36,938 bases of DNA, taken from contig QIAJ01000239.1 in assembly GCA_003225495.1 (NCBI GenBank), forward strand, positions 1 through 36,938, written 5' to 3'. The stretch comes from Acidobacteriota bacterium. Its GTDB lineage: Bacteria; Acidobacteriota; Terriglobia; Terriglobales; Acidobacteriaceae. The notes under the pieces were generated by a model that saw only the letters and a list, made by a program, of their open reading frames with translations, searched no databases and was not told the DNA's origin. Shown piece after piece: positions 1 through 36,938 of this stretch (the stretch's first letter is position 1; the number at the start of each line of letters is the position of its first letter). The position numbers and the translations under genes are program-made.

Positions 1-288
1 GTTCCAGCCGCTTCTTCAGAAGACCAGGACACTCATCGCAAGGCCCAGCGCTTTGCCCGCCTGCTGGTCGATGAAGTCAAACTTTATAATCAGGCGAAAG
101 TTGCGGAAGGCCGTAAGCATAAAGACCTCTATGATCGACTCAAAGAGGCAATCGAAAAGAGCCGCAGCACGTACCAGAAACGTTACGGCAATACAGTTGC
201 GGCTTCCGGCGGTTACTTTCAACATGAACTGGTGCGAAGTCTTGCTGAAGACGACGTTTCCATCATGGGAGCGAATTTCCGGCACTAG
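1..288 (+). CDS. C-terminal part of an unidentified protein (5' end outside window)
   Basis: An open frame runs from the first base to a TAG at 286-288 and gives 95 residues. The segment is highly charged and looks alpha-helical, with an Ala/Arg-Leu-Leu-Val-Asp-Glu-Val-Lys-Leu-Tyr motif followed by a basic stretch and 'LYDRLKEAIEKSR'. It resembles a conserved tail seen on acidobacterial proteins of unknown role, but I cannot name the family. It ends only 12 bases before the lytic transglycosylase and points the same way, so the two are probably co-transcribed. The N-terminal domain that would reveal its function is missing. Confidence 0.6.
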   Translation, partial: VPAASSEDQDTHRKAQRFARLLVDEVKLYNQAKVAEGRKHKDLYDRLKEAIEKSRSTYQKRYGNTVAASGGYFQHELVRSLAEDDVSIMGANFRH

Positions 289-300
289 GTAGGGGTTCCA

Positions 301-2604
301 TTGCGCAGTTTGTTGGTTACGTTGGTCGTTGGATCGCTTGTCCTCTTCCTTGCTTACCCTGATTGCGGCTTGGCCCAATCTACCTCGCCCGCGCCCAAGA
401 CTCCGGTCCCGAGCGCACAGAAGTCACCGACGGCAAAGAAATCTGCCAAGAAACCTGCCAAGAAACCTGTTAAGAGCGTAAAGAAGCGCAAATCTCCATC
501 GCCACGTGTGCGGCGGGTGAAGCGAGCTTTTGTTGCCTCGGCCAGCTTACGTCCAATGGCGCAGCAGTTGCTGGCAGATCGCAATCCAGTGGCATATGCG
601 GGAGTTGAGAAATATGCGCGCCTGCACGCAAAAGAAGATGCGGGAGCGCTGGCATGGCTGGTAGTCGGCTATGCTCACACGCTCGATCATGACTACGCGA
701 AAGCAATCGAGCCGCTGAACCGTTCGAAATCTGGAGCCAGCGAACTCGGCGACTACGTTGCCTACTATCTTGGAGAAGCATACCTGGAGACCGGACACAC
801 AGCCGAGGCCCTGTCGACTTTGGTTGACTTCAGCAAGACCTTTCCGGATTCGCTGCTCAATCGCGACGTTCATTTGGCGTATGCCAATGCCTTGTTGAAA
901 GACGGCCGGGCGCAGGAAGCTGCGGCGATCCTGGAAACGGACCGGCTGCCGGTGCGGAGCGATATTGAACTCGCCGTCGGACGCGCCTATCAGGCGACGG
1001 GTCAGGACGATAAAGCTTCGGCTGCCTTTCGCAACGTCTATTACAACCTGCCTGTAAGCCCTGAGGCGGACGCCGCCGGGGCCGAGTTGCGAAAACTCAA
1101 GATTTCGGGTGGGCTGGCGGAGCGCCGAACGCGCGCCGATTTGCTGTTAAAAGCGCGGCATTATAGCGATGCGGCCAACGAATACCGCGATCTGCTCGAT
1201 CAAGTTAGTGCCGCGGATCGCCCAGCCGTGCAACTTGCGCTCGCCAGCGCGATGGTGAAGAGCGACCGTGGCCACGACGCCCGCCAGGTTCTGACATCGA
1301 TGGGAACGCAGGAGGGCGACGCAGAGGCGCAACGGCTCTACCTGCTCAATGAGACTGCGCGTTCGAACAATGACGATGCGGCGGTGCAAGCAACGCTCGT
1401 CCAGTTGCGTCAGTTTGGTCCTGCCAGTCCGTGGCTGGAGCAGGCATTGCTTTCAGCTGCGAACATGTATCTGCTGAAAAAAGATTACGATCGCGCTATC
1501 GAGCACTTTCGCGAACTCCAGCAACGCTTCCCAAATGGCCCTCGCGCCAGTTACGCGCACTGGAAAACGGCGTGGCTGAGCTTCCGGCAGGGACGCACGG
1601 ATGAAGCGCGAAAGGGTTTTGATGATCAGGTGGTGCTGTACCCGGAGTCCAACGAAGTTCCACCTGCGCTTTACTGGCGTGCGCGGATTGCTGAGGAAGA
1701 AAGTGCTTCCCTGATGGCGCGGGCCTATTATCAGAAACTCTCGTCGCGTTTCAAGAATTTCTACTACGCAGAGTTGGCGCGGCAAAGGCTGAAGAACATC
1801 AAGGCGGACGCCGAAGATACCACTCACTACGCCATCCTGGACAAGATTCCTCCACTTTCAATCAAGGACAAGATCGCCGAAAGCGAACCTCCTGAGGAAA
1901 GTTTGCGTCTGCAGAGAGCACGCTTGCTTTCGAATGGTGCGTTGGCTGATCTGGCGGTCCGAGAGCTTCTGGCTGCGGCGAGCGAAGAAGGCGGATCGTG
2001 GGCGCTCTCTGAAATGGTGCGCATCTATCACGATGGCGGTCAGTACGACCGCGCGATCCAGGCGTTGAAGCGTGCGAAACCGAATTATTTTGCTGTCGAT
2101 CTTCCAGAACTGCCGCGCGCATATTGGGACGGATTGTTTCCCAAGCCGTATTGGACTGACTTGCGTAAATACTCACAACTGAATGGACTCGACCCCTACC
2201 TGGTGGCATCTCTGATCCGGCAGGAGTCGGAATTCAATCCGATGGCCGTGTCGCGCGCGAATGCCGTCGGACTTATGCAACTGCTGCCTTCGGTTGGGAA
2301 GCACGTTGCGAAAGAGATCAAGCTCAAAGGCTACAACCCAAGTCAGCTCTATACACCCGCCGTCAACATGCAACTGGGGACGCGATACTTCAAATCGATG
2401 GTGGACAAGTACGGCGGCCAACTCGAGTACGCTCTCGCCGCGTACAACGCGGGATCCGACCGCGTCGGGGACTGGCTGGAACAAGGACACTATCGTGACG
2501 CGCAAGAGTTCGTGGAATCGATTCCATTTACCGAGACCCGCGAATACGTGCAGGCCATCTTGCGGAATGAGACGGTATATCAGCGGTTGTACGGAACCCC
2601 GTAG
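301..2604 (+). CDS. slt: Soluble lytic murein transglycosylase (Slt70-like)
   Basis: Probable exported muramidase that cleaves the MurNAc-GlcNAc bond of peptidoglycan, leaving 1,6-anhydro ends. The 767 residues begin with a signal peptide (about 1-25, ending in ALA-like 'GLAQS'). A very Lys/Pro/Ala-rich basic linker follows (about 40-75). Next comes a long array of TPR-like helical repeats (about 80-600), matching the doughnut-shaped alpha-superhelix of Slt70. The C-terminal SLT catalytic domain spans about 615-767. The catalytic Glu is E642 in 'LIRQESEFNP', with the family motifs 'AVGLMQLLP' and 'ALAAYNAGSDRV' downstream. The protein is longer than E. coli Slt70, largely because of the linker. 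The start is TTG at 301, chosen because it leads directly into the signal peptide. Confidence 0.93.
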   Translation: MRSLLVTLVVGSLVLFLAYPDCGLAQSTSPAPKTPVPSAQKSPTAKKSAKKPAKKPVKSVKKRKSPSPRVRRVKRAFVASASLRPMAQQLLADRNPVAYAGVEKYARLHAKEDAGALAWLVVGYAHTLDHDYAKAIEPLNRSKSGASELGDYVAYYLGEAYLETGHTAEALSTLVDFSKTFPDSLLNRDVHLAYANALLKDGRAQEAAAILETDRLPVRSDIELAVGRAYQATGQDDKASAAFRNVYYNLPVSPEADAAGAELRKLKISGGLAERRTRADLLLKARHYSDAANEYRDLLDQVSAADRPAVQLALASAMVKSDRGHDARQVLTSMGTQEGDAEAQRLYLLNETARSNNDDAAVQATLVQLRQFGPASPWLEQALLSAANMYLLKKDYDRAIEHFRELQQRFPNGPRASYAHWKTAWLSFRQGRTDEARKGFDDQVVLYPESNEVPPALYWRARIAEEESASLMARAYYQKLSSRFKNFYYAELARQRLKNIKADAEDTTHYAILDKIPPLSIKDKIAESEPPEESLRLQRARLLSNGALADLAVRELLAAASEEGGSWALSEMVRIYHDGGQYDRAIQALKRAKPNYFAVDLPELPRAYWDGLFPKPYWTDLRKYSQLNGLDPYLVASLIRQESEFNPMAVSRANAVGLMQLLPSVGKHVAKEIKLKGYNPSQLYTPAVNMQLGTRYFKSMVDKYGGQLEYALAAYNAGSDRVGDWLEQGHYRDAQEFVESIPFTETREYVQAILRNETVYQRLYGTP

Positions 2605-2643
2605 CGCTCTGGTGAGCAAGAGGATAAGTCACACAACATCGAG

Positions 2644-3333
2644 ATGGCAACTACCCGTCGAATTCTAGTCATCGACGTTGGCGGCACACATGTAAAGGTG
2701 CTCGTCACCGGCATGAGACAGGCCATTCGCATTCCTTCGGGTCCAACTCTGACTCCCAAGAGGATGATCCAACACGTGAAGGAAGCGGTGAAAGGCTTTT
2801 CGTACGACGTTGTGTCGATCGGATACCCGGGCCCGGTTGTGCATGGAAAGCCGCTACGGGAACCGCATAATCTCGGAAAGGGGTGGGTAGGCTTCGATTT
2901 TCGCAAGGCGCTGGGACGACCTGTAAAAGTGATTAATGATGCGGCTATGCAGGCGCTCGGCAGCTACAAGAAAGGCAGGCTACTTTTTCTCGGCCTAGGG
3001 ACTGGATTAGGTTCGGCAATGATTGCTGACGGAGTCATCGAACCGATGGAACTTGCCCATCTCCCATACAAGTGTGGAAAGACCTATGAGGATTACCTTG
3101 GGATTCGCGGCTTGGAGCGGTTGGGTCGAAAAAAGTGGGAGCGGCAGGTTTCCAAGGTGGTATCGATCATGCGCGACGCACTGGAACCGGAGGAGATTGT
3201 GCTGGGTGGCGGAAATGTGAAGAAACTAAGGAAACTTCCGCCCGGTACTCGTCTTGGGAACAATGACAACGCCTTTCGGGGCGGTCGCGAGTTATGGAAC
3301 GAGGGCAGGGATCATCGACGGTTCAGAGCTTAA
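2644..3333 (+). CDS. ROK-family sugar kinase (polyphosphate/ATP glucokinase-like)
   Basis: Likely cytoplasmic sugar kinase of the ROK/ASKHA fold. The N-terminal phosphate-1 motif 'VIDVGGTHVKV' (about residues 9-19) and the glycine-rich phosphate-2 motif 'LGLGTGLGSAM' (about 115-125) are visible, together with 'VINDAAMQALG', which carries the putative catalytic Asp. At 229 residues it is shorter than classical ROK kinases (about 300) and lacks the cysteine-rich zinc motif. It therefore resembles the short polyphosphate-glucokinase-like group. The phosphoryl donor cannot be told from sequence. It follows the transglycosylase by 39 bases, with a GAGG-type ribosome site before the ATG. The C-terminal 15 residues are basic and look unlike the family's usual end. 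Confidence 0.8.
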   Translation: MATTRRILVIDVGGTHVKVLVTGMRQAIRIPSGPTLTPKRMIQHVKEAVKGFSYDVVSIGYPGPVVHGKPLREPHNLGKGWVGFDFRKALGRPVKVINDAAMQALGSYKKGRLLFLGLGTGLGSAMIADGVIEPMELAHLPYKCGKTYEDYLGIRGLERLGRKKWERQVSKVVSIMRDALEPEEIVLGGGNVKKLRKLPPGTRLGNNDNAFRGGRELWNEGRDHRRFRA

Positions 3334-3430
3334 TCCGCGTCGCAGCGTAGCCGCGTGTAGAACGAAACAAATCGGGCAGCGAATCTGGCTAACCCGAAGT
3401 TCTTTGTCCCGTCTCATATCAAGGGCCGGT

Positions 3431-3460
3431 TTGACAACTTCTCACGCCCGCAAGTACCTT
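3431..3460 (+). promoter_or_regulatory. Candidate sigma-70 promoter for the M16 operon
   Basis: A perfect TTGACA -35 hexamer lies at 3431-3436. It is followed 18 bases later by TACCTT (3455-3460), a weak -10 box. The site is 35 bases upstream of the M16 start in the only sizeable gap before it. A GGAGGT ribosome site sits just before the ATG. Confidence 0.4.
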
Positions 3461-3494
3461 CGAATTTTAGGAATTTCCAGCCGTTGGAGGTGGA

Positions 3495-5030
3495 ATGACG
3501 TTCCGAAGAGTCCTCTTTGTCGCACTCTTTTGTTGCTCATCCGTCGCATTCAGCCAGGATATGGCCTCGTTCGAAAAGCGAATCACCACCCGAAAACTTG
3601 CCAATGGACTAACCGTGATTATTTGCGAGCGTCCGGAAGCGCCAGTGTTCTCTTTCTTTACACATGTGGACGCCGGCTCCGTCCAGGACCCCATGGCTAA
3701 GACGGGTTTGGCACACATGTTCGAACACATGGCGTTCAAGGGCACGGACAAGATTGGTACTCGCGACTACGCGGGTGAGAAGGCTGCGCTTGCGAAAATT
3801 GAAATTGCTTATGCCGCCTATCTCGCGGAACGCGACAAGTTGGTGAACCGCGACGAGGCGAAGCTCAAGCAACTTGAGAAGGCATGGAAGGACGCGATCG
3901 CGGAGGCGGACAAATTTTCGGCGCCCTACAACAATGAGTTTGGCAAGATCGTGGAGAGTGAGGGTGGCGAGGGTATGAACGCCAACACCAATCACGACGA
4001 AACCAACTACTACTACTCATTTCCAATTAACCGGCTGGAGCTGTGGGCCTATCTCGAATCAGAGCGTTTCCTGCACCCAGTGATGCGCCAATTTTATAAG
4101 GAGCGCAACGTTGTCATCGAAGAGCGGCGCATGCGCACGGACAGTAATCCGATTGGGCGGCTGCTGGAGCAATTTACGTCGGCGTCCTTTGCGGCTCATC
4201 CTTATCATCGTCCAACGATAGGCTGGATGTGGGATCTGAATTCATTTTCGGCCACCGATGCGCAGAATTTCTTTGACCGCTATTACATCGCTCCGAATAT
4301 TGTGCTGACGGTGGTGGGCGATGTGAAAGCGTCCCAGGCGATGCCGATTATCGAGAAATACTTTTCGCGACTGCCCGCAAGGGCCACCCCCGACGAAGCC
4401 ACCACGACCGAGCCGCCGCAAAAATCCGAACGCCGTGTAGTTCTGCGTGAGCAGTCGCAGCCCATCTACATTGAGGGCTATCACCGGCCCGATTACCACA
4501 GCCCCGATGATGCCGTGTACGACGCAATCACCGACCTGATGTCGAATGGCAGGACATCACGTCTGTATCGCGCACTGGTACGCGACAAGCAGATCGCATC
4601 CGATTCGGCGGGATTTTCGGGATTGCCCGGAACCAAGTATCCGCACCTGTTTGCGTTCTACGCGGTGCCGATTCCGGGGCACAAGCCCGAGGAGATGGCG
4701 GACGCAATTCATGCTGAAATCGACCGCCTGAAAAAGGAAGACATCTCCGACGAAGAATTGAAGATGATCAAGACGCGCGCCAAAGCAGGACTGCTTCGTT
4801 CGCTCGGGTCCAACGAGGGATTGGCCTTCAACCTGGCAATATTTCAGGCTCGCTACGACGACTGGCGGGAATTGTTCCGCTCCGTGGATCGTATCGATAA
4901 GGTCACCAAGGCGGATGTCCGGCGGATTTCAAACCAGATCTTTGTGCCTGACAATCGCACGGTCGGGATGATCGAGTTCGCCGGCGGCCCGCCAGGACCC
5001 GGAGCACCACCACAAGGAGGTGCCCAGTGA
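3495..5030 (+). CDS. M16-family zinc metallopeptidase, catalytic (HxxEH) subunit
   Basis: Exported insulinase/MPP-type peptidase of 511 residues. A signal peptide covers about 1-20 ('CCSSVAFSQ'). The inverted zinc motif HMFEH is at H74-E77-H78, and the usual downstream acidic segment 'ERNVVIEERRM' supplies the third ligand. A charged insertion of about 60 residues sits between them, as in bacterial two-subunit M16 enzymes. Two M16 domains are evident, but the second lacks the Arg...Tyr substrate-binding pair ('RDKQIASDSAGF' stands where 'KGLAYS' would be). This fits a heterodimer with the next gene, as in Sphingomonas Sph2681/Sph2682 or mitochondrial MPP. The C-terminus is Gly/Pro-rich. The ATG has a GGAGGT ribosome site. 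Confidence 0.92.
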   Translation: MTFRRVLFVALFCCSSVAFSQDMASFEKRITTRKLANGLTVIICERPEAPVFSFFTHVDAGSVQDPMAKTGLAHMFEHMAFKGTDKIGTRDYAGEKAALAKIEIAYAAYLAERDKLVNRDEAKLKQLEKAWKDAIAEADKFSAPYNNEFGKIVESEGGEGMNANTNHDETNYYYSFPINRLELWAYLESERFLHPVMRQFYKERNVVIEERRMRTDSNPIGRLLEQFTSASFAAHPYHRPTIGWMWDLNSFSATDAQNFFDRYYIAPNIVLTVVGDVKASQAMPIIEKYFSRLPARATPDEATTTEPPQKSERRVVLREQSQPIYIEGYHRPDYHSPDDAVYDAITDLMSNGRTSRLYRALVRDKQIASDSAGFSGLPGTKYPHLFAFYAVPIPGHKPEEMADAIHAEIDRLKKEDISDEELKMIKTRAKAGLLRSLGSNEGLAFNLAIFQARYDDWRELFRSVDRIDKVTKADVRRISNQIFVPDNRTVGMIEFAGGPPGPGAPPQGGAQ

Positions 5031-6487
5031 AGCGCGTTCTCATCGCACTGGTCGGACTTCTCCTTATCGGAAGCAACATACAACTCTGGGCACAGGCTGC
5101 AAACTGGAAGGATATTCCGATTCCGCCCCTTCCTGTGTTTCATCCCGTCCAGCCGAAACGAATCGCGCTGCCGAACGGCATGGTGATCTTCCTTCAGGAG
5201 GATCACGAACTGCCTTTGATCGACGGCTTCGCCCGGATTCGCGGCGGTGGCCGTGCGGTTCCTGCCAGCAAAGAAGGATTAATCGATATTTACGGCGAGG
5301 TTTGGCGCACCGGCGGAACGAAAAGCCAGACTGGCGATCAGCTTGATGACTACCTGGAACAGCGCGCCGCTCATGTGGAGACTGGCGGCGGGATCGATTC
5401 GACCACTATTAGCTGGTCATGCCTGAAAGGCGATCTGGACGATGTTTTCAAAGTCTTCCAGGAACTGCTTCAGAATCCGGAATTTCGTGCCGACAAGATT
5501 CAGATCGCAAAGAAGGGTATGTACGACGGTATTTCCCGGCGCAATGATGATCCTGCCGGGATAGCCGCCCGTGAGGCCGCGAAACTGGCCTACGGCGCCA
5601 ACAATCCGTACGCGCGTGTACCCGAATACGCAGCTGTAGCCGCAGTTACTCGCCAGGATCTGGCAGAGTGGCACCATACCTACGTTCATCCCAACAACAT
5701 TATTCTCGGCGTGGTCGGCGACTTCGATTCAGCGGCGATGGAAGCGCGTTTGCGCCAGGCTTTCACAGCATGGGCCAAAGGTCCAATCGTGAAGGATCCG
5801 GAAATCGTGTTCACCACGAGTAAGCCCGGCAATTATTTGGTGGAAAAGACCGATGTCAATCAGAGCAACATCTACTTGGTCGGTCTGGGAACAACCCGCA
5901 AGGATCCGGACTATTACGCGATCTCGGTTTTCAATGAAGCCTTCGGCGGAGGTTTTTCGTCACGGCTCTTCAGCGATATCCGCACTACCAAAGGATTGGC
6001 CTATTCGGTAGGCGGCGGAATCGGTACAGGATGGGATCGGCGCGGGATGTTGCGTCTGGTAATGAGCACCAAGAGCGAGACCACCGGCGAGGCCATCCAG
6101 GCGCTGGACGAAGAAATTTCCGATCTGACCAAAAAGCCCATTACGGATGAGGAAATCAAACGAGCGAAAGATGCGATCCTGAATTCTTTCATTTTTCGCT
6201 TTGACTCCCCCGGCAAAGTGCTTCAGGAAAAGATGCTCTATGAGTTCTACGGCTATCCTCTCGGTTTCCTCGAGAACTATCAGAAAGAGATTGAGAAGGT
6301 GACCAAAGAAGATGTCGCCCGGGTCGCGGCAAAATATATGCATCGCGACCAGATGCCAGTGTTGGTGGTTGGCAATCCTGCCGAGTTCGACAAGACGTTC
6401 TTTTCTCTTGGCCCGGCGAACAAGATCGACATTACAATTCCTGCGCCACCCCCGGGGATGATGGGAGAACAGGGCGGACCGCAGTAG
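5027..6487 (+). CDS. M16-family peptidase, non-catalytic partner subunit
   Basis: Second subunit of the probable periplasmic M16 heterodimer, 486 residues, with a signal peptide (about 1-25, 'GSNIQLWAQA'). The position of HxxEH reads 'LIDIYGEVWRTGG', so zinc ligands are absent. The C-terminal half instead keeps the Arg...Tyr pair ('IRTTKGLAYSVGGG', about residues 315-330) that holds the substrate. The GTG start overlaps the upstream stop (GTGA, 5027-5030) and has a strong AAGGAGG at 5014-5020, so translation is coupled to the catalytic subunit. The split of catalytic and binding residues across two adjacent genes is what is known for heterodimeric bacterial M16B enzymes. The substrate is unknown. 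Confidence 0.9.
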   Translation: MKRVLIALVGLLLIGSNIQLWAQAANWKDIPIPPLPVFHPVQPKRIALPNGMVIFLQEDHELPLIDGFARIRGGGRAVPASKEGLIDIYGEVWRTGGTKSQTGDQLDDYLEQRAAHVETGGGIDSTTISWSCLKGDLDDVFKVFQELLQNPEFRADKIQIAKKGMYDGISRRNDDPAGIAAREAAKLAYGANNPYARVPEYAAVAAVTRQDLAEWHHTYVHPNNIILGVVGDFDSAAMEARLRQAFTAWAKGPIVKDPEIVFTTSKPGNYLVEKTDVNQSNIYLVGLGTTRKDPDYYAISVFNEAFGGGFSSRLFSDIRTTKGLAYSVGGGIGTGWDRRGMLRLVMSTKSETTGEAIQALDEEISDLTKKPITDEEIKRAKDAILNSFIFRFDSPGKVLQEKMLYEFYGYPLGFLENYQKEIEKVTKEDVARVAAKYMHRDQMPVLVVGNPAEFDKTFFSLGPANKIDITIPAPPPGMMGEQGGPQ

Positions 6488-6513
6488 CCTGCTGTCGAAA
6501 AGAGTAATTGGTC

Positions 6514-6537
6514 AGGGCACGACTGGAGTTGTGCCCT
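6514..6537 (+). terminator. Hairpin after the M16 operon
   Basis: AGGGCACGAC (6514-6523) pairs with GTTGTGCCCT (6528-6537), a 10-bp stem with one G-U pair and a 4-base loop, 26 bases after the M16 stop. No long U-run follows, so it is a weak intrinsic terminator at best. The stem also overlaps the expected -35 region of the next gene. Confidence 0.45.
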
Positions 6538-6553
6538 TGGCTACTTCGACATC

Positions 6554-6559
6554 TATACT
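6554..6559 (+). promoter_or_regulatory. Candidate -10 box placing the transcript start on the ATG
   Basis: TATACT ends six bases before the ATG at 6566, so initiation about 7 bases downstream would give a leaderless mRNA. No ribosome binding site is visible. A TTGTGC lies 19 bases upstream, which is a poor -35 spacing. Confidence 0.4.
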
Positions 6560-6565
6560 CGTTTC

Positions 6566-7375
6566 ATGATCTGGGCCGGCAAGTCCCGTATGCTTTCCGG
6601 CTTCTTCTGTGTTCTTGCTGGACTCCTCGCCAATCAAGAATCTTCATTACAGAATTCACCCTTGCGAAGCGTCCACGTCTTTGTTGCCCTTGCTGACAAT
6701 GAGCATCAAGGCATCGTTCCGATTCCTGCACGCCTGGGCAACGGCTTAGATCCGGCTCACAACCTCTATTGGGGTGCAGCAGCCGGCGTTAAGACTTTCT
6801 TCATCCGCAGCGCCGACTGGTCGCTGGTGAATTGTGGCGGACGGCCGAAACCCGAAATCATGGAGCGCTGCATCTTCAAGCATCGGCGGGCGAACGTTTA
6901 TCTCGTAGCCGACGCTTATCGTGGCGATGAAATCCGGCAAACGCTTCTTGATTTTTTCAGTGCCGCGGCCGGAGCCAGTTCGGAGAGCATCGCCGTGCCA
7001 TCCGACTCATCCACAGTGATATTGGCAATCCGCGGAGGTTCGAATTTAGTAGCTTACGTCGGGCACGACGGGCTGATGGACTTTCATTTGCCGGTGATTC
7101 GCTCCAAGAAAAATGCAACCTCTCGGGATGCAATCATACTGGCGTGCGCGAGCAAACAATACTTTTCCGAGGCGTTGCGGGCTTCGGGTGCGAACCCTCT
7201 GTTGTGGACAACCGGCCTGATGGCTCCGGAGGCCTACACCTTGAAAGCCGCACTTGACGGTTGGATTGGCGCGGAAACGAATGAACAGGTCCACGAGCGC
7301 GCCGCTGCCGCCTATGACAAGTACCAGAAATGTGGCATGCGAGGTGCACGTCGACTATTCGCCAGCGGTTGGTAG
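6566..7375 (+). CDS. Secreted protein of unknown family with caspase-like His/Cys motifs
   Basis: A 269-residue protein with an N-terminal hydrophobic export signal (about 9-23) and no lipobox. I do not recognise a named family. The core reads like an alpha/beta caspase (clan CD/CHAT) fold. There is an early strand 'VHVFVALADNE', a helix after 'NVYLVADAYRG', then a strand ending in His ('LVAYVGHDG', H167). Next comes a strand ending in Cys ('AIILACAS', C194), and then 'PLLWTTGLMAPEAYT', which looks like the post-catalytic strand and helix of CHAT proteases. H167 and C194 are 27 residues apart, as expected for a catalytic dyad. This assignment is my inference. The gene has no ribosome site and a TATACT box six bases before its ATG. 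Confidence 0.75.
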   Translation: MIWAGKSRMLSGFFCVLAGLLANQESSLQNSPLRSVHVFVALADNEHQGIVPIPARLGNGLDPAHNLYWGAAAGVKTFFIRSADWSLVNCGGRPKPEIMERCIFKHRRANVYLVADAYRGDEIRQTLLDFFSAAAGASSESIAVPSDSSTVILAIRGGSNLVAYVGHDGLMDFHLPVIRSKKNATSRDAIILACASKQYFSEALRASGANPLLWTTGLMAPEAYTLKAALDGWIGAETNEQVHERAAAAYDKYQKCGMRGARRLFASGW

Positions 7376-7452
7376 AGATTAAGTGTCAACCGCGAGGGTT
7401 GGCATCTGTTTTATTACTTCCGGATGCGTCCGATAATGCGCATACTCAGTCT

Positions 7453-8376
7453 GTGCCCTCTGACGCTAACTCGGCGACAGTTTCTGCGTTCCTGGACTAT
7501 CTGCGCGTCGAGCGCGGATTAGCGAAGCTGACGATCTCGGCCTATACCAGCGATATCGTTCAGTTCGCGGAATTTCTGGAGAAGCGCAGGGCGGGCTTAT
7601 GCGAAGCGCGCCGCCAGGATGTCCGGGATTTTATTCAGGATTTGTTTTCCAACCAACTAGACGGCCGTTCTGTGGGACGAAAACTTTCCGCCATTCGGCA
7701 TCTTTATCGATATCTGCTTCTGGACGGAAAAATCCAAAAAGACCCTACGCTCAATATCGACTCGCCGAAGCAATGGAAGGTGCTGCCCAAATCGCTCAGC
7801 CGGGATGAGGTAGAGGCCACACTGAGTGGCTCCCAACCGCTAAACGGAAGTAAGCGGGCACTGGCTCTCGCGCTGCGTGACCGCGCCATGCTGGAGTTGC
7901 TTTATGCAGGAGGCGTGCGCGTTTCTGAGGTCGCTAACGCTCGCCTCGAAGATCTGAAACTGGAGATGGGTTACATCCTGGTGCGCGGGAAAGGCGACAA
8001 AGAACGCATGGTTCCGCTGGGGGTTCCGGCACAGCAGTCTTTACAGACTTACTTGAACAACAGCCGGGAAGTGATCGCCAAGCGAAGGAGTTCGCCGCTG
8101 CTCTTCCTGGGAGTTGGTGCGCGACGGTTGACGCGGCAGCGGGTTTGGCAACTGGTGGGAAAGGCATCTCTGGCCTCGGGACGTCATGCTAGCCCTCATA
8201 TGCTGCGGCACTCCTGCGCCACCCACATGGTGGAGAACGGCGCTGATCTGCGGACTGTGCAGACCATCCTGGGCCACTCTGACATTTCTACTACCCAGAT
8301 TTATACGCACGTTGCGCTCGACCGGCTGAAGAGCGTCTATACCAAACACCACCCGCGCGCCAAGACGAGAACTTGA
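7453..8376 (+). CDS. xerD: Tyrosine recombinase XerD-type
   Basis: Site-specific recombinase of the XerC/XerD family, which resolves chromosome dimers at dif. An N-terminal SAM-like DNA-binding domain ('[22 protein letters not shown]') precedes the catalytic domain. Catalytic residues visible are Arg in 'GGVRVSEV', Lys in '[13 protein letters not shown]', His/Arg in '[12 protein letters not shown]', His in 'LGHSDIS' and the nucleophile Tyr in 'TTQIYTHV'. The ending '[10 protein letters not shown]' is XerD-like. The frame is open back to an ATG at 7330, but that would overlap the preceding gene by 46 bases and add about 40 unrelated residues. I therefore prefer the GTG at 7453 (307 residues, the family's usual length). 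The stop overlaps the next start. Confidence 0.9.
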
Positions 8377-9293
8377 TGACGGTTGATCGAAAACAGCCCC
8401 GCACTCCTGTAGAACTCGCGACTGACTCGTTTCTGCGTCATTTGAGGGAGCGCAACGCTTCGGCACATACGATCAAGGCTTACGCCGGTGATCTGGACGC
8501 CTTTGCTCAATATGCAGGCGCAGGCGGGTGGAATGAGATTGATCACATCGCCATTCGCGGGTTTCTGTCGCGCCTCTATGACCAAGGCCTTGGGAAGGCT
8601 TCGGTCGCGCGGGCGCTTGCCGCGTTGCGATCGCTCTATCGATGGCTCGCACAGGAAGGTGTCGTGGAGCAGAATCCAGCGAAGCTGGTGTCCACGCCGA
8701 AGTTGCCCAAGAAACTGCCACGGGTTCCGACCATCGAAGAGATGAATTCTGTACTCGACGGGAAGATGCCGGAGGTCGCGTCTTTTCCGGAGCGGGACCG
8801 CTTAATGCTCGAATTGCTCTATGACTGCGGCATTCGAAATTCAGAACTGGTGGGCATCAACGTTGACGATATCCGGCTGAGTTCCGAAGCCATTCTGATT
8901 CGGGGAAAAGGGAAGAAGGAGCGCTACGTGCCATTTGGGAGCGCGGCGCGCGACGCCTTGGTAACTTATTTGCCATGGCGGCAGCAACTACTGGCGACGC
9001 TCAAGAGAACGAGCGCGGCACTGCTCATCAACCAGCGCGGCGGCCGACTGACAACCCGCAGCGTGGGACGCATCGTGAAGCGCATCGCCGTCGCCAAGGG
9101 TCTTTCACCCGACGTCCACCCGCACACCCTTCGCCATGCATTTGGGACGCACATGCTGGAAGAAGGGGCGGACCTGCGCGCGATCCAGGAACTGCTCGGC
9201 CATGAGCGTCTGGCGACCACGCAGCGCTATACACAGCTTTCAGTCAGGCACGTGATGAACGTGTACGATCAGACCCATCCGCGAGCGAAATGA
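8376..9293 (+). CDS. xerC: Tyrosine recombinase XerC-type
   Basis: Second Xer recombinase, 305 residues, directly coupled to the first: its ATG uses the last base of the xerD TGA (TGATG, 8374-8378). A TTG three bases earlier is an alternative start. The N-terminal core-binding domain ('[21 protein letters not shown]') is followed by the catalytic domain. The catalytic Arg is in 'CGIRNSELV', Lys in '[12 protein letters not shown]', His/Arg in '[13 protein letters not shown]', His in 'LLGHERLA' and Tyr in 'TTQRYTQLS'. The ending '[10 protein letters not shown]' is characteristic of XerC. XerC and XerD normally form a heterotetramer on dif. Having both in one overlapping unit would give matched expression. 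No dif-like site was recognised nearby. Confidence 0.9.
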
Positions 9294-9304
9294 GGGGGTT
9301 GAGG

Positions 9305-9310
9305 TACACT
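9305..9310 (+). promoter_or_regulatory. Possible -10 box upstream of the phosphate-transport pair
   Basis: TACACT lies 88 bases before the DUF47 start, just after the xerC stop. It matches the TACAAT/TACACT boxes seen elsewhere in this window, but no -35 hexamer is evident. Confidence 0.25.
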
Positions 9311-9398
9311 TCCTCTGTCTGCGCGGGCATCCTTGCATCTGTATGCTGCCGCATGAGATAGTTTTCCGTTTTCCAATCTTCTACACGAACCGGGAGTT

Positions 9399-10013
9399 AT
9401 GTTCCGTCTTATTCCGCGCGAGACCAAGTTTTTCGAGCTATTCGCCGAGCTTTCGACCAGCCTGACGGCGGGCGCGAAGCATCTGCGCTCCATCCTCGAA
9501 GACCCACACGATCTGAAACAGCGGGTGGCGGAGATGCAAGCGATCGAGCATGAAGGTGATCGGGCCACACACGCGATTATCGCTAAGCTCAACACTTCGT
9601 TTATCACGCCTTTTGACCGCGAGGACATTCATCGGCTGGCTTCGTCGCTCGATGATGTGCTCGATTTTGTGAACGCGGCCGCGGTTCGGTTGGTAATGTA
9701 CAAGATCTCGCAGCCTCCAGCTGCCGCAGCTGAACTTGCCGGACTGATCGTGCTGCAGGCGGAAGAATTGGCACAAGGCGTGTCGCTGCTCGAGAAAAAT
9801 GGTGGAGTTCTCAAACACTGCGACGAAGTCAACCGGCTGGAAGATGAAGCCGATGACGTCAGCCGCAAAGCGATTGCTGTCCTATTTGAAAGCGAAAAAG
9901 ATCCGATCCAGCTCATCAAGATGAAGGAGCTCTACGAGGTGCTTGAGTACGCGACCGACAAGGCCGAAGATGCTGCCAACGTACTGGAAGCGATCGTATT
10001 GAAGAGCGCCTAG
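9399..10013 (+). CDS. DUF47 / PhoU-like phosphate transport regulator
   Basis: A 204-residue all-helical cytoplasmic protein of the DUF47 (PhoU-like) family. The start 'MFRLIPRETKFFELF' is typical, as are the acidic metal-binding-like motifs 'EHEGDRATHAI' (about 47-57), 'TPFDREDIHRLASSLDDVLD' and 'LEDEADDVSRKAI'. Members are almost always encoded next to a Pit transporter and are thought to modulate it, as here: the Pit gene follows after 43 bases. A GGGAG ribosome site precedes the ATG. No part of the family appears to be missing. Confidence 0.92.
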   Translation: MFRLIPRETKFFELFAELSTSLTAGAKHLRSILEDPHDLKQRVAEMQAIEHEGDRATHAIIAKLNTSFITPFDREDIHRLASSLDDVLDFVNAAAVRLVMYKISQPPAAAAELAGLIVLQAEELAQGVSLLEKNGGVLKHCDEVNRLEDEADDVSRKAIAVLFESEKDPIQLIKMKELYEVLEYATDKAEDAANVLEAIVLKSA

Positions 10014-10056
10014 CTTCAATTCTCACCGAATCCATGCCATTCAGGAGCCCGTTCAG

Positions 10057-11106
10057 GTGAATGTAGATCTTATTCTGGTAGCCATCACGGTCGTGGTGGC
10101 TTTGATCTTCGATTTCCTGAACGGCTTCCACGATGCTGCGAATAGCATCGCCACCGTCGTTTCGACGCGTGTGCTTTCTCCTAAACTGGCAGTGGTGTGG
10201 GCTGCGGTCTTCAATTTTCTCGCGGCATTTTTATTGGGGACAGCGGTCGCCAAGACGATTGGGCGGGGGATGATTCGGCTGGACGATGTGAATCAGTATG
10301 TCGTTCTGGCCGGCTTGTTCGGCGCGATTGTATGGGACGTTTTGACCTGGTGGTGGGGGTTGCCAACTTCTTCTTCGCACGCTCTTATCGGCGGCTACGC
10401 GGGCGCCGCCATGATGCATGCGGCAGTGCATACCGGTTGGCGAACTTCGTTCTCTGTGATTATCGCCGCCGGATGGTACAAGACCCTGATTTTCATCGTA
10501 ATTGCGCCGGTGATGGGTATGACGCTTGGCCTGCTGTTCATGACGAGCGCGTACTGGTTGCTCCGCCGTCAGGCGCCGCAGCAAGTGGACGGGTGGTTTC
10601 GAAAGTTGCAACTGTTGTCCGCAGCCGCCTATAGCCTCGGGCACGGAGGCAATGATGCCCAGAAAACTATGGGCATCATCGCGGGCGCGATGTACACCGG
10701 TGGTTTCATGAGTAAGCAGGATATGCTTGCGAACTGGGGAAAGTATCACTGGCCGATTATTCTCGCGGCGCATGCCGCCATCGCCGCGGGAACCTATTTC
10801 GGTGGATGGCGCATCGTTCGCACCATGGGCCAGAGAATTACCAAGCTCAGACCACTCGGCGGTTTTTGTGCGGAAAGCGCTGGCGCCATCACTTTATTCG
10901 GGACCGCCCTTGCCGGCATACCGGTTTCGACCACGCATACCATTACCGGCGCCATTATCGGCGTGGGAGCTGTCCACCGCTTTTCGGCCGTGCGCTGGGG
11001 CGTGGCGAGGCAGATTGTGTGGGCTTGGATTGTCACGATACCCGCATCGGCACTCATGGCAGGCATCGGTTATTGGCTGATTCACATTTTTCAATCTCAA
11101 GCTTAA
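10057..11106 (+). CDS. pit: Low-affinity inorganic phosphate transporter (Pit family)
   Basis: Integral membrane symporter that imports phosphate (as a metal-phosphate complex with H+). It has 349 residues and about 10 hydrophobic segments. The two inverted PiT signature motifs are visible: 'FLNGFHDAANSIATVVST' near residues 20-38, and 'LGHGGNDAQKTMGII' in the second half. 'GLPTSSSHALIGG' and 'GIPVSTTHTITGAI' are the matching loop motifs. It is shorter than E. coli PitA (499), in line with the compact bacterial/archaeal PiT type. The start is GTG at 10057, with CAGGAG about 10 bases upstream. It forms an operon with the DUF47 gene. Confidence 0.94.
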   Translation: MNVDLILVAITVVVALIFDFLNGFHDAANSIATVVSTRVLSPKLAVVWAAVFNFLAAFLLGTAVAKTIGRGMIRLDDVNQYVVLAGLFGAIVWDVLTWWWGLPTSSSHALIGGYAGAAMMHAAVHTGWRTSFSVIIAAGWYKTLIFIVIAPVMGMTLGLLFMTSAYWLLRRQAPQQVDGWFRKLQLLSAAAYSLGHGGNDAQKTMGIIAGAMYTGGFMSKQDMLANWGKYHWPIILAAHAAIAAGTYFGGWRIVRTMGQRITKLRPLGGFCAESAGAITLFGTALAGIPVSTTHTITGAIIGVGAVHRFSAVRWGVARQIVWAWIVTIPASALMAGIGYWLIHIFQSQA

Positions 11107-11304
11107 TGCGGGCATGCACTACCGTCCATCAGAACCCTAAGAATCTGCTGTTGTACTCTAGCTGACCCCACCCACCTCATTACCTCGGTAATTTTGTCCA
11201 GACACCGACGTGCCTCACCATTCCAATTGGGGGAGAACGCATGTCTTCCTGAATCGGTTGAGGGATCTGTCCGCGCGAATGCGGATTGCGGCGTGAGGTT
11301 CATC

Positions 11305-12216
11305 ATGAGCAAAACAATCAAGGAACTATTCTTACTACTGTCACTGTTCGTGATTGCGGCCACCCTGCAGTTCTTCGCTGACTCGCTGCCGATGGCGCTG
11401 TGCTTTTATTTTCTGCCGACGCTCTACTCTGCATATTTCTTCGGACGACGCCACGCGACATTGACTGCATTTGCATGCATATTCGTCGTCATACTACTGA
11501 ATTTTTTGAACAATCTGATGCCCGCTCATCCCACTTTGACTCTGCCGGGAGAGCGGCTATTCAATTTTGCGATCTGGGCGGGAATTCTGGCAGTCACAAG
11601 TTATGTGATGGGCACGCTCTATGAGCGCAAGCAAACGATGACCAATGACATCCGGGAGAGCTTCAGTGGACTGTTGGTCGTTTTGCAGCACTTTCTCGAG
11701 AACGAGCAATACACGCAGGGTGAAAACCAAAAAGTCCTCGACCTTGCGACGCGCATGGCGAATGTGATGGGGATGGGCTCGGATCGTATTGAATTGCTAC
11801 GTTCGGCCGTATTACTGCGCGACCTCAACGTGCTCGGGATCAGCCACGACATGCTCTACAAGGCAGCCGACATTACTCGTAAGGAAATCGTGGCCAGTTT
11901 CCGCAAGAATCGGGAGCCGGATCCGCGGGCGCAAGCCATGGGGGGCTCTTTGCGTCGTGTCATCCCGATTATTGTTGCGGAGCAGATCCTTGAGGAGCAG
12001 GGAGCGCGGGCGGTGAATGTGCCGATCGAGGCTCACATCCTGGCGGTGGCCGATATGTACATGCGGTTGACTACAGGGCCGCAGGGCAAAGCGATGTCGC
12101 CTGAAGAGGCCGAAGGCATGATTTCAGCGGCAGCGGGCGAAAAATTCCAGACAGGCGTGGTCGATGCATTCGTCAAGGTTAGCGAAGGCGCGCACGCAAT
12201 CGGCGCTGGCGCATAG
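11305..12216 (+). CDS. Membrane protein with degenerate HD-GYP-like domain
   Basis: A 303-residue protein with about four membrane segments (residues 8-110, including 'LPMALCFYFLPTLYSAYFFG'), similar to DUF4118/MASE-type sensor domains. A cytoplasmic helical domain follows. It aligns by eye with HD-GYP phosphodiesterases: 'SAVLLRDLNVLGIS' corresponds to the 'LLHDIGKIGIP' helix and 'AHILAVADMYMRLTTG' to the 'ARILAVADVYDALTS' helix. The His-Asp metal pair is replaced (Arg-Asp) and the HHERxDGxGYP loop is missing, so c-di-GMP hydrolysis is unlikely. A binding or signalling role is more plausible. The frame is open to 11194, but I chose the ATG at 11305 because the hydrophobic sensor begins there and GAGG lies just upstream. 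It stands alone and ends at a strong terminator. Confidence 0.75.
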   Translation: MSKTIKELFLLLSLFVIAATLQFFADSLPMALCFYFLPTLYSAYFFGRRHATLTAFACIFVVILLNFLNNLMPAHPTLTLPGERLFNFAIWAGILAVTSYVMGTLYERKQTMTNDIRESFSGLLVVLQHFLENEQYTQGENQKVLDLATRMANVMGMGSDRIELLRSAVLLRDLNVLGISHDMLYKAADITRKEIVASFRKNREPDPRAQAMGGSLRRVIPIIVAEQILEEQGARAVNVPIEAHILAVADMYMRLTTGPQGKAMSPEEAEGMISAAAGEKFQTGVVDAFVKVSEGAHAIGAGA

Positions 12217-12243
12217 CATCTAAGAATATCTAAGAATGAAGAG

Positions 12244-12284
12244 ATCGAGCCGGACCTGCTACAGGGACCGGCTCGATTGTTTTG
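12244..12284 (+). terminator. Rho-independent terminator
   Basis: ATCGAGCCGG (12244-12253) pairs perfectly with CCGGCTCGAT (12268-12277). A short inner stem CCTG/CAGG sits in the loop, and TTGTTTTG follows. It lies 27 bases after the HD-GYP-like gene and also sits beyond the end of the convergent minus-strand gene. Confidence 0.8.
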
Positions 12285-12323
12285 CGACCAATCTTTGCTA
12301 GTTCACAGGGCCAATCCACATTG

Positions 12324-13766
12324 CTAATTCACTGCGAAGATCAGATCGTCGTGGTCATTGAATGATCCCGCCGTACAGGAAGATGCGGTTCCCTGATAGC
12401 GGAATTGCGCCCGTACGGCCTGCAAGCTGCCGGTGGGGAGCGTGAATGTCCGGGAAATAGTCTGAGCGCCGGCGACGGTTGGAGTAATCGTGCCGATCAG
12501 CGTCCACACCGGACTGTTCGCGTTGGGGGCGGAGTACAGGTCGAGATGATCCTGCGACGGAGTCGTCCAGGCCCAGATCGTCGCACTGACGGTTGCGGTC
12601 ACACCGTGAGTTAAATTGCCGCTGGTGCTAGTGATGACCAGCCGGTCGTTGGACTCGTCGGAATGGAATGTTCCCGAGTTGCCGTCCGCGCAAGAAGCGT
12701 TAATCGTGTTGGGACGGTTCACTTCAACTCCGCCGCTCATCGTGCCGCGACCCAACAGCAGAGTCGGACCAGAGTCGCAGGACGTTCCCACCGCGGCACA
12801 CTTCGGTGCCTTCAGCGTCGGATCGAACACCGCGTTCTGGGGTCCCCCGCCTCCGGACATATTCACTGTTAGAGCAATCGTCGTGTTGTGAACGAGCGAT
12901 CCCGATGTTCCAGTAATGGTGATGTTCGATGTGCCGGTGGTGGCCGTACCAGAAGCAGTGAGTGTCAGTGTCGAACTGGCGCTACTGTTGGCAGGCGGTG
13001 TGACCGGGTTTGGAGAGAACGCCGCGGTCACGCCGCTCGGCAAGTTAGAGGCGCTGAGCGTAGTCGCGGAATTGAAGCCGTTCAGACTGGTAATGGTGAT
13101 GGTGCTGGTCCCGTTTCCACCTTGCGTGACAGTGACGGATGATGGAGACGCGCCGATAGTGAAGTCGGGTGTCACCGCTCCGGCGCAGCCTGGGAATTTG
13201 AAATTCGCGATTCGAGTGTTCCAGTTGAAGCTACCGGTTGTCTTCATGTACTCGGTGGTAAACCAGAATGTGCAATCGTCCACCGGGTCGACCGTCATGG
13301 CGCTGTAATCGCCCCAGCGGCTCAGGCTGCCGGTCTGTGAGCCGCCGCCAGTGACTACGTTGACCTCGGCTTCCATGGTTCCGGCTGGATCGGTTGGAAC
13401 ACGGCCCGTATAGCGAACCGACGGACGGATAGTGCTGCTTGAGACGCTGTATCCGACGGCCATATCGCCAGCCTGATCCATCGCAATGCTGCCCATCCAG
13501 CGATAGCTCGCGTCCGGAGCAAAGGTGCCTTGCTGCGCAAGGAGGGGCGTACCGCTGGGGTTCTGAATTTCGTACCAGCGCACGCCGCCCCCGCCGGTGA
13601 TGGCGACAGAATGGTTCGTGACCAGAGACTCGTGCGATCCAAGGTTGCGATAGGCGAGCCGGTACATCAGGCGGTCGGCCAGCGAATCCAATTTCTGGGT
13701 AGTGCTTGGCTGCACGACGCAGGTTCCGCCGCCGCATAGAGGAGAAAACGCAGCCACGTTGATCAC
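12324..13766 (-). CDS. 3' part of a broken secreted Ig-like repeat protein
   Basis: A 480-residue frame that continues the protein of 13763-14701 in another reading frame. It starts in mid-domain with 'VINVAAFSPLCGGGTCV' and has no signal peptide. It carries the second half of the N-terminal (propeller-like) domain, including 'RWMGSIAMDQAGDMAVGYS' and 'LSRWGDYSAMTVDP'. An Ig-like domain rich in Ser/Thr/Gly follows ('TIGASPSSVTVTQGGNGTST...', about 200-300). A C-terminal beta-rich domain with Asp/Asn-rich motifs ends in 'NDHDDLIFAVN'. The nominal GTG start at 13766 has no convincing ribosome site and overlaps the upstream stop by four bases. Re-initiation is possible, but without a signal peptide the product would stay inside the cell. 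I read this as a pseudogene half. Confidence 0.7.
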   Translation of the reverse strand: MINVAAFSPLCGGGTCVVQPSTTQKLDSLADRLMYRLAYRNLGSHESLVTNHSVAITGGGGVRWYEIQNPSGTPLLAQQGTFAPDASYRWMGSIAMDQAGDMAVGYSVSSSTIRPSVRYTGRVPTDPAGTMEAEVNVVTGGGSQTGSLSRWGDYSAMTVDPVDDCTFWFTTEYMKTTGSFNWNTRIANFKFPGCAGAVTPDFTIGASPSSVTVTQGGNGTSTITITSLNGFNSATTLSASNLPSGVTAAFSPNPVTPPANSSASSTLTLTASGTATTGTSNITITGTSGSLVHNTTIALTVNMSGGGGPQNAVFDPTLKAPKCAAVGTSCDSGPTLLLGRGTMSGGVEVNRPNTINASCADGNSGTFHSDESNDRLVITSTSGNLTHGVTATVSATIWAWTTPSQDHLDLYSAPNANSPVWTLIGTITPTVAGAQTISRTFTLPTGSLQAVRAQFRYQGTASSCTAGSFNDHDDLIFAVN

Positions 13767-14701
13767 GGACGGTCCAGGTTATTGGTTCCGAAATAGACCA
13801 TGTAGTTGGGAGAGCCCGCCGGCGGAGGTGTTGTGCCATCGAGATCGGAAGGCAGCAGGCCGCCGATTGCGGAGCTTTGCTGAAAGCAGATCTGCGTCGC
13901 GGATTGTCCATTCAACATGGCGGTGCGGTTGTAGGAGCAGGCGTCGGCTCCAACAAATGTGTTGCCGTTAAACATGTTGAAGGTTTCGTAGTATCCGTCG
14001 GGCCAGACTCCCATCTTGGGATAGTCGTCAAAATTGTTGTACTGGAAGCTATAGCGGTTATAGCTGCCGGTAGCATCCGACGTTTTGGAAACGGCAATGC
14101 ATTGCAGGAACGGAGTTGTCGAGACGGAAAACTGGCTGAAGACCCAACGTTGCGCAAGTTTGTCATAGAGAACAACCGGATCGCCATCATTGTTGGTCTG
14201 GCATCCGCCGCCGAAGCCTGCCCACAGCGTATTTCCCGCAGTGGGTCCAGCAACGAGTGCGCCGGTGTTTTTGTTAAAAACCGCGAAGGATTCATTTACC
14301 CACTGCACATACTGGGTTGCACCGACTGCGCCGTTGGTGTCCGGAGGAGCACTGTTCACCGTGAACCCGTATTGGCCCGCTCCGAGGCCCTCAAAACTCG
14401 TGCCAACGACTGGGGTAAACGGCACTACACTCTGCTGCCGGACCGCATCTTCGGCTTGTCCTTGGCCCTGTGTGCTCAAACCGGGAGGCAGGGGAATCCG
14501 TCGGACAGGTTCGGCTTCACGTCTCACTAATGAGCGGGGCGGCATGAGTTTGATCATCTCGCGCAATGGCGGCGAGACATCACGCTGCACTTCGCGGCGG
14601 ACTGTCATGCGTGATTGTGCGAATCCGGATAAACAGAAGGTGGACAGCAGGCCTGCCAAAAGCACGGCAAGTCGGAGGGAGGGTGACTTTCTTCCAAACA
14701 T
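13763..14701 (-). CDS. 5' part of a broken secreted Ig-like repeat protein
   Basis: A 312-residue frame with a good ribosome site (AAGGAGA, 5 bases before the ATG) and a signal peptide (about 10-29, 'GLLSTFCLSGFAQS'). A prodomain-like basic stretch follows, then a domain with 'VGTSFEGLGAGQYGFTVN', 'PPDTNGAVGATQYVQWVN' and 'YDKLAQRWVFSQFS', as found in large secreted acidobacterial proteins of unknown function. It stops at 'FGTNNLDRP', where related proteins, as I remember them, continue for about 20 residues into the domain resumed at 13766. The natural product would be an exported protein of about 810 residues. Here it is truncated by a deletion plus frameshift. No catalytic motif was recognised. 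Confidence 0.75.
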   Translation of the reverse strand: MFGRKSPSLRLAVLLAGLLSTFCLSGFAQSRMTVRREVQRDVSPPLREMIKLMPPRSLVRREAEPVRRIPLPPGLSTQGQGQAEDAVRQQSVVPFTPVVGTSFEGLGAGQYGFTVNSAPPDTNGAVGATQYVQWVNESFAVFNKNTGALVAGPTAGNTLWAGFGGGCQTNNDGDPVVLYDKLAQRWVFSQFSVSTTPFLQCIAVSKTSDATGSYNRYSFQYNNFDDYPKMGVWPDGYYETFNMFNGNTFVGADACSYNRTAMLNGQSATQICFQQSSAIGGLLPSDLDGTTPPPAGSPNYMVYFGTNNLDRP

Positions 14702-14960
14702 TGCGATCTCCTTCGTGATTTGTGAAATCTACCGCAGGGCCCGAGGTACAGGGAGAGCTGGGAGTAGCTTGCAGAATCAGCACACTTCAATGTGACTACT
14801 AGGCACAATAGTAGAGAAACGAAGCTGTTGTCGAGTGTCTTGTTGGGAATTTGTAGCGGGAAATGGTGGAAAACTGCTCACCGACCGTTCGGATGGGAAA
14901 GTGAGGGGGGCAAGCGTCGCCGAACGCACTCTCGGGAAAAACAGCGAAGTTCGTTGCGTG
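14702..14960 (+). other. Intergenic region upstream of the Ig-like gene
   Basis: No convincing gene is present. A short inverted repeat CTACTA/TAGTAG (14796-14801 and 14809-14814) lies about 95 bases upstream of the minus-strand ATG and could be an operator. Apparent frames on the plus strand look like chance openings. Confidence 0.3.
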
Positions 14961-15116
14961 CTAGTCGCCGTGCGAGGCAGGTACGACTCTGCGCATCTCT
15001 TCTTCAAGCTTCACAATGAGTTGTTCCGCCAGTTGGATCATCTTGTGAGGATCTTTTTCGCTTTGAACTTGGCGCGCCAAGTCACGCCAATCCGCGGGTG
15101 AAGGTACGTTTGCCAT
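14961..15116 (-). CDS. Small conserved-looking helical protein (51 aa)
   Basis: A 51-residue cytoplasmic protein with the core 'DWRDLARQVQSEKDPHKMIQ' followed by 'LAEQLIVKLEEEMRRV', amphipathic and probably a helical hairpin. Similar very short proteins with a W-R-D/E-L-A...D-P-x-K-(L/M) pattern occur singly in acidobacterial genomes and have no known function. This similarity is from memory. The frame is open to 15188, but the ATG at 15116 fits the conserved core better. The bases just upstream form an inverted repeat instead of a ribosome site, which may affect initiation. Confidence 0.55.
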   Translation of the reverse strand: MANVPSPADWRDLARQVQSEKDPHKMIQLAEQLIVKLEEEMRRVVPASHGD

Positions 15117-15139
15117 ATTATGACTAAGAGTCTCATAAT
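15117..15139 (-). promoter_or_regulatory. Inverted repeat abutting a start codon
   Basis: ATTATGA (15117-15123) and TCATAAT (15133-15139) form a perfect 7-bp inverted repeat with a 9-base spacer. It ends directly at the ATG of the 51-residue protein. It could be an operator or an mRNA hairpin hiding the start. Confidence 0.4.
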
Positions 15140-15331
15140 CAAAAACGCGTTTCAAGTAGAATTGCAATACAGGAAGTAGGGTACCCAACGATTGGAATTC
15201 CTGTAGTTAACGGTGACTCCAACCTCGTTCCCAACGCTCAAACGAGTACATCACCGTCTGAACGTCCCGGCCCCGATCCGAAGGCCCATCAACCTGACTG
15301 TTCAGAAAATCCACGCTTCTTACTCGCAGGA

Positions 15332-15784
15332 CTACTTCGGGGGAATCAGCACCGTCACCGCAGCTACGCACTTCCACGTGCCATTCATTTTCACCCAGGT
15401 ATCTACAAAGCGCTCGCGGTTCTTGTACGTCTTGCCTTTGTCCACTCCCTGGGACCGAAACACTCCTACGACCACCGCCGAATCGCCGTAGACATTGACT
15501 GTGCTGTGCTCGGTCACGGCCTTTGAGGGCTGGTAGGTCGGCGCTTTGATGTCGGCCATGAATTCGCTCTTGGTTTGCATGCTGCCGTCGATGTCGACGG
15601 ACACGAAGTTGTCGGCAAGAAGGAGATTGAGAGCTGCGGTGTCTTTGGTTTCGAGGGCGCGGTTCCAGGAGTTGTCCAGGGCTTGAACGTGTGCGCCTTC
15701 GTCGGAGCGGGCGGATTGCCGGGCGAATCCTGTGGCCGTCAGGAGCAGTGCGATCGCTATCACAATGATCCGTTTCGTCAACAT
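15332..15784 (-). CDS. Exported SnoaL/DUF4440-like (NTF2 fold) protein
   Basis: A 150-residue protein with a signal peptide (about 1-21, 'IAIALLLTATGFARQ') and a single NTF2-like domain. Family features include 'LDNSWNRALETKDTAALNLL' at the first helices, 'NFVSVDIDGSMQTKSEF' at the first strands, and a terminal pair of strands 'RFVDTWVKMNGTWKCVAAV'. DUF4440 proteins are small cone-shaped domains that bind ligands or act as isomerase-like enzymes. No substrate can be predicted here. A clear AGGAG lies 6 bases before the ATG. It is a single-gene unit. Confidence 0.82.
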   Translation of the reverse strand: MLTKRIIVIAIALLLTATGFARQSARSDEGAHVQALDNSWNRALETKDTAALNLLLADNFVSVDIDGSMQTKSEFMADIKAPTYQPSKAVTEHSTVNVYGDSAVVVGVFRSQGVDKGKTYKNRERFVDTWVKMNGTWKCVAAVTVLIPPK

Positions 15785-16048
15785 TATGGTCTCCTGGGAC
15801 GACTCGGTTATTAAATGGAGAATTCAGGATAAGGGCGAGTGCCTCCGCGTGACGAGGGAAATCTAGGCGACCCTACTCTGCGTCAAAAGATAAAGAGTCT
15901 TGCTTCCATTCTCCGCATCTGATCACTATCAGGCTAAGTGTGATTTGCACCAATTTGGGCTGGACCCGTCGATAATCTCTGCGTTGCCACCTCACAGTAA
16001 AGCTAATCTTCTCAGCAGGAAATTCTCAAGAAACAAGGTATTACCGAT

Positions 16049-16249
16049 ATGGAACAAGGAACAGTGAAGTGGTTTAACGATGCGAAGGGCTACGGTTTTG
16101 TCAGCCGCGCCAATGGAGAGGACGTTTTTGTCCATTTCTCCGCGATTCAGTCTGCCGGATTCAAGAGCCTTCAGGAAGGGCAATCCGTGCAGTTTGACGT
16201 GGTGAAAGGCCCGAAAGGGATGCAAGCCGAGAACGTTCAGCTACTGTAA
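16049..16249 (+). CDS. cspA: Cold-shock domain protein (CspA family)
   Basis: A 66-residue single CSD protein, an RNA/ssDNA-binding chaperone. Both ribonucleoprotein motifs are intact: RNP1 'KGYGFVSR' and RNP2 'DVFVHFSAI'. The usual '[11 protein letters not shown]' start and the ending 'AENVQLL' are present. The gene is preceded by 264 bases without another gene, which would allow the long 5' leader often seen on cold-shock mRNAs. I found no specific cold-box sequence and no clear promoter. The ribosome site is weak (AAGG about 11 bases before the ATG). Confidence 0.95.
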
Positions 16250-16254
16250 AATGA

Positions 16255-16527
16255 ACTCAGAGACCGCCTTCGGCCAATGCCGGGGGCGGGACGTTTTGTG
16301 GCTCCGCGACCGGGGCCTGGAAAAGAGGGCTTCTGGCCAAGCGTTTATGTTTACACTGCGGCGGGGAATTGGGGTTATCGTTCAATCCGTCGCGAATTAA
16401 TGACGCGAACGCTGCCCGGACTCCAATGACGGGATGGCGCTGCAGCACCTGCGGATCGACATTCAGTAGTGAACAGCTGCGTGAGGCGAAGGCGAAGCCG
16501 GCGCGCTCCACCGCATCAAAGCCGTAA
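16255..16527 (+). CDS. Zinc-ribbon reading frame lacking an obvious start codon
   Basis: An open frame of 90 codons between a TGA at 16252 and TAA at 16525. It encodes two CxxC knuckles, 'LCLHCGGEL' and 'WRCSTCGSTF', separated by about 35 residues, then a Lys/Ala-rich tail. This is the layout of a small zinc-ribbon protein. The frame contains no ATG, GTG or TTG upstream of the first knuckle. A different-frame ATG lies at 16251, immediately after the cold-shock gene. An indel in the G-run around 16281-16290 could join the two frames. It is either a frameshifted gene, a gene with an unusual start such as CTG at 16333, or a decayed remnant. Confidence 0.4.
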   Translation, partial: TQRPPSANAGGGTFCGSATGAWKRGLLAKRLCLHCGGELGLSFNPSRINDANAARTPMTGWRCSTCGSTFSSEQLREAKAKPARSTASKP

Positions 16528-16570
16528 ACAGGCCCCGTCCATCATCTTGCTTGCGAACGGCTCTTTTTTC

Positions 16571-16598
16571 TTGGCGACCGGACAGATTGGTATATTCT
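16571..16598 (+). promoter_or_regulatory. Promoter giving a leaderless mRNA for the coiled-coil protein
   Basis: TTGGCG (16571-16576), a 16-base spacer and TATTCT (16593-16598) form a reasonable sigma-70 promoter. The ATG at 16605 is six bases after the -10 box, about where transcription should start, and no ribosome site precedes it. Confidence 0.5.
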
Positions 16599-16604
16599 AA
16601 CGAC

Positions 16605-16874
16605 ATGGATCATCTCGGAGTTCTTCAGGAAAAAATCGTGAGCCTGCGGGCGGAAATTGCCCAGATTCACGAGCAGAATGAACAGTATCGGCGCCAAAAG
16701 GGCGGTGGCACGCTCGACCAGATTGCGCATGGACAGCGGCATGAACGGCTTCAGAATATCCAGAAGGAACTGGGGCAACTGGCTGCGCTCGGCCGGTCGG
16801 TAGTATCCATCAATCAGAGACGGGAAGAGAACCGTGCCCGTCTTCAGATGATCAAGCAGTCGCGAGCCTCGTAG
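16605..16874 (+). CDS. Small coiled-coil protein of unknown function
   Basis: An 89-residue, strongly charged, helical protein with heptad-like spacing ('LQEKIVSLRAEIAQIHEQ', 'ERLQNIQKELGQLAALG', 'REENRARLQMIKQ'). It is probably a coiled-coil dimer in the cytoplasm. There is no signal peptide or membrane segment and I cannot assign a family. The frame is open from 16551, but the ATG at 16605 lies immediately behind a promoter-like sequence and starts the helical region. The convergent GerMN gene lies downstream beyond a hairpin. Confidence 0.65.
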   Translation: MDHLGVLQEKIVSLRAEIAQIHEQNEQYRRQKGGGTLDQIAHGQRHERLQNIQKELGQLAALGRSVVSINQRREENRARLQMIKQSRAS

Positions 16875-16930
16875 CAGGCGCGCTCCACCTCTAGCAGCTT
16901 TCCAGAGAGCAATTAATAATCTCAACCTTC

Positions 16931-16954
16931 AACCCACGGCTTGCGCCGTGGGTT
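16931..16954. terminator. Perfect hairpin between convergent genes
   Basis: AACCCACGGC (16931-16940) and GCCGTGGGTT (16945-16954) form a 10-bp stem with a TTGC loop. It lies between the ends of the coiled-coil gene and the minus-strand GerMN gene and could stop transcription from both sides, though neither side has a long U-run. Confidence 0.6.
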
Positions 16955-16988
16955 GCGTTCTTGCGCCGCTTTCCAGCTCAACCTCGGC

Positions 16989-17582
16989 CTACTGCCCGCC
17001 TTGTGTTACTGCCTGACCAATTGCATTCACATCGAAAAATTCACTTAGATCGGCGTGGCCCGCCAGGGTTTCGCGGGTGTTGCCGTCCACCAGGATTCGA
17101 ACCCGAGTTATGCCGGGGACATTGGCGGCGAGCGTTTCCACCAGTGAATTAACCGTAAGTTGCTCGCCCAGAATGCTGGAACGGTGCTGGTCGGCGAATG
17201 CGGCATTGAGGTCAATCACGGCTACGCCGGGGTCAACGAGGTAAATGCTTCGAATTTCGGCGGTGGCGGCAAGCGGATGCGGAGAGTCCGGTTGCTGGTA
17301 GATGCGGAGGAGCGCGCGCAGCAGTTCTTCGGCGCGTTGCTGGCGTCCGCCGGGGAGCGGGATTTGGGCGGACTGGGAGCGAAGAGATCCGATAACGTCA
17401 TCGGCGACATAGAGCGTGACGGTTTCGGTTGGGCCCGCTGCCGGAGCTGCGACCGGGCGAGTGTCGGCGGCGAGGCGCTGCATCTCATCGGCGGTTCGCC
17501 GCATGCGATTTAGATAGATCCCCATCGAGAGCACGATGACCAGCAGCACAGCGACTCCGAGCGTGAGGTGGCGGGGAATCAT
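16989..17582 (-). CDS. Membrane-anchored GerMN-domain protein
   Basis: A 197-residue protein with an N-terminal membrane anchor (about 8-25) and an extracytoplasmic GerMN (sporulation/spore germination, GerM-type) domain at about 50-180. Features are 'ETVTLYVADD' and the strand and helix 'GVAVIDLNAAF', then 'VNSLVETLAANVPGITRVRI' and 'LVDGNTRETLAGHADLS'. GerMN domains are thought to bind peptidoglycan or partner proteins. In non-sporulating bacteria they occur beside cell-wall hydrolases. Here the gene overlaps the end of an amidase gene by four bases (ATGA, 17579-17582), so the two are translationally coupled and probably act together on the cell wall. Confidence 0.88.
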   Translation of the reverse strand: MIPRHLTLGVAVLLVIVLSMGIYLNRMRRTADEMQRLAADTRPVAAPAAGPTETVTLYVADDVIGSLRSQSAQIPLPGGRQQRAEELLRALLRIYQQPDSPHPLAATAEIRSIYLVDPGVAVIDLNAAFADQHRSSILGEQLTVNSLVETLAANVPGITRVRILVDGNTRETLAGHADLSEFFDVNAIGQAVTQGGQ

Positions 17583-19033
17583 GGGTGCACTTCGAGGCTC
17601 GGGCGTTGTAAGGCGACGGCGTCGGCGATGGCCGCGGCCGCCTTCTGCTGATAGTTAGCAGAGGGGAGATCGGAGACGCCATTCGGTCCGGGAGCGAGTT
17701 CCACGGCGACGGCCGGAACCACAAGATTATTCAAAGGACGTAACGAGGCTGCAAGGCCTCGAGCTGAGAATTCGCGCTTCTGCAACTCGCTCACGATCGC
17801 GACCGCGATACTTTGGCTGAGAGGCAGAGAGTGAGTTTGCGCGGCATTCCAGGCGTGGAACGGGCCCCGATCCGGTCCTTCGCGCGGCAGGAGTGCGGTG
17901 TAGACGCGTACGCCGTTCCCTTCCGAGGTCGCGTGCAGACCGATGTAGATTAGCGCGCGAGCTGCGTTCGCGGCTCCAGCACGCTGGTCGAGCGTCAGGC
18001 TGTCATCGCCTTCGCGCAGGAGCATCACCGCGAAGCCTTGCCGTTCGAGTTCGTGCCGCAACAAGCGCCCGAATCCCAGAGTGACATTCTTTTCTGCGAG
18101 TACTTCCGATAATGCTGCGCCACGTTCGGTACCGCCATGGGCGGGGTCGACGATTGCGAGCGGCCGGCGGACTGGGGCTGACTCGGGCGGCGTCTCGCTG
18201 GAAGCAGGTGCCGGGGCTATCGGTGGCGCAGGCGGCGATTCTGAAGCTGGAAGCTCGCCCGCTACCGGCGGTGTCCCTGCGCTGGGCGCCGATGCTTGTC
18301 GTGTGGCGGCGACAGTGATGGTGCGGCCATTGTTGCTGAAGCTGGCCATTAGAGGAGCGGTCGCAGCAATCGTAAGTTCAGCGGTACCGTTGCTCTCGGA
18401 GAAGTTGGCCTGACTGATCGTCGTGCTTTCAAAAGCCAGAGGATTGTTGGCGGGAGGGATGAGAGCTTCGCGTCCGAAAACCATCTTCAGTTTTCCGGGT
18501 TCCGTAGAAATGGTCGGGTTCACGGGGGCGGTGAAGTTCAGCACGAGGCGTGGCGGGGTGCTGGAATCCAGTTGCGCGGTGACCTGAGTGGCGATGTCGC
18601 CGATGAAAAGCCGGCGCGCGGATTCGTGGAAATTTACCGGGTTTCCTAGAAAGCGCTGCAGTAGAGTACTCAACGAACTCAATGGAACGAGGCCGCGGGA
18701 ATTTTCGATCAGGAATGCGCTGCTGAGATCGAGATCGCGACCGCGTACTTTGGCTCGCGTCTTTCCGGATACGAAATCTGCGTCGGTATTGTTGAAGCGC
18801 ATCTTCCAGTGCTGCCCTTCGATACGAGCGGTGATGCGGCCGAGAGGTTCGAGGACTTCCAACAAGCCGACGTACTCCCGTCCCTGGCGATCGGTCACGA
18901 GCAGAGTGTAATTGGCGACCGAGGAGTAAATGGAAAGACGCTTCTGGTCGGTAGTGGTGGAGGCGCCAAGAAATACGAGAGCAGCCAATACCGCGGCGAT
19001 TGTCCTCTGCGTTTTCGATGTGGTGGGGAGCAC
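17579..19033 (-). CDS. N-acetylmuramoyl-L-alanine amidase (Amidase_3 / AmiC-type)
   Basis: Exported amidase of 484 residues that cleaves the bond between MurNAc and the stem peptide. It has a signal peptide (about 10-27). The N-terminal half contains a copper-amine-oxidase-N-like domain and an AMIN-like beta domain (about 30-240), which usually target the enzyme to septal peptidoglycan. A Pro/Ala-rich linker (about 245-285) follows, then the zinc-dependent catalytic domain. Putative zinc ligands and catalytic residues are H299 ('IVDPAHGG'), Glu in 'VLAEKNVT', His in 'YIGLHA' and Glu in 'AVAVELAPG'. The family's usual 'DPGHGG' is DPAHGG here. The start is GTG at 19033, with no ribosome site. 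Confidence 0.9.
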   Translation of the reverse strand: MLPTTSKTQRTIAAVLAALVFLGASTTTDQKRLSIYSSVANYTLLVTDRQGREYVGLLEVLEPLGRITARIEGQHWKMRFNNTDADFVSGKTRAKVRGRDLDLSSAFLIENSRGLVPLSSLSTLLQRFLGNPVNFHESARRLFIGDIATQVTAQLDSSTPPRLVLNFTAPVNPTISTEPGKLKMVFGREALIPPANNPLAFESTTISQANFSESNGTAELTIAATAPLMASFSNNGRTITVAATRQASAPSAGTPPVAGELPASESPPAPPIAPAPASSETPPESAPVRRPLAIVDPAHGGTERGAALSEVLAEKNVTLGFGRLLRHELERQGFAVMLLREGDDSLTLDQRAGAANAARALIYIGLHATSEGNGVRVYTALLPREGPDRGPFHAWNAAQTHSLPLSQSIAVAIVSELQKREFSARGLAASLRPLNNLVVPAVAVELAPGPNGVSDLPSANYQQKAAAAIADAVALQRPSLEVHP

Positions 19034-19038
19034 GAGTG

Positions 19039-19044
19039 ATCATA
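19039..19044 (-). promoter_or_regulatory. Candidate -10 box five bases before the amidase GTG
   Basis: On the minus strand TATGAT (near-consensus) ends five bases before the GTG at 19033, so transcription would begin at or next to the start codon. No -35 hexamer is visible at the normal distance. Confidence 0.4.
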
Positions 19045-19190
19045 TTAAGTCACGGTGCGGGGGCGGGCGCAGATTTTGTCGGATCGGCAGCCGGTCAGTA
19101 TCATGATCATGGGTTTCTAGAGCGGGGCGTCATGAGCTGTTTCAGATGTTTTCGGACGTTGATCAAGATGCTAAGCCAGGAGTCGCGCAC

Positions 19191-19694
19191 ATGATCCGGC
19201 GCTGTGATGACCGCGACTTCCAGCTGATCTGGGGCATTATTAATGATGGCGCTCAGGCTTATCGAGGGATTATCCCGGCAGATCGTTGGACTGAACCCTA
19301 CATGTCGGAGACGAAATTGCGTCATGAGATCGCTGATGGCATCGTGTTTTGGGGCTTCGAGGAGAACGGAACGCTCACGGGTGTGATGGGTCTTCAACCA
19401 GTTCAGGACGTGACGCTCATCCGGCACGCCTATGTTCTCACCAGCCGTCAGAAGCAAGGGATTGGGGGGCAGTTGTTATCTCATTTGCGGGGGCTGACCG
19501 ATGGTCCTGTGTTGATCGGTACTTGGGCGGATGCGTTCTGGGCAATCCATTTTTATGAAAGAAACGGCTTTCAAGTAGTCGGACCGCAGGAGAAGCCTCG
19601 ACTGCTTAGAAAATATTGGTCAATTCCCGAACGCCAGATTGAAACCTCGGTGGTTCTGGTGGATGAGAAGTGGCGGGATGCGCACAGCGGTTAG
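19191..19694 (+). CDS. GNAT-family N-acetyltransferase
   Basis: A 167-residue acetyltransferase with the GNAT fold. The start 'MIRRCDDRDFQLIWGIIND' is typical, the acetyl-CoA-binding motif A is 'RQKQGIGGQLLSHL' (Q/RxxGxG/A), and motif B 'AIHFYERNGFQVVG' is intact. The acceptor is unknown; similar enzymes acetylate small amines or amino acids. The frame extends to an ATG at 19146, but the ATG at 19191 has AGGAG 8 bases upstream and begins at the conserved N-terminus. The gene is divergent from the amidase. Confidence 0.88.
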   Translation: MIRRCDDRDFQLIWGIINDGAQAYRGIIPADRWTEPYMSETKLRHEIADGIVFWGFEENGTLTGVMGLQPVQDVTLIRHAYVLTSRQKQGIGGQLLSHLRGLTDGPVLIGTWADAFWAIHFYERNGFQVVGPQEKPRLLRKYWSIPERQIETSVVLVDEKWRDAHSG

Positions 19695-19710
19695 TAATTA
19701 AAGAGGGGCG

Positions 19711-19908
19711 ATGCCATTCAAGAGCAAGGCTCAGCGGCGCAAATTCGCGCAGCTTCTAGTCGAGGGAAAAATCTCGAACCAGACTTTTGAGGAATGGAAT
19801 CGTGAGACTGGAGCCAAGAAACTGCCTGAACGAGTCGGCCGCACCCCGTCAGAAAAAAAGCCAAAACGAAACGTGCGAAGACTCAGAAGCGGCGGCGGTG
19901 AAAATTAA
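19711..19908 (+). CDS. Small basic protein of unknown function
   Basis: A 65-residue, very basic protein that begins 'MPFKSKAQRRKFAQLLVEGK', a start shared by small proteins of unknown role in many bacteria and phages. A short conserved 'FEEWNRETG' and a Lys/Arg/Gly-rich tail follow, possibly nucleic-acid binding. It follows the acetyltransferase by 16 bases and may share its mRNA. GAGGGG lies close to the ATG. Confidence 0.65.
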   Translation: MPFKSKAQRRKFAQLLVEGKISNQTFEEWNRETGAKKLPERVGRTPSEKKPKRNVRRLRSGGGEN

Positions 19909-19915
19909 ACGTCAA

Positions 19916-19937
19916 AAGGCGAGATACAAACCGCCTT
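19916..19937. terminator. Weak hairpin between convergent genes
   Basis: AAGGCG (19916-19921) and CGCCTT (19932-19937) form a 6-bp stem with a 10-base loop, followed by CTGTCTT on the plus strand. It lies between two convergent small genes. Confidence 0.35.
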
Positions 19938-19970
19938 CTGTCTTAAATCCCGATGTCACAACAGTTGCGC

Positions 19971-20342
19971 TCAGATGCCATGAGTGCGGAGCCACGTTCC
20001 CAACACCACGCCAGCTATCAGAATCGCCATACCGACAAAGTACAAGAATGTTGTGCGACGTGCCCACAGCTTGAGGCGCGGTCTAGTAGCGGTGCCGCGA
20101 AAGAATAGAACAGCCGCAATGAGCCCATCAATGCACCAAGCGACGAGGACAGCGTCGAAAATCCGATACCGCCATTCGGGCAAGATGTAAGCATCCTTGA
20201 CCAGCGGCGACAGCACGTAGTCGAAAAACAGTCGCGGGACAGTCACGAGAAGCAGTGCGAGCGAAACAGTTCCGATAATTCCGGCAATCGCGGCAGTAGG
20301 CCGCGTCCCATCAGCCCAATGCTTGTGAAGAAACTCCATCAT
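19971..20342 (-). CDS. Small integral membrane protein of unknown function
   Basis: A 123-residue protein with three predicted membrane segments: about 17-35 ('AAIAGIIGTVSLALLLVTV'), about 60-80 ('IFDAVLVAWCIDGLIAAVLF') and about 93-115 ('TTFLYFVGMAILIAGVVLG'). There is a positively charged loop between segments 2 and 3. I recognise no family. Two ATGs stand in a row at the start. The first is preceded at seven bases by TACACT, and there is no ribosome site. It lies downstream of the DUF1015 gene on the same strand, separated by 102 bases. Confidence 0.6.
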   Translation of the reverse strand: MMEFLHKHWADGTRPTAAIAGIIGTVSLALLLVTVPRLFFDYVLSPLVKDAYILPEWRYRIFDAVLVAWCIDGLIAAVLFFRGTATRPRLKLWARRTTFLYFVGMAILIAGVVLGTWLRTHGI

Positions 20343-20349
20343 TGCTGTA

Positions 20350-20355
20350 AGTGTA
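20350..20355 (-). promoter_or_regulatory. Candidate -10 box before the small membrane protein
   Basis: TACACT on the minus strand ends seven bases before the first ATG (20342), the same arrangement as other leaderless candidates in this window. No -35 box is evident. Confidence 0.3.
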
Positions 20356-20444
20356 AAGCATCACAGCTAGTTGTCTGCCTTACAGCTAACCCGGGGATTA
20401 CACCAACTACCAAAGTGAGGCGCTTGCACCAAGTTCTGTGGCAT

Positions 20445-21737
20445 CTATTCCATCGCGTAAATAGTAAGCCCACTGAGAAGCTTGGGGTAGAAGTCGGTGG
20501 ATTTTTGGGGGAGCACTTCGCCGGCGAATGCGATGTCGCGGATCTGATCCATGCGGACGGGGTTCATCAGGAATGCGGCTTGCCCGTCGCCGCTGCGCAC
20601 TTTTGTGAGAGCTTCGGGGGCGTCCCGATAATAGGAAATGTTCTGAAGTTTGCGGACGGCTTCCTCGGAAATGTTTAGAACACCTTCCAGAAGGCATTTG
20701 TGCAACTGCACAACGTCGAGTGACTGCTGACGAAGAGAGAGACCGGCCAGGCGAGAGCTTCCAATCGTTTTGGGCGAATGCATAAGGAAGACGCGATCGG
20801 CGGTGGCGACGATCAGGGCGGTGGAGTCGCTGCCAGTTTCGCGCATGAGGGCAGTGGCTCCGGGCGCATCGAGTGCGGAGTCTACTTCCTTTACTTCGAA
20901 AAACTTTTGGGCGCCCGCCAAGAGCTGATCCGCTGAAAATGACGCCAAGCCATGGACTACCCGATGGGTCGGCAGAATGACCAGGCCGGGGCTGTTCATG
21001 TTGAAGAAGGTCATCATCATTGAATTGTAGGGTGCGGTCGCGGAGCGGCCATCGCCGGTTCGGCGTTCGTCGCGGTAGGCTAGCGCGGTTTCGTAGCGAT
21101 GATGGCCGTCGGCAATGATGAGTTTCTGCTCCCGCATTTGAGTTTGCAGGGCGGTAATCCTGGCCGGGTCGGAGACTTTCCAGACGCGGTGGAGCACGCC
21201 GTATTCGTCGATGACCTCGATGTCCGGCGATGTGGCGCACCGAAGTTGCGCTTCGATCTCTCCCGAATCGGCATACAACATGAAGATCTGTTCGAAATGG
21301 GTCTTGGTTGCGCGCAGCAGTTCCAGGCGATCGGCTTTGGGTCCGGAGTGGGTTAACTCGTGAGGGAAAACTACCTTTGTGGAGTAGTTTTCAAGACGGC
21401 CCAACGCGATGAAACCCTGCCGCTCGATCTGTTTGTCGCTGCCCGGAACTGTGAAATTTTGTAGATAACGGTAAATCGAAGGCTCGCTGTCCTGAAGCAG
21501 AATTCCAGTACTGCGCCAGTCCTTAAAACTAGCGGCCGCGCGCGAATAGACATTTTCTTGACAATCTTCGGGGCGGCGCTCACCTAAAATGATGCGAACC
21601 AGGTTTGACGGATTAGCCTGATAGTAGCGCTTCTGCATCTCAGGAGTGATTTTGTCGTAGGGCTGAGTCACCACCTGAGCGATGGGAACGCGGTCCGGTG
21701 CGTAGCGCCAAGCTTGGAAAGGATAAATCTGGGCCAT
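20445..21737 (-). CDS. DUF1015-family protein
   Basis: A 430-residue cytoplasmic protein of the DUF1015 family (sometimes annotated SerC-like or HTH-containing, biochemical role unresolved). Typical features are the N-terminal 'YPFQAWRYAPDRV' with 'VVTQPYDKITPEM', and the central 'ELTHSGPKADRLELLRATKT'. The strongly conserved 'KLIIADGHHRYETALAYRDE' (about 230-250) carries a His-His pair, and 'NMNSPGLVILPTHRVVHGL' follows. The frame is open back to 21800, but the ATG at 21737 starts exactly at the conserved 'MAQIYPFQAWRY'. A TACAAT box lies 12 bases before it, so the leader would be only about 5 bases. Confidence 0.9.
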   Translation of the reverse strand: MAQIYPFQAWRYAPDRVPIAQVVTQPYDKITPEMQKRYYQANPSNLVRIILGERRPEDCQENVYSRAAASFKDWRSTGILLQDSEPSIYRYLQNFTVPGSDKQIERQGFIALGRLENYSTKVVFPHELTHSGPKADRLELLRATKTHFEQIFMLYADSGEIEAQLRCATSPDIEVIDEYGVLHRVWKVSDPARITALQTQMREQKLIIADGHHRYETALAYRDERRTGDGRSATAPYNSMMMTFFNMNSPGLVILPTHRVVHGLASFSADQLLAGAQKFFEVKEVDSALDAPGATALMRETGSDSTALIVATADRVFLMHSPKTIGSSRLAGLSLRQQSLDVVQLHKCLLEGVLNISEEAVRKLQNISYYRDAPEALTKVRSGDGQAAFLMNPVRMDQIRDIAFAGEVLPQKSTDFYPKLLSGLTIYAME

Positions 21738-22143
21738 GGTGAACGCAGAATTGTAGCAGGCGCTGCGTCGTGGACCTGTGGCAAGCGCGAGATGTTCCAA
21801 TGGCCTTCGGATTGCCAGTCTCTAACTTGAGCGTGAGATACAGCAAGATGCGGCCTCATTCGGGACGGGATTTACAACGCCGGAATGGGAAATAGTTCCA
21901 CCCCGGTGGTGCAGACTTTTTCAACAGCCGGCACCATCCGAAATCCGAGGGAACGATGCGGGTTGACGGCCGGCGATCGCCGAGGGGAATAGACGTTTCT
22001 TTAGACGCGTCTCAAAAACTCAGCCTGGCGTTTCGGGAGTGTGCTAGTATCCGGGTCAGAAGAGGCTTTACAGCCCGCCCTCGGGACGCGGGTCATCTCG
22101 CTCCTCAGCGCCAGCTCGCACTTCTCTCTTGTGTGTGGGGCCT
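21738..22143 (+). other. 406-base gap between divergent genes
   Basis: No gene is supported. It holds a TACAAT -10-like box for the minus-strand DUF1015 gene (21750-21755) and a perfect 12-bp palindrome CGGCGATCGCCG (21971-21982). A TAGTAT -10-like box at 22045-22050 could serve the VWFA operon with a leader of about 87 bases. No -35 hexamer or RNA structure stands out. Confidence 0.4.
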
Positions 22144-23154
22144 ATGCGGTACGTAAAAGGGTGTTCGTTTCAGTCGATGTGGATAGCGGTCCTAGTTGTA
22201 ACGACCTTCAGCGCCCTTCCAGTTTTTGCTCAAAATTCTTCCGAAGACGTGCACATCCAGCCGCGTCCGCAGCCTGCCCCGAAGGCGCCGGAAGTTGATC
22301 CCGCGCTCAAGAACCATTCCAAACCTCTGAGTGTGAATGTTGAGATGGTGCTGGTTCCTGTGACCATCACGGATCCGATGAACCGGCTGGTGACGGGCCT
22401 TGACCGCGAGAATTTCAACCTGTTCGAGGGCAAGGAGCAGCAGGAAATCAAGACTTTTTCGAGTGAAGATGCTCCGGTTTCGCTGGGTGTGATCTTCGAC
22501 ATGAGCGGCAGCATGAGTAGCAAGATCGAGCGCGCCCGCGAAGCAGTGATTGAATTCTTCAAGACCGCGAATCCGCAGGATGAATTCTTTATGATCACCT
22601 TTGCTGACAAGCCGGAAGAGATTTCCGACTTTACGACTTCGGTAGAGGACATCCAGGGCAAGCTGGTTTATACGGTTCCAAAAGGACGCACGGCACTACT
22701 CGATGCCATTTATCTGGGCGTGAGCAAGATGCGGCAGGCGCGGTATCCGAAGAAGGCGATGCTGATCATCTCCGACGGCGGCGACAACCACAGCCGCTAC
22801 ACAGAAGGCGAAATAAAGTCGATGGTGAAGGAAGCCGACATCCTTATCTATGCTATCGGCATCTACGATCATTACTTCCCAACAGACGAGGAACGGCTCG
22901 GGCCCACTCTGCTGAGTGATGTCACGGAACTGACTGGTGGGCGGTCATTTACGATTGATAACCCAAACGACCTCGCGGATGTATCCACGAAAATAGGTAT
23001 TGAGTTGCGCAACCAATACCTGCTCGGATACCGTCCAAAGAACCCAGTGCGAGATGGCAAATGGCGTAAGATAAAAGTGAAATTACTTCCGCCGAAGGGA
23101 TTGCCGCCGCTCCGGGTTTACGCGAAAACGGGTTATTATGCGCCGACGGAATAG
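22144..23154 (+). CDS. Secreted VWFA-related domain protein (TIGR03436-like), first of pair
   Basis: A 336-residue exported protein (signal peptide about 1-30, ending 'LPVFAQ') of the acidobacterial VWFA-related type. A leading Ig-like strand region ('VNVEMVLVPVTITDPMNRLV', 'DRENFNLFEGKEQQEI') is followed by a von Willebrand A domain. The metal-site motif is intact: DMSGSMSS at D119, a later Thr in 'KGRTALLDAI', and Asp in 'LIISDGGDN'. The ending 'LRNQYLLGYRPKN' and 'LRVYAKTGYYAP' is diagnostic. VWA domains with an intact MIDAS bind Mg2+ and protein partners. The role of these proteins is not known. TTG 22129 and GTG 22135 are alternative starts. The end overlaps the next gene by 17 bases. 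Confidence 0.87.
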   Translation: MRYVKGCSFQSMWIAVLVVTTFSALPVFAQNSSEDVHIQPRPQPAPKAPEVDPALKNHSKPLSVNVEMVLVPVTITDPMNRLVTGLDRENFNLFEGKEQQEIKTFSSEDAPVSLGVIFDMSGSMSSKIERAREAVIEFFKTANPQDEFFMITFADKPEEISDFTTSVEDIQGKLVYTVPKGRTALLDAIYLGVSKMRQARYPKKAMLIISDGGDNHSRYTEGEIKSMVKEADILIYAIGIYDHYFPTDEERLGPTLLSDVTELTGGRSFTIDNPNDLADVSTKIGIELRNQYLLGYRPKNPVRDGKWRKIKVKLLPPKGLPPLRVYAKTGYYAPTE

Positions 23155-24295
23155 CTATCTACTGGTTGTAGTGTTTCTGGGCTTAACAGCCCATTTCCTT
23201 GCGCAATCCGGAAGTGCGCCTCCCGCTCAACCACCCCAATCGACGAACTCAGTTCCAGCGCCCGCCCAAACTCCACCGGCCCAAACGCCGTCGGCTCAAA
23301 CTCCACCAACCGAACCAGCTGCTGGTAATCCACAAGCTCAAGCTCCGCAATCCGCACCTCAGGGAGCCCAACCAGCCCAAGCGGCGCCGCAGGGTGCTGG
23401 GCAGCCCGTAAATCAAGGAGCGGGGCAGGCTCCCGAAACCGGCGACAGCGGGGCTTTCGTCTTCAAGAAACAGGTTGAAGAAGTCGTCCTCCATGCCACC
23501 GTCTTCGACGATAAGCAGCACTTCGTGACCAACCTCGACAAGGCTGCATTCACGGTCTATGAGGACGGTCAGCCGCAGACGATTACGTCGTTTCGCCATG
23601 AGGACATTCCCGTTTCGATTGGCATTGTGGTGGACAACTCCGGTTCCATGCGGGAGAAGCGGCAGAAAGTGAATGCCGCTGCGCTGAATCTGGTGCGGGC
23701 TAGCAATCCGAATGACGAGGTATTTGTGGTGAACTTCAATGACGAGTATTACCTCGATCAGGATTTCACGGCCAATATCAACAAGCTTCGGGAAGCGATG
23801 GAAAAGATTGAAACACGGGGAGGGACAGCCCTTTATGACGCGGTGGTTGCGTCTGCGGACTGGCTGAAACGCGGCAAACTGGAGAAGAAAGTTATTTTCG
23901 TTGTGACCGACGGCGAAGACACGGCCAGCAGCCAGTCGCTGGAACAGGCTGTCCGGCACCTGCAGGCGGAAAACGGGCCGACGGTTTATTCGATTGCGAT
24001 TCTGGGGGATGAAGAGCATCCGAAGCGCGCGAAGCGTGCACTGCAAGTAATGTCCGACCGGACGGGCGGAATTGCCTTTTTCCCAAAGACGCTCGATGAA
24101 GTCGACGCAATCAGCCGGGCGGTCGCGCACGATATCCGTAACCAGTACACAATCGGGTACAAACCCACCACGCCGATGAGTCGCGGCGGTTACCGCGCCG
24201 TGAAAGTGGATGCCAGGTCGCGCAATGGAAAACTCGTCGTACGCACCAAGAGCGGGTACTATGCGGGCAATCAGTCGGCGGCCGTGACGAAGTAA
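23138..24295 (+). CDS. Secreted VWFA-related domain protein (TIGR03436-like), second of pair
   Basis: A 385-residue relative of the preceding protein. It has a signal peptide (about 1-22, 'GLTAHFLAQ') and a low-complexity Pro/Gln/Ala-rich spacer (about 25-100) with repeated 'AQTPPAQTP'-type units. Then come the Ig-like region ('VVLHATVFDDKQHFV', 'AAFTVYEDGQPQTI') and a VWA domain with an intact MIDAS (DNSGSMRE at D166, 'RGGTALYDAV', 'FVVTDGEDT'). The C-terminal 'IRNQYTIGYKP' and 'RTKSGYYAG' match its neighbour. The overlapping starts imply translational coupling, so the two probably work together, perhaps as a pair at the cell surface. Tandem duplication is the simplest origin. Confidence 0.88.
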   Translation: MRRRNSYLLVVVFLGLTAHFLAQSGSAPPAQPPQSTNSVPAPAQTPPAQTPSAQTPPTEPAAGNPQAQAPQSAPQGAQPAQAAPQGAGQPVNQGAGQAPETGDSGAFVFKKQVEEVVLHATVFDDKQHFVTNLDKAAFTVYEDGQPQTITSFRHEDIPVSIGIVVDNSGSMREKRQKVNAAALNLVRASNPNDEVFVVNFNDEYYLDQDFTANINKLREAMEKIETRGGTALYDAVVASADWLKRGKLEKKVIFVVTDGEDTASSQSLEQAVRHLQAENGPTVYSIAILGDEEHPKRAKRALQVMSDRTGGIAFFPKTLDEVDAISRAVAHDIRNQYTIGYKPTTPMSRGGYRAVKVDARSRNGKLVVRTKSGYYAGNQSAAVTK

Positions 24296-24339
24296 CGACC
24301 TCCATTAGCCTCTCGTTCCCGAATTCGTGATTCCGCCAA

Positions 24340-24368
24340 TTGACGCTGCGGACTTCCTTCCTTAACCT
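24340..24368 (+). promoter_or_regulatory. Sigma-70 promoter for the sulfur amino-acid genes (leaderless)
   Basis: TTGACG (24340-24345), an exact 17-base spacer and TAACCT (24363-24368) make the best promoter match in the window. The GTG start codon at 24374 is only five bases further on, at the expected transcription start. No ribosome site exists in between. Confidence 0.6.
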
Positions 24369-24373
24369 GTAGA

Positions 24374-25321
24374 GTGCCCTCGACCACCAACCCGCGCCTG
24401 CGCGTCAGTGATGACATCACCAAACTTGTAGGCGAAACCCCGATGTTGCAGTTAAAGAAACTGCCGCCGTCGGGATCGGCCGATATTTTCGTCAAGTTGG
24501 AATACCTGAATCCGGGCGGCAGCGTGAAAGACCGCGCCGCGATTGGCCTGATCGAGCGTGCCGAGCGGGAAGGGAAGTTGCGTCCCGGCGGGATGATTGT
24601 TGAAGCGACTGCCGGTAATACGGGTATCGGGTTGGCGCTGATTGGGGTGAATCGAGGATACAAAGTGCACATGTTCGTGCCGGAAAAGTTCTCCGAAGAA
24701 AAAGTTTTGATTATGCGGGCCCTCGGCGCCGAAGTGACACGCACGCCTGAGGATGAAGGCATGCGCGGCGCAATCGAGCGCGCTAATAAAGTTGTGGCAG
24801 GCGATCCCTCGGCCTTCATGGCCGCGCAGTTCGAAAATCCTGCGAATCCTGACTTTCACTACAAGACTACCGCGCCCGAAATCTTTGAACAGATGGAAGG
24901 ACGGATCGACGCTGTAACCGTCGGCTCGGGAACGGCAGGAACGTTCACGGGCGTTGCTCGATTTTTGAAGGAACGGCTACCGCACGTCTATACCATTGCA
25001 GTGGAAACGCAGGGTTCGGTGCTGGGCGGTGGTCAGCCGGGACCGCATAAAGTGGAGGGGATCGGCGCCAGCTTCATCCCAAAGAATTTTGATCGATCGG
25101 TGTGCGACGAAATCATGATGGTCACCGACGATCAGGCGTTCGACATGGTGAAACAACTCGCCGCGCGCGAAGGCGTGTTGGGCGGCTCGAGCTCAGGCGC
25201 AAATGTGTTCGCAGCTTTGAGCATTGCAAAGAAGCTCGGGTCGGGAAAGCGAGTCGTGACTCTGATTCCGGACTCGGCGGAGCGGTATTTGTCGAAGAAG
25301 ATTTTTGAGGGTGGGATTTAG
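24374..25321 (+). CDS. PLP-dependent cysteine synthase / cystathionine beta-synthase-like enzyme
   Basis: A 315-residue fold-type II PLP enzyme. The Schiff-base Lys is K52 in 'PGGSVKDRAAIG'. The phosphate-binding and substrate loop reads 'TAGNTGIGLA' where CysK has TSGNTG. The glycine-rich loop 'GSGTAGTFTGV' and the C-terminal 'LGGSSSGANV' and 'PDSAERYLSK' are intact. The TAGNTG variant and the ending resemble O-acetylserine-dependent cystathionine beta-synthases (MccA type) as much as cysteine synthase. The next gene is a cystathionine gamma-enzyme, which favours a reverse transsulfuration role, but cysteine synthase activity is not excluded. There is no C-terminal regulatory CBS domain. The start is GTG; see the leaderless promoter. 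Confidence 0.85.
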   Translation: MPSTTNPRLRVSDDITKLVGETPMLQLKKLPPSGSADIFVKLEYLNPGGSVKDRAAIGLIERAEREGKLRPGGMIVEATAGNTGIGLALIGVNRGYKVHMFVPEKFSEEKVLIMRALGAEVTRTPEDEGMRGAIERANKVVAGDPSAFMAAQFENPANPDFHYKTTAPEIFEQMEGRIDAVTVGSGTAGTFTGVARFLKERLPHVYTIAVETQGSVLGGGQPGPHKVEGIGASFIPKNFDRSVCDEIMMVTDDQAFDMVKQLAAREGVLGGSSSGANVFAALSIAKKLGSGKRVVTLIPDSAERYLSKKIFEGGI

Positions 25322-25334
25322 CAGGCAGTAATTA

Positions 25335-25378
25335 GCCTTTAGCATTTAGCACAACGCCTTTAGCAGTGCCAATGCTAA
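25335..25378 (+). repeat. Short direct and inverted repeats in the intergenic region
   Basis: GCCTTTAGCA occurs twice (25335-25344 and 25356-25365). TTAGCATT (25339-25346) is inverted as AATGCTAA (25371-25378). They occupy most of the 79-base gap between the two PLP-enzyme genes, and could form a hairpin or bind a regulator. Confidence 0.4.
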
Positions 25379-25400
25379 GTGCTGCATCTCCGGAGTTCCT

Positions 25401-26555
25401 TTGACGAACAAGCAACAAGGTTTCGCCACCACTGCAATTCACGTCGGACAGGAAGCTGATCCCGCCACTGGCGCGGTCACTGTGCCGATCTATGCGACCT
25501 CGACTTATCTTCAGGAAGAAATTGGCAAGCACAAGGGATATGAGTATGCGCGAGTTTCGAATCCGACGCGCGACCGGCTGGAGATCAATCTCGCCGCGCT
25601 CGAAGGTGGGACCTCGTCGAAGGTTTTCGCGAGCGGTATGGCGGCGATTAATGCCATCGTCAGCATGCTCAAGTCAGGCGACCATGTGGTGGCGGGACAT
25701 AACCTGTACGGAGGAACGCCGCGGTTATTCAACAATGTGTTCGCGAATTTCGGGATGACATTCAGCTACGTCGATACTTCGGACGTGAAGAATGTTGAAC
25801 GCGCGCTGCAGAAGAACACCCGCATCGTTTACCTCGAGACGCCGACCAATCCGCTGATGGAACTGTGCGATCTTCGCGCGATCAGCGATCTGGCGCATCA
25901 GCGCGGGATCGACGTGGTGGTGGACAACACCTTCATGTCACCTTACTTTCAACGTCCGATCGAGTTCGGGGCGGATATGGTTGTGCATTCGACTACCAAA
26001 TTTTTGAACGGGCACAGCGATGGACTTGGTGGAGTTGTCGTTTGTACCAAGCCCGAGCAAAATGAAAAGCTGGCGTTTCTGCAAAAAGCAGCGGGCGCTA
26101 TTTTGTCTCCATTTGAGTGCTGGCTGATTTTGCGTGGTGTGAAAACTCTGGCGGTACGGATGTTGCAGCATGACTGCAATGGGCAAAGGGTCGCCGAATT
26201 TCTATCCAGGCACAGGAAGGTACAGAAGGTCTTTTATCCGGGACTGCCGGATCATCCGCAACATGAGTTAGCGAAACGGCAGATGACGGGCTTTGGGTCA
26301 ATGATCGCGTTTGAAACCGGTTCACTCGACAATGCCAACAAAATGCTGCGCAAGGTGCGGGTGTGTGCGCTGGCCGAGTCTCTGGGCGGAGTTGAGTCTC
26401 TGATTTCGCATCCCGCCACAATGACCCACGCCGCGGTTGGCGAGGAAGGCCGGCGCAAGATTGGCATCACCGACGGCATGGTCCGCATCTCGGTCGGGAT
26501 CGAAGACGCGGACGATATTCTCGCCGACCTTGACCAGGGACTGGCCGCGATCTAG
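25401..26555 (+). CDS. Cystathionine gamma-lyase/gamma-synthase-type PLP enzyme
   Basis: A 384-residue Cys/Met-metabolism PLP enzyme (fold type I). The PLP Lys is K200 in 'VVHSTTKFLNGHSDG'. Other family marks are 'TTAIHVGQEADP', 'EYARVSNPTRD', 'FASGMAAINAI', 'VYLETPTNPLMEL', 'VVDNTFMSPYFQRP' and the C-terminal 'SLGGVESLISHPATMTHA'. Paired with the CBS-like gene, a gamma-lyase (cystathionine to cysteine) is my preferred reading. Gamma-synthase or O-acetylhomoserine sulfhydrylase share these motifs and cannot be ruled out. The start is TTG at 25401, with CCGGAG about 7 bases upstream. Confidence 0.9.
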   Translation: MTNKQQGFATTAIHVGQEADPATGAVTVPIYATSTYLQEEIGKHKGYEYARVSNPTRDRLEINLAALEGGTSSKVFASGMAAINAIVSMLKSGDHVVAGHNLYGGTPRLFNNVFANFGMTFSYVDTSDVKNVERALQKNTRIVYLETPTNPLMELCDLRAISDLAHQRGIDVVVDNTFMSPYFQRPIEFGADMVVHSTTKFLNGHSDGLGGVVVCTKPEQNEKLAFLQKAAGAILSPFECWLILRGVKTLAVRMLQHDCNGQRVAEFLSRHRKVQKVFYPGLPDHPQHELAKRQMTGFGSMIAFETGSLDNANKMLRKVRVCALAESLGGVESLISHPATMTHAAVGEEGRRKIGITDGMVRISVGIEDADDILADLDQGLAAI

Positions 26556-26581
26556 CCGTTGTCTTCGCTCTTCATTTCTTG

Positions 26582-27394
26582 ATGTCTCAATCCCCTCCCA
26601 ATTCCCGCGAGTGGAATGCAGCGGAATATCACCGCCTCTCGACGCCTCAGTTTGAGTGGGGACAGCGCGTGTTGGCCGAGCTTCGACTGCGAGGCAATGA
26701 GCGGGTGCTGGATGCCGGGTGCGGAACGGGCAGACTTACTGAATTGCTCTTGAAGAATTTGCCCCGCGGGCAGGTGATAGGACTGGATCTGTCGCAGAAC
26801 ATGGCAATACACGCGCGTTCCAGGCTGAAGCCGGAATTCGGAGACCGGGTGGAGTTTGTGGTGGCGGACCTCGCCGCCTTGCCGTTCCGGGATGCGTTTG
26901 ATGGAATTTTCAGCACGGCTTCATTTCATTGGGTTCGCGACCATGATGTGCTGTTCCAAAATCTGTATGAATCGTTACGTTCGGGAGGATGGCTGCACGC
27001 GCAATGCGGCGGCGGTCCGAACATCGCGCGATTGCGGGAGCGTGTGCGGGCGCTCTCCCAGACCGCAAGGTTTTCAACGTGGCTTGGTGACTTCGATGAG
27101 CCCTGGTTTTTCTCTGACGCAGAGGGCGCGGCCGCTCGTCTGCGACGGGCCGGATTTGAGGAAGTCCATGCCCGGCTTGAGGACGCGGCGGTTAGAGTCA
27201 ACACAGACGAAGAATTTCGCGGATACTTGCGCACGTTTGTTCTGCACCGGCATCTGGAACATTTCCCGACGGAGTCCCTGCGCGAAGGCTTCCTGGAAGA
27301 GTTAACCCAAGCGGCTGCCGAGGATAACCCGCCATTTACCCTTGATTACTCACGCCTTAACTTACTCGCCCGTAAGCCGGGGTTACCTAAGTAA
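26582..27394 (+). CDS. Class I SAM-dependent methyltransferase
   Basis: A 270-residue methyltransferase with a Rossmann fold. Motif I is 'VLDAGCGTGRLTELL' (about 41-55). The acidic residue after strand 2 is in 'VIGLDLSQNM', motif II reads 'EFVVADLAALPF', and 'FDGIFSTASFHWVRD' matches trans-aconitate-methyltransferase-like enzymes (the FHWV segment). The second half, including 'RLRRAGFEEVHARLED', forms the substrate cap. The substrate is unknown. A TTG directly before the ATG is an alternative start. No ribosome site is seen. It follows the gamma-enzyme by 26 bases and probably shares its transcript. Confidence 0.87.
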   Translation: MSQSPPNSREWNAAEYHRLSTPQFEWGQRVLAELRLRGNERVLDAGCGTGRLTELLLKNLPRGQVIGLDLSQNMAIHARSRLKPEFGDRVEFVVADLAALPFRDAFDGIFSTASFHWVRDHDVLFQNLYESLRSGGWLHAQCGGGPNIARLRERVRALSQTARFSTWLGDFDEPWFFSDAEGAAARLRRAGFEEVHARLEDAAVRVNTDEEFRGYLRTFVLHRHLEHFPTESLREGFLEELTQAAAEDNPPFTLDYSRLNLLARKPGLPK

Positions 27395-27485
27395 CAGTCG
27401 GTGTTCTCTCCTGGTTCGGGGCGAAACTTTCCCGAGTAAGGAGTGTTCAAGCAGACGTAGGCGGGAAGCCTCAGGAGAGAGACAG

Positions 27486-27923
27486 ATGCGAAGACACGCA
27501 GTGAGTGTTGGATTTGTTTTACTGGCCGGCGCGATGGCCTTTGGCCAAAGCACGCAGTCCACCGATGTTTCACAGGATAAAAAAGATATCCGGCACGATC
27601 GCCGTGATTTGCGCGGAGATCGGCGCGACCGCAACCAGGACGTCCGTGATGTTCGTCACGACCAGAAAGATATCAATCACGACCGTCATGACCTGAACAA
27701 GGATCGCGCGGACATCGCGCGCGATAAGCGAACTGGGAATACCGCCGATCTTGCGAAAGATCGGGCTGACGCGCGTCATGACAAGCGGGACATTCGCCAC
27801 GACCGGGCCGACCGGCATGCTGATTTGAAGGATGTACGTCACGATCAGCGCGACATCCGGCACGACAAGAAAGACGTCCATCACGACCGGCGGGATCTGC
27901 ATCGCGATAAGAACGGGAAGTAA
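27486..27923 (+). CDS. Secreted Asp/His/Arg-rich repeat protein
   Basis: A 145-residue exported protein (signal peptide about 1-20, 'VGFVLLAGAMAFGQS'). The mature part is almost entirely repeats of a short charged unit of the type Asp-(Ile/Val/Leu)-Arg-His-Asp-(Arg/Lys)-(Arg/Lys)-Asp, with variants such as 'DINHDRHDLNKD' and 'DVHHDRRDLHRD'. Hydrophobic positions recur about every seven residues, suggesting a long charged helix. Many His and Asp residues could bind metal ions. I recognise no characterised family. The ATG at 27486 has AGGAGAGAGACAG just upstream. The frame is open earlier, to 27342, but without the signal. A strong terminator follows, so this is a single-gene unit. Confidence 0.75.
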   Translation: MRRHAVSVGFVLLAGAMAFGQSTQSTDVSQDKKDIRHDRRDLRGDRRDRNQDVRDVRHDQKDINHDRHDLNKDRADIARDKRTGNTADLAKDRADARHDKRDIRHDRADRHADLKDVRHDQRDIRHDKKDVHHDRRDLHRDKNGK

Positions 27924-27943
27924 CTCACCCTGGGTTCAGGACG

Positions 27944-27975
27944 AGGCGGCGAGCTTGACTCGCCGCCTTTTTTTT
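27944..27975 (+). terminator. Strong Rho-independent terminator
   Basis: AGGCGGCGAG (27944-27953) pairs with CTCGCCGCCT (27959-27968) around a CTTGA loop, followed by a run of eight T (27968-27975). It ends the Asp/His/Arg-repeat gene. Confidence 0.93.
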
Positions 27976-28183
27976 GTGTTGTGAAAACGATACGGAAATC
28001 TTCAAGGTAGGCCCCACAGTTTATCTGTGACTTTTGAAACGATAGACAGTCACAGTGCGCGACGAAACTTATTTTCACGCGTCGTTGGGTGGCACGAATG
28101 CAGAGATTCTGTCGAACCGCGAGTGTATCTCTCATTCTTGTGTCTGCGTTGCGGCGCAGACCAGAATTTACAGAATCTGCCCG

Positions 28184-28519
28184 CTAGGAATTGCGTTGAT
28201 TCTCCGAGACCGAGCTGCCGATCCAGTCCAGGTAAGCGGCGCTGCCGTCTTCGATCGTTATTACGATACATTCGGGCACGTCGTAGGAATGGAGCTTGCC
28301 CAGGCTGTCCCGTAGCGTCTCGAACGCGTCAGCGGTCGTCTTGATAATCAAGAGCCACTCGGTTGCGGTTTCGACTTCGCCTTGCCAGCGGTATATCGAT
28401 TCAATCTGCGGAACGATGTTCACGCACGCCGCCAGCCGGCGCCCTATCAGTTCCTGAGCGATGCGACGAGCCTCTTCGAGGGAGCCGCAGGTTGTTAAAA
28501 CAAGTCGTTTGTCAGTCAT
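28184..28519 (-). CDS. cutA: Divalent-cation tolerance protein CutA
   Basis: A 111-residue CutA1 protein, a trimeric ferredoxin-like (PII-like) fold of uncertain molecular role linked to metal tolerance. Conserved parts are 'LVLTTCGSLEEARRIAQ', the 'LIGRRLAACVNIVPQIESIY' segment with 'RWQGEVE', 'EWLLIIKTTADAFETL' and 'HSYDVPECIVI'. The characteristic Cys of 'AACVN' is present. It is slightly longer than the family at the C-terminus. The gene is divergent from the phosphohexomutase; the 47-base gap must hold both promoters. No metal-responsive operator was seen. Confidence 0.93.
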   Translation of the reverse strand: MTDKRLVLTTCGSLEEARRIAQELIGRRLAACVNIVPQIESIYRWQGEVETATEWLLIIKTTADAFETLRDSLGKLHSYDVPECIVITIEDGSAAYLDWIGSSVSENQRNS

Positions 28520-28566
28520 ATAAAATCAGGCCTTACATTTTCCACTCGAAGCATACGAGGCGAGCG

Positions 28567-29976
28567 ATGGCGACGCAAATCAAGTTTGGAACTTCGGGCT
28601 GGCGCGCGGTGGTCGCGGAAGAGTTCACATTCGAGAATGTACGCAGGGCGGTGCACGGGATTTCGCGCTATGTAGTTTCGCAGAAATCGAAATCACCGAA
28701 GGTAATCGTGGGCCGAGATCCGCGTTTTTTGGGCGAGACGTTTGTGGCGATGGCGGCGGAAATTCTCTCCGGTTATCAGGTTACGCCCTTGGTGATCGCT
28801 GAGGCGGCACCTACTCCGGCCATCTCCTATGCTGTGACGCAGGCGAAAGCCGACGGCGCCATTAACTTTACTGCTTCGCATAATCCGCCGGAGTACAACG
28901 GAATCAAGTTTTCGACACCTGATGGGGCTCCTGCCCTGCCGGAAACGACTAAGGCGATCGAAGCCGAAATTGCTGCTTACGACCAAGGCCTGAGGAGTCA
29001 AAGACCCGTGTCTACCGGACCAGGTTCGCAGGCGATTGATCCGCGGCGGATGTATCTTTCGCGGCTGCGGGAGATTGTCGATCTTGATGTGATCAAAAAG
29101 GCCGGGTTGAAAGTGGCGTTTGATCCGCTATGGGGAGCGGCGCGCGGGTATTCGGATACGCTGCTGCACGAGGCAGGCGTCGAGGTTGCCACGGTGCACG
29201 ATTATCGCGATGTTCTTTTTGGCGGACATGCGCCGGAACCGGACGATCATCTGCTCGATGACCTCCGTCAGAAGATGCGCGACATAGGAGCGGGAATCGG
29301 AATCGCTACCGATGGCGATGCCGACCGGTTCGGCATCGTCGACCAGGACGGCACTTTCGTGCAGCCCAACTACATTGTCGCGCTGCTTTTCGATTACCTG
29401 GTAGAAAGTCGTGGCTGGAAGAATGGCGTTGGGAAATCGGTAGCCACCACCAATTTGATCAATGCTCTTGCCCAGAAGCACAAGATTCAGCTTTACGAGA
29501 CTCCGGTGGGTTTCAAATACATTGGAGAACTCATCAAAGAAGACAAGATCGTCATCGGCGGAGAAGAGAGCGCGGGGCTTTCGATCCGCAAGCACGTTCC
29601 CGAAAAGGATGGGGTGCTCGCCGGACTGCTTTGCTGCGAGATGGTGGCCCGGCGCGGAGCTTCGCTGGGCACGCAACTGGAAAAAATATTTGCCGAAGTT
29701 GGTTCCTTCTATCCCTTGCGCGAGAACTTCCGCTTGACGCCTGAGGTGCAGGCGAAGTTTACTGAAAAGTTACGCCGCGATCCGACAGAGTTTAGCGGCA
29801 GCAAAGTTGCAAGCGTGGTCCGTACCGACGGGCTCAAGCTACTGCTCGCCGACGGATCGTGGGTTTGCTATCGGCTGTCCGGAACGGAGCCGGTGGTGCG
29901 AGTGTACTCGGAAGCGCGCAGCAGGGAAGGGCTCCAGAAGTTGAGTGCGGCAGCCAAAGCATGGATCTTCGACTAG
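28567..29976 (+). CDS. Phosphoglucomutase/phosphomannomutase-family enzyme
   Basis: A 469-residue alpha-D-phosphohexomutase, cytoplasmic, interconverting sugar 1- and 6-phosphates for glycogen or envelope precursors. All four active-site loops are visible: the phosphoserine loop 'FTASHNPPEYNG' (S104), the Mg2+ loop 'TDGDADRFGIVD', the sugar-binding 'GGEESAGLS' and the phosphate-binding 'YRLSGTEPVVRVY'. The start 'IKFGTSGWRAVVAEEF' is typical. Substrate specificity (glucose, mannose or glucosamine) cannot be fixed, though the motifs lean to glucose/mannose. The frame extends to 28363, but this would run into the divergent cutA. The ATG at 28567 has ACGAGG upstream and matches the conserved N-terminus. 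Confidence 0.92.
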   Translation: MATQIKFGTSGWRAVVAEEFTFENVRRAVHGISRYVVSQKSKSPKVIVGRDPRFLGETFVAMAAEILSGYQVTPLVIAEAAPTPAISYAVTQAKADGAINFTASHNPPEYNGIKFSTPDGAPALPETTKAIEAEIAAYDQGLRSQRPVSTGPGSQAIDPRRMYLSRLREIVDLDVIKKAGLKVAFDPLWGAARGYSDTLLHEAGVEVATVHDYRDVLFGGHAPEPDDHLLDDLRQKMRDIGAGIGIATDGDADRFGIVDQDGTFVQPNYIVALLFDYLVESRGWKNGVGKSVATTNLINALAQKHKIQLYETPVGFKYIGELIKEDKIVIGGEESAGLSIRKHVPEKDGVLAGLLCCEMVARRGASLGTQLEKIFAEVGSFYPLRENFRLTPEVQAKFTEKLRRDPTEFSGSKVASVVRTDGLKLLLADGSWVCYRLSGTEPVVRVYSEARSREGLQKLSAAAKAWIFD

Positions 29977-30068
29977 GACCACCATCAAGACCGCGAATTT
30001 TTCCACGGCAGTATTCCAGCGTGGGGCTTCGCGCGGTCTTCGAGGAGCAGGCTCCCAGGGCAGAAGAG

Positions 30069-30440
30069 ATGGCTGCGCGGTATGTCGAGCAGACACGTCC
30101 CGTCTGGTCGTGGATCGCGTTGGAATGGCGCCGGGTGGCTACGGTGGCGGTTCTGCTTCTCACTGTGGGAGTGGTATTGCACGCCATGTTCGGGGCGAAT
30201 GGCATGGTCGTTTATCAGCAGAAGCGTGCTGAGAGGCAGACGCTCCAGAGCGAAGTCATGCGTCTCCAAAAGGAAAATGACGAATACGTAGAACGGATCA
30301 AGGCGCTGAAGACCGATCATCGCGCGATTGAAAAAGAGGCACGCGAACAGCTGCACTACACAAGACCCGGGGAGTTTGTTTATGTTGCCCCAGAGGCGCC
30401 TGCGAAACCGCCGGTCGGCCGGGCGAAAAACGACGAGTAG
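30069..30440 (+). CDS. FtsB/DivIC-like septum formation initiator
   Basis: A 123-residue single-pass membrane protein. A short cytoplasmic N-terminus is followed by a membrane helix (about 25-45, 'VAVLLLTVGVVLHAMFG'). Then comes a periplasmic coiled coil 'YQQKRAERQTLQSEVMRLQ' to 'ERIKALKTD', and the conserved tail 'IEKEAREQLHYTRPGEFVYV'. FtsB/DivIC links FtsL and FtsQ/DivIB in the divisome. The frame is open upstream, and an ATG at 29961 would overlap the mutase end by 16 bases and add 36 residues. I prefer 30069, since it gives the family's normal length, but the longer form is possible. It is probably co-transcribed with the mutase. Confidence 0.85.
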   Translation: MAARYVEQTRPVWSWIALEWRRVATVAVLLLTVGVVLHAMFGANGMVVYQQKRAERQTLQSEVMRLQKENDEYVERIKALKTDHRAIEKEAREQLHYTRPGEFVYVAPEAPAKPPVGRAKNDE

Positions 30441-30543
30441 GACCGGCCCTGCTGCAGGTGCGGCGGGGACCAGGTTTGTGATAGAGTCCGAATTACCTTG
30501 GGCGTCAAAAATTTCTACATCTGAAAGTTTCAAGGAGGGTGGC

Positions 30544-30867
30544 ATGCGGAAGTTTCTACTTGTAGTGGCTGCATTGGCGTTGGTTTCGCTGTTGGCTACA
30601 ACCTCATTCGCGGGCGACGCAGCGACGGTCAATGGTTGGATTAGCGATTCCAAGTGCGGCGTTAAAGGCGCGCACGAAGGCGCTGCGGAATGCACCAAGA
30701 AATGTCTCGATGCCGGCGCCAAGATGGTGGTTGTCACCGACAAGGATCAGAAGGTGCTGACGGTGAGCAATCCGGAAGCGCTAAAGGGACATGAAGGACA
30801 CCATGTGGCAGTCACGGGTAAGGTCGAGGGTGACAGCATCAAGGTGGATAGCGCGAAGATGCTCTGA
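30544..30867 (+). CDS. Small exported protein with Cys/His motifs (DUF5818-like)
   Basis: A 107-residue protein with a signal peptide (about 1-23, 'LALVSLLATTSFAGD'). The mature domain of about 84 residues looks like a small beta-barrel: 'ATVNGWISDSKCGVKGAH' is followed by 'AAECTKKCLDAGAKMVVV'. It ends 'HHVAVTGKVEGDSIKV', a common OB-like ending. Three Cys and several His could form a disulfide or bind metal. The pattern G-x-I-S-D-x-x-C-G recurs in small secreted acidobacterial proteins of unknown role; the family number is from memory. It has a perfect AAGGAGG ribosome site and its own bidirectional terminator. Confidence 0.75.
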   Translation: MRKFLLVVAALALVSLLATTSFAGDAATVNGWISDSKCGVKGAHEGAAECTKKCLDAGAKMVVVTDKDQKVLTVSNPEALKGHEGHHVAVTGKVEGDSIKVDSAKML

Positions 30868-30914
30868 GGCGCGACAATCGACAATCTAAGATAGATCGAA
30901 TAGATAGAATCGAT

Positions 30915-30943
30915 AAAAGGGCGGCCCATGTGGCCGCCCTTTT
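30915..30943. terminator. Bidirectional Rho-independent terminator
   Basis: AAAAGGGCGGCC (30915-30926) pairs perfectly with GGCCGCCCTTTT (30932-30943) around a CATGT loop. A/T runs on both sides suit termination of both the small exported protein gene and the convergent thiG. Confidence 0.92.
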
Positions 30944-30976
30944 GATTTGCTGCGTTATGCGGGAATCCCGGGGCGT

Positions 30977-31750
30977 CTAGCGAACTACTCTTTCCGCCGG
31001 CGAACTAGCTGTGGCGTAGAGTTTGCGGGGCATGCGTCCAGCCAGATAGGCCTGGCGCCCGGCGAGCACGGCGTTCTTCATCGCCTCCGCCATCAGGACT
31101 GGCTCCTGAGCCGCGGCAATTCCGGTGTTCATCAGAACTGCGTCGTAACCGAGTTCCATCGCGATGGCGGCGTCGGACGCTGTGCCGACTCCTGCGTCCA
31201 CGATCAGGGGTACGCCGGTGATCATCTCGCGCAGGATACGCAGGTTGGCGGCGTTCTGAATTCCGAGACCGCTGCCGATTGGAGCTCCGAGCGGCATGAC
31301 GGCGGAAGCTCCGGCATCGACCAGGCGTTTGGCAAAGACGATGTCGTCGGAAGTATATGCAAGGACGGTGAATCCTTCTTTGACGAGCACTCTCGTGGCT
31401 TCAAGCGTGGCCTGCACGTCGGGGAACAGGGTTGCCTGATCACCGATCACTTCGAGCTTGACCCAATCAGAGAGTCCGACTTCGCGGGCCAGGCGCGCGG
31501 TACGGATGGTTTCGTCGGCGGTATAGCATCCGGCGGTGTTGGGCAAGAGAAAGTATTTGCTCGGATCGATGTAATCGAGCAAGGATTCCTTGCTGCGGTC
31601 GAGATTCACGCGGCGAACGGCGACCGTCACCATGTCGGCGCCGCTGGCTTCGAGGGCGCGGGCATTTTCCTGGAAAGATCGGTATTTTCCCGTGCCCACA
31701 ATTAGCCGGGAGCGGAATGCGCGTCCTGCAATCACCAGAGGGTCAGACAT
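30977..31750 (-). CDS. thiG: Thiazole synthase ThiG
   Basis: A 257-residue TIM-barrel enzyme that forms the thiazole phosphate of thiamine from deoxyxylulose phosphate, dehydroglycine and ThiS-thiocarboxylate. The Schiff-base Lys is K98 in 'DWVKLEVIG'. Family motifs '[10 protein letters not shown]', '[13 protein letters not shown]', '[15 protein letters not shown]' and '[19 protein letters not shown]' are intact. The start is the ATG at 31750, where the conserved sequence begins; the frame is open 28 codons further but unrelated. No thiS, thiF, thiH or thiO lies in the window, and no TPP riboswitch was seen upstream. TACAAT stands six bases before the ATG with no ribosome site. Confidence 0.94.
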
Positions 31751-31756
31751 GTATTT

Positions 31757-31762
31757 ATTGTA
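31757..31762 (-). promoter_or_regulatory. Candidate -10 box for leaderless thiG
   Basis: TACAAT on the minus strand lies exactly six bases before the thiG ATG. No ribosome site and no clear -35 box are present. Confidence 0.4.
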
Positions 31763-31899
31763 ATTGCAGGAGTGTGGGTCTGCTCTACGGGATCGTTCGG
31801 TAGATGAAGAGCCGGTCGATCGAAGCCAACCCATGCCGTTCCAAGATCATCCATGACACAGTGAATTCAAAACTCCCGTGAAACAGAAAGGAAGCGAAT

Positions 31900-32277
31900 A
31901 TGTTGGGAGAGAAAAATGCCATACCTACGATTGCAGTGAAAAATCTCACGACTGCGAAAGAATTCTATGCAGACACACTGGGGCTGAAGGCGGTGGGGGG
32001 CGACGGACAGGAAGTGGTCGTGTTCACGAGTGGGAAATCGACCGTGCATGTATATCGTTCGCAGTACGCAGGAACCAATAAGGCTACGGCCGCCACGTGG
32101 GCGGTGGGCGAGGACGTGGACAGGATGGTGGGCGAGCTCAAGGCGAAAGGCGTTAAGTTCGAACATTACGATTTTCCGGGAACGAAGCGCGAAGGAGATG
32201 TTCACGTCTTCGGGAAGATCAGGAATGCGTGGTTCAAGGATCCGGACGGGAACATTCTTAGCATTGTGAATGGGTAA
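31900..32277 (+). CDS. VOC-superfamily (glyoxalase/bleomycin-resistance-like) protein
   Basis: A 125-residue single VOC domain. The two beta-alpha-beta-beta-beta modules are visible: 'AIPTIAVKNLTTAKEFYADT' to 'VVVFTSGKSTVHVYRS', and 'TWAVGEDVDRMVGELKAKG' to 'NAWFKDPDGNILSIVNG'. The final 'FKDPDGN' is the family's best marker. Metal ligands expected for a glyoxalase are not all present, so the reaction is unknown. AAAGGAAG precedes the ATG. It is divergent from thiG across a gap of about 150 bases. Confidence 0.85.
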   Translation: MLGEKNAIPTIAVKNLTTAKEFYADTLGLKAVGGDGQEVVVFTSGKSTVHVYRSQYAGTNKATAATWAVGEDVDRMVGELKAKGVKFEHYDFPGTKREGDVHVFGKIRNAWFKDPDGNILSIVNG

Positions 32278-32331
32278 GGCAGATCGCCCGGTTTTAGCAG
32301 AACTACGGACTTGCGATGGGCGCGCGGCGTG

Positions 32332-32337
32332 TAAAAT
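32332..32337 (+). promoter_or_regulatory. Candidate -10 box for leaderless hfq
   Basis: TAAAAT ends six bases before the ATG at 32344. A TTGCGA lies 15 bases upstream (32311-32316), slightly too close for an ideal -35. No ribosome site is seen. Confidence 0.4.
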
Positions 32338-32343
32338 GCCCGT

Positions 32344-32604
32344 ATGCCGTCGCAGGGTAGTTCTAATTTTGGCAAGAAGCGTACGCCGCCGCCGGATGAG
32401 ACTTTCGAGGAGTCCACTTATCTGAAAGCGCTCGGCGAAAAGCAGAAGACTGTGAGCCTGAAGCTCGCCGACGGGGAAGTGGTCCGCGGATGGATTGAGT
32501 ATTACGACAAGAATATGGTCCGGCTCACCCGCGAAGATGGCCCCAATCTCTTTATCTTCAAGCACGAAATTATGTACATCGCGGAAGACGGAAAGAAGAA
32601 GTAA
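32344..32604 (+). CDS. hfq: Hfq-like Sm-fold RNA chaperone
   Basis: An 86-residue protein with a disordered basic N-terminus (about 1-20) and an Sm-like domain. 'YLKALGEKQKTVSLKL' gives the helix and first strand, and 'GEVVRGWIEYYDKNMVRL' the Sm1 region. 'LFIFKHEIMYI' gives Sm2 with the (Y/F)KH motif that Hfq uses at the uridine-binding proximal face. The order and spacing are those of Hfq, though the Sm1 sequence differs from the proteobacterial one, as is usual for this phylum. It would act as a hexamer pairing small RNAs with mRNAs. It is not next to miaA or hflX as in many bacteria. The inositol-monophosphatase gene follows after 30 bases. Confidence 0.82.
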   Translation: MPSQGSSNFGKKRTPPPDETFEESTYLKALGEKQKTVSLKLADGEVVRGWIEYYDKNMVRLTREDGPNLFIFKHEIMYIAEDGKKK

Positions 32605-32634
32605 GCGCTTGCGCGAGGCTTGCGGTTCGCTGCT

Positions 32635-33483
32635 ATGAATCCCAATCAAATTGAGGATCTTGTTCCTTCGATGGAGTCAATTGCCCGCGAAGCGGGCTCG
32701 CTGCTGATGGACTATTTCCGTCAGCGTGTGAAGATCGAATACAAGGGAGATGCAGACCTTGTGACGGTGGCGGACCGCAAGTCCGAGGCTCTGATTCTGG
32801 AGCGAGTTCGCAAGCAGTTTCCTAGCCATGACGTCATGGGCGAGGAAGGGGCGCGCATCGAGTCGGGGAGTGACTACAAGTGGTATGTGGATCCCCTCGA
32901 TGGGACGACGAATTTTGCGCACGGCTTTCCCGTGTTTTGCGTTTCACTGGGGGTGCAATATCGGGGACGTGGCGCGGCAGGCGTGATCTACGATCCGACG
33001 CGCGATGAGATGTTTGCGGCGGCAGAAGGCAAGGGCGCGTTTCTGAACGGCAAACCAATTCGCGTTTCAGCGACTGCCCGATTGAACGATTGTCTCGTGG
33101 GCACTGGATTTCCCAGCCACAAACGCCACAAGAATCCGAATATCCATTTTTATCACCAAATCACATTGAAGACTCACGGAGTGCGGCGTGCGGGTTCGGC
33201 GGCGCTCGACTTATGCAATGTAGCCTGCGGACGCTTCGATGGTTTCTGGGAGTTCAACCTTAATCCGTGGGACACAGCGGCGGGAGTTCTGATCGTAGAA
33301 GAGGCCGGAGGCCGCTTGACGAACTTTGCGGGCGGGCCATTTGAGCTTGATAGGCGTGAAACGCTCGCTTCCAATGGGTTGGTGCACGACGCCCTTGTAC
33401 GTGAGTTTCAGGAAATCTTCGCCGGACGCGGTCTGGAAGAGCTGCCCAGCCCGGTTCCTTACGCGAAAGAGGGCAAGCGGTAG
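32635..33483 (+). CDS. Inositol-monophosphatase-family phosphatase
   Basis: A 282-residue Mg2+-dependent phosphatase. Both signature motifs are present: 'WYVDPLDGTTNFAHGFP' (about 83-99) and 'NPWDTAAGVLIVEEAGG' in the second half. The additional metal ligand is Glu in 'VMGEEGAR'. The 'RRAGSAALDLCNVACGRFDG' segment is typical. Members hydrolyse inositol-1-phosphate, fructose-1,6-bisphosphate or PAP, and the choice cannot be made here. The ATG at 32635 is favoured over an in-frame TTG at 32620 because that would add only five unrelated residues. There is no ribosome site; coupling to hfq is possible. Confidence 0.92.
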   Translation: MNPNQIEDLVPSMESIAREAGSLLMDYFRQRVKIEYKGDADLVTVADRKSEALILERVRKQFPSHDVMGEEGARIESGSDYKWYVDPLDGTTNFAHGFPVFCVSLGVQYRGRGAAGVIYDPTRDEMFAAAEGKGAFLNGKPIRVSATARLNDCLVGTGFPSHKRHKNPNIHFYHQITLKTHGVRRAGSAALDLCNVACGRFDGFWEFNLNPWDTAAGVLIVEEAGGRLTNFAGGPFELDRRETLASNGLVHDALVREFQEIFAGRGLEELPSPVPYAKEGKR

Positions 33484-33487
33484 GCAG

Positions 33488-33493
33488 TACAAT
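33488..33493 (+). promoter_or_regulatory. Possible -10 box for the aconitase gene
   Basis: TACAAT just after the phosphatase stop would start transcription near 33500, leaving a leader of about 31 bases before the aconitase GTG. No -35 hexamer is evident. Confidence 0.35.
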
Positions 33494-33530
33494 AGAGGCG
33501 TGGGGCAAAGCTTTTCCCCACCAGGCTTCC

Positions 33531-35576
33531 GTGAGTGATTCTCTTTTAGACCGACAGATTCAGAAGCGTCCCGCTAAGGTCCGTCTTCGGGGACGCATCC
33601 TCTTTCTTACCGAAGATCCAGAACTCATCAAGAAGCAGCTCTCGGGCTGGGATCTGCCTTGGGATACGAAAAATCCGGCCGATAATCCCAAGCTTCGCGA
33701 CGACATTTCTACCGACGAGATTACCCCCGCGCATTATTGCTTTTACTTCGATCAGACGCTGGGTGAGATTCCCTATCTCGGGTTGAAGTGCGGAAGCGTT
33801 CTGCCAATCGGGCGCTCGGATGTGAAGAAGGGCGGCTTTGTCTGTTCGGTGAGCGGCAAGCGGCGCGGCAAAGGGTCTAGCCGGGAGCAGTCGCCTTATG
33901 CCGAGATGTGTGCGGGAATCCAGGTGGCGATCTCCGAAAATATCGAGCGTATTTACAAGCAGAATTGCCAGAACCTCGGCTTGCTGACGTCGACGAACTT
34001 TTCGCTGATCGAGCGGATTCGCGCTGGGGAGGAGATTCCGCTCAGCGAGTTCACGACTGGTGAGGACGAAATCACGAAGCAGGTGATCGAGTATGGCGGA
34101 TTGTTTCCGTTCAATGTGGCGCGTTTGCAGAAGAGAGTGTTCCTGCCGCCGATGAAGGTCGCGGGCGCCCTCCCGCGAAGGTCTATGACGCTGGCGGAGA
34201 AAATATTCGCAAAGCACATGACGACGCCGGAAGGCTCAGTTGGAGTCGCGGCCGTTGAGCCGGGCGACACGGGATTCACGCGTGTGGACCTGCGGTTCAG
34301 TCATGAATATGTGACGCCGATGGCTGCTATTTTTTATGAGCAGAACGTCGGCAAGAATGTTCCAGTGAATGACGCTTCGAGCATTCGCTTCTTTCGCGAT
34401 CACCTCACTTTCCTCGACGAAGTCATTTCCGAAGAGAAAAAGAAGCTCGGACTGCTCGACCTTGCCACTCAGTTGAAGTTTAAGCAGGAAGACTTCTCGA
34501 AGCAGCAGGGGATCAAGTTACATGGGGAACTTACCGACCGGAAAGGCTCCGAAGGCATCTGCCACTCTGTGATGTTGGAAACTTATGCCCTGCCGGGACA
34601 AGTCAATGTCGGTTCGGACTCGCATACCCCGCACGTGGGCGCGATCGGGTGCATCGCGTTCGGCATCGGCACGACCGACGTCTTCAATTCATGGATCACG
34701 AAGGACGTGCGGGTCAAGATCCCGGAATCGGTGAAGATCGTGATCCGCGGTAAAAAACATCCCAACGTCACCGCCAAAGATTTCATCCTGAAGATTCTCT
34801 CGCTCGACTACGTGCGCAGTGGCAAGGCGCTGGCAAAGGTCATGGAGTATGCAGGCGAAGCGGTCGAGGCGCTCTCTGTGGACGAACGCGCCACCATGAC
34901 CAATATGGCGGCTGAAATTGGCGGCTTCACCGGCATTGTCGCGCCCGATGAAAAAGTAATCGAGTTCCTGATGGAGCGTCGCGGCATGAAGCGCGCGGAT
35001 GTGGAAAAGATGATCGAGGGGCTAAAAAGCGATCCTGACGCGTCCTACGCGCAGATCATCGAGCTTGATGCGGCTGAGATTACGCCCATGGTGGCGACGC
35101 CGGGCGATCCCGGCAACGGCAAGTACATCCGCGAACTTAACACGCCGGTGCCGGTTGAGATTGCTTACGGCGGCACGTGCACGGCCGGCAAGAATGAAGA
35201 CATGGACATGTATGCTGCGGTCCTCGCGGATGCGCTCAAGCAAGGCAAGCGGGTGGCGCCAAGCGTAAATTTCTGGATCCAGTTCGGCTCGCAGGAGACA
35301 CGCGAATACTGCAAGCGTAAAGGCTATGTCGAAATTTTCGAAAAAGCGGGCGCCCACGTGATTGAACCCAGTTGCGGGGCGTGCATCAATGCGGGACCTG
35401 GAGTCTCAACCCGTGCCGATCAAATTGTGATCAGCGCGCAAAACCGCAACTTTCCAGGACGCAGCGGACCCGGACAGATGTACCTGGCCTCTCCGCTCAC
35501 GGTTGCTGCCAGCGCGGTGGCAGGGTACATCAGTGAATACGAGCCAAAGGGTCAACGCGAGTTAGTCACAGCATAG
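33531..35576 (+). CDS. Aconitase-family hydratase with swivel domain first
   Basis: A 681-residue [4Fe-4S] hydro-lyase, most likely citrate/isocitrate aconitase or a related dehydratase. The smaller swivel domain is at the N-terminus (about 20-210: 'DDISTDEITPAHYCFYFD', catalytic-site 'GKGSSREQSPYAE' at S116-E119). It is followed by the large three-part catalytic domain. Cluster ligands are C374 ('GAIGCIAFG') and C615/C618 ('EPSCGACINAGPG'). The order 4-1-2-3 matches AcnB, not AcnA. The long N-terminal HEAT-like domain of AcnB is missing, and 'GGTCTAGKNED' replaces the usual 'SCTN' motif. Substrate could also be homoaconitate or isopropylmalate. The start is GTG at 33531. Confidence 0.88.
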   Translation: MSDSLLDRQIQKRPAKVRLRGRILFLTEDPELIKKQLSGWDLPWDTKNPADNPKLRDDISTDEITPAHYCFYFDQTLGEIPYLGLKCGSVLPIGRSDVKKGGFVCSVSGKRRGKGSSREQSPYAEMCAGIQVAISENIERIYKQNCQNLGLLTSTNFSLIERIRAGEEIPLSEFTTGEDEITKQVIEYGGLFPFNVARLQKRVFLPPMKVAGALPRRSMTLAEKIFAKHMTTPEGSVGVAAVEPGDTGFTRVDLRFSHEYVTPMAAIFYEQNVGKNVPVNDASSIRFFRDHLTFLDEVISEEKKKLGLLDLATQLKFKQEDFSKQQGIKLHGELTDRKGSEGICHSVMLETYALPGQVNVGSDSHTPHVGAIGCIAFGIGTTDVFNSWITKDVRVKIPESVKIVIRGKKHPNVTAKDFILKILSLDYVRSGKALAKVMEYAGEAVEALSVDERATMTNMAAEIGGFTGIVAPDEKVIEFLMERRGMKRADVEKMIEGLKSDPDASYAQIIELDAAEITPMVATPGDPGNGKYIRELNTPVPVEIAYGGTCTAGKNEDMDMYAAVLADALKQGKRVAPSVNFWIQFGSQETREYCKRKGYVEIFEKAGAHVIEPSCGACINAGPGVSTRADQIVISAQNRNFPGRSGPGQMYLASPLTVAASAVAGYISEYEPKGQRELVTA

Positions 35577-35680
35577 CTTTCCCCGTACAGCATCAGAGGT
35601 ATAGACAAGAGTAGTTGCCTTCTGGGGATAATTAATCTCCATCTCGTACTCGGCCCTGAGTCTTTCGCCATGGCTATCGC

Positions 35681-35708
35681 GTAGCCATCAACCCGTAGCC
35701 ATCAACCC
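35681..35708 (+). repeat. Two tandem copies of a 14-bp unit
   Basis: GTAGCCATCAACCC occurs twice without gap (35681-35694, 35695-35708), 22 bases before the HAD gene. It could be replication slippage or paired operator sites. Confidence 0.6.
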
Positions 35709-35729
35709 AACCAACCCGGGAGTCTGGAA

Positions 35730-36416
35730 ATGAAGGTATCGAGCACCACTCCAGCTTTCCTCTTTGATCTCGACGGTACCCTGGTCGACAGCGTCTACCA
35801 ACATGTTCTTGCTTGGCGGGAGGCCTTGGAACGGGTCGGCATTGAGCTGGCGGTTTGGCGCATCCATCGTCGCATAGGGATGAGCGGTGGCCTGCTCGTC
35901 AACGCCCTTCTCCGCGAGACTGGACGCGAGGTGACCGCCGAACAAGCGGAGCAGCTTCCACGATTCCACGGTGAAGCCTATGCCCGCTATGTCGCGCAAG
36001 TGAGGCCGCTACCGGGAGCAAGCGATCTGCTCGCGACGCTGACCAGGCAGGGTGTTCCCTGGGCAATCGCGACCAGCGGCCAGGTCGAAAGCGCCCGGAG
36101 AACTATCAAAGCCCTTGGAATCGGTCCAGGCGTGCCGGTCATCACTCGGGAGGAGGTAGAACGTACCAAGCCCGATCCGGATCTTTTCCTGGCGGCGGCA
36201 CTGCGTTTAGGTGGCGACATTACCACGTCGGTTGTGGTGGGGGACAGTGTTTGGGACTTGCTCGCCGCGCGGAGAGCTCGTGCGCTTGGCGTGGGTCTGC
36301 TTTCCGGTGGCTATGGAGCCGAAGAATTGGAGCAGGCCGGCGCCTATCGCGTGTACCAGGATCCGCTTGATTTGTTGCGGCACCTGGACGAAGTCGGTGT
36401 TCGCCTCGCCGCTTGA
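35730..36416 (+). CDS. HAD-superfamily hydrolase (phosphoglycolate-phosphatase/beta-PGM-like)
   Basis: A 228-residue HAD phosphatase. Motif I 'FLFDLDGTLVDS' (nucleophile Asp at about residue 13), motif II 'WAIATSGQ', motif III Lys in 'ERTKPDPDLFLAA' and motif IV 'VVVGDSVWDLLAARRA' are all intact. A helical C1-type cap sits between motifs I and II ('VLAWREALERVGIEL'). Substrates of this subgroup include phosphoglycolate, beta-phosphoglucose and 2-deoxy-sugar phosphates; none can be chosen. GGGAG precedes the ATG. It follows aconitase after a 153-base gap and probably has its own promoter. Confidence 0.9.
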   Translation: MKVSSTTPAFLFDLDGTLVDSVYQHVLAWREALERVGIELAVWRIHRRIGMSGGLLVNALLRETGREVTAEQAEQLPRFHGEAYARYVAQVRPLPGASDLLATLTRQGVPWAIATSGQVESARRTIKALGIGPGVPVITREEVERTKPDPDLFLAAALRLGGDITTSVVVGDSVWDLLAARRARALGVGLLSGGYGAEELEQAGAYRVYQDPLDLLRHLDEVGVRLAA

Positions 36417-36486
36417 TCTAGGTCGAACCCGGCGCCTCCAGCTGCCCGTCGGCATGAACGGTTAAGAATGAACCTAAGGAGGTTCT

Positions 36487-36938
36487 ATGACAGCGACTCT
36501 GGTAATTGCAGATGGGGACAGCCTGCGGCACAAGTGGGGATGGTTTTTGGGCTTGGGAATCGTTCTCATTCTTCTGGGGACAATTGCGCTAGTCATAATG
36601 CCGGTCACCACCATCGCGACGGTAATGGTGCTGGGCTGGTTGATGGTGTTTAGCGGTGTGATTGAGGCAATCCATGCCTTTCAGGTCCGCGGATGGCGCG
36701 GCGAACTCCTGCATCTGGTGGCCGGACTCCTGGGAATAGTCTTGGGGCTTCTAGTCGTCACTCATCCACTTGCGGGCGCGATTGTCTGGACGATGTTGAT
36801 TGCTTCATTTTTCCTGGTAGTTGGCACTTTCCGGCTGGTGGCAGCCATTCGGATGCGGTTCCTTAACTGGGGTTGGACGGCCTTCGACGGAGCTGTCACG
36901 TTACTGCTGGGCATTATTTTATGGACCAACTGGCCGTG
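36487..36938 (+). CDS. HdeD-family membrane protein (3' end outside window)
   Basis: The first 150 codons of an integral membrane protein that runs off the end of the window. At least five hydrophobic segments are visible. The family pattern appears in 'WGWFLGLGIVLILLG', 'TVMVLGWLMVFSGVIEAIHA', 'LLHLVAGLLGIVLGLLVVTH' and 'WGWTAFDGAVTLLLGIILW'. This is the DUF308/HdeD fold (two similar three-helix halves), known in E. coli for acid resistance at high cell density. A strong AAGGAGG lies 4 bases before the ATG. It may be co-transcribed with the HAD gene 70 bases upstream. Confidence 0.88.
   Translation, partial: MTATLVIADGDSLRHKWGWFLGLGIVLILLGTIALVIMPVTTIATVMVLGWLMVFSGVIEAIHAFQVRGWRGELLHLVAGLLGIVLGLLVVTHPLAGAIVWTMLIASFFLVVGTFRLVAAIRMRFLNWGWTAFDGAVTLLLGIILWTNWP

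Follow-up and report, generated by a model that had tools for sequence, protein, structure and literature searches.

A small exported protein with a conserved His/Cys dyad, probable representative of a new clan-CD-like family without a pro-domain

Results

A His/Cys gene between peptidase and recombinase genes

The window, a stretch of 36,938 nucleotides (positions 1 to 36,938 of contig QIAJ01000239.1) from an Acidobacteriota soil bacterium (GenBank assembly GCA_003225495.1), carries on its forward strand a gene for a probably exported protein with a His/Cys dyad (Table 1). The codons of His167 (7064-7066, within YVGHDG) and Cys194 (7145-7147, within IILACAS) are separated by 27 residues; the open reading frame, the positions of both residues and their spacing are exactly those given in the original prediction, a reading of the DNA letters that had proposed a secreted, possibly caspase-like protein of no named family. 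The gene is present in a single copy in its own genome. Two genes for M16 peptidases (3495-5030 and 5027-6487; Pfam) end 78 bases upstream of it, and two tandem tyrosine recombinase genes follow it (7330-8376 and 8373-9293; Pfam), the first overlapping it slightly under a naive choice of start codon. Beyond the recombinase genes lie a PhoU-like (DUF47) gene and a PHO4 phosphate-transporter gene (9399-11106).

Table 1. Features of the His/Cys gene and of the protein that it encodes, in window coordinates
Feature	Position	Strand	Basis
Coding sequence of the exported His/Cys protein, 269 aa plus stop	6566..7375	+	ATG at 6566; stop ends at 7375
Alternative start of the coding sequence (Met9)	ATG 6590	+
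Probable N-terminal hydrophobic export signal, about residues 1-25	6566..6640	+	Hydrophobicity scan; helix 6-26, lower pLDDT
First strand (34-41) and D44-N45-x-x-Q48 loop; putative substrate-pocket residues	6665..6709	+	Conservation, AlphaFold2
N66-L-Y-W-G70 block, near-invariant, before the first core helix (75-81)	6761..6775	+	62-row conservation
Core strand and helix VYLVADAYRG...DFF (108-134), aligned with the C25 'vAD' strand and helix	6887..6967	+	AlphaFold2, hhalign
Strand 161-165 and G166-H167-(D/N)168-G169-L170-M171-D172 motif; H167 proposed catalytic base	7046..7084	+	Conservation; C25 GH alignment
Strand 188-192 and A193-C194-x-S196 motif; C194 proposed nucleophile	7127..7153	+	Conservation; C25 alignments (two of three)
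Strand 210-215 and TTGLMAPEAY loop; proposed equivalent of clan CD loop L5, by analogy with the account in PMC4357240	7193..7237	+	AlphaFold2

The surroundings of the gene differ between lineages. In seven Terriglobia loci, genes that we take from reading their sequences, and not from Pfam, to be LigD- and DUF72-like lie directly upstream of the family gene, with recombinase genes downstream; the window differs from these seven in having the M16 pair directly upstream instead. In the Dysgonomonas group, the gene sits in most of eight loci between genes that we read in the same way as TsaD- and CinA-like. Naive ORF calling at 64 loci gave 514 neighbour ORFs, among which no partner gene was common to many lineages; the neighbours are lineage-specific, and none of them points to a substrate. 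Two more Acidobacteriota lineages (L147, L151) also have a presumed DUF72-like gene no more than about 2.3 kb away from the family gene, perhaps by chance, and we judged this proximity, seen in three lineages, too weak to propose DUF72-like genes as functional partners.

A family outside the named ones, rare and scattered over phyla

The claim that the protein belongs to no named family was upheld: it matches no Pfam, NCBIfam or PDB sequence at E≤10. In particular, it has no match to PF01364 at E≤10, and none was found at E≤1 among 34 members of the family. Neither a clan CD model nor the U57 model was among the 11 Pfam families matched at E≤1 by any of these 34 members, and the one PADLOC family so matched is likewise no clan CD model. 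A 34-row family profile retrieved a single chain from the PDB sequences, a GTP pyrophosphokinase, at E 0.55. The strings GHNGLMD, GHDGLMD, NLYWGA and VALCDN did not occur in the literature searched, and among the literature matches listed, no title or opening of an abstract described the family. The two plasmid copies that carry an annotation are each called "hypothetical protein".

A scan of a species-genome collection confirmed 40 loci encoding relatives, whose record titles name Acidobacteriota, Bacteroidota, Verrucomicrobiota, Zixibacteria, GN15, Armatimonadetes and Aminicenantes (one contig is labelled Ignavibacteriae); relatives on plasmids come from three records, two of Bacteroidota and one of a gammaproteobacterium. 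Whole-genome searches found the family in at least 7 of 101 near relatives and at least 18 of 297 genomes of the window's phylum, in at least 4 of 296 genomes of the phylum of a Pedobacter genome, and in at least 3 of 194 genomes of the phylum of an Akkermansiaceae genome; these counts include each starting genome and are lower bounds, since only the best first-look candidates were scored. The distribution is thus rare and scattered, with a prevalence of about 1 to 7% of the sampled genomes in three phyla and occurrences in a few others. We also considered a mobile or defence-system gene and rejected it. A single one of 34 members had a PADLOC match, and that a weak one; there was no phage match; viral contigs contained 69 pattern stretches, none confirmed as a member; and 3 of 72,556 plasmid records had a member. 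These results and the neighbours described above do not support such a reading.

The family tree, of which 29 of 59 inner branches are open, clusters mostly by phylum (9 label changes by a quick method, against a least possible 7 and a shuffled mean of 27), which suggests an old family that has undergone losses and a few transfers. The window protein is under purifying selection: dN/dS was 0.07-0.14 in the three of five window pairs for which dS, itself saturated, was computable.

Near-invariant residues around the dyad

We examined conservation in an alignment of 62 rows, the window protein and 61 relatives, drawn from 86 scanned loci; it retains near-copies such as L158-L160. The 24 loci left out are duplicates, frameshifted (L006, L007, L048, L049) or truncated (L033, L036, L039). 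An earlier set of 41 sequences had dropped the same three truncated loci and kept L006 and L007 despite the frame change at their 3' ends. In these two Terriglobia copies (L006:5929-6870 and L007:5986-6778), the 3' ends lie in another frame, by real decay or by assembly error; the same split as in L006 was found in genome G001.

His167 is present in all 62 rows and Cys194 in 61, so the expected invariance of the dyad holds for the histidine and fails for the cysteine in one divergent member. The spacing between the two is tight (25-28 residues). The Asp noted between the histidine and the following Gly is real: position 168 is Asn in 35 rows and Asp in 27, and thus one or the other in all 62, and it is flanked by Gly at H-1 in 62 rows and at H+2 in 61. 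Ala precedes the cysteine in 51 of the 61 rows that have it. Overall, conservation reaches 95% or more at 31 positions, in rows from several phyla. Besides G166 and H167, the invariant residues are L42, N66, Y68, W69, G70, A115, G120, L170 and Y250; C194, D44, N45, Q48, W85, F200, Q254 and also L67 are each found in 61 rows, S196 in 60, and T215 and E222 in 56.

The sole row without the cysteine, on an Agarilytica plasmid (L060:5956-6834), has Arg in place of the proposed nucleophile and is still an open reading frame. It is also changed at D44, Q48, G58, G60, A117, M171, D172 and S196, in an alignment that is gappy over the 44-60 region, and it retains N66, Y68, W69, G70, Y250 and Q254. Because this member lost other near-invariant residues along with the cysteine, the putative pocket residues seem tied to Cys194. 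From this single sequence, which sits on a long branch, we infer an enzyme in decay that lost its pocket residues together with the nucleophile; more broadly, the copy may be a natural decayed or repurposed member.

A likely export signal and a compact architecture

Export, as originally predicted, is likely: a crude hydrophobicity test finds a strong N-terminal hydrophobic stretch in 58 of 62 rows. In three of the four exceptions (L011, L059, L150), such a stretch lies upstream of the start codon chosen by our script, leaving L148 as the only row lacking it. A lipobox-like motif occurs in 11 of 62 rows. Across the 62 rows, the region ahead of the core amounts to just 20 to 68 residues with the signal included, which leaves no room for a sizeable pro-domain. 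From the first core strand to the C-terminus, the window protein has 236 residues, compared with the 374 positions of the PF01364 model.

Predicted structures place the dyad after two successive strands

AlphaFold2 modelled the window protein from the 34-row alignment with pLDDT 90.2 and pTM 0.87, and the mature part of a second member, from an Akkermansia MAG, with pLDDT 89.0 and pTM 0.89. In the window model, strand 161-165 runs to just before G166-H167, and strand 188-192 to just before A193-C194. After the cysteine come helix 196-207, strand 210-215 and two more helices (223-234 and 239-254). The second model has the same order of elements without the 140-155 hairpin, and in both models the last strand residue stands two positions before the histidine and likewise two before the cysteine. 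The order of elements, with the dyad after two successive strands, agrees in both models with the one proposed. According to PMC4357240, strands 3 and 4 of the clan CD core sheet carry the dyad at their C-terminal ends, and a Gly is adjacent to the catalytic His; the modelled order of elements is the clan CD order described there, plus an extra strand or hairpin before the second core strand.

The comparison with known structures went the other way. Foldseek searches of the PDB with both models returned nothing at E≤0.001, in runs that included no positive-control clan CD model, and clan CD structures were absent from the best 50 of 445 matches for one and the best 50 of 585 for the other. Many of the best 50 rows are small GTPases or G-protein complexes, with TM-scores ≤0.37. 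A search of BFVD with one model also returned nothing at E≤0.001. The structural part of the original prediction therefore stands for the order of elements and not for the match to clan CD structures. This negative is the strongest evidence against a clan CD reading, weakened only by the missing positive control.

A weak profile likeness to C25

Clan CD holds the caspases, legumain, separase and the gingipains. Its caspase/haemoglobinase fold has a sheet of six strands between conserved helices, and its endopeptidases show strict P1 specificity. We built alignments of four of its families from Pfam matches at fetched loci: CHAT (20 of 20 loci), C14 (17 of 18), C25 (20 of 20) and C11 (10 of 20). 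A second C25 set came from another phylum (23 of 24 loci). C13 (legumain) was set aside, since partial matches alone were found, in 3 of 149 genomes, and no profile was built. The window's own genome has one C25 gene (G000:C119:56557-57570) and two CHAT genes (G000:C101:2902-3789 and G000:C104:104823-105635); it has no C14, C13 or C11 match at the cut-offs used.

With the 34-row family as query, hhalign aligned C25 at a probability of 64% (score 40.6), and with C25 as query at 33% (score 35.2). The 62-row profile with the signal removed scored 38.1 (54.5%), compared with 20.0, 32.5 and 18.2 for the best of 100 column-shuffled, ten-column-block-shuffled, and reversed and rotated profiles: none of the 300 controls reached the family's score. 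Against the 23-protein C25 set, the score was 32.7 (27%), which was reached by none of 100 column shuffles (best 24.1) and none of 100 block shuffles (best 32.4), the latter exceeded by just 0.3. All 43 C25 proteins together gave 36.9 (52%), compared with 21.4 and 32.8 for the best column and block shuffles. Eight unrelated control families, compared with the family or with the four clan CD sets, gave at most 4.6% and a score of at most 27.3.

For CHAT, C14 and C11, the probability against the family was at most 0.6%, and we dropped direct kinship with any of the three for lack of a profile signal in hhalign. Known clan pairs gave 80% (CHAT-C25), 68% (CHAT-C14), 25% (C14-C25), 18% (C14-C11) and 0.4% (CHAT-C11) in the same run, and since the last of these is a known pair, a low probability does not exclude kinship. 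The suggested comparison with clan CD profiles thus yielded a weak likeness to C25 that aligns the histidines, and nothing for the other three families.

The family was also compared with 536 single sequences, made up of 67 clan CD proteins and 469 neighbour ORFs no shorter than 120 aa. The best was a C25 protein (L104, score 35.3) and the next a neighbour ORF (31.3). As a group, C25 proteins stood above the background (Mann-Whitney p 5e-9, from sequences that are not independent), C14 stood slightly above it (p 0.01), and CHAT and C11 did not. The main C25 match covers 58 columns around strand-helix-strand-GH. The catalytic histidines are aligned in the C25 comparisons, and the cysteines in two of three extended alignments: in the run forced to full length and in that with L104, and not in the 23-protein replicate. 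The L104 alignment, over 109 columns, places GH167 opposite the C25 GH and C194 opposite the C25 Cys, and reaches the next strand. Block shuffles that keep the GH motif come close to the real scores (32.5 vs 38.1, 32.4 vs 32.7). The likeness to C25 is therefore above controls, weak, and centred on strand-helix-strand-GH.

Discussion

A putative exported cysteine peptidase

The window protein is a probable member of a new clan-CD-like family that has no pro-domain. The explanation we favour, with some confidence, is that it is a putative exported single-domain cysteine peptidase whose core is related to clan CD and is closest, by profile, to C25. The more detailed proposal, for and against which we see the case as evenly balanced, is that of a new clan CD peptidase family: small, exported and without a pro-domain, with H-N/D-G in place of H-G, a rigid near-invariant pocket and a distribution scattered over phyla, and making one specific cleavage in the envelope or outside the cell. 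We do not class the protein as a member of C25, because it has no Pfam match and a different domain layout, nor do we file it as a proven member of clan CD, because the fold comparison has so far been negative; it probably functions as a clan CD member does.

By the dyad rule of the clan, Cys194 would be the nucleophile and His167 the base. Of the residues other than glycine, Asn and Asp best accommodate the left-handed backbone found at the usual Gly, and one of them after the histidine may keep that conformation, which Gly normally allows. Placed beyond the end of the third core strand, His167 would activate Cys194, placed likewise beyond the fourth, for attack on a peptide bond, and the backbone amides of residue 168 and Cys194 would stabilise the oxyanion. 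According to PMC4357240, clan CD enzymes owe their S1 specificity to helix 1 or loop 1 together with loops 4 and 5. A corresponding P1 pocket could be shaped by the D44-N45-Q48 loop and N66-Y68-W69, both in the first of these regions, and by the TTGLMAPE loop after strand 210-215, in the last. The presence of two acids, D44 and E222 (the latter in 56 of 62 rows), leads us to guess that the P1 residue is perhaps basic. The predicted enzyme would be active on export, free or, in some relatives, as a lipoprotein, and its targets would be one or a few proteins of the envelope or outside the cell.

Alternative explanations

The same fold and dyad could serve in an enzyme that is no general protease and instead has one specific substrate in the envelope. 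Such a cysteine transpeptidase, ligase or amidase might act in protein maturation, on a cell-wall peptide or on a small molecule. The 31 highly conserved positions seem unusually rigid for a secreted protease with changing prey, and the missing room for a pro-domain and the rare, scattered distribution with lineage-specific neighbours fit this alternative as well. We nonetheless consider it unlikely, given that C25, the family with a detectable profile similarity, is a peptidase family and that nothing indicates a particular non-peptide substrate. It is quite improbable, in our view, that the protein has another alpha/beta fold, that convergence placed His and Cys at strand ends and that a shared hydrophobic-strand-GH-G motif drives the profile match. 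The Foldseek result, obtained with two confident models, argues for convergence, as do the motif-keeping block shuffles, which score up to 32.8 against the C25 sets. A motif alone would account less readily for a match that spans the vAD strand and helix through the histidine, and in one alignment continues through the cysteine to the next strand, for column shuffles that reach just 20.0 vs 38.1, or for an order of strands and helices that fits clan CD.

That the protein is a binding protein or pseudoenzyme, with His and Cys in structural roles such as metal or redox sites, seems to us very improbable. The Cys-less Agarilytica copy, still an open reading frame, could be taken this way; it changed other near-invariant residues too, as expected after a loss of activity. 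No other cysteine is 95% conserved (C256 is found in 52 of 62 rows), so that a conserved disulfide with C194 is not indicated.

Relation to known peptidases

If the favoured reading of a clan-CD-related cysteine peptidase is confirmed, clan CD gains a family in a very compact exported form without a pro-domain, one that shows how little is needed around the dyad and that, as far as tested, is absent from Pfam, NCBIfam and PADLOC. It would be the second case, after YabG, of an Asp (or Asn) following the catalytic His, and a site-specific enzyme that needs no activation could be a useful tool.

YabG, a sporulation protease (MEROPS U57) proposed for clan CD, has His-Asp and Ala-Cys motifs (PMC12445089), and in C. 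difficile the Asp after the His is needed for activity (PMC12445089, PMC10681294). The family shares His-Asp (27 of 62 rows) and Ala-Cys with it, two short motifs that do not show kinship. YabG is described from endospore formers (PMC12445089) and, unlike the family, has CheY-like and SH3-like domains (PMC10681294); its His-Cys spacing is 46 (C. difficile residues 161 and 207), as against 27 in the window protein.

CHAT, metacaspase/C14 and clostripain/C11 resemble the family in the His-then-Cys dyad, with Ala before the cysteine in 32 of 46 rows scored, and differ from it in a His-Cys spacing of 37-75. Of all the clan CD rows, 49 of 66 have Gly at H+1 and none has Asn or Asp there, whereas in the family this position is never Gly. 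In C25 (gingipain-type, PF01364), the residue at H+1 is Gly or Ser, in contrast to the Asn/Asp of the family, and the spacing is 33-58 rather than 25-28; RgpB, as described in PMC4357240, has an N-terminal subdomain, an Ig domain and a long pro-domain, none of which the family has. The two are alike in the succession of a strand, a helix, a strand ending in GH and a strand ending in Cys, and in the Gly before the histidine, which is found in 20 of 20 C25 rows and 61 of 61 family rows scored.
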